Shown in pieces: positions 1-55,977 of a stretch of DNA of 55,977 bases. Position 1 is the first letter of the stretch. The number at the start of each line of letters is the position of its first letter. Below the pieces are notes generated by a model. The model worked only from the letters and a program-made list of their open reading frames with translations, was not told where the DNA came from and searched no databases. The position numbers were made by a program, and so were the translations under genes. This stretch comes from Clostridiaceae bacterium (GTDB lineage: Bacteria; Bacillota; Clostridia; CAYPLH01; DUMO01): the NCBI GenBank assembly GCA_012839865.1, contig DUMO01000028.1, positions 1 through 55,977 on the forward strand. Reading direction: 5' to 3'.

Positions 1-111
1 CTTAAGGCTAATGCCAAGAATTTCACACATTTGCTTCATGTCAAGAACATCAGGATATTTCTTTAACATAATTCGATAAGCTTTTTCCTGTGATAATTTT
101 TCATTAGCCAT
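1..111 (-). CDS. partial excisionase-like helix-turn-helix protein (cut by window edge)
   Basis: Reading the minus strand from the ATG at 111 gives 37 residues beginning MANEKLSQEKAYRIMLKKYP and continuing DVLDMKQMCEILGIS before the window ends. The pattern D-x-x-x-M-C-E-I-L-G-I-S resembles the first helices of the small MerR-like HTH_17 (excisionase family) fold, in which a short protein binds DNA. The start overlaps the stop of the upstream ORF by 8 nt, so the two are probably translationally coupled. Only the N-terminus is visible, so the target and the role (phage, transposon or house-keeping regulator) cannot be judged. Confidence 0.55.
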   Translation of the reverse strand, partial: MANEKLSQEKAYRIMLKKYPDVLDMKQMCEILGISLK

Positions 112-328
112 ATTTAAGCCCCCTTTCAAGCTTTAACCCGATATTCTTTGCATCGGTAGTAAAGGTCAACCGCACTCCTGAAGTTTTAACAGCTTTTATT
201 GATACATTCGGATACAAATCAACACGATCATACAACAGTCTCCATGGCCTGCACCATGTATCTCCTATTTCTACAGATATGCTTCCTTCAAACGAAAAAA
301 CACCATCAAAATAACAATATTCCCGCAT
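104..328 (-). CDS. 74-aa protein resembling the N-terminal sandwich of SGNH/GDSL esterases (truncated?)
   Basis: Start ATG at 328 sits 8 nt after a strong GGAGG. A TTG directly before it is the alternative. The protein has no signal peptide. The segment RPWRLLYDRVDL and the later SGVRLTFTTDAKNIGLKLE look like the beta-sandwich that precedes the catalytic domain in some SGNH-hydrolase (acyl/acetyl esterase) proteins, where G-V-R-L-x-F-x-T-D-A is recurrent. No catalytic GDS block follows, because the reading frame stops after 74 codons and an HTH gene begins. It is therefore either a free-standing small domain or the head of a broken esterase. A good promoter and RBS imply that it is expressed. 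The family match is from memory of the motif only. Confidence 0.5.
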   Translation of the reverse strand: MREYCYFDGVFSFEGSISVEIGDTWCRPWRLLYDRVDLYPNVSIKAVKTSGVRLTFTTDAKNIGLKLERGLKYG

Positions 329-407
329 CAAAAAAGCCTCCTTTGATAATTGAGCAATTAACTTTTGAAAGCCCGTTTGAAAATGAGCTTTCTACCTTAT
401 TAACACC

Positions 408-436
408 ATATTATCAAAGTCATTAAATAATCTCAA
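408..436 (-). promoter_or_regulatory. SigA-type promoter for the 74-aa ORF
   Basis: On the minus strand TTGAGA (431-436) and TAATAT (408-413) are separated by 17 bp. It lies about 80 nt upstream of the ATG at 328. Confidence 0.5.
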
Positions 437-462
437 TAAAAAATGTTTATGTTTGCCTTGCA

Positions 463-509
463 TAAAAAAGCACTGAAGTGGTTCAACTTAAGTTAAACAA
501 CCCCAGTGC
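463..509 (-). terminator. rho-independent terminator after the beta-helix gene
   Basis: Minus-strand hairpin of two 20-nt arms, starting GCACTGGGGTTG and ending ACTTCAGTGC. The arms pair almost completely (three G-U pairs, one mismatch) and are followed by a run of six T (464-469). It closes transcription of the gene ending at 563. Confidence 0.85.
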
Positions 510-562
510 AGATATAATAAATATTATTTCAAATCTTTTATATTAAGCTAATAGTATCATAA

Positions 563-2587
563 TTATTTTATTATTGCCTTCATGGCATCCAGCAATTTGT
601 TAAACACTTCAGTAATCTGTCTAATTATTTTATACACAACAATTTGCTTGTAGGCCGATTCATCTTCCAAATTGCCCATAAGCTCTTGTATCTGATCAAC
701 CATTTCATCCAGACCAACCGTCGGGTCAATTATATATTCATAAGTTACCACATTGCTCGGGAATACACCTTCCTTGTAAGCAACTGCTTTAATAACCGTC
801 TTGAAGGGTTCAATTTTAATAGGTTCGGTGTAAACCATGCTTTCAGTGGTGGGCTCTGTGCCATCGGTTGTATAGTAGATAACCGCGCCCTCGGTCACAG
901 TGGTAAGAGTTGTTGTCAATGGCTCTTCATATGTTCCGGAAGGAAGACTTGCAACAGGAGCTGCCGCCCTCTTGACACTCAGGGAAGCCTCAGCTGTATT
1001 GCCATATGCGCCTATATTTATTCTTCCTCCGTTGTCAGCAGGTTCATTGGTGTAGTCGGAATCAGGGGCACCTGCGTCTATGCATGGCGATGTAACATCA
1101 TCTATTACCCATTCGGTGCCATTCCATCTTCCCAGTTGTGACTTCAGATGATAATCATGATTTTCGGGATCTGCGAAGCATGGATCAGTGTCAAACAGGT
1201 TGCCTGTAGCAGAAACGGGAGTAAAGTTTTTAAAATCAGCTCCATTATTGTTGTAGAAGCAGTTGTATTCAACAATGAAATCATGCCTCTTGCCCAACTC
1301 ATAATATATTCCGTATCCGCTCTCTTCATCTCCACTGGCTTTTACCAGCGAATTATTCTTTGTGTTTGAAATTATATTGTTGCGTATTGTCAAAGTATAT
1401 GGTCCGGGTTCAGAGGGCCTTGTGGAAAGCCATTCATGCACGTTTATACCTGCTGCTCCGCATCCGTCAATTACATTGTTTTCAATAAGGGCGTTAAAAC
1501 CGTCTATTACAATTCCACCCTTTAAGCCAATGTTGGAAGCTGCATCATTGGCACCTTCATAGTAACCACAGTTGTAAATTATATTGTTATAGACATGTAC
1601 GAAGGTGTCTTCAGGCTGGAATTGATATTGTGGTGCGGTTGCATTGCCAAAAATCCAGATACCTGCATATTTTACGTCGTATATGACGTTGTTGAAAACT
1701 TCAATGTCAGTCATTTGATGGTAACCGTTGGCATTATTGATGCAATTCTCTTTCTGAATCTCAATACCCGGGCCACCTTTGTTCCCAATGGCTGAAATAA
1801 CATTATTGTAGAATTTAACATGGTTGGTACTGCTGGCTCTCAAGCCACTGTTTGTCTGAATATAAATTAAGTTGTTATATGCGTTTACATAATCGCACTT
1901 ATACGCATAAAGTCCGTCATGACCGATTTCATCAATAATATTGTCATGATATTCTACATTGGTGCATGTCTTTACCTGCAGTCCGTCATTGCAGCCATGA
2001 GTCAGATACATGTTGTATACTTCTATGTCATTACATGTCTGCAGATATATCAGATTATAATAATTTTTCCCGTTTGTATTCGGGTAATCAATGGCTATAA
2101 CATTGCTTCCGCTTAATGCCTGCTTGATATTCGGGCCGTTTCCGTCCAGCTTGAATCCACGGATGACAAAGTTGCCCAATATAGCGTCTGTGCCTGAAAC
2201 CATGGCTGCAGTTTTATTCTCGATCATACCCTTGTTTGCAGGCCAGCATGCACTGGGTGAAAGCATAACAACTGTGCCTTCTTCACCTTCAAGAATAACT
2301 TTCTCGTCTTTTTTGCCTGCAATATAAATGGTGTCATCAATAACATAGGTACCAGCTTTCAAATGAATTGTGGTATAGCCTTTATTTGCCAACACAAAAT
2401 CAATTGCCTGCTGGATTTCGACCTGATCATTGTCACCGCCGTCGCAGTTGAAATCTCCGCTTCCATCAGTTGCTACATAAACAATAGGTGCTGTTGGTGT
2501 AGAGTCTGCATATGCCGGTAAAATGCAAGTCAACATCATAACAAGTATTACCGCTGCCGACAAAAAACACTTGACATTTCTTTTCAT
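563..2587 (-). CDS. secreted right-handed parallel beta-helix protein with chitobiase-type C-terminal domain
   Basis: 674 residues. The chosen ATG at 2587 has AGGAGG 8 nt upstream. An in-frame upstream ATG at 2629 lacks one. Residues 1-27 form a signal peptide (MKRN, hydrophobic core, AYA). Residues about 35-500 show parallel beta-helix character: a DGSGDF entry motif, a recurring asparagine ladder (YNN, FNNVIY, NNIIY, ENNVI, RNNII), as in pectate lyases and related polysaccharide lyases. Residues about 545-620 resemble the CHB_HEX_C_1 sandwich (Y-Y-T-T-D-G-T-E-P-T). A helical tail follows. The likely role is an extracellular polysaccharide lyase or carbohydrate-binding protein. No dockerin repeat is visible, so it is not an obvious cellulosome subunit. 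The substrate cannot be called. Confidence 0.75.
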   Translation of the reverse strand: MKRNVKCFLSAAVILVMMLTCILPAYADSTPTAPIVYVATDGSGDFNCDGGDNDQVEIQQAIDFVLANKGYTTIHLKAGTYVIDDTIYIAGKKDEKVILEGEEGTVVMLSPSACWPANKGMIENKTAAMVSGTDAILGNFVIRGFKLDGNGPNIKQALSGSNVIAIDYPNTNGKNYYNLIYLQTCNDIEVYNMYLTHGCNDGLQVKTCTNVEYHDNIIDEIGHDGLYAYKCDYVNAYNNLIYIQTNSGLRASSTNHVKFYNNVISAIGNKGGPGIEIQKENCINNANGYHQMTDIEVFNNVIYDVKYAGIWIFGNATAPQYQFQPEDTFVHVYNNIIYNCGYYEGANDAASNIGLKGGIVIDGFNALIENNVIDGCGAAGINVHEWLSTRPSEPGPYTLTIRNNIISNTKNNSLVKASGDEESGYGIYYELGKRHDFIVEYNCFYNNNGADFKNFTPVSATGNLFDTDPCFADPENHDYHLKSQLGRWNGTEWVIDDVTSPCIDAGAPDSDYTNEPADNGGRINIGAYGNTAEASLSVKRAAAPVASLPSGTYEEPLTTTLTTVTEGAVIYYTTDGTEPTTESMVYTEPIKIEPFKTVIKAVAYKEGVFPSNVVTYEYIIDPTVGLDEMVDQIQELMGNLEDESAYKQIVVYKIIRQITEVFNKLLDAMKAIIK

Positions 2588-2614
2588 ATTGAATTGCCCT
2601 CCTGAAATGTTTGT

Positions 2615-2664
2615 AACAGGCCTGTTCAAGAATAATATTAATTTTTCAGGGAATCACCTGTCAA
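2615..2664 (-). promoter_or_regulatory. SigA-type promoter with overlapping palindromes, beta-helix gene
   Basis: TTGACA (2659-2664) and TAATAT (2635-2640) on the minus strand are 18 bp apart. The -35 box is embedded in the palindrome ACCTG-ATTGA-CAGGT. A second perfect 12-bp palindrome, AACAGGCCTGTT (2615-2626), lies just after the start point. Both are plausible operators for repressor control. This is inference from position only. Confidence 0.55.
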
Positions 2665-3137
2665 TCAGGTATGTTCAAACAATAAATTAATGACACCGGG
2701 AAAAATATTTGCAACTTTATCCATAGTCTTGGAAAAGCTCAACTCCATTGCACGTTTATGGTCAGTTTACAGGCAAAAAATTATTACATGGAAGTTTAAT
2801 CTCCATAATCATTTTTGAATGGCACCTTTAGGAGAAAAGTTAATAAATGACACGGGAGTGAACTTTTGCAACACGATTAATGGATCCAGGAAATGCCAGA
2901 TGTATATGAATTTCTGCCTATTACCTTTCGCAAGAGGTAAAAATGTCTCGGGAAATTTTTCAGGGAGCAAACTGCTCCCTGGACTCATTGGATATGTTTT
3001 CATCGTCCTCAAACTTAAATTTAAGCAAATCTGCTCCGCTGACTTTTTGGATAACAATATGTACAAAACCCCGGGCTTAAGAAGTCGATCTTATAATTGT
3101 TAAGGGACATTAAGGGACATTACAGACCAGTCTTAAC
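2665..3137. other. non-coding spacer between beta-helix and Spo0E-like genes
   Basis: No ORF here has a ribosome-binding site or a recognisable family. A near-perfect hairpin (CAGGGAGCA / TGCTCCCTG, around 2962-2985) and a tandem 11-bp repeat of TTAAGGGACAT (about 3099-3121) are the only structures seen. The hairpin lacks a T-run on either strand. Confidence 0.5.
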
Positions 3138-3356
3138 TTAAAATGTCGAAACCAGTGCTTCTTTGTCAAGAATTCTGTCCAGCTCTTTGCTTAATTCCAG
3201 CAGTTCACCTTTATTAACCTGAGTTTTCATTGCATCGTTCAATCTTTCCAGCAACTCCATATGGTTTATGTTTTTACTTGATCCCATGCTCATTTTCCTG
3301 CCGGTATCTTTACCTTCCTTTATACTACTTGTTTTGCATTTACATTGGTGTTTCAA
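3138..3356 (-). CDS. Spo0E-like sporulation phosphatase
   Basis: 72 residues starting at TTG (3356), with AGGAGGAG about 7 nt upstream. Residues about 33-68 form two short helices with the signature L-L-E-L-S-K-E-L-D, equivalent to the S-Q-E-L-D motif of the Spo0E/Rap-independent aspartyl-phosphate phosphatases. Those proteins dephosphorylate Spo0A~P and delay sporulation. The N-terminal 30 residues are basic and variable, containing CKCK. Length suits the family (50-90 aa). It is monocistronic, with its own promoter. The family assignment rests on the short motif and helix spacing. Confidence 0.7.
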   Translation of the reverse strand: MKHQCKCKTSSIKEGKDTGRKMSMGSSKNINHMELLERLNDAMKTQVNKGELLELSKELDRILDKEALVSTF

Positions 3357-3412
3357 AAATACTCCTCCTACTTTTTTAATATTTTTGTAGAAGGTGTTGT
3401 TGTTGGGTTAAC

Positions 3413-3441
3413 TTCATACAGGATATTATAGATTTTGTCAA
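3413..3441 (-). promoter_or_regulatory. SigA-type promoter of the Spo0E-like gene
   Basis: Minus strand TTGACA (3436-3441), 17-bp spacer, TATGAA (3413-3418), about 60 nt before the TTG start. Confidence 0.55.
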
Positions 3442-3640
3442 AATTCAATATCGAAATAACCAACATCACCGCAAATGCTTGTATATGAAGGCCAACAATA
3501 TTCTGGAAATACCCGGGAAATAATTTTATGATAATTCTCCAACATCAGTTGGGCTCGTCATACACAATATATACGTATAAAGAATAACCTAAATACAATA
3601 TATTGTCAATTGATTTCAGTTATAAAATTTACGGTTGACA

Positions 3641-4831
3641 TCAGGATTCAATACTTGGTATTCCAATTTCGATTTCAATGTCCTTTTCGTAATCCACACC
3701 GTTTATAGAAAATCCAAATAATTGGAAAAATTCATTTCTGTACCCTTCCAAATCCGAAATATCTTTTATGTTATCCGAATTTACCATGTTCCAGGCTCTT
3801 GATACCTCTTCTTGCACATCATCCCGCATTTCAAGGTCATCAATCCTTATACGCCCCTTGTCATCCAACAGCAGATTCCCTTCATACAGATTTTTGAGCA
3901 AACGGCTCATCTGTTCTATGCACCCTTCGTGAATCCCTTTATTCTTCATTACTTTAAAAAGTATTGACACATAAAGGGGTACAACCGGTATGGCTGAGCT
4001 TGCCTGGGTAACAACCGCCTTGTTGATTGATACATATGCTTTTCCGCCAATCTCTTTCAGGCTGCCGGTAATTTCTCCGGCTGCCGCTTCCAGATCATCC
4101 TTTGCTTTGCCTATGGTTCCGTCACGATAAATGGGATGAGTCAGTTCAGGTCCCACATATGAGTAAGCCAGCGTAATTACATTATCGGCCAGTAAATTTT
4201 GGCTTTTGAGGGTTTCCATCCACAGCTTCCAGTCATCGCCGCCCATAACCGCCACAGTATTTTTAATTTCTTCCCCGGCAGCCCTTTCTATTGTGATGTC
4301 CGTCACCTCGCCGGTGTGAAAATCAACGGTTTTACTTGCATAATCCCTGCCGATGGGTTTTAAAACCGAGTTGTAAACCTCACCTGTAACCGGGTCCACT
4401 CTTCTTGGAGCAGCCAAACTGTAAATAACAAGGTCAACCTTTCCTAAATCCTTTTTAATCAGTTCGGCAACCTGATTTTTTATTTCATTTGAAAAAGCAT
4501 CACCGTTTACACTCTTGGCATATAAACCTTCCGCATGGGCTGATTTTTCAAATGCAGCAGAATTATACCACCCGGCGGAAGCAGTCTTTTTCGGGGCTGA
4601 GGCCTGCTTTTCAAAAAACACTCCTATTGTTCCGGCCTTATAACCAAAAGCTGCAGTAATTCTTGAAGCAAGGCCATAACCTGTGGATGCGCCTATTACA
4701 AGAACATTTTTCGGGCCTTGTGAAAACTCCAAACTCTTGACGTATTCAATTTGTTCTTTAACATTGTACTCGCATCCGACAGGATGAGCAGTTGTACATA
4801 TAAACCCTCTGAATTTTGGTTGAATAATCAT
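3641..4831 (-). CDS. fabV: trans-2-enoyl-ACP/CoA reductase FabV
   Basis: 396 residues, the normal FabV/Ter length. The protein reduces the trans-2 double bond of enoyl-ACP or enoyl-CoA with NADH, the last step of each fatty-acid elongation cycle. An N-terminal IIQPKFRGFICTTAHPVGC block is followed by the Rossmann segment VLVIGASTGYGLASR at about 44-58. The active-site pair is visible as Y-x8-K in YRDGTIGKAK, and PELTHPIYRDGT is family specific. The C-terminal lid domain is complete. The ATG has AAGGAG 8 nt upstream. It stands alone between two terminator-bearing spacers. FabV is insensitive to triclosan in other bacteria. Close relatives act as crotonyl-CoA reductases (Ter), so the physiological substrate is open. 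Confidence 0.93.
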   Translation of the reverse strand: MIIQPKFRGFICTTAHPVGCEYNVKEQIEYVKSLEFSQGPKNVLVIGASTGYGLASRITAAFGYKAGTIGVFFEKQASAPKKTASAGWYNSAAFEKSAHAEGLYAKSVNGDAFSNEIKNQVAELIKKDLGKVDLVIYSLAAPRRVDPVTGEVYNSVLKPIGRDYASKTVDFHTGEVTDITIERAAGEEIKNTVAVMGGDDWKLWMETLKSQNLLADNVITLAYSYVGPELTHPIYRDGTIGKAKDDLEAAAGEITGSLKEIGGKAYVSINKAVVTQASSAIPVVPLYVSILFKVMKNKGIHEGCIEQMSRLLKNLYEGNLLLDDKGRIRIDDLEMRDDVQEEVSRAWNMVNSDNIKDISDLEGYRNEFFQLFGFSINGVDYEKDIEIEIGIPSIES

Positions 4832-5016
4832 TGTAAAACTCCTTCCATATGCACTGAGTTGCTATTTTTCTTATAGATTATACAATAATTTTTATATTGT
4901 TGAAAGCATGTGCTAATTATAACACCCTTTAGCTGGCAGGGAAATGATTGCCGTTCTGAGATTCCGGAGGATGCTAAGCAGCAAATGAATCCCATACTGA
5001 CATTTCCGGCAATATA

Positions 5017-5098
5017 TAAAAAAATGCCCCGGCATCAGATAATTCAAGCGAAATCCCCATGCTCAAACAGCACTGACATTATCTGATTCCAAGGCATT
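5017..5098 (-). terminator. terminator after the LysM/SleB hydrolase gene
   Basis: Minus strand: AATGCCTTGGAATCAGATAA pairs across a loop of about 35 nt with TTATCTGATGCCGGGGCATT, followed by seven T. It is the only structure in the spacer 4832-5134, apart from the upstream region of fabV. Confidence 0.8.
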
Positions 5099-5134
5099 TT
5101 AATTATTTCCCAAGCAAATATCCAAAAACACATC

Positions 5135-6124
5135 TTAGAGGTAAAAATAGTGCCCGCCAATAATTGCAAAAAGGATTCTATTCGCTTGTATCCATGTATA
5201 ACCTGACTTTGCCGGATTCAAGAAATATAAGGAGCCTCCTGCATTATTATTTCCTTCAAGGGCTTCCCTGGCTGCACGTATACTGTCCTGGGAAGGCTCA
5301 TTGTATATTGAGCCGTTCTTGACCGGGGTAAACTGATATCCATAAGACGGGTCAAATATTACATCTTTTATTGTATCCGGGAAATCGGGACTATTCTTTC
5401 TGTTTATCACTACGTTGGCAACAGCAAGTTTCCCTTCATAGGGTTCACCGTTGGCTTCAGCTTCAACAATTCTGGAAAGCCAGTACAGGTCCTCATCGCT
5501 ATATGAATATGAATAACTTGAAACAGGAATAATCTCTTTCTGTACCTGTACATTGGTATCAATAACAGCAATGTACTCAGCCGGGTCCCATGACAGGCCG
5601 CATCCAAGATTTTCTGCAACAAACCGCAAAGGTATATAAATTCTCCCGTTTAAATTATTTATAACAAACCCTGCGTCAAAAATGCTCCCGTCAACTTCCA
5701 CAAATCTTGATCCCGGTGTAAGTTTTATTACTTTACCGTTGCTGCTGATAACAGCCGCTTTAATTTCATTGTCCCAATCCACATTTGCACCGAGGCCTTC
5801 CGCCACAAACCGGACAGGCGCAAAGACCATGTCCCTTTCAATGTAGCAGGGTGAGTCCATTTCAATAGTTGCCCCGTTTACCTGCACTGATATATTCTTA
5901 TTGTCATATACAGGCTTAACTTTTATAAGCTGCCCCACATAAACAAACGGATTGTCAACCCCATTCAAACTCAACAACTCATTCAGATCAACATCGTATT
6001 TCAAAGATATTTTGTAATAAGACTCGCCGGGCTGAACCGTATGCATAACATAACTTGAAGCAAATATTGGTTCAGCAAATGTCACCATGAAAACCAATAC
6101 CAACAAAAGAACTATTTTCTTAAT
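5135..6124 (-). CDS. LysM / copper-amine-oxidase-N / SleB-type cell wall hydrolase
   Basis: About 329 residues. Signal peptide: KKIVLLLVLVFMVTFAEPIFA. Then one LysM (HTVQPGESYYKISLKY, about 30-70), a stretch with two copies of the copper-amine-oxidase N-terminal-like motif (APVRFVAEGLGANVDWD and IPLRFVAENLGCGLSWD) that serves as a wall-anchoring stalk, and a C-terminal Hydrolase_2 domain (about 215-329). The catalytic glutamate lies in RIVEAEANGEPYEGKLAVA. The family (SleB, CwlJ) cleaves peptidoglycan. This export-ready form suits vegetative or spore cortex wall turnover. The start is problematic: the best RBS (GGGAGGGAG) is placed for ATT at 6124 or 6127, and the first conventional start, TTG at 6106, would remove the positive n-region of the signal peptide. 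Confidence 0.85.
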   Translation of the reverse strand: MKKIVLLLVLVFMVTFAEPIFASSYVMHTVQPGESYYKISLKYDVDLNELLSLNGVDNPFVYVGQLIKVKPVYDNKNISVQVNGATIEMDSPCYIERDMVFAPVRFVAEGLGANVDWDNEIKAAVISSNGKVIKLTPGSRFVEVDGSIFDAGFVINNLNGRIYIPLRFVAENLGCGLSWDPAEYIAVIDTNVQVQKEIIPVSSYSYSYSDEDLYWLSRIVEAEANGEPYEGKLAVANVVINRKNSPDFPDTIKDVIFDPSYGYQFTPVKNGSIYNEPSQDSIRAAREALEGNNNAGGSLYFLNPAKSGYTWIQANRILFAIIGGHYFYL

Positions 6125-6250
6125 AATATCTCCCTCCCTTGAGAGGGTATTTTAACATAGAAATATTAAGAACAGATTACAATAGGATTACTAATTCATT
6201 AAGTAATATATTATCTTTTTACTAAAATGGTTTTATTATCCCAATCGATA

Positions 6251-6754
6251 TCAGCCAACAGGCTTCTCCAACGGTCTTCTTCTCATTTGTACTTCTTTGC
6301 AAATTTCAAGGAGTTGATCTCCATTAATACAGGAAATAACATTTTTAAAGCAGAATAACCTGGTATTTGTCTTATAATCTCCCAGGGTTATCAACATGCC
6401 CCTGTAAATAGAGTTATTTTGCATGCATCTTGCAAACTTCATGGCATCCTCAATTTCAACCTGCCTTTTGTAAGCATGTTTCCACACCACTGCAAAAATT
6501 TTGTCATCAATTATAATACCATTTCCCTCTTCACCACACCTGTCTGTAAACTCAACTTTATGGCCTTTTCTTCTGAAGGCTTCCGCAATAACATTGATAA
6601 AATCTTTAGTATTCATATACAGCAAGTCATCTTTTGAGCTTATGCCGTCAAGAAGATTCCGGATTTTTATCCTGTATGCTATTGAAGCAACAAGCGAAAT
6701 AATAAAATGAAAGACAGCAGCAACAGCCAGCGTAAATAACAAACAAAACAACAT
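6251..6754 (-). CDS. membrane-anchored, degenerate Mrr-like restriction-endonuclease-fold protein
   Basis: 167 residues from ATG 6754 (AGGG 8 nt upstream; GTG 6763 is possible). An N-terminal membrane helix (LFCLLFTLAVAAVFHFIISL) precedes a cytosolic domain. F-I-N-V-I-A-E-A-F-R-R-K-G-H-K-V-E, then G-I-I-I-D-D-K-I-F-A-V-V-W-K-H and M-L-I-T-L-G-D, follow the Mrr/PD-(D/E)xK fold order. The usual catalytic D is N or absent, and Q-x-K has become W-K-H, so nuclease activity is doubtful. Related small membrane Mrr-like proteins of unknown role occur in clostridia (recalled, not checked). No operon partner is present. Confidence 0.6.
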   Translation of the reverse strand: MLFCLLFTLAVAAVFHFIISLVASIAYRIKIRNLLDGISSKDDLLYMNTKDFINVIAEAFRRKGHKVEFTDRCGEEGNGIIIDDKIFAVVWKHAYKRQVEIEDAMKFARCMQNNSIYRGMLITLGDYKTNTRLFCFKNVISCINGDQLLEICKEVQMRRRPLEKPVG

Positions 6755-6868
6755 GATAATCACCCTGCCTTTTAGTCTGCCGCATTATTGGAATAAAATA
6801 CATTCACTTTTATTCATTTTCTGGAGTATTTGTTTGTCTTATGACCGGACAATTCGGCATCAGTTGAA

Positions 6869-6909
6869 TAAAAACAGCTCTGACGCTGTATTGCAGTATC
6901 AGAGCTGTT
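6869..6909 (-). terminator. terminator after speD
   Basis: Minus-strand hairpin AACAGCTCTGA / TCAGAGCTGTT with a 15-nt loop and trailing TTTTATT. It sits 35 nt past the speD stop. Confidence 0.75.
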
Positions 6910-6943
6910 GTCTGAAATGATATTGCTGAACATGGCATTCAAC

Positions 6944-7753
6944 TCAAACATTCGGTATATTTCTCCCATAAAATATTTCAGCCATTTCCCGCTTCAATCT
7001 TTGCTTGATTTTTCTTCTTTGAGACCTGCTCAATTCTTCCTTCGCCTTATTAAACAAATAATTGTCCAGGTTGAATTCCTTCAAAAGCATTTTTGTATGA
7101 AAAATATTTTCCTGATAAACATTTACATCAATCATGTGATACAGTTTCCTGATTTCACCGGGGATGTAGTTTTGTATTGAGTTTATCTTATGATCTATGA
7201 AATATTTCCGTCCGTCCACATCTCTGGTAAACCCTCTTACACGGTAGTCTATAGTGGCAATATCCACATCAAAGCTATGAAGTAAATAGGTGAGAGCCTT
7301 AAGAGGGGATATTCTGCCGCAGGTTGATACATCAATATCGGCTCTGAATGTGCTGATACCCTGATCAGGATGACTTTCAGGATATGTATGAACCGTAATA
7401 TGGCTTTTATCAAGATGTGCGACAACCGCTTCCGGAAGCGGGCCTGGCTCCTCGGCACTTGAAATATAATCGGAACCGCCCTTTTCCTCTGAAATTAAGA
7501 TGGTTACGCTGGCTCCCTGGGGGTCATAATCCTGCTTTGCAATATTGAGTATATTAGCTCCTATTATATCTGCAACATCGGTAAGTATTTTTGTCAGCCT
7601 GTCCGCATTGTACTCTTCATCAATATACTCAATATATCCCTTCCTGTCTTCTTCAGTTTGGGCATAGCAAATATCATAAAGATTAAAGCTAAGTGTTTTG
7701 GTCAAATTATTAAACCCATACAGTTTTAACTTTTTAATACCTTTAATCTCCAT
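6944..7753 (-). CDS. speD: S-adenosylmethionine decarboxylase proenzyme, E. coli SpeD type
   Basis: 269 residues. It makes decarboxylated SAM, the aminopropyl donor for spermidine. The proenzyme cleaves itself to create a pyruvoyl group. The cleavage and active-site block [19 protein letters not shown] (serine in KSH) is intact, followed by [13 protein letters not shown] and [10 protein letters not shown], and later [15 protein letters not shown]. This is the long Gram-negative-like class, not the 120-residue Bacillus SpeH. RBS AAGGTGGTG lies 8 nt before the ATG. It is downstream of the PHP gene on the same strand (68-nt gap). No spermidine synthase is nearby. The arginine decarboxylase at 53350-54765 could supply the diamine route. 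Confidence 0.95.
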
Positions 7754-7821
7754 AATATTTTCACCACCTTTTATAATTTTTTGCTTTTACAGTATTTGCA
7801 CACCTTGAAAGCTGCAACCTG

Positions 7822-8490
7822 TCATGTCTTGATTAATTCAGCAATTTCATCTTTTTTTAGTGTTATAAACAGGTCATTTATTGTATTAATTTTCTTATTT
7901 GTTATTATACCACCTCGAGCCAAATCTACAACCTGATGAAAGTCTGAACCTGAAATCATTTTCAGCCCGTTAGACAGGGCATGCCTGTAAGCAATATCAT
8001 TGTTGGATTCATGTCGGGGGTTCCCATTATATACTTCTATGCCATCCAATAAATTTGGTTCCGCTCTCAGCATTGATTTCCTGAAAGGATGAGCCTGATA
8101 AATCAAAAAATCCTTTAATTTTTTAAGCTCTACAAATTTCGCAAGATCCAGCTTATAAAGTTCTTTGTTTTCTTTTAAGAACTCCTCATCCATACCATAA
8201 ACCAAATAATCATTAGGTTCACAATCGAATTTTATCTCAATTCCGAACATTACTGTAAGGCCAAGTTTATTTCCTTCATCAAGGGCAATTCTGTAGCCTT
8301 TTAAATAATCATCAATTTTGTCTTCCCATGTTATCCCGGGTGAATTGTCAAAAAACCCAGAAAAATAATGGTCTGTAATCACAACACCGTTATAGCCTGC
8401 CTCCTTATACAGCCGTACCACATCCCGAGCCTTGACTTTGCCACATCTGCTTGTTTCATCAGTATGAACATGCGTATCGTATTTGTACAT
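7822..8490 (-). CDS. PHP-domain metal-dependent phosphoesterase
   Basis: 222 residues. The polymerase/histidinol-phosphatase fold is shown by the metal-binding motifs Y-D-T-H-V-H-T-D (residues 4-11), V-V-I-T-D-H-Y (about 36-42), the histidine in I-Y-Q-A-H-P (about 133), and C-terminal S-G-S-D-F-H (about 180). Such proteins hydrolyse phosphomonoesters or nucleotides with three divalent metals. It has a complete length for a stand-alone PHP protein. The substrate is unknown. It is divergent from the coat genes to its right and probably co-transcribed with speD. Confidence 0.82.
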   Translation of the reverse strand: MYKYDTHVHTDETSRCGKVKARDVVRLYKEAGYNGVVITDHYFSGFFDNSPGITWEDKIDDYLKGYRIALDEGNKLGLTVMFGIEIKFDCEPNDYLVYGMDEEFLKENKELYKLDLAKFVELKKLKDFLIYQAHPFRKSMLRAEPNLLDGIEVYNGNPRHESNNDIAYRHALSNGLKMISGSDFHQVVDLARGGIITNKKINTINDLFITLKKDEIAELIKT

Positions 8491-8596
8491 TGAAGTTCGC
8501 TGCCTCCCGAAAGCATTTTAATTTAAGAAATTTATTATAGCACACATGCAGTTTATTGCAACAAAAAAACATGGATTGATGAAAAAATAGAAACAC

Positions 8597-8627
8597 TGAA
8601 TAATTTTAAAGTTTATCTAAAATACTA
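8597..8627 (+). promoter_or_regulatory. possible forespore (SigG/SigF-like) promoter for the CotF-like pair
   Basis: TGAATA (8597-8602) and AATACTA (8621-8627) are spaced 18 bp. They match the SigG consensus TGMATA/CATACTA at all but one position and sit 31 nt before the ATG at 8659. The AT-rich context makes chance matches possible. Confidence 0.4.
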
Positions 8628-8658
8628 AACAATGAAAAATATGAAAGGAGTTGTTTTT

Positions 8659-8844
8659 ATGGCACAATTAAACCAACTTGAACTTCAAAACCTGAGACAT
8701 CTGATTGGTTCCCATGAAACAGCTTATCAGAAGCTGCAAACCTATGCCCAGCAGGCAACCGATCCTAAAATCAAGCAGATGTTTCAGCAATCTGCCCAGT
8801 CTGCACAGAATACAAAGCAAAAACTAATGCAATTTTTAAATTAG
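8659..8844 (+). CDS. small CotF-like spore coat protein
   Basis: 61 residues. The ATG at 8659 has AAAGGAG 8 nt upstream. An in-frame ATG at 8632 lacks one. It is all-helical and glutamine rich: LELQNLRHLIGSHETAYQKL followed by TYAQQATDPKIKQMFQQSAQ. The E-x-x-N-x-R-x-x-I-x-S-H-E pattern is typical of the spore coat F (ferritin-like half) family of clostridia. Only 14 nt separate it from the next coat gene, so the two form an operon. The precise location in the spore coat is unknown. Confidence 0.75.
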   Translation: MAQLNQLELQNLRHLIGSHETAYQKLQTYAQQATDPKIKQMFQQSAQSAQNTKQKLMQFLN

Positions 8845-8858
8845 GGAGGGATTTTCCA

Positions 8859-9107
8859 ATGATGCAGGAAAAAGATATGGTAAATGACGTGCTTTCCATG
8901 CTAAACAGCAGTATAACAGGATATGCAAATATAATTGTCCAATCCAGCAACCCGGAGTTTCGGCAAACTATCCAGCAAATACGGAACAGTGATGAAACAT
9001 TTCAATATGATCTGTATAAAGTAGCAGAACAAAAAGGTTATTATAAACCCGCCATACCGGCTGACCAGAGTGATATATTGCAAGTCAGGTCCCAGGTTGG
9101 AGGATGA
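8859..9107 (+). CDS. CotF-family spore coat protein
   Basis: 82 residues, RBS GGGAGGG before ATG ATG. Residues 3-65 (EKDMVNDVLSMLNSSITGYA ... FRQTIQQIRNSDETFQYDLY) match the helical repeat of spore coat protein F. The tail has the customary K-V-A-E-Q-K-G-Y-Y-K-P-A. It probably forms a hetero-oligomer with the preceding 61-residue relative. Confidence 0.8.
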   Translation: MMQEKDMVNDVLSMLNSSITGYANIIVQSSNPEFRQTIQQIRNSDETFQYDLYKVAEQKGYYKPAIPADQSDILQVRSQVGG

Positions 9108-9133
9108 CAGTCAGGAAAGCAGTGAAAACTTTA

Positions 9134-9184
9134 ATATATAGCAACAAAAAGTCTCCCGCCTCTTAGACGGCGGGAGTACGTCAC
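9134..9184. repeat. IS200/IS605-end-like hairpin repeat, copy 1
   Basis: Contains the hairpin CTCCCGCC-tcttagac-GGCGGGAG (9153-9176) followed by TACGTCAC. The block TCTTAGACGGCGGGAGTACG and the following TCAC recur at 47153-47204 in the opposite orientation, with one difference over 24 nt. Flanks ATATAGCAACAA and ATATAGCAGCAA are also alike. This looks like the terminal palindrome of an IS200/IS605-group element or a PATE-like non-autonomous derivative. No transposase ORF is present. Confidence 0.6.
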
Positions 9185-9185
9185 C

Positions 9186-9207
9186 ATAGGGAGATGTTTA
9201 TCTCCCT
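9186..9207. other. short hairpin after the coat operon
   Basis: AGGGAGAT-gttt-ATCTCCCT is a perfect 8-bp hairpin. No T-run follows directly. It may act as a weak terminator or mRNA stabiliser for the coat operon. Confidence 0.4.
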
Positions 9208-9336
9208 TATATGCTTTATAAAAGGGATTCTGCTTTTATGTCTCCATAAAAAATTATTTACCTTTGCACGGCAAGATGTACCCATGCCACTTTCCTGCCT
9301 GCCCAGGGAAAGGTATCATTTAAAGCCTTATCATTC

Positions 9337-10248
9337 TCATGCCTTGGGATTGACAGCAAAAAATTTATTTAAGTCCTGCTTTTTTGCAATAACTTCTTCA
9401 AAAAGATCCCCTAAATCCTCTACCCTTTCCTTAATGGTTTTTATATTAAATGTTCCCGGGTCAAGCTTTCCCCCCTGGACCTCGTCCCATGTCAGGGGGG
9501 CTGACACAGGAGCCCCCGGATGAGGTCTTACGCTGTACTGGCAGGCCATTGTTTTTCCTCCGGAGTTTTGAAGGTAATCAAGGTATACTTTGCCCTCCCG
9601 GTTTTCAATAAGCCTTTCCATGGTTGTCCTGTCCGGGTAAACCCTGTTTATCATCCTGCAGATAAACTGCACGAATTCCTTCACTTCGCTAAAAGTATGC
9701 TTTGGCTCTATGGGAACATAAATGTGCATACCTGTTGAACCGGATGTCTTGGGATACCCTTTTAATCCAAATTCTCCGAGGGCTTCTTTAACAAGCAGCG
9801 CTACACTGATTACACTGTCAAATCCAAGGGGAGGCATAGGATCAAGATCAAACACCGCAATATCCGGATGCTCTATATGAGCGGTACGGGAAAGCCAGGG
9901 ATGCATTTCTATGCAGCCTTGATTAACCAGCCACACCAGGGTTTCAACATCATTGCAGACAATATAATCAATATTCCTGTCTTTCTTTTCAGAATATACG
10001 GGATATGTCTTAATCCATTCAGGCGCATATTCAGGGCAATCCTTCTGATAAAAGGACTCCCCTTCAATCCCGTCTGGATATCTGTTCATGACAAACAAGC
10101 GGTCCTTAAGATGTGGCAGAAGATATTCCGAAATTTCATAATAGTATAAAACAAGGTCGCCTTTTGTATAGTTGTCCTGCGGCCACAACACCTTGTCCAT
10201 GTTTGTAAGCAAAAGCTCTTTCCCATTAACTTTTACGGTTTTATCCAT
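9337..10248 (-). CDS. LigD-type NHEJ polymerase/primase (stand-alone PolDom)
   Basis: 303 residues from ATG 10248 (AGGAG 8 nt upstream; the ATG at 10254 is too close). This is the archaeo-eukaryotic primase-fold domain of bacterial LigD. It fills gaps at double-strand breaks with ribo- or deoxynucleotides. The metal pair is in AVFDLDP (about 133-138) and the third acid in the YPDRTTMERLIE to KVYLDYLQN region. KVLWPQDNYTKGDL and KTSGSTGMHIYVPI are typical. It overlaps the ligase gene end by 8 nt. In Pseudomonas and Mycobacterium this domain is fused to the ligase. Here it is a separate protein and no phosphoesterase domain exists in the operon. Confidence 0.92.
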   Translation of the reverse strand: MDKTVKVNGKELLLTNMDKVLWPQDNYTKGDLVLYYYEISEYLLPHLKDRLFVMNRYPDGIEGESFYQKDCPEYAPEWIKTYPVYSEKKDRNIDYIVCNDVETLVWLVNQGCIEMHPWLSRTAHIEHPDIAVFDLDPMPPLGFDSVISVALLVKEALGEFGLKGYPKTSGSTGMHIYVPIEPKHTFSEVKEFVQFICRMINRVYPDRTTMERLIENREGKVYLDYLQNSGGKTMACQYSVRPHPGAPVSAPLTWDEVQGGKLDPGTFNIKTIKERVEDLGDLFEEVIAKKQDLNKFFAVNPKA

Positions 10249-11206
10249 TCTCATCTCTCCTGATTATGCATTCCCTGGGGTCCTTGTCACTCCGCACTCC
10301 CTTGAAAGAGGCATGTCTTAGTCCGGACTCCCCTTTTTCAAGAAATTCAACTGTGCACACAAGATATGCAGCTCCAAAAATCCCTGAGGATATTTCCTTG
10401 ATATTATTCTCAAAAGGGTACTCCCCATGAGTCAGGTTGAAATGTTCCACCAGCATTTCGCAGTCCTCCCGGGAAAATCCTGTACCCACAGTCCCTTGAT
10501 ATACAAGCTTTTCATTATCATCATACAGTCCGAGTATCAGCGAACCCAACCCCCACATCTTTCCCCTTAAATACCCGCAGGCAACAAAGTCCTCCTCTAT
10601 TACCTTTTTAAATTTCAACCAATAATTCGTCCTTTTTCCGGGAACATACGGACTGTCTGTTTTTTTAGCCACAACTCCTTCAAGGCCTCTTGAAACTGCA
10701 GCATTATAAAATTCAATACCTTTATCAAAAATATAATCTGAAACGACCATAGTCTTGCTGTTTATTACCGTGTCTTGAAGAATATCCTTTCTTTCTTTTA
10801 AAGGGATGCTCAGAAGTTCTCTCCCTTTTGAATAAACAATGTCAAACACAACATATGTTGCAGGATTGGTTTGGGCAATGCGAATAAGTTTGTTTCTATC
10901 CTTAATGCTGCTTCTTTTCTGCCATTCATGAAATGAAGGCATTCCATTCTTCATTACGACAATTTCACCGTCAAGTATGACAGGATGATTGTTTACCAAT
11001 CCGGACAAGCCCTCAAATTCCGGGTATTCAAATGTAATATCCCTGTTATTGCGGCTTTTAAGCACCGTTTTTTCGTCGATGTATGCAAGGCACCTTATTC
11101 CATCCCACTTGATTTCATACATGTAATCTTCCGAATCAAAAGGATCATGCCTTAATGCCAGCATTGGCTTTAAATTTTTTTTTGCAAACAGATCGTTGGA
11201 CATCAT
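10241..11206 (-). CDS. ATP-dependent DNA ligase (LigD ligase module)
   Basis: 321 residues. It seals DNA nicks using ATP. The adenylated lysine is in motif I, E-I-K-W-D-G-I-R (K33). Motifs III-V are visible (VILDGEIVVM, EGVVAKK, NYWLKFK). The OB-fold C-terminus reaches RHASFKGVRSDKDP. The start ATG ATG overlaps the Ku stop (ATGA). The protein contains only the catalytic core plus OB fold, the same span as the ligase part of LigD. It acts with Ku and the polymerase encoded on either side. Confidence 0.93.
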   Translation of the reverse strand: MMSNDLFAKKNLKPMLALRHDPFDSEDYMYEIKWDGIRCLAYIDEKTVLKSRNNRDITFEYPEFEGLSGLVNNHPVILDGEIVVMKNGMPSFHEWQKRSSIKDRNKLIRIAQTNPATYVVFDIVYSKGRELLSIPLKERKDILQDTVINSKTMVVSDYIFDKGIEFYNAAVSRGLEGVVAKKTDSPYVPGKRTNYWLKFKKVIEEDFVACGYLRGKMWGLGSLILGLYDDNEKLVYQGTVGTGFSREDCEMLVEHFNLTHGEYPFENNIKEISSGIFGAAYLVCTVEFLEKGESGLRHASFKGVRSDKDPRECIIRRDENG

Positions 11207-12015
11207 GATGTATTTCTCTTCTCCCTGCTCTTCTCCACCTTCTTCCCGTCTTTTGCCATTTTTATGCTTGCCCTCAAGGCCTCCATAAGGTCAACAACAT
11301 TTCCTTCATACAACTTTTGAGGTGTTTCAACCTCCTGTCCAGTAATCTTGCTTTGAATAAGCTCCATTAATGCATCCCGGTAATCGTTTGAATATTTTTC
11401 AGGTTCAAAGGCCTCTGAAAGGCTGGTTATTAAATTAACCGCCATTTTGAGTTCATTTTCATGAATCTTCACATTATAGCTGAGTTCAGGTATCCCGGCT
11501 GTGTTTCTGATTTCATCAGGATAAAACATGGTTTCCATGACAATGTCGCTGCCCTTGACCCTGATGGCTGAAAGAGTTTCCTTGGAGCGGATAACAACCT
11601 TGGCTATGGCTACCTTGCCGGTCTCTTCTATTGCCTGCCTTAAAAGTTCAAAGGCCTTCTGCCCGCCCTCATTTGGAGCCAGATAGTATGATTTGTCAAA
11701 ATATACAGGGTCAACCTCTGATAAATTTACGAAATTTATAATATTAATGCTTTTTGTTGTCTCAAGGGGGATTTTCTCAAAATCTTCATCTGTCAGTACT
11801 ACATATTTTCCGCTTTCATACTCATAACCCCTGACAATTTCATCGGCTTCCAAGTCCTTGCTGCATGCAGGACAGTGCTTCTTATATTTGATTGGAGTCA
11901 TATCCTCTTTATGAAGATAGTTGAATTTTATATCCTTGTGTGATGTCGCCGGATACAGTTTAATTGGAATATGCACCAACCCGAAGCTTATCGCACCTTT
12001 CCAAACAGGGCGCAT
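11203..12015 (-). CDS. ku: Ku homodimeric DNA-end-binding protein
   Basis: 270 residues, usual for bacterial Ku. The opening MRPVWKGAISFGLVHIPIKL is diagnostic. A C-x2-C pair (HCPACSKDLE, about 48) is followed by the ring-forming beta-barrel core (about 60-230). A basic tail (MAKDGKKVEKSREK) is suitable for ligase recruitment. Ku threads onto double-strand ends and recruits LigD. It is first gene of the operon ku-ligase-polymerase. RBS GAGGTGA lies before the ATG. Expression in spores or stationary phase would match the role of this pathway in other Firmicutes, but no clear sporulation promoter was recognised upstream. Confidence 0.96.
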   Translation of the reverse strand: MRPVWKGAISFGLVHIPIKLYPATSHKDIKFNYLHKEDMTPIKYKKHCPACSKDLEADEIVRGYEYESGKYVVLTDEDFEKIPLETTKSINIINFVNLSEVDPVYFDKSYYLAPNEGGQKAFELLRQAIEETGKVAIAKVVIRSKETLSAIRVKGSDIVMETMFYPDEIRNTAGIPELSYNVKIHENELKMAVNLITSLSEAFEPEKYSNDYRDALMELIQSKITGQEVETPQKLYEGNVVDLMEALRASIKMAKDGKKVEKSREKRNTS

Positions 12016-12220
12016 TCAAGTCACCTCATATCATTTTCAGTACAAAGCACCCAGACTGAGATTATTGGTTCAACCATGTTTGCCTGGAGTAGCATATGCT
12101 CTTTTTTCCCTATAAATATTATTGGATATTGAATAGAAAAGTATGAACCACAGCTTTTGAAATTTTTTCAATATAAAAAAATGATTTTTGTTATTATGCT
12201 TCAATAAATTGTTGTTGAGA

Positions 12221-12495
12221 CAAATGAAATGTATAGAGAACAATAACAATTGGCTTTATTTTGCCAGAAAATCAGGTGAGATAAAGGCAAAAATGCTTGA
12301 AAAAGACAGGATGTTTTTTATCTTTTTTAAGCCACGGAGGGTAAGTAAAAAGCGGTAGCATTTTTGCCTTCAGTGTGCCCGTATATTTTCTCAAAATAAA
12401 AGACTTGTTCCAGAAAAGCCAGGGAGCATCGAGCCCCGCTCGCTTCTGGCCGGATTTGCTTCGCAAATAGCCCTGTTCTGTATACATTTCATTTG
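12221..12495. repeat. 275-bp nested palindromic element (MITE or structured RNA candidate)
   Basis: Outer inverted arms CAAATGAAATGTATAGAGAA+CA (12221-12242) and the complement at 12474-12495 match in 21 of 22 positions. A nested perfect 14-bp pair AAGGCAAAAATGCT (12284-12297) / AGCATTTTTGCCTT (12357-12370) follows, plus small hairpins CGAGC-GGG-GCTCG and ATTTGC-GAA-GCAAAT. A 71-codon open frame inside (12272-12487, minus) has no RBS and no family and is probably incidental. The rest of the gpsA-ku spacer (12016-12220 and 12496-12563) is AT-rich with nothing recognised. No target-site duplication was seen. Confidence 0.65.
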
Positions 12496-12563
12496 CAGAT
12501 GTATTAGAGCAGATTGTCTATGAAATATAAATTGTAACAATTGGAAAGCAACTGATTTTTCTT

Positions 12564-13523
12564 TCAAAACTCAAATTTAGTGCGTCTCATGAATAATTCG
12601 GTAAGGACCTCTTTGGGATCGTTCCCTTCTTTTACAATGCTATAGACAGCAGAACATATAGGCATATCAACCTCATAGAGCTTTGACAGCATTACAAGTG
12701 CTTCAGCAGTGGAAACCCCTTCCGCCAGCTTGTCGAACTTCTCACCCTTTACAAAGGTTTTCCCAAACATTCTGTTGTGGCTGTACTGAGAAAACAAGGT
12801 TGCCTCATAATCCCCCAGGTGGCAGAGGCCATAAGCAGTCAGCTCATTACCTCCCATTGCCCTTATGAGACGGGATACTTCTCTGGCCCCCCGAGCCATC
12901 AGGGCACCTTTCAAACCGCTTACACCCAAACCGTCCAGCATTCCCCCTGCTATACCAATGACATTTTTGGCTGCTGCACCAACTTCGTTTCCGATAATAT
13001 CCTGTCCGTAATAAAACCTTATCAACTCACTGCCAAACTCATCCACTATTTTTTTTGTAAGCTCAATATTCTGCGAGCCGATAACCATGCAGCTTGGAAT
13101 ATTATTCAGAAACTGCTGCACATGCCCGGGTCCTACCCATAATGCAATTCTTGTAGAAGGACCCAGTTCCTCCGATAAAACCTGGGAAAGCCTTTTCCCT
13201 GTATTGGCTTCAATGCCTTTCATACACAGAATAAATACTTTCTGTGCCGGATTTAACAATGCAATCTCCCGGGCAAGGCTTCTTAGCTGCTGTGCGCCAA
13301 TTGCAATAATTATAAAATCGGCATGCTCTATTACGCATGAAATGGAGCAAGTCAGCTTCACACTGTCCGGAAGCTCAAGATATTCATTTTTTCTATCCTT
13401 CAGCAGTTTGTTGTAGCTTACGGAATCCTGCCTTCCGTATAACATAACATCATGCCCGATTCTGGCCGAATACCATGCAAGGAATGTGCCCCACCTGCCG
13501 CAGCCGATAACCGAAACTCTCAT
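12564..13523 (-). CDS. gpsA: NAD(P)H-dependent glycerol-3-phosphate dehydrogenase
   Basis: 319 residues. It reduces dihydroxyacetone phosphate to sn-glycerol-3-phosphate for phospholipid synthesis. The nucleotide-binding loop is VIGCGRWGTFLAWY (residues 5-18). The catalytic lysine block is E-V-G-A-A-A-K-N-V-I-G-I-A-G-G (about 187), followed by the C-terminal helical domain with N-R-M-F-G. Start ATG at 13523 follows GGAGG by 5 nt. The GTG at 13535 lies inside the RBS. There is no clear link to the large glycan gene upstream. Confidence 0.93.
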   Translation of the reverse strand: MRVSVIGCGRWGTFLAWYSARIGHDVMLYGRQDSVSYNKLLKDRKNEYLELPDSVKLTCSISCVIEHADFIIIAIGAQQLRSLAREIALLNPAQKVFILCMKGIEANTGKRLSQVLSEELGPSTRIALWVGPGHVQQFLNNIPSCMVIGSQNIELTKKIVDEFGSELIRFYYGQDIIGNEVGAAAKNVIGIAGGMLDGLGVSGLKGALMARGAREVSRLIRAMGGNELTAYGLCHLGDYEATLFSQYSHNRMFGKTFVKGEKFDKLAEGVSTAEALVMLSKLYEVDMPICSAVYSIVKEGNDPKEVLTELFMRRTKFEF

Positions 13524-13623
13524 GATAACCTCCACAATTATGCCAAACTGATAATATGATTGTCCTATACATAATATATCACTATTTTTTTGCAGGCAAC
13601 AGGTTTTTCAACCTTACGGGCAT

Positions 13624-13660
13624 GGCAGGAACCACAGGGACTGTCCCCCTGGCCCCTGCC
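13624..13660 (-). repeat. REP-like GC-rich hairpin at the end of the glucan synthase gene
   Basis: Symmetric palindrome GGCAGG ... CAGGGAC-t-GTCCCCCTG ... CCTGCC, 45 nt past the stop of the gene ending at 13705. The minus-strand string CAGGGGCCAGGGGGACAGT closely resembles the arms of the repeat at 41268-41383 (CAGGGACCAGGGGGACGGT). It may double as a terminator, but the only following T-run is weak. Confidence 0.55.
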
Positions 13661-13704
13661 CCTGATCCTGGAACCACTGAAGCCGCCCTGTCAATGTGCA
13701 AAAC

Positions 13705-16700
13705 TTACCCCAAGGTTACCACCACATTGTGGGTCTTTCCATCATCCACAAGTTTAATGCTTCCGGATTCTGACTCTACCTGTACACCGTCCACTGCAAC
13801 TTCCACTACACCCTTATTAACGCCCTTCGGATTCTTAACATTTATTTGATACAAGCTCCTGCCATACCTGTATTCCGTGCTGAATTCCGGCCAGTGCCGC
13901 GGAATACAGGGGTCTATGACAAGTTCCTCTCCATTTTTCTTGAGCCCTAAAATGTACTCAATTCCTACCTTGTATACCCAACCTGCCGAACCGGTATACC
14001 ATGTCCAGCCGCCCCTTCCTGTATGCGGATGAACAGAATATACGTCCGCCGGCATTACATAAGGTTCAACTTTGTATCTTGAATACTCAATATGTGTCCT
14101 GGAATGATTAATCGGGTTAATCAGTTCAAAAAGCTCCCACGCCTTGTCACCTTGTCCCAACATGGCAAAAGCCAGTATCACCCAGGCTGCTGCATGTGTA
14201 TATTGCCCGCCGTTTTCCCTTACTCCGGGAACATAACCTTTTATATACCCCGGGCTTGGCTCACATATATCAAAAGGAGGCGTAAGAAGTTTAATCAGCC
14301 CTTCATCTCTCCTTACAAGATAATTCTCGAGGGAGTCTATGGCTTCTGCCACTCTTTCCGGGTTTGCAGCTTTTGATATTACCGCCCACGACTGGGAAAT
14401 GGAATCGATTTTACATTCATTGTTCTGCACCGAGCCCAGTGGAGTGCCATCATCAAAATATGCCCTCCTGTACCAACTGCCGTCCCAGGCATTCTCTTCG
14501 ATGCTTTTTACAAGGTTTTCAGCAACACTTTTGTATCTTTCAGCACTCTCATTATCTCCCATGGCTTCGCACAAAGGCAGAAAATCCATGATATTGGCAT
14601 AAAGGAACCATCCAAGCCATACGCTTTCACCTTTGCCCTCATGCCCCACCAGGTTCATGCCGTCATTCCAGTCGCCGGAGCCCATAAGAGGAAGACCATG
14701 GCTGCCAAACTTGAATCCATACTCCAGGGCCCTTTTGCAGTGTTCGTACAAGGTCGCGGTGCTTGATGAAACCTTTGGCCTGATATAAATTTCATGTTCA
14801 TGTTCCTGCAGAAACTGCCCCTCAAGGAAAGGAACCGTTTCTTTCAGAATATCAAAATCACCGGTTGCCTTGACATATTTGGATGTAACATAGGGCAGCC
14901 ACAGGTAGTCATCCGAATACCGGGTTCTTGTTCCTTTATCCCCTTGCTCATGCCACCAGTGCAAAACATCTCCTTCTACAAACTGGTGGGCTGCATGAAG
15001 CAGAATCTGCCGCCTTGCAAGCTCGGGCCATATTTCAAGGACAGCCATTACATCCTGCAGCTGGTCCCGGTAGCCGAAAGCTCCTCCGGACTGGTAAAAT
15101 GCAGACCTTGCCCAGAGCCTGCATACTATGACCTGATACAGAAGCCATCCGTTCAGAATCAGGTTCATGGAATTATCCGGAGTTTTAATCCTGATTGTGT
15201 CAAGAAGCCTGTTCCAGAAGCCGGCAACCTCCTCCAGCGAATTCTTTACAGTATTTATATCCCTGTATTTTTTCCTTAATTCATCAGCCTCCTGCCTGCC
15301 ATATTCCATGCCCAGCAGCAAAACCACTTCACAAGTTTCTGAAGGTGCCAGTTTTATATTTGTCTGCACCGCAGCGCAGGGGTCCATGCCTGCACCCACT
15401 GTTCCGGAAAGCTTCTGGCGTTTCAGGCCTTCAGGAGATTTCAAATCCCCTGTGCCCAAAAAATCTTTTCTGTTGCCGGTTATTGTTTTTGAGTTGCCTG
15501 TCATGTCAACAAATGCTACAGTGCCTTTGAATTCATCATTATACTTGTTTTCAACCATAAGGGCATTATCCCCCGTGGTGGAGGTGACCAGATATCTTGC
15601 AGTAAACTGGTCGCTGACACCCAAAACAGGCCTTATATAGTATGTCAGGGTAAGATTTCTCTCCTCCCGGGTGTGGTTTGTCAACTTGACCAGAGTAACT
15701 TTCACAGGGTCCCTTCTTGGTACAAACACCGTCATACTCTGCTCAATGCCGTGGCTCGCGTGTTCAAAGACGGTATAGCCAAAGCCGTGTCTTATTACAT
15801 ACGGTGTTTTTTCCCTTACAGGCAAGGGAGTTATTGTCCATATTTCACCTGTATCCGAGTCACTTATATAAAATACTTCCCCGGGAGTGTCGGATACAGG
15901 GTCATTTGACCAGGGTGTGATTTTATTCTCACGGCTGTTTTCAAACCAGGTATGTCCTCCACCTGACTCCGTAATTAAAAACCCCATCCGCTCATTTGCT
16001 ATTACATTAACCCAGGGAAGAGGTGTGTGCATTGATTCATTGAGCCGTATGACATACTCCCTGCCTTTTTTGCCAAACCCGCCAATTCCGTTGAAAAACT
16101 CCAAACCTTCTTCCATGGGTTTCGCAAAGCCGTAATCTCCAGGCTGCCTGGTGAATTTTTTATACGGAGGCAGTTTCAGTTCCCCCGGCGTCTGAATTTG
16201 TTCATAAACATAACCTCCGTCACTTGTCAGCACAATTCTGGCTGCAGTATAAAGAAGATTCATTTCAGCTTCGGTCAATTCATTGCTTTTTATTATGAAC
16301 ACTCCCCCGGGTTTGTTCATCAATTCCTGTCCATGGCTGGTGCAAACCACGTCCGCCAGCAGGGTTTGAAGGGGGTGAGTGTAACCGGCTTCCTCTTCAT
16401 TAAGTATGACAAGATCCACTTTCAGGTCTTTAACCCTCCAATATTCATGGGCTTTCAAAACTTCATAAACAATGTCCACCTCATCCATTTTCTTCAATAC
16501 AACAATAACAATCGGTAAATCTCCTGAAATTCCAAAAGCCCACAGGGATGACTGTCCAAGCTCATTCTTCAGTATATGGCTCTCCTTTTTGCGAAGAAGC
16601 GGGCTTATATATAGAATATGACTCATCATATCCTGATAAATTTCCATTTCAAAGGGCTTCAGGTTCAGATACCGGGCCTCCACCCTGCTCCTGGTCAGGG

Positions 16701-19700
16701 CCAGCCTGAATGCCGCTTCAATGTTATCCGTATCCTGATATTTTTCGGCAATCTCCAGCAAATCGCTTTTACTGTCAGCAACCGCAGTTATAAAAGATAT
16801 TCTGGCTGTGTCTCCAGGTTCAATCCTGAGCAACTGGCGAAAACTCATTATCGGGTCCAATACAGGTCCTACGGTATTGGATAGAGGTTTGTTTTTCACC
16901 ATGGCAGCGGGATTTGCTGCAGTATGGCCTCTGCCGATAAAATTACTCCTGTCGGTTTCATACTGTACTCCTCCCACTTCATCTCCTTCCACAACCATGG
17001 TGTTTACCATCCACATGGTCCGCCCGGTGTCCGCCCTTGGCCGGCGTTTTGCCAGCAGGCTGCGGTATTCCGGGACATATTCCGTTTCTATGAACAAGTT
17101 GCTGAAGGCAGGATGAACCACGTCCCCGCCATGATTTGCCAGTACAATCTCCATGTAGCTGGTAACCTCAATAACAGCCGGTGTCTTTCCGTGATTGGCA
17201 ATGGAGAGCATTCGGATTTCCGCATTTTCACCTGATGCCACAACTATTTCGGTCTGGGTGCTTATATCCTTGTCAGTTCTTGAAAACTTTGCCTTATCCG
17301 GTGTAAAGGTCACGGAGTATTTTTCCGGCAAATTCCCGTCCGGTTCCAGTATGGCATTCCATACCGTATTAGTCTCTACATTTCGTATATAGAAAAACAT
17401 CCCGTAACAATCGCAGGTCAAGTCCTCTCTCCACCGGGTAACATCCAGGTTGTTGCACCTGCTGTATCCGGTACCCCTGTCAGTCACCATAACCGAATAA
17501 CTCCCGTTTGACAAAATATGTGTCCGTGGAATAACCGGGTCCGGTTTCTTGAAGATTCGTACTGAATCTCCTTCACTATATACAATGTCCTTGAAGGGCG
17601 TGATTTTTTCCTTGTTTTCCTTTGTAAACACAATATTTGTAGGAACCTTTTCCTGCAGCAACAGCTGGGCGGACTTTATCACCGGGTCCCTGTGAAAACG
17701 CTCCTGCATAATGTCCTTATTAAGAAAATTATTCAATGAAAGCAGGCTCATTCCCTGGTGGTGGGCCATAAAGCTTTTAACAATACCCTTGTTGCTGCCA
17801 AATGGCAGTCTTTCAGGGGTATAATCCACAGCTTCATAGAAACCATAAGGTCCATCGAGCCCTTCCTTTATAAGCTTCCTGATATTCTCCATTGCTCCTT
17901 CCGGATCAATGGGCAGGGCCAGCAAGGTGGCATAAGGCGCTACAACCATATCCTCAATCAGCCCTCTTTTAAGCCCCAGCCATGGCAAACCGAAGGCCTT
18001 GTACTGGTAATTCAGGTTTATGTCCAGGGAGTAAAATCCCGATTCAGATGTCCCCCATGGCACACGCCTTTGCTTTCCATATTTTTTCTGACTTCTGACA
18101 ACAAAGGAATATGTCTCATCCAAAAGGGTATTTTTATACCTTTTCATTATCAGGAGAGGCATGAGGTATTCAAACATGGTGCCGCTCCAGGAAACCAGTC
18201 CTTTATAGTAATCAATAACCGTCAGGGTCCTGCCCATGCGAAACCAATGTTTTTGCTCCACTTCCCCCCTGGCTATGGCAATATAGCTTGCCTGCCTTGC
18301 CTCGGACGCAAGAAGGTCATAATATGAGTTGGTCAGTTCATTGTCTTCAATGTTGTACCCAATGGAAAACAATTGCTTCTTTTTATCATATAAATGTATG
18401 AATTCAGTTTCATCCGCCAGTTTGTCTATCTTCCTGACAAGTTCGGTATACTTCTCAATGAATTTGCCCGTATTTTCCACTGATTTGGCAACTGCCTTCG
18501 ATAGTTCCTCAAGCCATGCAAAGAGCTCAGGATTGTTGTAATTGCTGCCTGACAAGCTCTCATGTATATTCCTTAACTCATTAAGAATATCACCGTATTC
18601 TGCTATTTGGGCAACAGTCGTATTACTTTTCAGCACCTCGATTATTTTTTTAAGGCGTTCCGGTATTTCCCCCTGTTTTTCAAAATCGCCATTCACTGCT
18701 GATTCCGGAAAACTTTCAAGAACATAAATCCAGCGTGCAAACTCCATAAGCTCTTTTTTATGCTTCTGCATCATGTGTTCAACTTTCGACTTCCAGACAG
18801 ACTTATGACAGTTGATTTTTTTACAGTTTGCACTGATTTCATCAAGAACTCTGGCCCACATTACAAGGCTTTGGTCCCCTGCCGTCCTGAGTTTTGCCAG
18901 GGACTCAAAGCCAAATTTGTCCTGTACGTTATTTGGCTCCACAAGGCTTATGGTATCCTCCAGCCCCTGAATAAAGACTGTGTCGAATATTGGCTTTTGC
19001 AGGTATTCCTGAAGACTTTGGCTTAGAACAATCAAATATCCGACAAAGTTTCCACTGTCCACAGTAGAAACATACCTTGGCCTTAAAGGGTAAAGGGAAC
19101 GTGTATCATACCAGTTCAGCAAATGCCCGTTCCATTTTTCCATCCTTTCTACTGTAGAAATGGTATCATAAACCATTTTATAGAGTTCATAAGTGCCAAT
19201 ATACCCCATATCCCTCGCTGTTACGGCTGAAAGAAGCCCAAGGCCAATGTTTGTCGGTGATGTCCTGTACGCAATGCCATTCGGAGGGTCCTCCTGGTAA
19301 TTGTCAGGAGGGAGGTAATGGTTCTTTTGATTCATAAACTCCTCAAAATAGCGCCAGGTTTTGCGGGCCAGCTTTCGCAAATCCTGAATATCACTGCTGC
19401 CAAGCTCAATATTATCCTCGTCAATGCTTATGCTTATATACCATGCAACGAAGGGTGCACTGCACCAGATCAAAAACAGAGGCACAGATACAAGCAATGT
19501 TACCGGCTTATAAATTAATGAGCTTACGACAACCAGCAATGCCACAAAAACCGACGGACGCATTTTGCCCCAAAAAGACAAAACACCTTTGTGGGACTGT
19601 TTTTCAACGGCTGCTGCAGGCACCCACTCAAGCATGTTTCTTCTTGATACCGCCAACCTGTAAAGGGTCTTTAAAACAGCATGGCTCATAAAATATGCCT

Positions 19701-22449
19701 GGTGAGGCAGGAAAATAAAAAGCAGTAAAACCCTGAGCAGTGTTGCCTTAAGGCCAGTGATAACCGGGATATGTCTTTTCTGGGACCTTGTCCTGAATTT
19801 TTTTGACAGGATATGATCAATCACCCCTGTCACCAGCGGGAATGCCTGTGCCAGAACCGATATTCCAAGCCAGAAAAAACAGTTGCCGGGCAATATTCCA
19901 AATCCCAGAACAATAATCAGCATTAACAGCGGCGAAACCAGACTCCTTCTGATATTGTCCAGAATCTTCCACCGGGATATTATTGACAAGGGATTTTTCA
20001 CCCTGTTGCCTTTATTGTTGACAACCGTCGGGCCAAGCCACCTTAAAAGCTGCCAGTCTCCCCGAACCCAGCGGTGGGCCCTGTTTGAAAATGAAATATA
20101 CTTTGAGGGGAAACTGTCAATAAGCTCTATATCCGTCACAAGTCCGGCCCTTACATAGGAACCTTCCAAAAGGTCATGACTCAGTACGGTGTTTTGAGGA
20201 ATCGCATCCTTAAGCAAATTGTAGAAAACTTCAAGGTCATATATGCCTTTACCTGTAAAAATACCTTCCCCAAACAGGTCCTGATATATATCCGATACCG
20301 CGTTGGAATATGGATCAATCCCGTATTCCCCCGCAAAAATACGTGAAAAGAGGGATTTATTTGCACTTTCAAGGTCTACTCCTATCCGGGGCTGCAACAG
20401 CCCGTACCCGTCAACCACAATTCCTTTGTTTTTATCTATTACCGGACGGTTCAATGTGTGCATCATGGTCCCTATAAGCCGCTTTGCTCCATCTATGGGC
20501 AGCATTGTATCTGCATCAAGGGTTATAACATACTTGATTTTGGGCAGCTTGCCAATATCATCAGATTTAATGGAATAGGATGTGTTTTCGTCCCCCAGGA
20601 GCATTGCATTAAACTCCATAAGGGCTCCTCTTTTTCGCTCCCATCCCATCCATTTGTTCTGCCTTTTATTGAGCTGCCTGTGCCGGCAGAGAAAATAGAA
20701 GATGGGGGCTTCATCTCTCTTATGCTTTTCATTAAGCTGTCTTACAACCTCAAGGGCTGTATCCGCAATTCTTTTGTCGGTGGGCAAAGTCTCCTCATCA
20801 GCATCCCTGAAATCCCCAAGAAGGGCAAAAAACAAGTTTTCGTCCTTATTTGCAAGGTAATGGACTTCAAGGTTCAAAACAAGTTCCCTGGCGGTGCTTT
20901 CATCCGTCAGGAGCGCCGGAACCACAACCATTGAAGCATTATCCCGGTCTATTCCGTCCTTTAATTCGAGTTTTGGAATAAAAGCCGGCTTGAAACTATG
21001 ACTGAGTATCCAGTTGACTAAATTCAAAGCAATATCGGAAGCCGGTATGATTGCTATCAAGACAGCAATAATTGCTGCCGGATGATTGTTATTTGAAGCC
21101 TTCAGTGCATATCTTGCCGCAAAACACACCAGCAATACCGTAAGGACGGAGATTGAACCTAAATACAACAATGCAGGGTACTTTCCCAACCTGCCATGAA
21201 TTTTACCGAAAATGCCACACTTGTAACCCATTTCTTTATCAAGGTCATATACACCTTTATCGACTATATAGTATCCTACATGGGTTTTTCTTTCGTCCAT
21301 TCCCTCCACTTTCGCCTTTTGGGAAAGTTCAAGTATTTTTTGGGCAACATGGCTTTCCGATACGTTATATTTCCTTGCAAGACCTTCAAGATTATTTCTG
21401 TAGTAATTCCTTGATGGCAGGTCCATCCTGGGATATGTTCCGTCAGGGTCCTCCCTTAAGTATTTCTCACTTATGCTGAGGGATTCGAAAATTTCTATCC
21501 AGTCAATGGAGGAAATGTATTTTAAGCTTATTATGCAATTTTCAATGGAATATTTCCTTACAGCTTCATCATTATGCTCTTTCTGGGTTACCGCCTTAAG
21601 GGTGGTGCCAAATTGTGCAAGCCTCTGGTCAATAATGTGCAGTATAGACGAGCCGGAACGCCCCATTTTTCTTATCCTGTATGATAAATGCTCCAAAAAA
21701 GCAGGATTTATTTCATTCATTGCTTTAATCTGAGTTTCCAGGGCTTTAATGAGCTTGTCATATTCCTGCTCCCCGTCAGTGACAATACTGTCCAGAAGCT
21801 TGTCGGCCTTTCTTTTCTGTATCCTTGATTGCATGATTTTTTCACAGATAAACCTCAGCTTTTCAATAATGGCAATCCGGATCATGATTGACAATGTCCA
21901 CAGTTCCTGATTTGTCAGGATACTATGGGTCTGGTAGGCTTTTATATAGTTGATGAGCGTCTTGTCATCCACTTTTGCATTTGTGTGGGACACAAGCTCC
22001 AGGGCAAGGTTGTAAATTCGTGCATACCCTCTCATGGGGCCTTTTTCAAGTATGGGAAGGAGTGAATACTGTTTTTTTGTCAAATCCCTTCGGATGCTTT
22101 TTACCTGCTCCTCAATAATGTAAAAATTGTCCAGGAGCCATTCAGCCGCAGGTGACGTTTTGTGCATGTTTTGCACATCCAGATTCAAGCTCTTGTAGAC
22201 ATAAATAATATATTTATAATTATCGTTCATTCTCGGTACAGGCCAGTTGATTGCAAGGCTCTTTTTAACACTGCCCTGTTCAAAAGCCATGTGTTTTGCA
22301 TGTTCTTCCAGTTCCTCACTTGTCAATGAAGCATCATGGATTTTTAAATCAAGTATTCTTCTGTCTCTTGACTGCAGCAAAAAAAGCTGCAATAAAATAA
22401 TAATTGCTGCTATAAATCCGATTGCTCCGATTAAACTGTAATATTGCAT
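13705..22449 (-). CDS. cyclic beta-1,2-glucan synthase (NdvB/ChvB-like, GT84 + GH94)
   Basis: 2914 residues. Membrane helices at the N-terminus and near residues 425-475, 835-920 and 975-1020 hold the protein in the cytoplasmic membrane. A GT-type catalytic domain lies at about 530-830, with the metal/sugar acid motif L-D-A-D-T (about 645) and WVRGDWQLLRW, the Q/RxxRW-like acceptor signature. A large helical glucoamylase-like and GT36-repeat portion (1040-2200) is followed by a GH94 phosphorylase-like C-terminus whose catalytic acid sits in S-G-D-W-N-D-G (about 2591). In Brucella and Agrobacterium this enzyme starts, extends, trims and cyclises beta-1,2-glucan from UDP-glucose. Here product and export are unproven. 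Length and domain order are complete. It follows the YhaO/YhaN pair after a 240-bp gap. Confidence 0.9.
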   Translation of the reverse strand: MQYYSLIGAIGFIAAIIILLQLFLLQSRDRRILDLKIHDASLTSEELEEHAKHMAFEQGSVKKSLAINWPVPRMNDNYKYIIYVYKSLNLDVQNMHKTSPAAEWLLDNFYIIEEQVKSIRRDLTKKQYSLLPILEKGPMRGYARIYNLALELVSHTNAKVDDKTLINYIKAYQTHSILTNQELWTLSIMIRIAIIEKLRFICEKIMQSRIQKRKADKLLDSIVTDGEQEYDKLIKALETQIKAMNEINPAFLEHLSYRIRKMGRSGSSILHIIDQRLAQFGTTLKAVTQKEHNDEAVRKYSIENCIISLKYISSIDWIEIFESLSISEKYLREDPDGTYPRMDLPSRNYYRNNLEGLARKYNVSESHVAQKILELSQKAKVEGMDERKTHVGYYIVDKGVYDLDKEMGYKCGIFGKIHGRLGKYPALLYLGSISVLTVLLVCFAARYALKASNNNHPAAIIAVLIAIIPASDIALNLVNWILSHSFKPAFIPKLELKDGIDRDNASMVVVPALLTDESTARELVLNLEVHYLANKDENLFFALLGDFRDADEETLPTDKRIADTALEVVRQLNEKHKRDEAPIFYFLCRHRQLNKRQNKWMGWERKRGALMEFNAMLLGDENTSYSIKSDDIGKLPKIKYVITLDADTMLPIDGAKRLIGTMMHTLNRPVIDKNKGIVVDGYGLLQPRIGVDLESANKSLFSRIFAGEYGIDPYSNAVSDIYQDLFGEGIFTGKGIYDLEVFYNLLKDAIPQNTVLSHDLLEGSYVRAGLVTDIELIDSFPSKYISFSNRAHRWVRGDWQLLRWLGPTVVNNKGNRVKNPLSIISRWKILDNIRRSLVSPLLMLIIVLGFGILPGNCFFWLGISVLAQAFPLVTGVIDHILSKKFRTRSQKRHIPVITGLKATLLRVLLLFIFLPHQAYFMSHAVLKTLYRLAVSRRNMLEWVPAAAVEKQSHKGVLSFWGKMRPSVFVALLVVVSSLIYKPVTLLVSVPLFLIWCSAPFVAWYISISIDEDNIELGSSDIQDLRKLARKTWRYFEEFMNQKNHYLPPDNYQEDPPNGIAYRTSPTNIGLGLLSAVTARDMGYIGTYELYKMVYDTISTVERMEKWNGHLLNWYDTRSLYPLRPRYVSTVDSGNFVGYLIVLSQSLQEYLQKPIFDTVFIQGLEDTISLVEPNNVQDKFGFESLAKLRTAGDQSLVMWARVLDEISANCKKINCHKSVWKSKVEHMMQKHKKELMEFARWIYVLESFPESAVNGDFEKQGEIPERLKKIIEVLKSNTTVAQIAEYGDILNELRNIHESLSGSNYNNPELFAWLEELSKAVAKSVENTGKFIEKYTELVRKIDKLADETEFIHLYDKKKQLFSIGYNIEDNELTNSYYDLLASEARQASYIAIARGEVEQKHWFRMGRTLTVIDYYKGLVSWSGTMFEYLMPLLIMKRYKNTLLDETYSFVVRSQKKYGKQRRVPWGTSESGFYSLDINLNYQYKAFGLPWLGLKRGLIEDMVVAPYATLLALPIDPEGAMENIRKLIKEGLDGPYGFYEAVDYTPERLPFGSNKGIVKSFMAHHQGMSLLSLNNFLNKDIMQERFHRDPVIKSAQLLLQEKVPTNIVFTKENKEKITPFKDIVYSEGDSVRIFKKPDPVIPRTHILSNGSYSVMVTDRGTGYSRCNNLDVTRWREDLTCDCYGMFFYIRNVETNTVWNAILEPDGNLPEKYSVTFTPDKAKFSRTDKDISTQTEIVVASGENAEIRMLSIANHGKTPAVIEVTSYMEIVLANHGGDVVHPAFSNLFIETEYVPEYRSLLAKRRPRADTGRTMWMVNTMVVEGDEVGGVQYETDRSNFIGRGHTAANPAAMVKNKPLSNTVGPVLDPIMSFRQLLRIEPGDTARISFITAVADSKSDLLEIAEKYQDTDNIEAAFRLALTRSRVEARYLNLKPFEMEIYQDMMSHILYISPLLRKKESHILKNELGQSSLWAFGISGDLPIVIVVLKKMDEVDIVYEVLKAHEYWRVKDLKVDLVILNEEEAGYTHPLQTLLADVVCTSHGQELMNKPGGVFIIKSNELTEAEMNLLYTAARIVLTSDGGYVYEQIQTPGELKLPPYKKFTRQPGDYGFAKPMEEGLEFFNGIGGFGKKGREYVIRLNESMHTPLPWVNVIANERMGFLITESGGGHTWFENSRENKITPWSNDPVSDTPGEVFYISDSDTGEIWTITPLPVREKTPYVIRHGFGYTVFEHASHGIEQSMTVFVPRRDPVKVTLVKLTNHTREERNLTLTYYIRPVLGVSDQFTARYLVTSTTGDNALMVENKYNDEFKGTVAFVDMTGNSKTITGNRKDFLGTGDLKSPEGLKRQKLSGTVGAGMDPCAAVQTNIKLAPSETCEVVLLLGMEYGRQEADELRKKYRDINTVKNSLEEVAGFWNRLLDTIRIKTPDNSMNLILNGWLLYQVIVCRLWARSAFYQSGGAFGYRDQLQDVMAVLEIWPELARRQILLHAAHQFVEGDVLHWWHEQGDKGTRTRYSDDYLWLPYVTSKYVKATGDFDILKETVPFLEGQFLQEHEHEIYIRPKVSSSTATLYEHCKRALEYGFKFGSHGLPLMGSGDWNDGMNLVGHEGKGESVWLGWFLYANIMDFLPLCEAMGDNESAERYKSVAENLVKSIEENAWDGSWYRRAYFDDGTPLGSVQNNECKIDSISQSWAVISKAANPERVAEAIDSLENYLVRRDEGLIKLLTPPFDICEPSPGYIKGYVPGVRENGGQYTHAAAWVILAFAMLGQGDKAWELFELINPINHSRTHIEYSRYKVEPYVMPADVYSVHPHTGRGGWTWYTGSAGWVYKVGIEYILGLKKNGEELVIDPCIPRHWPEFSTEYRYGRSLYQINVKNPKGVNKGVVEVAVDGVQVESESGSIKLVDDGKTHNVVVTLG

Positions 22450-22689
22450 ATTGTGTGACCATCCCCTGTCTATACTTGAAAAAAATTCATCAGCTTTATA
22501 TTATGGTTGTCAAAAAGTTCTTTTTTAATACAGGGGATTTCACATCGACAGGCTGCATGGCAAATACAGCAGCATGTTTCGGGTATTATTTCATGTACAT
22601 TCAGCTCTTATAACAAGTAAAGAATTAGTAAGAAGTGGGATAGTTGAATCGAACGAATGAAATGATTGGCACTGTTTCATCAGTCAATA

Positions 22690-25359
22690 CTACATTTTTA
22701 TGATTTGCACATCCAGTTCAGATTCTAGCCTCTCCACCATCCAATCATGGCAGGTAAACACAAAAACCTGCCTGTTTTCCGCCAGTTTTTTCAGTATATC
22801 AATGCTGTTCTTAAATCTCACTCCATCCCAGTTGACAAATACCTCATCCATGAATATCGGCAATCTTTCATTTACAGGGTCCAGGTGGTCCACCAATGCC
22901 AGCCTCAATGCAAGATAAACCTGTTCCCGGGTGCCCCTGCTTAACAGGCTGACTTCCCTGGTTTTGCCCGACCCGGCCTCCCGCACTTCCATGGTGTCTT
23001 TTTCCTTCTCCGACAAAAGCAGCCTGTCGTAACTTCCCGAGGTTATTATATAAAGATATGTCCCCGCTTTTTTCAGCACATCAGGCTGGTGTTCCTCACG
23101 GAAAGTCCTGTCGGCCTCCTTTAAAATATTGCATAGCAATACCAGCCTGTCCCTTTCAGTTTCAACTTTTCCAAGTTCATCCTTCAGGCTGGCCGTTTCC
23201 CCTTGTATGTCCGCAGGACTTCTCCTTACGATACGGTACTCAATATCCTTTTTTAATGTGCCGATTTCTTCCATAAGGGTGTTGATCCTGCCCTCCAGTA
23301 TTTCCTTCTCCTCCTTGAGGCTTAATATTGCCTCCTCATCAATTTGTGTATTATACCGGTTGAAAAAGCTGTCCGGATCATTTATCATCCCGTCAAGGCC
23401 GGGGTGCTCGCCATAAAGGTTGTCCAAAATACTTTCTGCACTTTGAAGGTACCTTCTCTGCCTTATAAATGCCTCGCTCTTTTCCTCCGGAGTATTTCCC
23501 TCCATTTCCTTCAGGCCTTCCAATATTGCATCCATTTCTTCTTTTAGGTTTTCATATTCCTTCCTGGCACTATTTTGCTCATCCTGAAGATGCTTCATCT
23601 CAAACAAGGCTTCCTCATTCTCCCGAAAAAGCCTTTCGCTTTTCTCAAGACATATTTCAAGGTAATTTATTTTATCGGAGAGATTTTCAAATTCCGGCTT
23701 TTTCCCAATTAAATCAAAAACCTTGTTTATATCATTTTTGTCAGAATCAAGCCTTGCACTAATATCACTAATTCTTCTTCCTGTTTCAGTTACGCAAACG
23801 GCAACCTCTTTAAGTTCCGCCAAGTCCACAGCAAGGCCCATATCCGGGTTGTCCAGCCGCTCACGTGGAGTTGGCAAGCCTGACAGCATCGTTTTCAACT
23901 CCACCAAAATTCTGTCTTTTTGCTCTTTTATCTTATTTGCCTTTGTTTCATATTCTTTCAGGTCGTATTGCCCTTTCCTGTTGAAAAACCACCATGCAAG
24001 GACAAGGCAGGCGGAAAACAAACCGGCAATAAGGCCCGGATACACACTGTTTCCTTTGATCACTCCAGCAACCCCAAGCAAAAATACTGCAATTGATACA
24101 AAGGGTGTAAAGCCCGGAAGCTTTTTCCTGTTTACTTGCTCCTTTAATAGCTCCATCCGGGCATATTCATTCATGTATTGATTATTCAACAAGGTAAAAT
24201 TATTGATTGCAGTCCGGATTCTGTCGGGGTTGATTGATTCCAGATCTTTCATATATTCTTCATTCCACTTTGTTTCAAAACTTCTGCTCCAGACACTATG
24301 CAATTTATTTTTATATATGCAAGCTTCCCGGCAAAGCCTTTGATGCTCTTCGGTATCGGCTTTTATCCTGTCGTATGCCTTAATAAGCACTTTTATTTTG
24401 TCTGAGTTTTTCAATACCACTTCATTATCTTTCGTAAAAGTTTGAATTTTTTCATATAAATATTTCTCCCGGGAAATATTTCCCTCTATAATCCCCGTCA
24501 GTTCCTTAAGCCTGTCATGTATCTCATTAAGTCTTTGAGCAGGGTTTTCGGGAAGGTGCTTAAGGTGTTCTGCTTTCCCGGCCAGCTTTTTCAATAGTTC
24601 CGCCTTTTCCAGTTGTTTTTTTACTGGCAAAAGCTCCTCAAGCCTGCTCATCATAGCAATGATACGCGCCTTTTCCTCCCTTTTTTGAACAAGCTCTTTT
24701 TCCTTTTCAAGAAGTTCAACTTTATCTTTTCTTAGAAAAATTTCATTATTAACGGCTTCCTTCAGTTCCGCCTCAAGGGATCGTATCTTTTCTTCTATTT
24801 CCTTTGCAACAGGTTTCCCCCGCCGGTCACCTCTCCACAATTGGTTGGCGTATGTTTCAATATCACTGGTTACTTTGGCCACAGGGTTTAAAAAACTTGC
24901 ATATTGACCGCCCAATAGCCTGTCCTGTACCGATTGCCATGCCTCTGATCTGGGGAAATTCATGCTGTCCATGTCCAGGGCGTATATCTCGTAAAATATC
25001 TCCATTGGCAGGTTTGCCACCTCCGGAACCGGGTGGTTTCTAATATCCTCCACCATGTCACCACGGACTACTTTCCCTGTAATGCTGCCTGCCAGCTTCC
25101 GGGTTATCTGAATTTCACTGCCATCCTGCAGGATTATGCTGCTTGTTAATGACGCGAAGGCATTATCCCATGGCACATATGGATTTTTTTCAACTGATGC
25201 AGGACTAAATCCGTACAAAATGCCGGCAACCAGATTGAAAAGGGTGGATTTCCCCGCTTCGTTCCTGCCTGTTACAATTATGATGTTTTTATCGTCAAAA
25301 ATTATTTCCCTGTTTCTTAAAACCCCAAAAGCTTCAGCAATAATTCTCTTTATCTTCAT
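22690..25359 (-). CDS. YhaN-like SMC/SbcC-type ATPase with central membrane hairpin
   Basis: 889 residues. The Walker A is G-R-N-E-A-G-K-S-T (about 33-41). The ABC signature V-S-L-L-S-R-G-T-R-E-Q (about 805) and Walker B P-I-F-M-D-E-V-F (about 833) frame long coiled coils (170-390 and 480-740). Instead of a zinc hook, the centre holds two hydrophobic helices (FTPFVSIAVFLLGVAGVI and GLIAGLFSACLVLAWWFF, about 415-460), suggesting membrane attachment. It is encoded 4 nt overlapping with the YhaO-like nuclease, mirroring B. subtilis yhaO-yhaN. It probably forms an SbcCD-like complex for DNA end or hairpin processing. The exact function in Firmicutes is not settled. Confidence 0.85.
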   Translation of the reverse strand: MKIKRIIAEAFGVLRNREIIFDDKNIIIVTGRNEAGKSTLFNLVAGILYGFSPASVEKNPYVPWDNAFASLTSSIILQDGSEIQITRKLAGSITGKVVRGDMVEDIRNHPVPEVANLPMEIFYEIYALDMDSMNFPRSEAWQSVQDRLLGGQYASFLNPVAKVTSDIETYANQLWRGDRRGKPVAKEIEEKIRSLEAELKEAVNNEIFLRKDKVELLEKEKELVQKREEKARIIAMMSRLEELLPVKKQLEKAELLKKLAGKAEHLKHLPENPAQRLNEIHDRLKELTGIIEGNISREKYLYEKIQTFTKDNEVVLKNSDKIKVLIKAYDRIKADTEEHQRLCREACIYKNKLHSVWSRSFETKWNEEYMKDLESINPDRIRTAINNFTLLNNQYMNEYARMELLKEQVNRKKLPGFTPFVSIAVFLLGVAGVIKGNSVYPGLIAGLFSACLVLAWWFFNRKGQYDLKEYETKANKIKEQKDRILVELKTMLSGLPTPRERLDNPDMGLAVDLAELKEVAVCVTETGRRISDISARLDSDKNDINKVFDLIGKKPEFENLSDKINYLEICLEKSERLFRENEEALFEMKHLQDEQNSARKEYENLKEEMDAILEGLKEMEGNTPEEKSEAFIRQRRYLQSAESILDNLYGEHPGLDGMINDPDSFFNRYNTQIDEEAILSLKEEKEILEGRINTLMEEIGTLKKDIEYRIVRRSPADIQGETASLKDELGKVETERDRLVLLCNILKEADRTFREEHQPDVLKKAGTYLYIITSGSYDRLLLSEKEKDTMEVREAGSGKTREVSLLSRGTREQVYLALRLALVDHLDPVNERLPIFMDEVFVNWDGVRFKNSIDILKKLAENRQVFVFTCHDWMVERLESELDVQIIKM

Positions 25360-26588
25360 TGTGCCTCCTCTTTTAAAAGCCTGGCGGTTATATCATAATC
25401 CATATTTTCCAGTAAAGAACGAAGATACCCCAAAAGCTCGTCTTCATTTGAGGAAGCCAAACCGGCTAGTCTGTCCGGCTTGAGGCTTAAAAGAAGCTTA
25501 TCATCTTCTTTCAACCGTTCAATTAATTGAAGGGCCGTACCCAACACGTGAGGCTTGTTGCAGTATCCGGCAGGGTCAACAGGTTGGGCAAGCCCGCTTG
25601 TGTCAATTTCAATATATGATAAGCCTGTCTCGGTCATAAGCTCTTCTCTAAGAGCTTCAATGTTCCCCTCAAGCTTCATTTCATTGTATAAAAGCATTGG
25701 ACCGGCAAGATTTATCCTTAAATAAATCTTTTTATTCATTGAGCCGGTTTCCTCAGCAATCCTGTTTTTTAAAAGGTCGATTAACTTATCCGGCCTGTCG
25801 ATAAAATCAAGGCCTTTTACATCCAACACAGACCAAACTATAGGCGCAATGGGCACAAACCTCAAGTCCACATACCCATCATTAATTTCAACAACATATG
25901 CCCCTTTTTGCCCGGTTTCTTTCACATTTCTGCCAATAAGATTTCCGGGGTACACAACATATGGAGAAGAAGAAACCACTTCCCTCTTGTGTATGTGTCC
26001 CAAGGCCCAGTACATATAATTCTTCTCCAGCAAATCCTCCACCTCACAGGGAGCGTACCTGTCGTGCTCGCTTCCTCCGTATCCGTTAACCATGGCATGA
26101 CATAAACCGATATGAGGTATTCCGTCCTTTGAGCATGGTTCAAAAAGCTTGGCAAGGTTTTCCGAAACAGTCTTCTTCTCATGCCCTGCTCCAATGATCC
26201 GGGCAATAACAAACCCCTGGTTGTCTTTAATTTCAACGGCCGTGGGTGAATGACTGTCGAAAACCGTCACATTGGACGGCCATGCAATACGCAACCTTTC
26301 GCTGACAGGGTCATGATTTCCCGGGGCATAGAACACCCGGATTCCTGCATCACCAAGCCGGTTTAGTTGTTCTGTCAGAAAAATTTCAGTGGCAAAACTC
26401 AAAGTTCCGCTGTCAAACAAGTCCCCTGCAATCAGCAACGCATTTGCCTTTTCCTCAATTGTCAGATCTACAACTTTTGAAAAGGACTCTTTAACATATG
26501 AAGAAAAGCTTGTACGAAAACTTTTATCCTTATTGCCAAAGGGTGTATCAAGGTGAACGTCCGCTATATGTACAAATTTAAAACTCAA
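25356..26588 (-). CDS. YhaO/SbcD-like metallophosphoesterase (exonuclease subunit)
   Basis: About 410 residues. The start is chosen as TTG 26588, 7 nt after GGAGG. TTG 26594 is too close. The calcineurin-like motifs are complete: F-V-H-I-A-D-V-H-L-D (D, H), A-G-D-L-F-D-S-G, P-G-N-H-D-P, G-L-C-H-A and G-H-I-H. The family nucleases (Mre11/SbcD/YhaO) cut DNA ends with two Mn ions. The C-terminal 150 residues are the capping/partner-binding portion. ATGA overlap with the downstream ATPase shows translational coupling. Confidence 0.9.
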   Translation of the reverse strand: MSFKFVHIADVHLDTPFGNKDKSFRTSFSSYVKESFSKVVDLTIEEKANALLIAGDLFDSGTLSFATEIFLTEQLNRLGDAGIRVFYAPGNHDPVSERLRIAWPSNVTVFDSHSPTAVEIKDNQGFVIARIIGAGHEKKTVSENLAKLFEPCSKDGIPHIGLCHAMVNGYGGSEHDRYAPCEVEDLLEKNYMYWALGHIHKREVVSSSPYVVYPGNLIGRNVKETGQKGAYVVEINDGYVDLRFVPIAPIVWSVLDVKGLDFIDRPDKLIDLLKNRIAEETGSMNKKIYLRINLAGPMLLYNEMKLEGNIEALREELMTETGLSYIEIDTSGLAQPVDPAGYCNKPHVLGTALQLIERLKEDDKLLLSLKPDRLAGLASSNEDELLGYLRSLLENMDYDITARLLKEEAQ

Positions 26589-26594
26589 GGGCAA

Positions 26595-26850
26595 ACCTCC
26601 GAAAAATTTCTCTTATTATTAAAATATCTTATTTAAACTTTGTTGTCCATGGCTAATGGTCTTACAAGCTCCTATTGCATAAAGATGCAATGTATGTTTG
26701 GAGAAAAGTCAGGAAATCCGGCCTTTTGGCACTTATTGCACCCAGTAGAATTTTATTGCATCAAACACGATGATTCTGCATTATAAACATATTATTTATA
26801 TATAAATAACACCCACGGACCTGTCAGTCAAACTTTACTTTAAGGAAATA
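26595..26850. other. spacer upstream of the YhaO-like gene
   Basis: AT-rich and without a credible ORF. It carries the small palindrome ATTGCAT-aaag-ATGCAAT (26674-26691), a relative of the TTGCATAA hairpins in two other leaders, and scattered TTGCA motifs. No promoter was identified with confidence. Confidence 0.4.
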
Positions 26851-26894
26851 AAAACTGCCGCAGTCAGGGATGAAACTTTGACTGCGGCAGTTTT
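26851..26894 (-). terminator. terminator after the 794-residue repeat protein gene
   Basis: AAAACTGCCGCAGTCA pairs perfectly with TGACTGCGGCAGTTTT around a 12-nt loop. A/T runs on both sides make it usable in both directions. It separates the repeat-protein gene from yhaO-yhaN. Confidence 0.9.
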
Positions 26895-26919
26895 ATCATG
26901 TAGGAAATCTGTTTAATTT

Positions 26920-29304
26920 TTATCTACGAAATGCCCATCTGGGACCTGCTTCTTTAACATATTTTTCTGAGAATATCTCGTAAGCGCCTTCATAGTCCCC
27001 GCTGGCAAGTTTCGCATAAAGGTTGGCCATATCTGCCCACCAGGTGGTAAGATCCGTTACCATCTTGTTGAAAGCTGTCAACTCTACATCTCCGCTGGAG
27101 TACTTATCTATAAATGCCTTCATCTCAGGATCGCTGAAGTTGTTATTTGCAACCATGTCTGCAAGTTCAGCATACTTCTTGTCCTGCAGCATTTCAACCA
27201 GCTTAACCGTAAAGTTGCACCAGTCATCAGCTATTGCATTGATTTCATCAACAGAGCTCAAATCCATATCCAATATTGCTTTTCTCAGGCTTGTTTTTGT
27301 TTCATCTGCAGCATTTATAAATTTCACGGTTTCTTCCCATGTGGGTTCATAATAAGCAAGTGTATCTTTAATTACACCGGTGTCGCTTTCCCACAGTGCA
27401 GCAAGTTCCTTAAGGCCTTCGGTGTCGATAAGGTCAACCTGGTCAAGCAGGAACTGCTGTACATCCTTCGCAGCTGCAACTTGTGCCTTGAATGATTCCA
27501 CATTAGCCTTTATAGCCTCTGTATCGATTGCGGCAACTGCTGCTTCAAAGGAGGCAATTGCTTCGTTGACCTGTGCCAGGTAGTCCTGATACATCTGGTA
27601 GTATTTCTCAACCTCTGCAAGGTACTCGTCTATAGCACTCTGATCCAGGAACAATGCGAGGAATTCCTCAAGTTCCTTATTGTCAACGATCTTAGAAATA
27701 ATGGTGTCAATATCTCCTGTATTGATAGCAGCTGTAATATCGTTCAATGTATTCATGGCTGTATTGTATATGCCATAGTATTCCTCGATATCCTTTGCAA
27801 TATCGCCAACTATGTCAGAATCAACAAACAGAGCCAGGAATTCCTGTACAGCGGTATTATCCTTCAAAGTGTTTATTGCCCTTTCGATATCACCGTCGTT
27901 AACAGCAGCGCTGACTCCATCCAATGCAGCCAGAACATTATTGAACTTGGTGTAATATCCCTTGACATCATTTGCATACTGGTCAACGGTAGCTCTATCA
28001 ACAAACATTGCAATGAAGTCTTTCAGAGCAGAATCACTGACAAGTCTGTTAATAGCGGCGTCATAATCTCCATTGTTGACATCATCGCTTATTCCTTTGA
28101 AGGCTCCTAAAACATTGTTGTACATTGAGTAGTATTTGTCTATATCTGAAGCATATTTATCGATCTCTGCCCTGTCAAGGAACAGGCCAAGGAAGTTTTT
28201 AATTTCATCCTTGCGGGTCAGGCTGGTGACAGCACCATCGATATCTCCGCTTGTGAGTTTTGCGGTAATATCATTGAAGGATGTCATTGCAGCGGTATAT
28301 TTTGTAGTGTAGTCCTTAACGGTTGAAGTATATTCATCGATCTTGTCACGGCTTACGAACCAGGATGCCAGGTCTTTTAGCTTTTCATCTTCAATGATAT
28401 TGGTGACAATCTCATCAATACTGCCTTCAAACTTAATAGACATGATTGGATCCAGCCATGCCATTAATTTCTCCTGTCCTGATTCAAGGCTCTTGGAGTA
28501 TTTGCCAAGATCCTCTGCTGTTGCAAAATAGATGGCACTGTTGACCAGTTCGCCGTCATTCAGAATGGTTTTTACATATTCTCTGAATTTAGCTTCTGAA
28601 AGAGCTTCCGAAGCGGCAAGCTTGTCTAGGAATGTTGCAACTGTTCCAGACTGGTTGGCTTTAGCTTTGTTAATTTCATTCAAGATGTCGTCTCTGTAGC
28701 TTACTGCAAGATCTGCAATTTTATCCTCATAGAGCTCTATTAAAACAGTAATATTTCCTGAACCGAATTTAACATCTTTTACACCAAATACTACCGGGAT
28801 TCCCAGGTCGGCATATTTTATATTGTATGTCAACACTTCTGCGGGTATTTGGTTCTTGACAAAACCGGGTGCATTCATGTTGGCTAATTTCAAACTATCA
28901 GCCTTGATGACAAGACCGTCAGCCTGGATATCAACATTAATCCGGGCGCTTAACGGAGTGTTTAAAGCACCGTATTTTGCGTTGATATAAATTCTCCGAT
29001 CCTTGGTGTTTAAGAAGACTTGCTTGAGTTGAATATTATCAGGAAGTCCTAAATCCATTGAACCCATTAAATCCACAATCAGCGAATTTATTAAATCCTG
29101 ATCAAGGCTGACTTCCACAGTCTTGTTCGCAGCATCATAATATGTATGCTTACGGGCTATTTCGGAAACAATGTCTTCAACCTTCCTGTACTCAAAACTG
29201 CAATCATATTCTGAATTATGTATTTTTAATATGATTCCGGCAGGTATTGCTATTAGAATTACTACTACTGCAACAATAATAGCGATTAACCACTTTTTAT
29301 TCAC
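26920..29304 (-). CDS. membrane-anchored protein with about five 66-residue helical repeats
   Basis: 794 residues from GTG 29304 (GGGGGTGA upstream). A short positive N-terminus and one membrane helix (residues 5-27) place the rest outside the cell. Residues 30-215 are a beta-rich domain with features of the YpmS/DUF2140-like surface fold (tentative). Residues about 290-640 hold degenerate repeats with the pattern F-L-x-L-F-x-D-x-x-x-I-D-x-Y-x-x-D-I-x-x-Y-Y-x-x-Y-N, each followed by an N-x-G-D-I-D/Y-x-A-I block. The tail (650-794) is helical and ends with ASGDYEGAYEIF, echoing NNGDYEGAYAL in the protein at 41411-42112. It is acidic overall. I recognise no function. A surface scaffold or adhesin-like role is conceivable. 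Confidence 0.7.
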   Translation of the reverse strand: MNKKWLIAIIVAVVVILIAIPAGIILKIHNSEYDCSFEYRKVEDIVSEIARKHTYYDAANKTVEVSLDQDLINSLIVDLMGSMDLGLPDNIQLKQVFLNTKDRRIYINAKYGALNTPLSARINVDIQADGLVIKADSLKLANMNAPGFVKNQIPAEVLTYNIKYADLGIPVVFGVKDVKFGSGNITVLIELYEDKIADLAVSYRDDILNEINKAKANQSGTVATFLDKLAASEALSEAKFREYVKTILNDGELVNSAIYFATAEDLGKYSKSLESGQEKLMAWLDPIMSIKFEGSIDEIVTNIIEDEKLKDLASWFVSRDKIDEYTSTVKDYTTKYTAAMTSFNDITAKLTSGDIDGAVTSLTRKDEIKNFLGLFLDRAEIDKYASDIDKYYSMYNNVLGAFKGISDDVNNGDYDAAINRLVSDSALKDFIAMFVDRATVDQYANDVKGYYTKFNNVLAALDGVSAAVNDGDIERAINTLKDNTAVQEFLALFVDSDIVGDIAKDIEEYYGIYNTAMNTLNDITAAINTGDIDTIISKIVDNKELEEFLALFLDQSAIDEYLAEVEKYYQMYQDYLAQVNEAIASFEAAVAAIDTEAIKANVESFKAQVAAAKDVQQFLLDQVDLIDTEGLKELAALWESDTGVIKDTLAYYEPTWEETVKFINAADETKTSLRKAILDMDLSSVDEINAIADDWCNFTVKLVEMLQDKKYAELADMVANNNFSDPEMKAFIDKYSSGDVELTAFNKMVTDLTTWWADMANLYAKLASGDYEGAYEIFSEKYVKEAGPRWAFRR

Positions 29305-30196
29305 AAAAGTTCACCCCCAACATTAACTTCTTGCATAACTTGCAGTTATGCAAAATTTTAAAGTAAAACAATGCTCGTCCCATTAAAAAACCTGTAAGTC
29401 TGTTTCCCAAGCACCCTTGCCTTAAGCGGTCTAAGTGCTTTATCACTATGCTGCCGAAACTCAGGATGTATTGTTCATTATTATCCCCCCCCAATAAACA
29501 AGCATAGTACAAGCTACATTTTTCAGGAAATTGCATTGCTTTGATAATCCGCCACAAGCTGAGGGTATTTAAGATCTCAAGCCCGTAGCAAAGCCAGGCA
29601 ATTCAAATTCCATTTTGGTATTCAGCCCGATTCCGGGCCACTCCGTTAATACCTGTCACACTTCCGTCCGGGAGTGTCTTTTTCAAAGGACTTACAACTG
29701 TTATTTCCCTCTTCCCGCAACCGAAGACATTGCCAATATCAAATTTTACAGATACCGGTCATTCTTCCGTTGGGACAATATTGCGAGAAACAGGCCAAAA
29801 GGAACTTACTTTCCTTTAACCTTGATTTATATAAAAGCAGATAAAGTATTAATGCTTTTATTTATAATTTAAAGTTAACTTGTAAAGGGTGTTATACTAT
29901 TCCAGTTTATTTCTAAAGTTTACCGTCTTTCTTTATTATGCCATAAACTTTTACTTGCTTCAAGTTTAAGTATGAACTTCATTGAAATATTTTTCTACAA
30001 GTATAAAACGTGATTTTAGGTTAATTTACACAAAACTGTTCCCTGACATTGAAAAAAGGTCTCAATCATCCGGATCTTCCTGTATAAAAATGTATATGTG
30101 GGTTTTGGAATAATATTACATGAAATATTCCAAAGTCTGAATTTTTTGCGGATGCTTACTGGTTGGGCAAGAGGTGCAGGATAAATAATTCCATTA
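29305..30196. other. long non-coding stretch with several hairpins
   Basis: No supported gene was found. Visible structures: TTGCATAACT-tgc-AGTTATGCAA (29331-29353) in the leader of the repeat-protein gene; ACACTTCC-gtcc-GGGAGTGT plus CTTTTT (about 29658-29684), terminator-like on the plus strand; AAAGGAA-cttac-TTTCCTTT near 29800; and TTGGAATA / TATTCCAA around 30105. A stop-free minus-strand segment of about 50 codons ends at about 29605 and could be gene debris. It has no start or family. Confidence 0.45.
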
Positions 30197-30225
30197 TTGA
30201 AATAATCGCTATCCACCGATATAAT
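30197..30225 (+). promoter_or_regulatory. SigA-type promoter of the isomerase remnant
   Basis: TTGAAA (30197-30202), 17-bp spacer, perfect TATAAT (30220-30225), about 46 nt before the ATG at 30272. Confidence 0.65.
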
Positions 30226-30271
30226 TATACTATAAAGCAATACAAATAAGTTTTCACAAGGAGTTGTTCCA

Positions 30272-30607
30272 ATGGAAACAGTCGTTAGTTCCTACAGCTT
30301 TAACAATGCTGTCAACAGCGGCCGGATGTATTTTGGGAATATATATGCATTCCTTGTGCTTGCCAACCATTTTCATAAAAAATCAGGAATGATGCCTGAC
30401 CCGGGAGATGCCCGGAAAGGCAGCTATAACCGCAGTTCTGTTATAGGCCACGGAGATGTGTCCATCATGCAGTGTTTGACAATAATGAAAGAAACCAGGC
30501 ACGATGATGTGTTGTCAATTGAGTTGGAAGGCCTGGAAGACCCTATAAGAGGTATTGAATCCGGTCACAAAAACTTAAAATGTTTTGTGAAAGAAATATA
30601 CGGCTAG
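30272..30607 (+). pseudogene. internally deleted sugar phosphate isomerase/epimerase remnant
   Basis: 111 codons, with AAGGAG and an ATG. The first 18 residues (METVVSSYSFNNAVNSGRM) look like the start of the xylose-isomerase-like TIM-barrel epimerases. The rest jumps to their C-terminus: FHKKSGMMPDPG, then IGHGDVSIMQCL and LSIELEGLEDPIRGIESG, normally found near residues 200-280. About 170 residues, including most metal ligands, are missing, and the C-terminal block is degraded (expected W-F and R-G-G lost). Promoter, RBS and terminator are intact. The frame is open, so a short product may be made but should not be an enzyme. Confidence 0.65.
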
Positions 30608-30628
30608 ACGGATCTATTTCGTCTGGCC
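30602..30628 (+). terminator. terminator after the isomerase remnant
   Basis: GGCTAGACG / CGTCTGGCC hairpin with a 9-nt loop, followed by ATTTATTTTATTTTTT. The stem starts inside the last codon. Confidence 0.75.
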
Positions 30629-30755
30629 ATTTATTTTATTTTTTAAGTGGAGTGTGGGTTAATATGGAAAAAAAAGATTGTAATATGATTTTAAATGATT
30701 GAATAGTATGTACTGTGTTGCATTACAACTACTTTAGTGAAAGGGGAAGTAATGT

Positions 30756-31109
30756 ATGGGCATATCTGTCAGCAAGGTTGAAAAATGGGCAAAAAAGAAG
30801 AAAACAGCCAAACTTGTAAAGTTTGCAGAATCAGATGATAAAGACATCCGCGTTGCCATTGCAAAAGGGCTGGGTACCATTGAGACAGAGGACTCTGCTA
30901 ACGGACTTGTAAACATGCTTCGGGACCCTGATCCGGATGTCCGCATCGCTGCAGCAGAATCCCTTGGTACGGTTGGAAATAGCAGATCCATAGAATTTGT
31001 CAGGTATATTGTTAATAATGACACTGATGAGAATGTACGTAAAGCAGCAGGGGAAGCTTTAAACAGGCTGAAAGAAAAAATCAATAAAGAGTTGTTGGCT
31101 AAAAAATAA
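30756..31109 (+). CDS. HEAT-repeat (PBS-lyase-like) protein
   Basis: 117 residues. After a lysine-rich start (KVEKWAKKKKTAKLVKF) there are three HEAT units, each with the pattern D-x-D-x-x-V-R-x-A-x-A-x-x-L-G: DDKDIRVAIAKGLGTIE, DPDPDVRIAAAESLGTVG and NDTDENVRKAAGEALNRL. Such alpha-solenoids bind other proteins. The catalytic role of phycocyanobilin lyases is not implied. RBS AAGGGGAAG lies before the ATG. Partner unknown. It may be a cytoplasmic adaptor. Confidence 0.8.
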   Translation: MGISVSKVEKWAKKKKTAKLVKFAESDDKDIRVAIAKGLGTIETEDSANGLVNMLRDPDPDVRIAAAESLGTVGNSRSIEFVRYIVNNDTDENVRKAAGEALNRLKEKINKELLAKK

Positions 31110-31144
31110 TTATTACGCCATTATCCACATTCCACGACCTATTT

Positions 31145-31173
31145 TTTACAATCCACATGTTTTATGTTATAAT
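31145..31173 (+). promoter_or_regulatory. SigA-type promoter of trkAH
   Basis: TTTACA (31145-31150), 17-bp spacer, perfect TATAAT (31168-31173). The leader to the trkA ATG is about 150 nt long and contains the inverted repeat TTAACCGTC / GACGGTTAA (about 31229-31290), which could fold in the mRNA or bind a regulator. Confidence 0.7.
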
Positions 31174-31328
31174 ATCTACTAATTCAAATTTTTCCGGCAA
31201 ACACAGTCAGACAGAATATGTAATAACTTTGAAAGTTTAACCGTCATATATTTTAAAAAATAATAACATGATAAATTTAGGACGGTTAATCATGTGAACA
31301 TAAATACTTGAAGGGGAATGCGTAAAAA

Positions 31329-32666
31329 ATGAAAATAATGATTGTAGGGGCAGGCAAGCTTGGATACAAGCTGGCCAATTCTTTATCTTCGGGTAATACG
31401 GATATTACGGTTATTGATACCAGTGCTGATGTTCTTAATGACATCAGCGAGCAGCTGGATGTCATGGTTATTCAGGCAAGCGGTACACAGATTTCCACGC
31501 TTAAGGAATTGAACATACATACATATGATTTCATCATTGCAGTTACAGACAATGATGAAACCAATATTGTAATCAGCAATCTCGCTAAAAAGCTTGGTTG
31601 CAAAAAAGCAATTGCCCGGGTTCGAAATCCTGAATATAATGAGCATTTAAACTTTCTGAAAGCAAGCATGGACATAGACCATGTCATAAACCCGGACCTT
31701 GCAACTGCGAATGAATTTGAAAGGTACTTGTTCAAAAGCAATACTTTCTATTCCGGGGATTTTGCCAATGGGAAAGTTACGATGGTGGATCTCAATGTTG
31801 CAAATCTACCTGGGTTTGCAGGTAAAAAATTAATGGAGCTTGATATCATAAAAAGAGGTCTTCTTATTGTTGCAATTTCCAGGAACGGCGAAATAATAAT
31901 TCCTAACGGTTCAACAAAGATTTTAGATAATGATACTTTATACATAATAGGCAAGTCCGAAAATATAAACAGCCTGTCCGCAAAATCCAACTCATTGCTG
32001 CCTACCAGGTACATAAAAAAGGTTATGATTTTAGGCGGCGGAAAAATTGGCTACTACTTAACGAAAAAATTAACCGGTCTTGGGGTTGCGGTAAAAATTA
32101 TTGAAATAGACATGAGGAGGTGCGAATACCTTTCGGAAAATCTGCCCGAAGCCCTTGTTATCCATGGAGACGGAAGCAACATGGGTCTTCTTGAGGAAGA
32201 AGATATTTCAAAGATGGATGCATTTATAGGCGCAACAGGTTTTGACGAAGAGAACCTTCTTATGACTCTTTTAGCCAAGCAGGCAGGTGTAAAAAAAGTC
32301 ATTGCAAAGGTAAGCAAGCCAAACTATGTGAAATTGATTGAAAAGCTGGGTGTCGACATAGCATTAAGCCCCATAGACATCACTGTAAGCGAGGTTCTGA
32401 AACATATCCGGGGAGAAAACACGGTATCCGTCTCGCTTCTTTTGGGTGGACAGGCTGAAATTACAGAGGTAATTGCCGAGAAAAAAATGTCCATCGTCGG
32501 CAAGCCACTATACCAGGCCAATATTCCAAAGGGAATAATTGTTGCAACAGTGGTGCATGAGGGGCAGGTCATAATACCCAACGGCAAGACGGTTATACAT
32601 GAAAATGACAGGATGATTATATTCAGCCTCTCTTCACAGTTTACACCGGAAATTCTTTTCAAGTAA
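31329..32666 (+). CDS. trkA: Trk potassium uptake regulator TrkA
   Basis: 445 residues with two full RCK modules. The N-terminal Rossmann loop is MIVGAGKLGYKLANSL (residues 4-19) and the second VMILGGGKIGYYLTKKL (about 229). Each is followed by a TrkA-C domain (about 140-215 and 370-440). As a cytosolic ring on TrkH it gates K+ entry in response to NAD(H)/ATP, and in Firmicutes related RCK-C domains can bind c-di-AMP. It lies 15 nt upstream of trkH in an operon. The AAGGGG RBS is good. Confidence 0.94.
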   Translation: MKIMIVGAGKLGYKLANSLSSGNTDITVIDTSADVLNDISEQLDVMVIQASGTQISTLKELNIHTYDFIIAVTDNDETNIVISNLAKKLGCKKAIARVRNPEYNEHLNFLKASMDIDHVINPDLATANEFERYLFKSNTFYSGDFANGKVTMVDLNVANLPGFAGKKLMELDIIKRGLLIVAISRNGEIIIPNGSTKILDNDTLYIIGKSENINSLSAKSNSLLPTRYIKKVMILGGGKIGYYLTKKLTGLGVAVKIIEIDMRRCEYLSENLPEALVIHGDGSNMGLLEEEDISKMDAFIGATGFDEENLLMTLLAKQAGVKKVIAKVSKPNYVKLIEKLGVDIALSPIDITVSEVLKHIRGENTVSVSLLLGGQAEITEVIAEKKMSIVGKPLYQANIPKGIIVATVVHEGQVIIPNGKTVIHENDRMIIFSLSSQFTPEILFK

Positions 32667-32681
32667 AAGAGGGTGGATTTT

Positions 32682-34130
32682 ATGAATTATGGAATTGTAT
32701 TGAAACTAACCGGGAAGCTGCTATTGCTTGAAGCATTGGTCATGGTGCTCCCCCTTGGAATTTCGCTTGTTTACGGGCAAAAAGATGCCGTTGCCTTTAT
32801 TATCAGCATAGCGTGTACTGCACTGTTTGGTTTTATTTTGTCAAGGTTTTCAAATAAAAAAACTCAGATTAAAATACGGGACAGTCTTGCAATAGTGTCT
32901 TTGGTGTGGATTCTTTACTCATTGTTCGGTTCCCTGCCTTTTCTTTTTTCAGGCAGCATCAATTCTTTAGTCGATGCTTTTTTTGAAACGGTATCCGGAT
33001 TTACTACAACAGGCTCAACCATATTGACAGATATCGAATCCCTCCCGAAGGGCATTCTTTTTTGGAGGTCCCTTACAATATGGCTTGGGGGAATGGGTAT
33101 ATTGGTATTCACTGTGGCAGTTTTCCCTGCCCTGGGCATGGGCGGATATCAGATTTTCAAGGCTGAAAGCCCTGGTCCCACCACTGAAAAAATTGCTCCC
33201 AAAATCCAGGATACAGCAAGAATTCTTTACACAACATACTTTGGAATCACGCTTCTTGAAATAATACTGCTGCTTTTAGGCGGTATGAATCTATTTGACG
33301 CATTAATTCATTCCTTCGGAACAGTAGGAACAGGAGGCTACTCAAACAGGAATCTCAGCATAGGCGCTTACAACAGCACATATATCAACCTGGTAATAGC
33401 AGTTTTCATGGTTTTATCAGGAATAAATTTTTCACTATATTACAGCCTGTTCAAGGGCAGGTGGAAAGATATACTGCAAAACAGTGAATTGCGTCTTTAC
33501 CTGGGAATAATAGCTGTCAGTGTGATTTTGATTGCAGTTGACATAAATCAACATGTTTTCAGGAATATTTTCAAATCCCTGGAGCAATCATTCTTCCAGG
33601 TTGGCTCAATAATATCGACAACAGGTTATTCAACTGTTGATTTTGACAAATGGAGTACCTTCAGCAAAGGCATACTTTTTACATTAATGTTTGTCGGTGG
33701 ATGCGCAGGTTCCACCAGCGGTTCCATTAAAAACATCCGTATCCTGGTTATATTTAAAATGATAGGCCGTGAATTTAAAAAGACAATACATCCAAAAGCT
33801 GTAGTTCCGATAAAGGTTGGAACAAGGACGTTGCCGCAGGATACGGTAGCATCCATTTCAAGCTTTGTCATGCTATTCATAATTATTTTCGTCATTGGTA
33901 CATTGCTTGTTTCACTGGAAGGAGTTGATCTTGTAACTGCTGCCACTGCTACGGCTGCCACCCTGGGAAATATAGGTCCCGGCCTTGGCATGGTGGGACC
34001 CTCATGCAACTTTGCTTTTTTCAGTTCCGGAACAAAACTGATCCTCTCCGCCCTGATGCTTCTCGGAAGACTTGAACTGTTTACCCTGATTCTTTTATTC
34101 TCCAGAAGGACATGGACAGATGAGGTATAA
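32682..34130 (+). CDS. trkH: Trk-type potassium channel subunit TrkH
   Basis: 482 residues from ATG 32682 (GAGGGTGG upstream; the GTG at 32673 lies in the RBS). An integral membrane protein with the fourfold MPM pore pattern. Selectivity loops are seen at F-T-T-T-G-S-T-I, S-F-G-T-V-G-T-G-G-Y-S, S-T-T-G-Y-S-T and A-A-T-L-G-N-I-G-P-G-L-G. The late G-G-C-A-G-S-T-S-G-S-I-K-N-I-R is also typical. It carries K+ inward together with TrkA. No clear terminator follows. The 154-bp spacer to the convergent lipoprotein gene has only ATCAAC-tgtt-GTTGAT. Confidence 0.94.
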   Translation: MNYGIVLKLTGKLLLLEALVMVLPLGISLVYGQKDAVAFIISIACTALFGFILSRFSNKKTQIKIRDSLAIVSLVWILYSLFGSLPFLFSGSINSLVDAFFETVSGFTTTGSTILTDIESLPKGILFWRSLTIWLGGMGILVFTVAVFPALGMGGYQIFKAESPGPTTEKIAPKIQDTARILYTTYFGITLLEIILLLLGGMNLFDALIHSFGTVGTGGYSNRNLSIGAYNSTYINLVIAVFMVLSGINFSLYYSLFKGRWKDILQNSELRLYLGIIAVSVILIAVDINQHVFRNIFKSLEQSFFQVGSIISTTGYSTVDFDKWSTFSKGILFTLMFVGGCAGSTSGSIKNIRILVIFKMIGREFKKTIHPKAVVPIKVGTRTLPQDTVASISSFVMLFIIIFVIGTLLVSLEGVDLVTAATATAATLGNIGPGLGMVGPSCNFAFFSSGTKLILSALMLLGRLELFTLILLFSRRTWTDEV

Positions 34131-34284
34131 AGCAAAGTTTGATATAGTTATGACATCAACTGTTGTTGATTCATATGCAATCTGTTCTGATATATCTGTT
34201 TGTTCTGCATACTTTTCATTTCTCAGATACCTGGCAATGTAGAAGCTGATTATTTATGAAATAATACTTCTGAACTCAATACTA

Positions 34285-35325
34285 TTATTCATTTATAACC
34301 AGGCTTTTCATTGCCTGTAATACCGAGTCCCTGTTTTCCTCCACCTTGCTGTAAAGAGTCCAGCCGGAAACATGTGCGAAACTTTTCTCCGATTCTACGG
34401 CACAAATCCAGTATGCAATTTCAACCTTGCTGGCGGTGCCTTTGATTCCTGCTAAAATTGCTTTTTTGCCATTTACCTCTGTGTCCATGGGTTCGCTGAC
34501 CACATAGCTTTCCATTGTTTTCAGCACATTCCCGACAACAAGGTTGTAATAATCCAAAAGGGTAATATTATCATCCAACTGCTCTTTTTCGTGATATACA
34601 GCAATGACGTACTTGTCCTCACTCCTTGAAGTAACCGCTATATCCGCATCTTTGCCGAGTTCTTCATCTTTGCTGTTCCAGTGCTTTGGTACGGTAAGTT
34701 CCATTTTCCCGTCTTCACTTTTAACAGCCATCACACCCGATTCTTTGGGTTTGGCTCCGGTTTCAGCTGTTGATGACGCTTTAACTTTCTTCCTGAAGCT
34801 TTTCACAATATCAAGTATCTCTTCCTTGCTCTGGTCATATCTGGACTCTAAAGTCCAGCCTGTAACCTGTGTAAAACTGTCCCCGGAATCAACTGCAAGA
34901 AGCCAGTAGACAACTCTGGAATCACCTGTTGAACCCTTTATTTCTGTTAAAATTGACTTTTTCCCGTCAACAATGATTTCTGTTGGTTCTGAAACCTTGC
35001 AATCATAAAGCTCATTATTGAAATTTTCGATTAATATTTCATAATAGTCCTCTAACTTTATTGACTCTACAAATGCCTTCTTGCTTTCATCAATTACAAA
35101 TACATGACTCTCATCGTTTTGGGATGACACTTCAAGCCGGGCTTCCGGATTCAATTTAATTTTGCTTTTTTCCCAGTTGCCCGGTAGCTTAAGGCTTAGT
35201 CTTCCATCCTCACTTTCCACGGTTTTTTCAGTTGCATCAAAAAAGCTGCCGGTTTCCTGCGAACATCCGCATAATGCCAGCAAAACACACAACACCAATA
35301 TTATTTTGAAAATATTTGATTTCAT
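34285..35325 (-). CDS. lipoprotein with two tandem copies of an alpha/beta domain
   Basis: 346 residues. A lipobox is visible in L-A-L-C-G-C-S (cysteine about 21), so the protein is lipid-anchored outside the membrane. Residues about 35-175 and 200-345 are duplicates: each begins S-E-D-G-(R/K)-L-S/E-L and L-P/V-P-x-x-W, continues with L-x-D-Y-Y-x-x-x-x-x-N, V-S-E-P-x-x-x-x-V-(D/N)-G-K-K-(S/A)-I-L, and ends W-(L/I)-(L/C)-A-V-(D/E)-S-x-x-S-F-x-(Q/H)-V-(T/S)-G-W-T-L. The fold resembles the PsbP/DcrB/LpqN superfamily. Ligand unknown. It lies 19 nt after ispF and is probably the last gene of that operon. Confidence 0.75.
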   Translation of the reverse strand: MKSNIFKIILVLCVLLALCGCSQETGSFFDATEKTVESEDGRLSLKLPGNWEKSKIKLNPEARLEVSSQNDESHVFVIDESKKAFVESIKLEDYYEILIENFNNELYDCKVSEPTEIIVDGKKSILTEIKGSTGDSRVVYWLLAVDSGDSFTQVTGWTLESRYDQSKEEILDIVKSFRKKVKASSTAETGAKPKESGVMAVKSEDGKMELTVPKHWNSKDEELGKDADIAVTSRSEDKYVIAVYHEKEQLDDNITLLDYYNLVVGNVLKTMESYVVSEPMDTEVNGKKAILAGIKGTASKVEIAYWICAVESEKSFAHVSGWTLYSKVEENRDSVLQAMKSLVINE

Positions 35326-35344
35326 TCTGATTTCTTTTACCTCC

Positions 35345-35815
35345 CTACACCACGGTTATACAACAAAATGCCTGAATTCCCTCGCCCCGTCCAAATCCGG
35401 TCAATCCTTCTCCTGTAGTAGCTGTAATACCTATGCAGTCAGGCGGAATATCCAGCAGTTTAGAAAGACTTTCGCGAATTTGCGGAATTTTCGGGCTAAT
35501 TTTGGGTTCCAGACATTCTATCGAAACCGAAAGGTGCACTATCTTATTTTCTCCCAGGTACTTCATTGCTTCCCGGACATATTCACTGCTATCGGTTATG
35601 CCCTGCAGCCGGCACATTCTGTCGGCAATTTCCCCCAGAATATTTACGCAGGTTACTCCCGAAATCGCATTTGTTATTGCATGTAAAATTACATCGGCAT
35701 CACTGTTTCCTTCAAGACCCGGATAACCTTCAAAAACAACTCCTCCCAAAACCAGTTTTTTGGCTGAGCTGTTTAAGTCAAACCTGTGGCTGTCCTGTCC
35801 AATCCCCACTTTCAT
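35345..35815 (-). CDS. ispF: 2-C-methyl-D-erythritol 2,4-cyclodiphosphate synthase
   Basis: 156 residues, the normal size. It cyclises CDP-methylerythritol 2-phosphate, releasing CMP, in the MEP isoprenoid pathway. Metal ligands are in G-I-G-Q-D-S-H-R-F (D8, H10) and the H of S-D-A-D-V-I-L-H-A-I. T-A-T-T-G-E-G-L-T-G-F-G-R-G-E-G-I is the C-terminal signature. RBS GAGGT. It is 37 nt downstream of ispD, so the two consecutive-pathway genes form an operon. Confidence 0.96.
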   Translation of the reverse strand: MKVGIGQDSHRFDLNSSAKKLVLGGVVFEGYPGLEGNSDADVILHAITNAISGVTCVNILGEIADRMCRLQGITDSSEYVREAMKYLGENKIVHLSVSIECLEPKISPKIPQIRESLSKLLDIPPDCIGITATTGEGLTGFGRGEGIQAFCCITVV

Positions 35816-35852
35816 CTTTTACCTCATCCTTTCCATAAAACCGTAATTTAAA

Positions 35853-36593
35853 CTAATAGGGCATGTCCATCCTTGCAATTGCCTCACCAATAACCAGGTC
35901 TTCCCGGGTTGTAATCTTTATATTGCTATAGCTGCCCATTACAAGCCTTACTTTATATCCCGCCCTTTCGGCCAGGATGGCATCATCGGTGCCAACATAC
36001 CCTTCCGACATGGCTTTTTCATATGCGTCGGCAATAATGTCATATCTGAAAGCCTGGGGTGTTTGAATCAGCCAAAGAGCACTCCGGTCAAGGGTTTCCC
36101 TGACAAATCCGTTTTCGTCAGATGCCTTGACAGTATCCTTTACAGGTACTGCGGTGCATGCAGCACCGTACTGAAATGCAGCGGCTATGTTTTCTATAAT
36201 AATATCTTCCTCCACAAAAGGCCTTGCACCGTCATGTACAAGAACAATGCCGGTATCCCGGTGTAGCTCAGCAAGCCCCCTTTGCACCGATTCCTGCCTT
36301 TCATTACCCCCGGCGGTAATTACCTTCACCTTTTCAATTCCATATTCATCAACAATTTTGTTTTTACAAAAAATTATATCCTGCTCGTTCACCACCAGGA
36401 TGATTTCATCAACAAGCCTGCACCTGTCAAACTTAAGCAGAGTACTTGCCAGGACAGGCAAGCCGCCAATATTGATATATTGCTTGTTAATGTCCATGTT
36501 CATCCTGGTTCCCTTGCCGGCTGCCGCAATAATGACAGATACATAAAGCTTGTCCAACTCCGGATAAGTTTCTTTTTGATTAAATAAACCCAT
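35853..36593 (-). CDS. ispD: 2-C-methyl-D-erythritol 4-phosphate cytidylyltransferase
   Basis: 246 residues from ATG 36593 (GAGGG 5-6 nt upstream). It joins MEP to CTP, forming CDP-ME. The nucleotide loop A-A-A-G-K-G-T-R-M is at about 26-34. V-H-D-G-A-R-P-F, Q-T-P-Q-A-F and T-D-D-A are the other substrate-binding motifs. An extra 20 residues precede the first beta strand (MGLFNQKETYPELDKLYVSV) compared with the usual family start, and a start further in was not supported by an RBS. Confidence 0.95.
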   Translation of the reverse strand: MGLFNQKETYPELDKLYVSVIIAAAGKGTRMNMDINKQYINIGGLPVLASTLLKFDRCRLVDEIILVVNEQDIIFCKNKIVDEYGIEKVKVITAGGNERQESVQRGLAELHRDTGIVLVHDGARPFVEEDIIIENIAAAFQYGAACTAVPVKDTVKASDENGFVRETLDRSALWLIQTPQAFRYDIIADAYEKAMSEGYVGTDDAILAERAGYKVRLVMGSYSNIKITTREDLVIGEAIARMDMPY

Positions 36594-36690
36594 GCCATCC
36601 CTCAAATAATTTAATAAGCCCTGAGTGAATTACACACAAGACATACAATCAGTTATATTTTATCATAAACCAACGTCAAACCATATCCCC

Positions 36691-38148
36691 CTAGCTTCCA
36701 AGCACCTGGCCTGTTTCAGGGTCTATATACACCAGCCAGTACCCGAAGGCTCCGTAGCGCAATTGAGTTCCCTCCGACTGAACCCACCTGCATATGTCCC
36801 CGCCAAAGGGCTTCTCATCCATCCTGTAAGCCCCCGGTACTCCGCAGACAAGATATTCCTTTTCAGTTCTCTTGTCCGTATATATTCCAGCTATGTAATG
36901 CCTGTACTTGAAATGTGCCATAAGGGCTTTCGGGTTGAATAAAACGGGAGCTTTTATGTCAAACTGGTATAAAACATTATTAAGATAAACGGGGCTGTTT
37001 ACCTTCCACCAGGTATAGTCTTTTCTCCTGTTGTTGAAGGGGCAGTGCCTTTCAAAGTAAACATCAAATGCCTCCCGCAGTTTTTTCATATCTGCCGGAA
37101 CTGCTTTTTCATCGCTTTTTGCTTTTTTAAAGCCATGCAAATAGCAATTGGCACATTTCAACGGGTCAGCTTCATGGGAACAGGCAATTCCCTGGGTGGA
37201 GATTCTCTCTGTCTCACTCTCCACTTTTTCATCCTCATCGGAGGGCAGCCTGGCCATCTGGGCTCCCGGCTCCAAACCTTCTTTTGACTGTTCTTTTTCC
37301 CCGTTACCGGGCAATAATTCTTCCTCAGGCTGTTTTGCTTCAGTTTGCCGTGATTCGGCAAGCTGTGTTTTGCCGTATATTTCCCCGGATTGCGCCTCTG
37401 CTTTTTCCGGTACATCAAGGAGCGGTTCAGGCTGCCGGGCTTTGACTTCCGCATCCCCGGCAAGGGGCGATTCATGCTCCCAGGCCTTGGTTTTCTCATC
37501 CCTGGCAAGAGGCGATTCTGATTTTGCGGTTTTTTTCCCAAATTTATTTCCTTCACTTTTTGCAGTATCGGGTCTTGCAGTTATTATACCGTCTGCATTT
37601 ATTTCCTGCATTCTCTCTTTGTCATATATGCTTGTTATGTCAACCTTGTACTTGCTTACCACATCCCTGGGAAATTCCTCTGTGGCATTTTCTTTTGCCG
37701 TCACTCCTAAATTTCCTCTGTCCGCCGGTTTATTTCCCAGGCGGCTTCTCCACTCCGTCCTGCCTTTCAGATATGCGCAAAGGGGCCATGCCGCCTTTCC
37801 GTTGTCATGCAAGGCGCATATTGCAAAAAGGCTTATGTCATCCAAAGAAATCCCGCTTCCGGCTATATTCAAAGGATTGAACTTAAACATAAGATTGCCG
37901 CAAGTACCGGTGATGTTCAAATTGCCTGCCGATGCAAGCTCTATGTTGGCCTCCTTTGCTTTTATTGCGTACAGTCTGTATGTAATCCTGTTGTCAGGTT
38001 TTATATTCTCCGCCATGGCACTCAGTGTACCTGTGCCGCCTTTTATCTCAATTTTTACATATCCGGAAGGTTTTCCGCTTGCTCCGTATCCCCTGTCTTC
38101 TTCCTCAAATATTAAAAACTTTCTCAGGTATTTTGCCTTGTCCGTCAA
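36691..38148 (-). CDS. uncharacterised two-domain protein with long disordered linker
   Basis: About 485 residues. TTG 38148 is chosen (GGGGG 8 nt upstream). Residues 1-140 form a compact beta-rich domain containing RKFLIFEEEDRGYG, PSGYVKIE and DISLFAICALHDNGKAAWPL. Residues about 190-310 are low-complexity K/E/S/P with imperfect internal repeats (ESPLARDEK, ESPLAGDAEV). Residues 330-485 form a second domain beginning with a C-x2-C-like stretch (CSHEADPLKCANC) and rich in aromatic residues (YTWWKVNSPVYLNN, MAHFKYRHYIAGIY, GAFGYWLVYIDPETGQVL). No membrane segment is seen. It resembles conserved clostridial hypotheticals. No function is assigned. A sporulation link would be speculation. Confidence 0.7.
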   Translation of the reverse strand: MTDKAKYLRKFLIFEEEDRGYGASGKPSGYVKIEIKGGTGTLSAMAENIKPDNRITYRLYAIKAKEANIELASAGNLNITGTCGNLMFKFNPLNIAGSGISLDDISLFAICALHDNGKAAWPLCAYLKGRTEWRSRLGNKPADRGNLGVTAKENATEEFPRDVVSKYKVDITSIYDKERMQEINADGIITARPDTAKSEGNKFGKKTAKSESPLARDEKTKAWEHESPLAGDAEVKARQPEPLLDVPEKAEAQSGEIYGKTQLAESRQTEAKQPEEELLPGNGEKEQSKEGLEPGAQMARLPSDEDEKVESETERISTQGIACSHEADPLKCANCYLHGFKKAKSDEKAVPADMKKLREAFDVYFERHCPFNNRRKDYTWWKVNSPVYLNNVLYQFDIKAPVLFNPKALMAHFKYRHYIAGIYTDKRTEKEYLVCGVPGAYRMDEKPFGGDICRWVQSEGTQLRYGAFGYWLVYIDPETGQVLGS

Positions 38149-38209
38149 CGCAATCAACCCCCATAAATAATCTTACTTATATGTATATGAAGGAGTTGAT
38201 ATGTGCATG

Positions 38210-38248
38210 CACTAAAAATAAAACCAGAGGGCGGGTCCCTCCGGTTTT
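38210..38248 (-). terminator. terminator after ksgA
   Basis: Minus-strand AACCGGAGGG / CCCTCTGGTT hairpin with a short loop and TTATTTTTA downstream. The rest of 38249-38433 contains nothing else recognised. Confidence 0.75.
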
Positions 38249-38433
38249 CCTTTATATGCCAATATAGCAAGGTGACTTTTAATCCGGTTCTCAACCAATA
38301 TACAAGAAAGTCTGTTCCCCTATTAACACCCGGTATAATCCGGCAGTTTGCCTTCAGTTACTCAGTGAACACAACCAGGAAGTATTTCCCCCGGTTTTCG
38401 TCCTACATAGCCGATGCTTCCCCTCCGGTTCTC

Positions 38434-39294
38434 TTACTTTTCAGTTTGCAGAGAAATAGCGTTGGAAAGTGTGGCAAACTGCTCAATGCTTAAGTTTTCT
38501 CCCCGTTCCTTTTCATCAATACCCGCCTTTGCCAGTATTTCCTTGCACTGCTCCTTGTCTAGGTTAAGGAAGCTGCTGTTGCTTAATGCATTGAGAAGAG
38601 TCTTTCTTCGCTGGCCAAAGGCAGCCTTTACAACCTTGAAAAAGCAATCCCTGCCAAGAAGTTCAACGGGAGGACACTCCCTCACCTTTATACTTATTAC
38701 CGTTGAATCAACTCCTGGCTGTGGAATAAAGCAATGAGGCGGTACATTAAACAGCCTTGCAGCCTCGGCAAAAAACTGCACTGCCACCGTCAGGGCGCCA
38801 TAATTTTTATTTCCGGGCTTTGCCGTTATTCTGTCCGCCACTTCCTTTTGAATCATGACACACATGCTTTGAACTTTGGGGCCGTTTTCAAGGAAATGCA
38901 TTATTACAGGTGTTGTTATATAGTAAGGCAGATTGCCTGCCAACCTGATATTTTTATAATTAAACCCGCAGCCTGTGATTATAGACCTTAAGTCTGCTTT
39001 TAAAATATCTTCATTGACAAACGTTATATTATCAATACCCCTTATGTTTTCCATAAACGCATCCACAAGGTGCCTGTCTATTTCAACGGCTATCACGTGA
39101 CCGGCCCTCCTGGCCAGTTCCACAGTCAAATTACCAATTCCCGAACCAACCTCTATTACAAGGTCATCTTGACACAAATCAGAACTATCGGCAATACGTT
39201 TTATTATATGGTCATCAACAAGAAAATTCTGACCGAGGGATTTTGTAAACTTAATACCGTATTTTTTTATCAGTTCCTTCGTACTCTGATGCAT
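38434..39294 (-). CDS. ksgA: 16S rRNA (adenine1518/1519-N6)-dimethyltransferase
   Basis: 286 residues. It dimethylates two adjacent adenines in the 3' hairpin of 16S rRNA during 30S maturation, using SAM. S-L-G-Q-N-F-L-V-D (about 19-27), the SAM loop V-I-E-V-G-S-G-I-G-N-L-T (about 47-58), the acidic V-E-I-D-R and the catalytic N-L-P-Y-Y-I motif (about 121) are complete. The RBS TAGGTGA contains the yabE stop codon (8-nt gap), so the two are coupled. The yabE-ksgA pairing is conserved from Bacillus, where rnmV lies between them. Confidence 0.97.
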   Translation of the reverse strand: MHQSTKELIKKYGIKFTKSLGQNFLVDDHIIKRIADSSDLCQDDLVIEVGSGIGNLTVELARRAGHVIAVEIDRHLVDAFMENIRGIDNITFVNEDILKADLRSIITGCGFNYKNIRLAGNLPYYITTPVIMHFLENGPKVQSMCVMIQKEVADRITAKPGNKNYGALTVAVQFFAEAARLFNVPPHCFIPQPGVDSTVISIKVRECPPVELLGRDCFFKVVKAAFGQRRKTLLNALSNSSFLNLDKEQCKEILAKAGIDEKERGENLSIEQFATLSNAISLQTEK

Positions 39295-39302
39295 TTATTC
39301 AC

Positions 39303-40361
39303 CTAATCAGCCAGGAAATATACGTTAACATACTTGATTCCCCAATCATAAACCTCTTCCTGGGTGTCCAGGTATATATCAATTATGTTGCCTTTTATAG
39401 AACCGCCTGTGTCGGCACAAACAGCAAATCCATAATCGGGGGTCTTGCCCCTCACCTCAACATATACCCTGGTGCCCAGGGGAATAACATTAGGGTCAAC
39501 TGCGATTACACCTCTCTGGGCTTTAATTCCGGTGGAAGTAATTCCAAAATAAGGATCCCAGGGATGTTTGCCTGTATCTTCATAAGATGCTGTATAAGCT
39601 GTGCATTTCATATTGTAAATGACTTTGGTATATCGTATTTCTCCGCCTCTTGCGGTTTCGTAGCGAGTTACCGTTCCATACTCTACAATTTCGTCTATAG
39701 GGTTTTCAAGTACCGTTTCGTTTATGAGTTCCCTTGAAATTTCCACATTATCTTCATAAACTACTTTGTATCTTTTTTCCCTGACACCTTCCTTACCCTC
39801 TTTTATAATCCTCTCTATGCCTTTATCCATCTCTTCGTTAGGCTGTTTTGATACACCATATGCTATAGGCAGCAATTCTTCTATAATTTTCTCTTCCACC
39901 TTTACAACTTTTATAAACATATTTGGTGTTATCTCATCATATAAAGCAGCTCCTTCAAGCCTGTCATCACCATCAACAAAAATACCCCGTGAGCTTAACA
40001 ATTCCTCGACAGTTCTCTTGTATGTGTTTGCCGTAAACTGCTGTCCCCCGGCTTGAACGATAACAGGAACGGCTTTGGCAATACTGTCACTCATGGTCTC
40101 ATCAACCGGATCCCGGCTGGAAAATGAATTTATTATTGTATCAGTATTTAAACTTAATGCAAACTGCTTGAATACTTCCCCGGTAATAGAATTGGCAATT
40201 CCGGAAATCTCTATTTTTCCATATTCATTTACAATAACATCCTTCTTAAACTGACTGAAAGCGTACACTCCAGAGCATACGGAAAGCAAAACAGCAGCGA
40301 CTGCAACAGCCATTTCCCTGCTTATCACCTTCCGAATATCTACTCCTTTAAAGTGTCTCAT
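39303..40361 (-). CDS. yabE: YabE-like wall-associated protein (DUF348, G5, 3D domains)
   Basis: 352 residues from ATG 40361 (AGGAGG 8 nt upstream). One membrane or signal helix is near residues 15-36 (MAVAVAAVLLSVCSGVYAF). A DUF348 repeat region follows (about 90-140, TYKRTVEELLSSRGI). The G5-like domain is at about 165-235 (REKRYKVVYEDNVEISRELI). The C-terminal 3D domain (about 255-352) carries the three aspartates of its name (A-V-D-P, A-D-T-G-G, I-D-I-Y-L) and G-T-R-V-Y-V. The 3D fold is a lytic transglycosylase-like fold (as in MltA and Sps/Rpf relatives), so peptidoglycan remodelling is likely. Confidence 0.9.
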   Translation of the reverse strand: MRHFKGVDIRKVISREMAVAVAAVLLSVCSGVYAFSQFKKDVIVNEYGKIEISGIANSITGEVFKQFALSLNTDTIINSFSSRDPVDETMSDSIAKAVPVIVQAGGQQFTANTYKRTVEELLSSRGIFVDGDDRLEGAALYDEITPNMFIKVVKVEEKIIEELLPIAYGVSKQPNEEMDKGIERIIKEGKEGVREKRYKVVYEDNVEISRELINETVLENPIDEIVEYGTVTRYETARGGEIRYTKVIYNMKCTAYTASYEDTGKHPWDPYFGITSTGIKAQRGVIAVDPNVIPLGTRVYVEVRGKTPDYGFAVCADTGGSIKGNIIDIYLDTQEEVYDWGIKYVNVYFLAD

Positions 40362-40385
40362 GTAATTCAACCTCCTAAAAATACA

Positions 40386-40405
40386 TTGCATAAAAAATTA
40401 TGCAA
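40386..40405 (-). other. TTGCATAA palindrome in the yabE leader
   Basis: TTGCATAA-aaaa-TTATGCAA, between the promoter and the RBS. Similar palindromes lie at 29331-29353 and 26674-26691, each upstream of a minus-strand gene. It is potentially an mRNA hairpin or an operator. Confidence 0.4.
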
Positions 40406-40433
40406 AAATTGTGAATCTGTAGAGACGATAAGT

Positions 40434-40462
40434 ATTTTATTCCATATTGATTCTTTTGTCAA
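40434..40462 (-). promoter_or_regulatory. SigA promoter for yabE-ksgA
   Basis: Perfect TTGACA (40457-40462), 17-bp spacer, TAAAAT (40434-40439), about 70 nt before the yabE ATG. Upstream, 40490-40552 carries a CCTTTTTAGG / CCTTAAAAAGG inverted repeat. The remaining spacer to 40760 is AT-rich and has no recognised gene. Confidence 0.75.
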
Positions 40463-40748
40463 CCTGATTGCCCGGCGCCGGATCTAAGCCTTTTTAAGGT
40501 TTTGTAACAATGCCTTGCCTGCCTTAAGCTGAACCTTTCACCTAAAAAGGATGAATGGTAAATATATCCGGATTAGAATTATTGCCATATTTATATTCTT
40601 ATTATTCATTTTTATCGATTATTACTTTGATATTATATCCACCATCTGTGAACAGGGCAATATAAATAAGGAAAAGACACAGCAAAGCTCATAAGATTTT
40701 AAAGCGATGCCAGGGTTATGGAAACCTGTAGAAGGAAAAGCCATATTA

Positions 40749-40802
40749 AAAAAAAACAAACCTGGAACAGCATTTTCACAATAAAGCAGCAAATGTTCCA
40801 GG
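40749..40802 (-). terminator. terminator after the Met/Tyr-rich protein gene
   Basis: Minus-strand GCCTGGAACA pairs with TGTTCCAGGT across a 24-nt loop and is followed by TTGTTTTTTTTT. Confidence 0.85.
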
Positions 40803-40824
40803 CTTCAAGGTCTGTCTAAACCGT

Positions 40825-41160
40825 CTAATAAGGCATATTATCCATGTATTGTCCCATTACGCCGGTATTGTTCATGTAAGGAAATGCACCGCTGTTGTAG
40901 TTATCAAAACCATAGGGCATTGTCTGGCCGGGATACATGTTCATATTATTGTAGCCATAGGGCATTGCCTGATTATAACTCATATTGTAACCCATATACT
41001 GTCCTTGAACCATAGGGCATTGCATATTCATAAGGTATGGGCAGCACATAATTGGCTGTGCCATATGCGGCATATACTGCATGGGGCTTACCTGTGCATT
41101 CTCAACCATCTGAGGCATCTCATTTTCCATTACATCTTTAACTTTCTTGTTTTCTTTCAT
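40825..41160 (-). CDS. Met/Tyr/Asn/Pro-rich low-complexity protein, probable spore coat-type
   Basis: 111 residues, GGAGGGAG before the ATG. The first 25 residues are charged (KENKKVKDVMENEMPQMVEN). The remainder is built from irregular repeats of M-P-Y-G-Y/F-x-N, Q-Y-M-x-x-M and P-Y-M. Two adjacent cysteines (MCCPYL) and a third (QCPM) are present. There is no membrane helix. Composition is like clostridial and bacillary coat or exosporium proteins that crosslink via tyrosine. This is inference from composition, as no family was recognised. It is monocistronic with its own terminator. Confidence 0.65.
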   Translation of the reverse strand: MKENKKVKDVMENEMPQMVENAQVSPMQYMPHMAQPIMCCPYLMNMQCPMVQGQYMGYNMSYNQAMPYGYNNMNMYPGQTMPYGFDNYNSGAFPYMNNTGVMGQYMDNMPY

Positions 41161-41267
41161 GTGTTGCTCCCTCCGGTAATAGATTCTATACTACATTATA
41201 TGAAACGTGAAAGAATGGGTGAGAATTTTCATAAAGAATTTTCATAAAGAGGTTGCATAAAATCGTT

Positions 41268-41383
41268 CAGGGACCAGGGGACGGTTAATGTGAAAGTTGA
41301 AATACTTTCATATATTTTGCTGTGAAAGCTCTCTTTCATGGTTGTTCTTGTGGTCCCCATAAGAACCGTCCCCCTGGTCCCTG
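41268..41383. repeat. 116-bp REP-like inverted repeat
   Basis: Arms CAGGGACCAGGGGACGGTT (41268-41286) and AACCGTCCCCCTGGTCCCTG (41364-41383) are complementary apart from one inserted base. They enclose two smaller hairpins (GAAAG/CTTTC and TGAAAG-ctct-CTTTCA). The GGGACGGTTC core is characteristic of dispersed REP/BIME sequences mobilised by RAYT (TnpA-REP) transposases in Firmicutes. No transposase is nearby. Confidence 0.65.
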
Positions 41384-41410
41384 GGTAAAAGCGGCTGACA
41401 GAAAGCTCTT

Positions 41411-42112
41411 TTAATAATAATAAGAAATTTCTTTTATTGTCCATGCCATATTTTCAGTATTATATTTGAAAATAAAGTATCTTATGTTATTGCCGCTGAA
41501 AAACTGGCCTTTATACTCTTCAATCTTCTTTACATCAAATATCGCCTTAAGCACCAAACAGTCCTCAAACTTGTTAACCGACGGCTTCTCCACTACCAGT
41601 TCGATTGATTTAATTTCAATGGATTCAACAGCACCCTTATAATCTGAAATGAACTTATCTTTGGTAACGCTGTTATTGACTTCATCTTTTCCATACTGGA
41701 GTGCATATGCTCCTTCATAGTCCCCGTTGTTTATTTTATCAACCCAATCCTTTACTATATCCTTTATAGGTGAGAGCTCTATCTGATTCTTGAGAATCTG
41801 AATGAATTGCTCCTTGTTGTTCAGTTTTGAATTTATTGATTCAATTTCCTTTTCTTTTGCTTCCAACTGTTTTGCCAACAATTCATTTTTTTGATTTATT
41901 TCCTCTATGTCTTTTTCCATTTCTACAATATTGGTTTCAAGAAGTTTATTTCTCTCCTCCAGGTTTCTAAGCTGCTTGCTGAAAGCATCTATAGCCGCTG
42001 TCTTGCTATAATTAATTTCCTGGAAATTTTCCCTGTCCCACAGCAGGTAATTAAAAGCAATAAAAACGGTTATAATGAGAATAAAAACCATGATAAGAAC
42101 CAGGTTTTTCAA
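41411..42112 (-). CDS. membrane-anchored coiled-coil protein with NTF2-like tail
   Basis: 233 residues from TTG 42112 (GGGGGTG 5 nt upstream). One N-terminal membrane helix (LVLIMVFILIITVFIAFNYL) is followed by a coiled coil at residues about 45-115 (E, K, L heptads) and a C-terminal domain of about 110 residues. D-W-V-D-K-I-N-N-G-D-Y-E-G-A-Y-A-L and the ending F-K-Y-N-T-E-N-M-A-W-T-I-K-E-I resemble DUF4878/NTF2-like lipid-side domains. It is 21 nt after tatD and likely co-transcribed. Function unknown. Confidence 0.7.
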   Translation of the reverse strand: MKNLVLIMVFILIITVFIAFNYLLWDRENFQEINYSKTAAIDAFSKQLRNLEERNKLLETNIVEMEKDIEEINQKNELLAKQLEAKEKEIESINSKLNNKEQFIQILKNQIELSPIKDIVKDWVDKINNGDYEGAYALQYGKDEVNNSVTKDKFISDYKGAVESIEIKSIELVVEKPSVNKFEDCLVLKAIFDVKKIEEYKGQFFSGNNIRYFIFKYNTENMAWTIKEISYYY

Positions 42113-42133
42113 GCTTTCACCCCCAAGTCAGGC

Positions 42134-42901
42134 TTATTTTATATTAAACAAGTCTTTGGCATTTTTCGTTGTTATCTCAATAATCCGTTCAACTTCCATT
42201 CCCTTGATTTCTGCAATTTTTCTCACTGTATTTATCATGTATGTGGAGTCGTTTCTCCTGCCTCTGAAGGGAACGGGCGTCATATACGGACAGTCTGTCT
42301 CTACAAGGAGCCTGTCCGGTGGAACAGCCTTGACAACATCAACTATCTTTTTTGCATTGTTAAATGTTACTACTCCACCTACAGAAATATAAAAATTGTT
42401 ATCAAGCAGTATTTCAGCCATTTCAACGCTGCCCGAAAACATATGAAATACTCCGCCTGTCTTCTTAGCGTTTTCAGACTTGACAATGTCCAGTATGTCC
42501 TGGTGTGAATCCCTGTTGTGTACAATAATCGGCAGTTTCAAATCCTTCGCAAGTCCGATTTGCATAATCAACCATTTTTTTTGCAGTTCCCTGGGAGAGA
42601 AATCATAATAGTAATCCAGGCCAATCTCTCCTATGGCAACCACCTTCGGTCTTTTCGACAGCTCTGCAATCCTGTCCAGCACACCGGTTTCCGCCTTTTC
42701 TACATTGTGTGGATGAATACCAATCGCCGCATATACAAAGTCATACTTTTCAGAAAGTTCCAAAGTTGAATCAATTGATGCAACATCAGACGCCGCATTT
42801 AAAACATATCCAACTCCACTTTCATATACACTCTTTAAAACGATGTCCCGGTCCTCATTAAAGCGCTCATCATCATAGTGCGCATGGCTGTCAAAAAGCA
42901 T
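42134..42901 (-). CDS. tatD: TatD-family metal-dependent DNase/hydrolase
   Basis: 255 residues. ATG 42901 is chosen because the family begins M-L-F-D-S-H-A-H. An in-frame ATG at 42925 has no RBS. The metal ligands are present: H-A-H (6, 8), E in I-G-E-I-G-L-D-Y, H in I-V-H-N-R-D, H in F-H-M-F-S-G and D in E-T-D-C-P-Y-M. Members act as 3'-5' exonucleases or D-aminoacyl-tRNA hydrolases. Its place between metG and yabE is the same as yabD in Bacillus. Confidence 0.93.
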   Translation of the reverse strand: MLFDSHAHYDDERFNEDRDIVLKSVYESGVGYVLNAASDVASIDSTLELSEKYDFVYAAIGIHPHNVEKAETGVLDRIAELSKRPKVVAIGEIGLDYYYDFSPRELQKKWLIMQIGLAKDLKLPIIVHNRDSHQDILDIVKSENAKKTGGVFHMFSGSVEMAEILLDNNFYISVGGVVTFNNAKKIVDVVKAVPPDRLLVETDCPYMTPVPFRGRRNDSTYMINTVRKIAEIKGMEVERIIEITTKNAKDLFNIK

Positions 42902-42933
42902 TAAAACCACTTTCCCATTATTCATTTTCAGGC

Positions 42934-43066
42934 ATCAGCTTGTTTTCGCTCTGTCCTTAAACACGGGGCTCTGCGAGTTCGCAGGGACCCGTCTTTTATC
43001 ATCAACTTGTCTTTGTGCTGCGTCCAATCACCGCACCTATATCCGCAGAGTCCCTGTTTAGCTGAT
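42934..43066. other. structured metG-tatD spacer with two alternative foldings
   Basis: ATCAGCT (42934-42940) and AAACACGGGGCTCTGCG (42959-42975) pair with the arm 43044-43066 (CGCAGAGTCCCTGTTTAGCT and GAT). The same CTCTGCG can also form a local hairpin GGGctCTGCG-agtt-CGCAGggaCCC. No T-run or family consensus was recognised. It begins at the metG stop codon and ends about 30 nt before tatD. Confidence 0.5.
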
Positions 43067-45099
43067 TAACTAATCTTCGTACCGCTTTTAATCACCTTCT
43101 CAACTGTTACCAGCACTAACTCCTTATTGGTGCTGGCGGCAAGTATCATGCCCTGGGACTCTACCCCCCTGAGTTTGACAGGTTTGAGGTTGGCAACCAG
43201 TATCACATATTTATTCACAAGTTCCTCAGGCTTGTAGTACTTGGCTATTCCTGAAACAACCTGCCGCACTTCGTCTCCCAATTCAAGTTTCAATTTCAAC
43301 AGTTTGTCCGCACCTTCGATTTTTTCTGCCTCAAGTACTTTCGCAACCCGAAGATCTATTTTTGCAAATTCGTCTATTGTAATGTAGTCTTCCTGTTTTT
43401 CTTCCTTCACTTCTTCCTTGTTTTCCTTCAAGGTTTCCTTCTCCATTCCTGCCTGCTTTTCTTCCTTCTCCTCGGTTTTTACTTCAGCTTCCTTTTTTTC
43501 TGCGGCAGCCTGTCCATTAGATCTCTGCCCTATTATTTTACCTAACTCATCCAGTTCCTTGTCAAGGTCAATTCTTGGGAATAATGCCGGTCCCTTATTA
43601 ACTTTTGCGGATTCGGGGAATTTACCCCAGGTCTTGACTGTATCCCATTCAACAAGTTTTTTATCATTAATTCCCAGCTGCTCCCATATCTTCTCCGGAG
43701 TTTCGGGCATAAAGGGCTGAATTAGCACTGAAATTATTCTTATGCTTTCCGCCAGGTTGTAAAGCACCTGTGCAAGCCTTCCCTTCTTTGATTCGTCCTT
43801 GCTCAACACCCACGGTTGCGTTTCATCAATATACTTGTTGGTTCTGGATATGGCTTTCCATATCTCAGAGAGGGCTAAGTTGAACTGGAGCTCATCCATC
43901 AGCCTTTCAACCTCAACGGGAGTTTTCATAACAACATTAATGAGGTCCTCGTCAAATACCCCCGGCTCCCTAAAAGATGGAATTGTACCGTCAAAATACC
44001 TGTCAATCATAGCAACCGTGCGGCTAACAAGATTTCCCAAATCGTTGGCAAGGTCCGAGTTGATTCTGTTAATCAGCGCTTCATTGTTGAAAATGCCATC
44101 AGAGCCAAAGGGCACCTCTCTAAGCAGAAAATATCTAATAGCATCCAGTCCGTATTTTCCAACCAGAACAACAGGGTCTACCACATTTCCTTTTGATTTT
44201 GACATTTTACCGCCTTCCAAAAGAAGCCATCCATGGCCGTAAACCTGTTTGGGAAGCGGTTCTCCCAGTGCCATAAGCATTGCAGGCCATATAATTGTAT
44301 GGAACCTGACTATTTCCTTACCTACGAGATGCGCATCGGCAGGCCAGAATTTTTTGAAATCAGCATCATTATCTGTCATATACCCCAAAGCCGATATATA
44401 GTTGGAAAGAGCATCTATCCAGACATATACCACATGCCCCGGGTCAAAGGTAACGGGAATTCCCCAGTTGAAGGTTGTTCTCGAAACACACAAGTCTTCA
44501 AGCCCCGGACGGAGGAAATTATTAAGCATTTCGTTGCGTCTTGATGCAGGCTGAATAAAATCAGGATTTTCTTCAAGAAGTTTAATTAATCTGTCCTGAT
44601 ACTTGGAAAGCCTGAAAAAGTAGCTTTCTTCCTTTGTCAGTTCCACTTCCCTGCCGCAGTCGGGGCATTTGCCATCCACCAGCTGGGTTTTTGTCCAGAA
44701 AGATTCGCAGGGGGTGCAATACCATCCTTCATATTCACTTTTATAGATGTCTCCCTGGTCGTACAGCTTCTTGAAAATTTTCTGAACCGTCTCTTCATGT
44801 TGTTTATCGGTGGTCCTGATGAACTTATCATTTGTAATTTTCATTAATTTCCAGAGTTCTTTTATGCCGGCTACTATCTCGTCTACATATTGCTTGGGTG
44901 TAAGTCCCTTTTCTTCAGCTTTTCTCTGTATTTTCAAGCCATGTTCGTCAGTACCTGTAAGGAACATGACATCATAGCCTCTCAGCCTTTTATATCTGGC
45001 CATTGTATCCGCTGCAACCGTAGTATAGGAATGCCCAATGTGAAGTTTGTCACTTGGATAGTATATTGGGGTTGTAATATAATATTTTTTATCTGCCAT
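43066..45099 (-). CDS. metG: methionyl-tRNA synthetase with C-terminal tRNA-binding domain
   Basis: 677 residues. It charges tRNA-Met. The H-I-G-H-S motif (about 21) and K-M-S-K-S-K-G-N (about 298) form the ATP site. A zinc knuckle is present as C-T-P-C ... C-P-D-C-G (about 127-147). The anticodon-binding helical domain runs to about 510. A charged linker of about 55 residues, nearly all K, E and A (540-590), joins an EMAP/Trbp111-like OB domain (I-D-L-R-V-A-K-V-L-E, about 575-677), used for dimerisation and tRNA affinity. RBS GGGAG. No T-box or S-box leader was recognised upstream. The promoter region has a direct repeat of AAAAAAGGCAT (45135-45162). Confidence 0.97.
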   Translation of the reverse strand: MADKKYYITTPIYYPSDKLHIGHSYTTVAADTMARYKRLRGYDVMFLTGTDEHGLKIQRKAEEKGLTPKQYVDEIVAGIKELWKLMKITNDKFIRTTDKQHEETVQKIFKKLYDQGDIYKSEYEGWYCTPCESFWTKTQLVDGKCPDCGREVELTKEESYFFRLSKYQDRLIKLLEENPDFIQPASRRNEMLNNFLRPGLEDLCVSRTTFNWGIPVTFDPGHVVYVWIDALSNYISALGYMTDNDADFKKFWPADAHLVGKEIVRFHTIIWPAMLMALGEPLPKQVYGHGWLLLEGGKMSKSKGNVVDPVVLVGKYGLDAIRYFLLREVPFGSDGIFNNEALINRINSDLANDLGNLVSRTVAMIDRYFDGTIPSFREPGVFDEDLINVVMKTPVEVERLMDELQFNLALSEIWKAISRTNKYIDETQPWVLSKDESKKGRLAQVLYNLAESIRIISVLIQPFMPETPEKIWEQLGINDKKLVEWDTVKTWGKFPESAKVNKGPALFPRIDLDKELDELGKIIGQRSNGQAAAEKKEAEVKTEEKEEKQAGMEKETLKENKEEVKEEKQEDYITIDEFAKIDLRVAKVLEAEKIEGADKLLKLKLELGDEVRQVVSGIAKYYKPEELVNKYVILVANLKPVKLRGVESQGMILAASTNKELVLVTVEKVIKSGTKIS

Positions 45100-45282
45100 T
45101 CTTTAAACACGCTCCCGTTTGCTTCTTATGTAAAATGCCTTTTTTATATAATGCCTTTTTTTGTATTCTGTCATTTTATTTATAATTAATACTATAACAT
45201 TTATAAGGGATTTTTCAAGAAAAATAAAGAAATCGATGGGCTTGCTAGCATATATTTCATTAGAAACCACCTGGACCGCAGC

Positions 45283-45816
45283 CTACCGCCCAAAAAGGAG
45301 GGTGCAGATCCATACTGATACAATCACGCTGACACCTTCTGCAATCAGCGCTGCAAGGAGAGTATACCTGATGTTTTTCACACCCACCGACCCGAAATAC
45401 ACAGTTATTGTATAAAACACGGTTTCAGTGGACCCCATCATTGTTGACACAACACGGCCTATGAATGAATCAGCCCCGTATTTTCTTATTATATCTGTCA
45501 CCAATGCAAGGGAGGCACTGCCTGATATGGGCCGCATAAAAACAAGAGGCAGTACTTCCGATGGTATTCCAAAAAAGTTGGTAACAGGCTTGGCTGCATA
45601 AATCAGCAAATCCAGTGCCCCTGATGCCCTGAAAACCGCCACCGCAGCCATCAACCCCACAAGTGGCGGCAGAATTTTAATAACTGTTTCAATGCCATCC
45701 TTTGCACCTTCAACAAACATGTCAAACACTTTAACATCCCTCCAGGCACCAATGCCCAGAATGATTAATACTGCTGCTGGTATGGCATACAGGGATAACA
45801 TTTTAATTATATGCAT
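45283..45816 (-). CDS. spmB: spore maturation protein B
   Basis: 177 residues from ATG 45816 (AGAGG 8 nt upstream; GTG 45825 also possible). A nucleoside-recognition (Gate) domain membrane protein with helices around 8-25, 50-70, 95-115 and 140-175. F-M-R-P-I-S-G-S-A-S-L-A-L-V-T-D-I and G-S-T-E-T-V-F-Y-T-I-T-V-Y-F-G are hallmark segments. With SpmA it is needed for dehydration of the spore core in Bacillus and Clostridium. It is 11 nt from spmA. Confidence 0.94.
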   Translation of the reverse strand: MHIIKMLSLYAIPAAVLIILGIGAWRDVKVFDMFVEGAKDGIETVIKILPPLVGLMAAVAVFRASGALDLLIYAAKPVTNFFGIPSEVLPLVFMRPISGSASLALVTDIIRKYGADSFIGRVVSTMMGSTETVFYTITVYFGSVGVKNIRYTLLAALIAEGVSVIVSVWICTLLFGR

Positions 45817-45827
45817 TTTTCGCACCT

Positions 45828-46412
45828 CTACCTTCCGTTATAAATCGTGGAAAGCAGTTTCACTGCCAATACCCCCGTGACAGCTGCAGAGATTGACGCA
45901 ACCCACACAGCCCCGATTATCTCGGCAGGGTTTTTTGATCCGGCAAATGTTCGAATTGCAATTACAGTTGTGGGAACCAATTGAACCGCCGCAGTGTTAA
46001 GCACTAAAAACATGCTCATGGAGTCTGTGGCAGTATCTTTTTTGGGGTTTATCATTTGAAGTTCTTTCATTGCTTTAAGTCCCAGGGGAGTAGCAGCATT
46101 GCCAAGACCCAGAAAGTTTGCTGAAAGATTCATTACCATAGCTCCGATTGCAGGATGTTTCCTGGGAATTTCAGGGAAGAATGCCCTTAAAACCGGTTCC
46201 GCAAGCCTGGTTATGAATCTGATGATACCGCTTTTTTCCGCAATATTCATTATACCTGTCCAAAGACAAATAACTCCGAGGAGCCCTATACCCAGCTCCA
46301 CCGCTGCACCTGCCGACTCAAGAAGTGCCCTTGTCACTTCCTCAACCCGTCCGTTCATTATTCCAATAATAAAGCCGGCCAGCAGCATAAACAGCCAAAT
46401 ATAATTTAACAT
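45828..46412 (-). CDS. spmA: spore maturation protein A
   Basis: 194 residues from ATG 46412 (GAAGGGATGG upstream). The upstream in-frame ATG at 46496 would add 28 atypical residues. It has multiple membrane helices. G-L-G-N-A-A-T-P-L-G-L-K-A-M-K-E-L is diagnostic, and N-T-A-A-V-Q-L-V-P-T-T-V-I-A-I-R follows. It forms an operon with spmB. A Spo0A-box-like TTCGACA (46548-46554, minus sense) lies about 136 nt upstream. Confidence 0.94.
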   Translation of the reverse strand: MLNYIWLFMLLAGFIIGIMNGRVEEVTRALLESAGAAVELGIGLLGVICLWTGIMNIAEKSGIIRFITRLAEPVLRAFFPEIPRKHPAIGAMVMNLSANFLGLGNAATPLGLKAMKELQMINPKKDTATDSMSMFLVLNTAAVQLVPTTVIAIRTFAGSKNPAEIIGAVWVASISAAVTGVLAVKLLSTIYNGR

Positions 46413-46547
46413 GAAACCATCCCTTCGAATTACGGGAATACCGTTGTGAATTCCAACTTTTTCAATGATGGTGTCGGACCTTTTCAATCTAATCATTTAT
46501 ATGATTTTAATGCGTGAACTATTCTGATAAAATATAATGAAAAATTT

Positions 46548-46554
46548 TGTCGAA
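46548..46554. promoter_or_regulatory. perfect Spo0A box in the spmA-abrB spacer
   Basis: TGTCGAA, the exact 7-nt 0A box. In minus sense TTCGACA could overlap a -35 region (TCGACA, 17 bp, TTATCA) directed at spmAB. Confidence 0.45.
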
Positions 46555-46738
46555 TATAAATTCCCAGTTATATAATGCCGTCACTCCCTGAATAAGCTAT
46601 TGCTGTTATATTATTACACATCGATATTATTGCAGCAAATAAATGTTTGAGTACTGTGCCGGCTATGTTTCAGGGCTCTTTGACAATGAGGAAAAATTTT
46701 TATATATAACATTTTTTTGAAATTTTTAAAATAAATTC

Positions 46739-46767
46739 TTGACTGCATATGGAATTTATGCTAGTAT
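46739..46767 (+). promoter_or_regulatory. SigA promoter of abrB
   Basis: TTGACT (46739-46744), 17-bp spacer, TAGTAT (46762-46767), about 51 nt upstream of the abrB ATG. Confidence 0.7.
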
Positions 46768-46783
46768 TATTGGTGCAGGTAAA

Positions 46784-46790
46784 TGTCGAA
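46784..46790 (+). promoter_or_regulatory. Spo0A box at the abrB start point
   Basis: Perfect TGTCGAA about 10 nt downstream of the inferred transcription start. In B. subtilis Spo0A~P represses abrB by binding 0A boxes downstream of its promoter, so placement and sequence suggest the same switch here. Confidence 0.65.
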
Positions 46791-46817
46791 TAATATGTTG
46801 CAAGAGGAGGGAAATAC

Positions 46818-47060
46818 ATGAAATCCACAGGTATTGTAAGAAAAGTCGATGAACTTGGCAGGGTTGTTTTGCCTATCGAGCTTAGAAGAACACTTGATAT
46901 TGCTGAAAAAGACGCTCTTGAGATCTATGTTGAAGGCAATACCATTATACTTAAAAAATACGAGCCGGCTTGTTTGTTCTGCGGAAATGCAAGGGATGTT
47001 TTAGTTTATAAGGGAAAGAGCATTTGTCCCGACTGCATGAGAGAAATTAAAAATAGGTAA
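46818..47060 (+). CDS. abrB: AbrB-family transition-state regulator with zinc-ribbon C-terminus
   Basis: 80 residues, RBS GAGGAGGG. Residues 1-50 are the swapped-hairpin DNA-binding domain (STGIVRKVDELGRVVLPIEL, then ALEIYVEGNTIILKKY), nearly as in Bacillus AbrB. The C-terminal third differs from Bacillus: C-L-F-C-G-N-A ... K-G-K-S-I-C-P-D-C forms a C-x2-C/C-x2-C zinc ribbon, the clostridial arrangement. It represses stationary-phase and sporulation genes during growth. The gene lies divergent from spmAB and has its own promoter, Spo0A box and terminator. Confidence 0.93.
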   Translation: MKSTGIVRKVDELGRVVLPIELRRTLDIAEKDALEIYVEGNTIILKKYEPACLFCGNARDVLVYKGKSICPDCMREIKNR

Positions 47061-47101
47061 GCTCAGGATCTTATATTTGCCTATAAAAATAATCCAGATT
47101 T

Positions 47102-47130
47102 AAAAAAAGAGGTTTAAGACCTCTTTTTTT
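47102..47130 (+). terminator. terminator of abrB
   Basis: GAGGT-ttaag-ACCTC with flanking A7 and T7 runs, 40 nt past the stop codon. Confidence 0.9.
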
Positions 47131-47152
47131 ATTTCCCGTTGGCAATCATATT

Positions 47153-47204
47153 GTGACGTACTCCCGCCGCCTAAGAGGAGGCAGCCTTCTTGCTGCTATA
47201 TGTT
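47153..47204. repeat. IS200/IS605-end-like hairpin repeat, copy 2
   Basis: Reverse-orientation copy of 9134-9184. Its complement reads TCTTAGGCGGCGGGAGTACG followed by TCAC, with the flank ATATAGCAGCAAGAAGGCTG. The palindrome is more decayed than in copy 1 but an extra GCAGC/GCTGC hairpin is present. It lies between convergent abrB and rsmI. Confidence 0.6.
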
Positions 47205-47251
47205 AAAATCTTCTTTGTTTTTTTACATTCATTTCATGTGCAAGTTAAATA

Positions 47252-48121
47252 TCAATCCCTGTCAGGCTCCCGGGTATCGGTTTGACTGATAATATCCCTG
47301 TAAACATCTCTTTTGCTCATACCCCTGTCTTTTGCCGCCTGTTTTATTGCCTCCATTCTGTCCATACCGCTTTTTATATAAAATTCCACGTGCTCCTTTA
47401 CCGGAACTTTTGACCACTCCTGCCGCCTTTCGTTCAATTCAGCTTCTTCCTTCGCGCCTTCAATTACCAAAACAAATTCACCTTTCGGCACTTTGTTTTT
47501 ATAAATTTCCAATGCTTCCGAAAGGGGTATTCTTAAAACTTCTTCGAATATTTTTGTCATCTCCCGGACTATGGCAATGTTCCTGTTTCCCAAATAGTCC
47601 AAAAGCTCACCAAGGGTGCGTGCAAGCTTATGAGGAGCTTCATATAAAATTATCGTCCTGGTTTCATGCTTCAATTCTTCGAGTCTTTTCCTTCTTTTTT
47701 TATCCGCCGGCAAAAATCCCTCAAACACAAAGCGGGCGGTAGGCAAGCCTGAGAGTATTAATCCTGATATGGCTGCAGAGGGACCCGGTATTGAGCATAC
47801 CTTGATTCCGTTTGCAATTGCCATCTTGATAATTTCCTCTCCCGGGTCGGATATTCCTGGAGTCCCTGCATCTGAGACAATAGCAACATCCTTGCCTTTC
47901 ATAAGTTCTTCAATGATGTGTTCGCCTTTTTTATATTTATTATGCTCATGATAACTTGTAAGCTTGTTTTCAATGCCAAAATGATTGAGCAGCTTGATGG
48001 ATTGCCTTGTATCCTCGGCAGCAATAATGTCAACACTCTTCAGTGTTTTAATAGCCCGAAGAGTTATATCTTCCAGATTTCCAATAGGAGTTGCAACTAT
48101 ATACAAAGTACCTGTTTCCAT
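47252..48121 (-). CDS. rsmI: 16S rRNA (cytidine1402-2'-O)-methyltransferase
   Basis: 289 residues from ATG 48121 (GGGAAGG about 11 nt upstream). The upstream in-frame start at 48187 would overlap trmN6. It methylates C1402 in the decoding centre. The tetrapyrrole-methylase-like fold shows L-Y-I-V-A-T-P-I-G-N-L-E-D-I-T, A-A-E-D-T-R-Q-S, V-S-D-A-G-T-P-G-I-S-D-P-G and I-P-G-P-S-A. The C-terminal HTH-like extension is complete. It follows trmN6 by 7 nt, as yabC follows yabB (yazA omitted) in Bacillus. Confidence 0.96.
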   Translation of the reverse strand: METGTLYIVATPIGNLEDITLRAIKTLKSVDIIAAEDTRQSIKLLNHFGIENKLTSYHEHNKYKKGEHIIEELMKGKDVAIVSDAGTPGISDPGEEIIKMAIANGIKVCSIPGPSAAISGLILSGLPTARFVFEGFLPADKKRRKRLEELKHETRTIILYEAPHKLARTLGELLDYLGNRNIAIVREMTKIFEEVLRIPLSEALEIYKNKVPKGEFVLVIEGAKEEAELNERRQEWSKVPVKEHVEFYIKSGMDRMEAIKQAAKDRGMSKRDVYRDIISQTDTREPDRD

Positions 48122-48128
48122 CAATTTA

Positions 48129-48872
48129 TTAACCTTCCCTGCAGTATATTCTGTTAATCTCTTCCGAATAGCGTCCTTTACCATCATAGATGTAAAGAGG
48201 CTCCAGCATATTAAGCTGTGTTTTCCCGCCCCTTACCGCTTTGACCAGAACCAAATTGGGCTTTTTATAGGGGGCAGGATGAATGAACCTTAAGAATTTC
48301 GGCTCAATTGAATAAGTTCTGAGCAGATATAAAATATCCACCAGCCTTTCCGGCCTGTGAACCATTGCAAACTGGCCATTTACCTTTAAAAGCTTATGGA
48401 CGGCTTTTATAATATCTTCCAGAGTGCATGCAATCTCATGCCTTGCCAGGGACAGTTTGTCTTCCGCATTTTTTATGCCGCTTCCCCTGCCTATATAGGG
48501 AGGATTTGTCACAATCACATCAAAGCTTGACGCTTCAAAATAATCTTCAAAACGTGTTATATCCCCCTCAAAAATCCTGACCCGGTCTTCCAGCCCGTTC
48601 AAACATATGCTTCTGTTCGCCATTTCAACCATATCCGGCTGAATCTCAATGCCAACTAATTCATTTGCTTCAGTCTTACCTGCCATCAGGATTGGTATAA
48701 TGCCTGTTCCCGTTCCGATATCCAGAACCCTGTCTCCCTTTTTTGCATCAGCAAAGTTGGCAAGAAGCACTGCATCGACCCCAAAGCGAAAAGCCTTGCG
48801 CTTTTGTATAAGCTTTAGATTTTTATATTGAAGATCATCAATGCTTTCATCGTCCAATAACCTTATATCCAG
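48129..48872 (-). CDS. tRNA1(Val) (adenine37-N6)-methyltransferase-like protein
   Basis: About 247 residues. A SAM-dependent methyltransferase with motif I V-L-D-I-G-T-G-T-G-I-I-P (about 48-59) and catalytic N-P-P-Y (about 121), as in N6-adenine methylases such as TrmN6/YfiC. This is the yabB position of Bacillus. The start is uncertain. TTG 48857 is the first conventional codon, but its Shine-Dalgarno would be only 3 nt away. CTG 48872 is placed properly after GGAGAGAAG and restores the L-D-D-L-Q-Y-K-N-L-K-L-I-Q lead-in seen in relatives, so I prefer it. Confidence 0.85.
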   Translation of the reverse strand: MDIRLLDDESIDDLQYKNLKLIQKRKAFRFGVDAVLLANFADAKKGDRVLDIGTGTGIIPILMAGKTEANELVGIEIQPDMVEMANRSICLNGLEDRVRIFEGDITRFEDYFEASSFDVIVTNPPYIGRGSGIKNAEDKLSLARHEIACTLEDIIKAVHKLLKVNGQFAMVHRPERLVDILYLLRTYSIEPKFLRFIHPAPYKKPNLVLVKAVRGGKTQLNMLEPLYIYDGKGRYSEEINRIYCREG

Positions 48873-49026
48873 AAAAACTTCTCTCCTTTTTATCTTACTC
48901 AGGGGACAATGACTCCCGCATGTCCCGGCACTGCTTCACGCAAGCCGGTTTATAACCTGCGCCCGTCATTATCCTTTAACCTTTTTCATATCATTCTTAC
49001 TTCGCCGTTTTTATCTATAACTACAA

Positions 49027-49062
49027 TAAGGGGCCAAATAAATACTTATTCGACCCCTTATC
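49027..49062 (-). other. hairpin after the ferredoxin gene
   Basis: ATAAGGGG pairs with CCCCTTAT around AT-rich inner pairing, 23 nt past the stop. No T-run follows on the minus strand, so a terminator role is tentative. Confidence 0.45.
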
Positions 49063-49084
49063 TATCAGCTCAAACCAATTATTA

Positions 49085-49276
<192 letters not shown>

Positions 49277-49488
49277 TTAAATGAATTGCTTATCTTAATC
49301 GTTTTTATTTTATCATTATTGGGTGAATATGCAAGCTTTTTTTAAATTGGGAGCTTTGCATCAAAATTCTTCTATTGGGGCACTACTGCTCTGTTTATTG
49401 AACAACCGGCTAGAATACTGAAATTCAGAGCTGGTCGTTTGTAAGAAAAGAAATGCGTGCAAAGAATGAAGGGTGTGTAAAGAATGAA

Positions 49489-49523
49489 AAGTGGAACAAG
49501 GTACCTGTCCCACTGTCCCACTT
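49489..49523 (-). repeat. REP-like hairpin at the ricT stop codon
   Basis: AAGTGGAACA / TGTCCCACTT hairpin with internal GGTACC and a second copy of GTCCCAC. The repeat arm touches the TAA of ricT. Motif family GTGGGACAG...TTGTTCCAC is like dispersed clostridial repeats. It could end transcription. A further imperfect hairpin (AACAACCGGCT / AGCTGGTCGTT, about 49400-49438) precedes it. Confidence 0.5.
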
Positions 49524-50413
49524 TAATCCTCCAGCTCTTTCAACGCTTCAATGTCCACTTCGGCATCATCGAAGCTTTCGATGATGATGTCATCCTTCGC
49601 ACCATCCCGGATGATTTTAACCTCTTCGGCTTTAAAAGTTCTTATATCCGCATCGTTTTCCTTATCCAGCTTGACCTTTACAATTTCCTTAAGCAAGCTT
49701 ATTCCGACAACCACTCCCTGCCCTTCGGGAGTATCAACTATGGCTCCCTCTTTGGGCACTTTCTTGAGAATTTCTTCATAAGCTTCCTGCTCATACCTCA
49801 GACAGCACATCAACCTTCCGCAGATACCGGAAATTTTGGTCGGGTTTAAGGACAAACCCTGTTCTTTGGCCATTTTGATTGAGACCGGGTCAAACTCGCC
49901 AAGGAAGCTGTTGCAGCACAGGGCCCTGCCGCAAATGCCAATACCGCTCAGCATCTTTGTTTCATCCCTTACCCCTATTTGTCTTAATTCAATACGGGTT
50001 TTGAAAATGGATGCAAGGTCCTTGACAAGCTCACGAAAGTCAACTCTGCCCTCTGCAGTAAAATAAAAAAGAATTTTATTATTATCAAAGGTATACTCCA
50101 CATCAACCAGCTTCATGGGAAGGGAGTGTTCCGTTATCTTCTTAAGACAAATGTCATAAGCTTCCTTTTCTTTTTTGCAATTTTCTTCATGATGCAGCTT
50201 ATCTTCCGGAGTAGCGATTCTCAGCACCTTTTTCAAAGGAGCAACTATCTCCTCCATAGGCACTTCTTTTAAAGGTATGACTACACTCCCGTATTCAATA
50301 CCTCTCGCAGTCTCCACAATAACATCCGGGTTTGCATCTATATCAATTTCACCGGGATCAAAATAATAAATTTTACCGGCTTTTTTAAATCTGACTCCAA
50401 CAACTTTTACCAT
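49523..50413 (-). CDS. ricT: RicT/YaaT, PSP1-domain sporulation and RNA-maturation factor
   Basis: 296 residues. ATG 50413, AGGAGG 8 nt upstream and overlapping the holB end. It is a PSP1 family protein. Paired cysteine clusters G-I-C-G-R-A-L-C-C and G-I-C-G-R-L-M-C-C-L-R-Y-E (about 163-205) are the iron-sulfur ligands known in B. subtilis RicT. N-terminal Y-Y-F-D-P-G is followed by K-R-I-type helices. In Bacillus the RicAFT complex promotes RNase Y processing and Spo0A phosphorylation. Only RicT is in this window. An acidic tail (FDDAEVDIEALKELED) ends the protein. Confidence 0.94.
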   Translation of the reverse strand: MVKVVGVRFKKAGKIYYFDPGEIDIDANPDVIVETARGIEYGSVVIPLKEVPMEEIVAPLKKVLRIATPEDKLHHEENCKKEKEAYDICLKKITEHSLPMKLVDVEYTFDNNKILFYFTAEGRVDFRELVKDLASIFKTRIELRQIGVRDETKMLSGIGICGRALCCNSFLGEFDPVSIKMAKEQGLSLNPTKISGICGRLMCCLRYEQEAYEEILKKVPKEGAIVDTPEGQGVVVGISLLKEIVKVKLDKENDADIRTFKAEEVKIIRDGAKDDIIIESFDDAEVDIEALKELED

Positions 50414-50416
50414 CAA

Positions 50417-51400
50417 TTATGCCTCCTGCAATTTCATAAGCATTACTTCAATACTCAACTGATAATTAGTGTTATAATTCAAGTTTGATCTGGTGGTGTT
50501 AATAATTTCTATGTTATCAACAAGTTTTTTTGAAGTATATCTTTTTGCGCTATCAATAATAATATCCTTTTTATCTGAATTAATCAACATACCTTCGTTT
50601 CTGGTTCTTTTGCACACCAGAATGTCACGGTAAAAAATTTCCATCATGTCCAAAATTGTGTCAATATCCTCTTTATTCTTTTCAAAAATATCATACTTGT
50701 CAAATACGGCAACCAAGCCTTCCCGGCCAACCTGATCCGCCAATTCAATTATTTCATTGCGTAAAGCATCAAAATTCTCCGAACCGGCCAGCTTCATAGC
50801 AGTGCCAATAATACCCCCTGAATAGGATGCAATAAACTCGTTGCTCCGTGATGCAGAATACAGCCTGTTGAGAAGTTCCAAAACTTCCCTGAAGGTGTTC
50901 TTCTTTAAATTGTATTTCAAAATTCTTGACCTTATGGTCTCTTTTAAGCCGTAAAGACTGGGCGTAGTCAAAATAATAACCGCAAACCGGGGAGGTTCCT
51001 CCAAAGTCTTCAACAGACAGTTTTGCGCCTGCATGGTCATTGTTTCGGCGTCCCTGATTATATAAACCTTTCTTTCCGAGTATAAGGGCTTTACCATAAT
51101 ATCATCCTGCATTTGTCTTATTGCTTCAATTTTGATCGTGCCTTTATCCGGCTCAATAAGGCAAAAATCCGGGTTGCTGCTGTTTTTCAATAAAAGGCAC
51201 GGCTTACACCTGCCGCAGGGTTCATCCCCGTTTGGCTCACTACACAAAAGAAGAGCTGCAAAGGCTTTCGCCAACGTAGTTTTACCTATACCTTTTTCAC
51301 CGGAGAATAAATAAGCATGTCCGACTCTATTTGAAAAAAACGCATTTTTCAGACTTTCAATTAAATCCCTTTGACCGATTATATTTTTAAAAGTATACAC
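50417..51400 (-). CDS. holB: DNA polymerase III delta-prime subunit
   Basis: 327 residues from GTG 51400. A longer frame to TTG 51535 adds 45 K/R/G-rich residues unlike any delta-prime and without RBS. It opens the beta clamp as part of the clamp loader. The Walker A is F-S-G-E-K-G-I-G-K-T-T (about 30-40). A zinc module C-S-E-P ... C-G-R-C-K-P-C (about 52-66), and L-L-K-T-L-E-E-P-P (about 128) are present. Only S-R-I occupies the place of the S-R-C arginine-finger motif. It keeps the yaaR-holB-ricT order of Bacillus. Confidence 0.93.
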   Translation of the reverse strand: MYTFKNIIGQRDLIESLKNAFFSNRVGHAYLFSGEKGIGKTTLAKAFAALLLCSEPNGDEPCGRCKPCLLLKNSSNPDFCLIEPDKGTIKIEAIRQMQDDIMVKPLYSERKVYIIRDAETMTMQAQNCLLKTLEEPPRFAVIILTTPSLYGLKETIRSRILKYNLKKNTFREVLELLNRLYSASRSNEFIASYSGGIIGTAMKLAGSENFDALRNEIIELADQVGREGLVAVFDKYDIFEKNKEDIDTILDMMEIFYRDILVCKRTRNEGMLINSDKKDIIIDSAKRYTSKKLVDNIEIINTTRSNLNYNTNYQLSIEVMLMKLQEA

Positions 51401-51620
51401 TCTAACTTTCTTCCACCTGCCTGCCCCCCGGGCTTGCTTTTTTCGGTGCTGCCTTTCAGATTCATAAGAACCGTTTCCAGCGCCAGTCCTCTTCCCTCTT
51501 CCAGCCTTCCAACTTTCTCTTTCTTCAAATCCCAACTTTTCACTTTCAAGTCAAAAATTTAATCTTCCGCTCATTGCATGATAACCTTGATGCAGCACCT
51601 TAATAACTTTCGTCCTTACA

Positions 51621-52073
51621 TCATAATATAAGGTCAAATATCAATCCCTTCAACCCATCAATCTTTTCCAGTATCTTTACATTGTTCTTTTCATTTGCAA
51701 GTATTTCCGAGGTCAACTCATCCAACTCGCTGTTTATTTTTTTGATAATGGCGTAGGCACGGTGCCTGCCCCTTCTGTCCAGAAAATTTTCCTTTGTAAA
51801 TTTATGTGAATTCCTGAGGGCCAAACTGAGAAATTCAGAAATCAGCCTTTTATAAACCCGTAATTCGGCAATATCGAGTTTTTCCGCAAGTTTCTCCCCC
51901 TGAGCCTCAATACTTTTCGCCAGATCTTTAAGCCGGGCATTGTGTCCGTCTTCTTCCGCATGCATAAGATTGCTGTGAAAATCGCCACTCTTACCAAGAA
52001 CTTTTTTTCCCGGGTCTCTTTGCAAAGGCTCTCTTAAACCCGGCAATTCATTCAATCCCTGATTGATCTTCAT
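51621..52073 (-). CDS. YaaR-family (DUF327) protein
   Basis: 150 residues, AGGATGG before ATG. It is helical: residues 45-150 contain L-R-V-Y-K-R-L-I-S-E-F-L-S-L-A, then D-R-R-G-R-H-R-A-Y-A-I-I-K-K-I-N-S-E-L-D, the signature of the YaaR family of unknown function found between darA and holB in Firmicutes. It has a basic start with no membrane segment. Confidence 0.88.
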   Translation of the reverse strand: MKINQGLNELPGLREPLQRDPGKKVLGKSGDFHSNLMHAEEDGHNARLKDLAKSIEAQGEKLAEKLDIAELRVYKRLISEFLSLALRNSHKFTKENFLDRRGRHRAYAIIKKINSELDELTSEILANEKNNVKILEKIDGLKGLIFDLIL

Positions 52074-52155
52074 ACATGCCCATCCTTTTTATTGCTGCAA
52101 GTTTTATGCCAAATCCCGCATGTCTTGCAGCTTTAGTTTGTTCAAAAAGTCATGA

Positions 52156-52184
52156 AAAAGCAAAGCCAAATCCTACTTTGGCTT
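52156..52184 (-). terminator. possible terminator between darA and yaaR
   Basis: Minus-strand AAGCCAAA-gtagga-TTTGGCTT followed by TGCTTTTTC. It would split or attenuate the tmk-darA from the yaaR-holB-ricT transcripts. Confidence 0.55.
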
Positions 52185-52293
52185 GTGACCCGGCTTTCAG
52201 CATGTCCTTTATATTAACCTTCATAAGCAACGTAAAAACCCTATACCAGCCATCTCCAGCATGTTATTTCACAAAACTGATTTTTTATTCAAT

Positions 52294-52623
52294 TTAAACT
52301 TTCTCGAACCTTTCCACATCCAGCACGAAAATTGTTGCTCCACCAACGATAACTTCCACCGGGTAAGGCATGAAAGCTGCTCCCATCCCATTGGGTGAGA
52401 TTGCAGAATTGGTTATCTGTTTCCGGCTTTTTGAACGTTTTTTGATTATGGCTATTACATCATCCACCTTGTCTTCATCCACTCCCACAAGCAAAGTGGT
52501 ATTCCCGGCCCTTAAGAATCCACCGGTGGAGCATAGCTTTGTCACGCTAAAGCCATTCTCATTAAGGCTGGTCATTACCTTGTAACCATCATCATCATTA
52601 ACTATTGCAAAAACTAGCTTCAT
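52294..52623 (-). CDS. darA: cyclic-di-AMP receptor DarA (PII-like, YaaQ)
   Basis: 109 residues from ATG 52623 (GGGGG 7 nt upstream). The protein is a trimeric PII-like fold: M-K-L-V-F-A-I-V-N-D-D-D-G, then G-F-S-V-T-K-L-C-S-T-G-G-F-L-R-A-G-N-T-T-L-L-V-G-V and the C-terminal G-G-A-T-I-F-V-L-D-V-E-R-F. The G-G-F-L-R-x-G-N-T-T loop is the c-di-AMP pocket described for DarA/PstA. Its downstream target is unknown. It lies 16 nt after tmk. Confidence 0.94.
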   Translation of the reverse strand: MKLVFAIVNDDDGYKVMTSLNENGFSVTKLCSTGGFLRAGNTTLLVGVDEDKVDDVIAIIKKRSKSRKQITNSAISPNGMGAAFMPYPVEVIVGGATIFVLDVERFEKV

Positions 52624-52639
52624 AAGCTTACCCCCTCTC

Positions 52640-53269
52640 TTATTTGCAAGCACCTGTCAATTTAACAAGATACGTCTTGACATCGCTAAAAATGTCATCT
52701 ACCTTCCTGTTCCCATTTATTACCTTAATTCTTTCCGGGTATTTTTCAGCCAGCGCTAAATAGCCTTTATATACCCTCCTGTGAAAATCAATACTCTCAT
52801 TTTCTATCCTGTCTTTATCCTGGGCTTTAATTCTCCCAAGGGCCACTTCCGGTTCAACATCAAAGAAGAATGTAATATCCGGCCTGATGCTGTCCATTGC
52901 TATTTCATTTATACGAATAATTGTTGCAAGGTCAATCCCTCGCCCGAAACCCTGGTAAACGTAACTGGAATCTACAAAGCGGTCGCAAATTACAATCTTT
53001 CCTTCCTCAATTGCGGGTTTTACAACCTCAAAAACCAGTTGCGCCCTGGATGCTGCATACAGAAGCATTTCCGTCAGCTGCCCCATCTTAAGGTTTGATA
53101 CATCCAGCAAAACATCCCTTATTTTTTCGCTTATTACCGTTCCACCCGGTTCTCTGGTTAACACGACTTTATATCCCATTTTGATAAAAAAGTCGTAAAT
53201 TAAATTTATCTGAGTGGACTTACCTGATCCGTCCAGGCCTTCACATGTAATGAAAATACCTTTTCCCAT
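52640..53269 (-). CDS. tmk: thymidylate kinase
   Basis: 209 residues, AGGAGA before ATG. It phosphorylates dTMP to dTDP. The P-loop is E-G-L-D-G-S-G-K-S-T-Q (10-20). R-E-P-G-G-T and I-C-D-R-F-V-D-S-S-Y-V-Y-Q-G bind dTMP. The lid segment R-I-K-A-Q-D-K-D-R-I-E is present. It follows the decarboxylase gene by 80 nt. Confidence 0.96.
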   Translation of the reverse strand: MGKGIFITCEGLDGSGKSTQINLIYDFFIKMGYKVVLTREPGGTVISEKIRDVLLDVSNLKMGQLTEMLLYAASRAQLVFEVVKPAIEEGKIVICDRFVDSSYVYQGFGRGIDLATIIRINEIAMDSIRPDITFFFDVEPEVALGRIKAQDKDRIENESIDFHRRVYKGYLALAEKYPERIKVINGNRKVDDIFSDVKTYLVKLTGACK

Positions 53270-53349
53270 AGTATGTCTCCTAACAACCGGATGTCCTTAT
53301 GAAAATTTAAACTGCTGTATATATTTACTTACTTACTTTTATTATAGCA

Positions 53350-54765
53350 TCAGCCCACTACATTTACTAGCTGTTTCCCATAAATTCCGTTTACTTTTCC
53401 TCCGGCATCAACTATGCCCAGGACATACCCAATTATCTCATCGGTATAAACCTCTCCGGGTATGATAACAGGAATTCCCGGAGGATAAGGTGTCAAATAA
53501 TCCGAGGCAATGCATCCATTGGCATTGCGTATCGGCACCTTCCTCTGAGGAAGGTCCTCAGCCTCCCTCATACCAATTGCTCTTTCGGGTGTATCAGGAA
53601 TCCTGGAGGGAACCTTGAACCGCAAAGATTCTTCAGCCTGAAAGCTTTCCGCAACCTGCCTGATCCCGCAGGCAAGCTTTGAAAGGTCCTCATTATTGTC
53701 CGATACTGTTGCAATGCATACAATATTGTTCATATCAGACATTTCAACCTGTATATTAAATTTTTCCCGCAGCAATTTTTCTGTTTCAAAGCCCCTCTTG
53801 CAGCCCATGCCAATAACAATCCTGGTGGGGTCATGGCTACCCTTTTGCAAAGAGTCCCCTGTCAATACTGAAATACAATTAATTCCGGCTATTTGTTTTC
53901 GAAAATTATAAATGCTATCCAACAAATCATCCAGCAAAGATTCCCCTTTCTCCTGCATTATTGCACGGGCAATGTCCAGTGAGCACATTACCAGATATGA
54001 AGGGCTGGTAGTTTGCAGCATCCTGAGGTTTCTTTGAAGCTTGTCAATATCAACAGATTTGCTTTTTATATGAATAAAAGCCCCCGGGGTAAGGGCAGGA
54101 AGAGTCTTGTGAGCGCTTTGAATGCTTATATCCGCTCCCTGGTCCATACTGCAAAGGGGCAGTTTTCTATTGAATCTAAGATGTGCTCCGTGGGCTTCAT
54201 CAACAATCAGAATTTTTCCATAGTCATGAACCAGTTTGCTGATTTTACTTATATCAGAGCAAATCCCATAGTAGTTTGGGCTTGTAATTAAAACACCTTT
54301 AGCGTCAGGATAGTCAGTCAGGGCCTTTTCAACAACTGACGGTTCGGTTATGGAAGAAATGCCAAACTCCGGATTATATGCCGGATTGATAAAAACAGGG
54401 TCAATCCCCCACATGGATATTCCATTATATACCGATCTGTGGCAGTCCCGCCCGATTATCAGCCTGTCTCCGGGTCTGCATACTGTTCTCATGGCTGCGA
54501 GCACTCCACAGGTTGAACCGTTCACCAGAAAGAAGGTTTTATCGGCACCAAAAGCTTCTGCTGCCATATCCTGAGCCATAAGTATTGCATCTTCAGGAAA
54601 ATGAAGATTATCAGTTCCCGGTATCTCCGTAACATCATATTTTGCCATGCCGGAGCAGAAAGCTTCGGGTAATCCTTTCCCCATCTTATGACCGGGCATA
54701 TGGAAAGGAACCGGCCGGGAAGCTGCATATTTTTCAATTGCGTCAAAAAGAGGTGCCTTAATCAA
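53350..54765 (-). CDS. Orn/Lys/Arg decarboxylase (YaaO/SpeA-like, PLP-dependent)
   Basis: 471 residues from TTG 54765 (AGGAGG 11 nt upstream). It is a fold-type I PLP enzyme. The PLP lysine is in S-A-H-K-T-L-P-A-L-T-P-G-A (about 220). F-H-M-P-G-H-K near residue 22, T-D-N-L-H-F-P, G-S-T-C-G and V-D-E-A-H-G-A-H-L complete the site. The C-terminal domain carries T-P-Y-P-P-G-I-P. Homologues are arginine or lysine decarboxylases giving agmatine or cadaverine. Arginine is likely because speD is in the genome, but specificity cannot be read. The RBS overlaps the malic enzyme stop, so the two are probably transcribed together. Confidence 0.93.
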   Translation of the reverse strand: MIKAPLFDAIEKYAASRPVPFHMPGHKMGKGLPEAFCSGMAKYDVTEIPGTDNLHFPEDAILMAQDMAAEAFGADKTFFLVNGSTCGVLAAMRTVCRPGDRLIIGRDCHRSVYNGISMWGIDPVFINPAYNPEFGISSITEPSVVEKALTDYPDAKGVLITSPNYYGICSDISKISKLVHDYGKILIVDEAHGAHLRFNRKLPLCSMDQGADISIQSAHKTLPALTPGAFIHIKSKSVDIDKLQRNLRMLQTTSPSYLVMCSLDIARAIMQEKGESLLDDLLDSIYNFRKQIAGINCISVLTGDSLQKGSHDPTRIVIGMGCKRGFETEKLLREKFNIQVEMSDMNNIVCIATVSDNNEDLSKLACGIRQVAESFQAEESLRFKVPSRIPDTPERAIGMREAEDLPQRKVPIRNANGCIASDYLTPYPPGIPVIIPGEVYTDEIIGYVLGIVDAGGKVNGIYGKQLVNVVG

Positions 54766-54780
54766 ATTTCAGCATACCTC

Positions 54781-55953
54781 CTAAATTCTTGCTGTTCCCG
54801 ACTCTCTTGCGGCAGCAGCAACAGCTTCCGCCACCTTTTGCGCGACCCGCTTGTCAAAGGGCTTTGGAATAATATATTCTTCATTCAGTTCATCATCACT
54901 TATAAGGCCGGCTATCGCCTCGGCAGCCGCAATCTTCATTGCATCATTGATATCAGATGCCCTCACATCCAATGCACCACGGAAAATTCCCGGAAAGGCC
55001 AGCACATTGTTTATCTGGTTCGGAAAATCCGACCTTCCTGTGCACATCACTCTTGCTCCGGCTTTTAATGCTTCCTCCGGAAATATTTCAGGTACAGGGT
55101 TTGCCATGGCAAAAATCAAAGGGTCCTTTGCCATACTTTTTACCATCTCGCCTGTTAATGCTCCGGCTACTGATAATCCAATAAAGACATCCGCTCCTTT
55201 TATAACGTCCTTTAACGTGCCTTTTTTGTTTTCAGGATTTGTTATTTCAGCCATCTCCGCCTTCACCGGATTGAGGCCGTCCCTTCCCCTGTATATTGCG
55301 CCCTTGGAATCACATAACACAACCTTTGTAAGCCCCATGCTCATCATTAGTTTTGTCACGGCTATACCTGCCGCTCCTGAGCCATTTACGACGACGCTTA
55401 CATCTTTTATATCCTTCTTCGTCAATTTCAAAGCATTAATCATTGCAGCCAGGGTTACAACCGCGGTCCCGTGCTGGTCGTCATGGAATATGGGTATATC
55501 ACATTCTTCCTTAAGCCTTTTTTCAATTTCAAAGCACCTGGGAGCAGAAATATCCTCAAGGTTTATACCCCCAAAACTTCCCGAAATAAGCTTGATTGTG
55601 TTCACAATCTCGTCAACGTTCTTGGACCTTATGCAAAGGGGAAAAGCATCAACTCCTGCAAAGGTCTTGAAAAGAACACATTTCCCTTCCATGACCGGCA
55701 TTCCCGCTTCAGGACCAATGTCCCCCAGTCCGAGAACCGCTGTGCCATCGGTAATGACAGCCACCATGTTCCACCTTCTTGTATATTCATAAGACAGATT
55801 TACATCATTATGAATTTCAAGGCAAGGCTCTGCAACACCCGGCGTGTATGCCATTGTCAGATCTTTTGCGTCCCTCACCGGAGCCCTGCATGCAATTTCA
55901 ATTTTTCCATGCCATTCTTTGTGCAGTCTGAGCGCATCTTCTTTCAGTGCCAT
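54781..55953 (-). CDS. NAD(P)-dependent malic enzyme
   Basis: 390 residues, the short bacterial form. GGGAGG before ATG. It converts malate to pyruvate and CO2 with NAD(P)H. Y-T-P-G-V-A-E-P-C (about 36) and the metal region F-H-D-D-Q-H-G-T-A (about 155) are intact. The Rossmann loop is V-V-N-G-S-G-A-A-G-I-A (about 188). A-N-P-V-P-E-I binds substrate. In cellulolytic clostridia the malate shunt (PEP carboxykinase, malate dehydrogenase, malic enzyme) substitutes for pyruvate kinase. That role is by analogy. It is the first gene of this minus-strand block within the window. Confidence 0.95.
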   Translation of the reverse strand: MALKEDALRLHKEWHGKIEIACRAPVRDAKDLTMAYTPGVAEPCLEIHNDVNLSYEYTRRWNMVAVITDGTAVLGLGDIGPEAGMPVMEGKCVLFKTFAGVDAFPLCIRSKNVDEIVNTIKLISGSFGGINLEDISAPRCFEIEKRLKEECDIPIFHDDQHGTAVVTLAAMINALKLTKKDIKDVSVVVNGSGAAGIAVTKLMMSMGLTKVVLCDSKGAIYRGRDGLNPVKAEMAEITNPENKKGTLKDVIKGADVFIGLSVAGALTGEMVKSMAKDPLIFAMANPVPEIFPEEALKAGARVMCTGRSDFPNQINNVLAFPGIFRGALDVRASDINDAMKIAAAEAIAGLISDDELNEEYIIPKPFDKRVAQKVAEAVAAAARESGTARI

Positions 55954-55977
55954 ATATGTCCCTCCCTGATTTATCTA

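What the first reader, a model, noticed from the sequence alone, without database searches (positions are those of the whole stretch)
12221..12495. Unexplained 275-bp nested palindromic element between gpsA and ku
The outer arms match at 21 of 22 positions. A perfect 14-bp inner pair and at least two tight hairpins (CGAGC-GGG-GCTCG, ATTTGC-GAA-GCAAAT) sit within. The string CCAGAAAA appears twice (about 12265 and 12411), next to each half. No recognisable gene lies inside. The design suits either a MITE whose family I cannot name or a large structured RNA transcribed toward ku. It is the strongest structured signal in the window without an explanation.
Basis: seen in the sequence. Interest (0 to 1): 0.68.

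Follow-up and report, generated by a model that had tools for sequence, protein, structure and literature searches.

The report
Mobile repeat carrying CsrA-site-like RNA
The palindrome between gpsA and ku is one of dozens of copies of a small mobile DNA element whose core is a known but orphan structured RNA (TwoAYGGAY) that looks like a docking site for the global regulator protein CsrA, so a jumping repeat seems to be spreading regulator-binding RNAs through Clostridia genomes.

Summary
In detail: 22-nt outer arms (21/22), a perfect 14-bp inner pair and strong folding. The element is one copy of a dispersed family: about 80 loci in this 2.74-Mb Clostridia genome, 35 with the full core. Its 19-bp inverted-repeat ends frame two modules. 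Module A is Rfam RF01731 (TwoAYGGAY). Several sibling copies pass the curated threshold; the window copy is degenerate (23 bits). Module B (64 bp) is an extra, unnamed hairpin module that only long copies carry. The RNA strand is the + strand, pointing away from ku.

In 37 of 391 sampled Clostridia-class genomes TwoAYGGAY is mostly multi-copy. In a Mahella-like genome the copies have common inverted ends and 8-9-bp target duplications (13 of 20 copies, against 1 of 380 mismatched pairs), so there it is a genuine MITE. No duplications were found in this genome. The two hairpin loops match the CsrA SELEX consensus, and all 23 genera with TwoAYGGAY include a CsrA genome (77 of 222 overall). CsrA binding itself is untested.

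Unexplained: the outer arms of each copy change together (38 double against 16 single changes), with no RNA-strand bias, which suggests one arm is copied from the other.

The parts
12221..12242 (.). left terminal inverted repeat (family consensus of the outer 19 nt AATGAAATGTATGCAGAAC)
   Evidence: 21/22 with right arm; consensus from sibling copies
12474..12495 (.). right terminal inverted repeat
12243..12409 (+). module A: TwoAYGGAY-type RNA core shared by 35 copies in this genome
   Evidence: Rfam RF01731 in sibling copies
12265..12389 (+). stretch of the window copy matched by RF01731 TwoAYGGAY (23 bits, below the 43-bit threshold)
12295..12332 (+). hairpin 1; ACAGGATGT at 12306-12314, GGA 12309-12311 in the loop
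   Evidence: fold; SELEX consensus RUACARGGAUGU from PMC7652899
12331..12341 (+). hairpin 2 GCC-ACGGAG-GG, GGA 12336-12338 in the loop
12284..12297 (+). 5' half of inner 14-bp stem enclosing the two hairpins
12357..12370 (+). 3' half of inner 14-bp stem
12410..12473 (.). module B: 64-bp two-hairpin module found only in long copies, also found with the ends but without module A
11203..12015 (-). flanking gene ku
   Evidence: Pfam PF02735
12564..13535 (-). flanking gene gpsA (NAD-dependent glycerol-3-phosphate dehydrogenase)
   Evidence: Pfam PF01210/PF07479

Best explanation
It is a copy of a non-autonomous mobile element (MITE-like). Inverted-repeat ends carry no gene but a structured RNA of family TwoAYGGAY (module A), and in long copies a second hairpin module (B). 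SHOWN: dispersed copies, common ends, modular sizes, the RNA family, multi-copy TwoAYGGAY elements in other Clostridia, and target duplications in the Mahella-like genome. INFERRED: a transposase supplied in trans moves the DNA; when a copy is transcribed on its RNA strand, the two GGA-loop hairpins are exposed on a long stem and bind CsrA, so the copies together act as CsrA decoys or locally place a CsrA site on a transcript. My estimates: mobile repeat carrying TwoAYGGAY, about 0.92; the hairpins bind CsrA, about 0.6; a net effect on the CsrA pool that matters to the cell, about 0.3. The window copy is degenerate in its stems but keeps both GGA loops.
For: Dispersal: 35 copies with the whole of module A, about 80 loci counting B-only and ends-only copies. 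RNA family: sibling copies score 51.7, 46.6, 45.6, 45.3 and 54.6 bits against a 43-bit threshold; 26 copies at E<=0.01 in this genome. Other genomes: 37 of 391, most with several copies, up to 18. Target duplications: 13 of 20 copies in G036 against 1 of 380 control pairs. CsrA-like sites: own loop 1 is ACAGGAUGU; SELEX consensus RUACARGGAUGU (PMC7652899); GGA-loop hairpins per copy 1.23 (own) and 1.88 (others) on the RNA strand against 0.11 and 0.21 on the other strand and 0.47 in shuffles; loops kept while stem sequences change completely. Co-occurrence: CsrA in 32 of 37 TwoAYGGAY genomes against 92 of 354 others (Fisher p 5e-13), and in 23 of 23 genera against 77 of 222 (p 2e-12). This genome has csrA in a flgK-flgL-fliW-csrA-flagellin cluster. 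Strand: stems inside module A tolerate GU more than AC in the RNA orientation (20 GU against 10 AC outside the outer arms; 16 against 6 in GGA hairpins).
Against: No target duplication in this genome and no transposase linked to these ends was found. There is no expression data. In this genome the RNA strand is mostly opposite to the flanking genes (15 against 3 co-directional), so read-through would usually make the wrong strand; a dedicated promoter was not shown. CsrA co-occurrence is confounded by phylogeny, because both sit in motile lineages. In this genome several copies lost GGA in loop 2 (e.g. CCTGTGAGGG in L011, L020, L025), and some g25 and G201 copies have ACACGAUGU in loop 1.
Confidence: 0.75

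Rival explanations
1. The TwoAYGGAY core has nothing to do with CsrA. The GGA hairpins are the DNA or RNA recognition structure of the element's own mobility machinery, as hairpins are in REP/IS200-type systems, and the CsrA correlation is only shared ancestry.
For: The element is mobile and the core is its most conserved part across genera; the outer arms behave as DNA palindromes without RNA-strand bias; the CsrA test is not phylogenetically corrected.
Against: The loop matches the CsrA SELEX consensus including ACA, GGA and GU; 23 of 23 genera have CsrA; B-only and ends-only copies have dispersed without the core (in G036), so the core is not needed for mobility.
Confidence: 0.3
2. A CsrA-independent or CsrA-linked small RNA gene (CsrB-like) that merely became duplicated; not a mobile element in this genome.
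For: No target duplications here; Weinberg et al. rated TwoAYGGAY 'probably an RNA', not cis-regulatory (PMC2864571).
Against: Ends shared by copies with different or no core, intergenic scatter over most contigs, and 8-9-bp target duplications in a relative.
Confidence: 0.08
3. REP/REPIN-type palindrome family mobilised by the genome's RAYT (Y1 transposase).
For: Palindromic, intergenic, many copies, no target duplication here; exactly one Y1_Tnp gene in the genome.
Against: That gene is surrounded by a different palindrome (AGGACAGAGAACCGTCCCCTGTCC), with no match to this element's ends or modules; the Mahella-like relatives have 8-9-bp target duplications, which IS200-type transposition does not make (general knowledge).
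Confidence: 0.07

Closest known systems
TwoAYGGAY RNA (Rfam RF01731; Weinberg et al. 2010, PMC2864571)
   Same: Covariance-model match over the full 168 positions in sibling copies, two hairpins with AYGGAY loops, enclosing stem.
   Different: The papers held and read do not describe it as the core of a dispersed inverted-repeat element; here it is one module of several, present in dozens of copies with common ends.
Hypothesis that TwoAYGGAY is a CsrA-binding sRNA in Clostridia (RMfam paper, PMC4333381)
   Same: Same two hairpins matched to the CsrA-site model.
   Different: That was a motif match only. Here are added copy number, mobility, loop conservation over 56 distinct hairpins, and co-occurrence with CsrA.
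Bacterial MITEs
   Same: Short, no gene, inverted-repeat ends, high copy number; target duplications in the Mahella-like genome.
   Different: Carries a conserved structured RNA; no partner transposase found; no target duplication in this genome; arms of each copy change in concert.
CsrB/CsrC/RsmZ decoy RNAs
   Same: GGA in hairpin loops, proposed sequestration of CsrA.
   Different: Two sites per element rather than many per molecule; dispersed mobile copies rather than one or two dedicated genes.
REP/REPIN palindromes with RAYT
   Same: Dispersed intergenic palindromes.
   Different: RAYT of this genome is linked to another repeat; element is larger and carries an RNA family.

Membership tests
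TwoAYGGAY RNA (RF01731) | score at or above gathering threshold (43 bits) | tested here: met
   sibling copies L022 51.7, L030 46.6, L014 45.6, L013 45.3, G000:C6:18494 54.6; the window copy itself fails (23 bits)
TwoAYGGAY RNA (RF01731) | two adjacent hairpins with AYGGAY-type loops inside an enclosing stem | tested here: met
   window copy has ACAGGATGT and ACGGAG loops
MITE | many dispersed copies, short, no coding capacity | tested here: met
MITE | common terminal inverted repeats | tested here: met
MITE | target-site duplication | tested here: inconclusive
   not found in this genome; met in Mahella-like G036, 13 of 20 copies against 1 of 380 controls
MITE | related autonomous transposon with the same ends | tested here: inconclusive
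   not found among the loci read in this genome or in 28 G036 loci; the genomes were not read in full
CsrA-binding RNA | GGA in a hairpin loop matching the SELEX consensus | tested here: met
CsrA-binding RNA | CsrA protein encoded in the same genome | tested here: met
   PF02599 at G000:C18:26242-26400
CsrA-binding RNA | physical binding and sequestration | not testable with these tools
   needs pull-down or gel shift
REP/REPIN with RAYT | repeat flanks or resembles repeats at the RAYT gene | tested here: not met
single syntenic structured RNA gene | one copy at a conserved locus | tested here: not met

The most novel reading that the evidence does not exclude
A class of transposons across Clostridia spreads CsrA-binding decoys: dozens of mobile TwoAYGGAY copies per genome titrate or relocate the global regulator CsrA. 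On each round of movement one terminal arm is rewritten by copying the other, which explains arms that differ between copies yet match within a copy.
Probability: 0.25. Interest if true: 0.82.

Novelty: new variant of a known kind. Interest (0 to 1): 0.62.

Why it matters
TwoAYGGAY has been an orphan RNA since 2010. Finding it as the cargo of a mobile repeat, in genomes that encode CsrA, turns it into a testable question: do transposons carry and disperse binding sites for a global RNA-binding regulator? It would also offer RNA antagonists of CsrA in Gram-positives, where control is known mainly through FliW (PMC7652899). The concerted arms are a second open question, about how bacterial palindromes keep themselves matched.

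Tried and rejected
Rfam at gathering threshold on the window: nothing. Named-genome scan with a module-A pattern: nothing, own genome withheld. Phage and plasmid collections: no match. RAYT link: rejected. Transposase between lone ends at C1:8195-10586: no ORF resembling one. Target duplications in this genome at any nearby offset: none. Outer arms as an RNA stem: mismatch types are symmetric (G201 12 GU/11 AC, G366 14/16), so RNA selection is disfavoured for the outer arms. microRNA hits on the short hairpins are sub-threshold chance matches to palindromes. Cis-regulation of ku: not supported, because the RNA strand points away from ku and across genomes orientation is not consistent.

Full report
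WHAT IS THERE. The arms 12221-12242 and 12474-12495 match at 21 of 22, a perfect 14-bp inner pair lies at 12284-12297/12357-12370, and both strands fold far better than shuffles (z -5.8 and -7.1). The element lies between gpsA and ku, both on the minus strand, and holds no recognisable gene. The repeated CCAGAAAA is incidental: sibling copies differ there, and the two places belong to different modules.

IT IS A DISPERSED FAMILY. A search of the genome the window comes from (2.74 Mb, 89 contigs) gave dozens of copies at 78-91% identity to the window copy. With a consensus query, 35 copies carry the whole core. A second query found about 27 copies of the right-hand module, and a search for the end sequence found 90 sites, about 80 loci in all. 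The outer end is a 19-bp inverted repeat, AATGAAATGTATGCAGAAC. Sizes fall into classes: ends only (about 50-80 bp), ends plus module B (about 120-140 bp), ends plus module A (about 208 bp), and ends plus A plus B (about 270 bp, the window copy). This modular make-up is typical of non-autonomous mobile elements (general knowledge).

THE CORE IS A KNOWN RNA. Infernal against Rfam gives TwoAYGGAY (RF01731) on module A: 51.7, 46.6, 45.6 and 45.3 bits in sibling copies, threshold 43. The window copy is degenerate and scores only 23 bits over 12265-12389 +, which is why the default scan missed it. The RNA strand is +, away from ku. TwoAYGGAY was reported in 2010 from human gut, gamma-proteobacteria and Clostridiales as a probable RNA, not cis-regulatory (PMC2864571). 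A later paper proposed from a motif match that it binds CsrA (PMC4333381). Neither the passages read nor the literature searches showed a description of it as part of a mobile repeat.

OTHER GENOMES. Of 391 genomes sampled from the class, 37 hold RF01731. With fuller scoring, most hold several copies, up to 26 here and 18 in two others. I read 56 copies from 11 other genomes: they lie within inverted arms of roughly 25-70 bp, although a few (for example L169, L170, L176) show only short or weak arms. In G036, identified as Mahella-like because its 30-nt core pattern occurs in records titled Mahella sp., the elements are 121-463 bp long, have common ends (CTGCGATTCGTAATAT) and come with and without the TwoAYGGAY core. 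Of 20 copies, 13 have direct duplications of at least 8 bp at the ends, against 1 of 380 mismatched left-right pairs. That is the signature of transposition. In the window's own genome the same kind of test found no duplication, so its mode of insertion remains open. No transposase with these ends was found; the genome's single RAYT-type gene belongs to a different palindrome family.

WHY CsrA. The SELEX consensus for CsrA is RUACARGGAUGU, with GGA in the loop of a short hairpin (PMC7652899). The first hairpin here is ACAGGAUGU (one base shorter than the consensus), the second GCC-AYGGAK-GGC. Over 91 copies, GGA-loop hairpins number 1.23 (own) and 1.88 (others) per copy on the RNA strand, 0.11 and 0.21 on the other strand, and 0.47 in shuffles. 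Fifty-six distinct hairpins keep the loop while their stems change completely, with 16 GU against 6 AC (these were selected by a loop pattern, so the loop itself is not evidence there). CsrA (PF02599) is encoded in 32 of 37 TwoAYGGAY genomes against 92 of 354 others, and in at least one sampled member of all 23 TwoAYGGAY genera against 77 of 222 overall. The five exceptions all have a CsrA-bearing member of the same genus in the sample, and three of them are less than 90% complete. Shared ancestry could produce part of this. The window's genome has csrA in a flgK-flgL-fliW-csrA-flagellin cluster (gene names by reading the translations, csrA by Pfam). Binding itself is untested.

THE ODD ARMS. 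In 24 short copies aligned in element orientation, the outer 20 pairs show 38 double Watson-Crick changes and 16 single changes; the rest of the element shows 8 and 52 (Fisher p 3e-10). Left and right arms of a copy agree far better than arms of different copies (0.911 against 0.795, z 15.6), and a weaker excess runs 13 bp beyond the consensus end (z 4.0). In G201 the arms are copy-specific over about 30 bp; in G112, two copies have related but different arms, each matched within itself. Mismatch types are symmetric (12 GU/11 AC; 14/16), unlike an RNA stem. Copies are related, so counts are not independent events, and the 45 arm pairs were chosen by a script that favours matching arms; the 24-copy alignment was not chosen that way. 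The simplest reading is that one arm is copied from the other at the DNA level, by template switching or during transposition; insertion into existing palindromes is an alternative. Neither is shown.

HOW IT MOST LIKELY WORKS. DNA with inverted ends is moved by a transposase supplied in trans (inferred). The cargo, when transcribed on its own strand, displays two CsrA-type hairpins on a long stem and binds CsrA (inferred, about 0.6). Whether this acts as a pool of decoys, a local regulator, or protection of the transcript cannot be told from sequence. Against simple read-through, in this genome the RNA strand is mostly opposite to flanking co-directional genes (15 against 3, p 0.008), though other genomes show no bias.

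VERDICT. Ordinary in each part (MITE, known RNA family), unusual in combination. New variant of a known kind, interest 0.62.

Noticed in passing
window 34201-34220: Lone copy of the element's right end (GTTCTGCATACTTTTCATTT) without a matching left arm nearby.
   Followed up: partly
L089 (G000:C67, around 39804-40136): Single Y1/RAYT-type transposase gene surrounded by AGGACAGAGAACCGTCCCCTGTCC palindromes, a separate REP-like family.
   Followed up: partly
L006, L018, L043, L072: Copies with doubled terminal arms on both sides; the outer and inner arm pairs share copy-specific variants, as if arms were duplicated and mirrored locally.
   Followed up: partly
L196-L198 (G036): Second module in the Mahella-like element (GGACCACAGCAATCTTTGATTGCGTAGTGGTCC hairpin), an analogue in position of module B here; function unknown.
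   Followed up: no
L154-L160 (G201): TwoAYGGAY copies with about 30-bp copy-specific outer arms around a conserved core.
   Followed up: partly
window 9337-12015: Compact NHEJ cluster: ku, LigD-type ligase and LigD primase-polymerase as separate genes on the minus strand.
   Followed up: partly
window 13705-22449: 2914-aa minus-strand ORF that looks like a cyclic glucan synthase-type glycosyltransferase/phosphorylase (by reading only; no search run).
   Followed up: no
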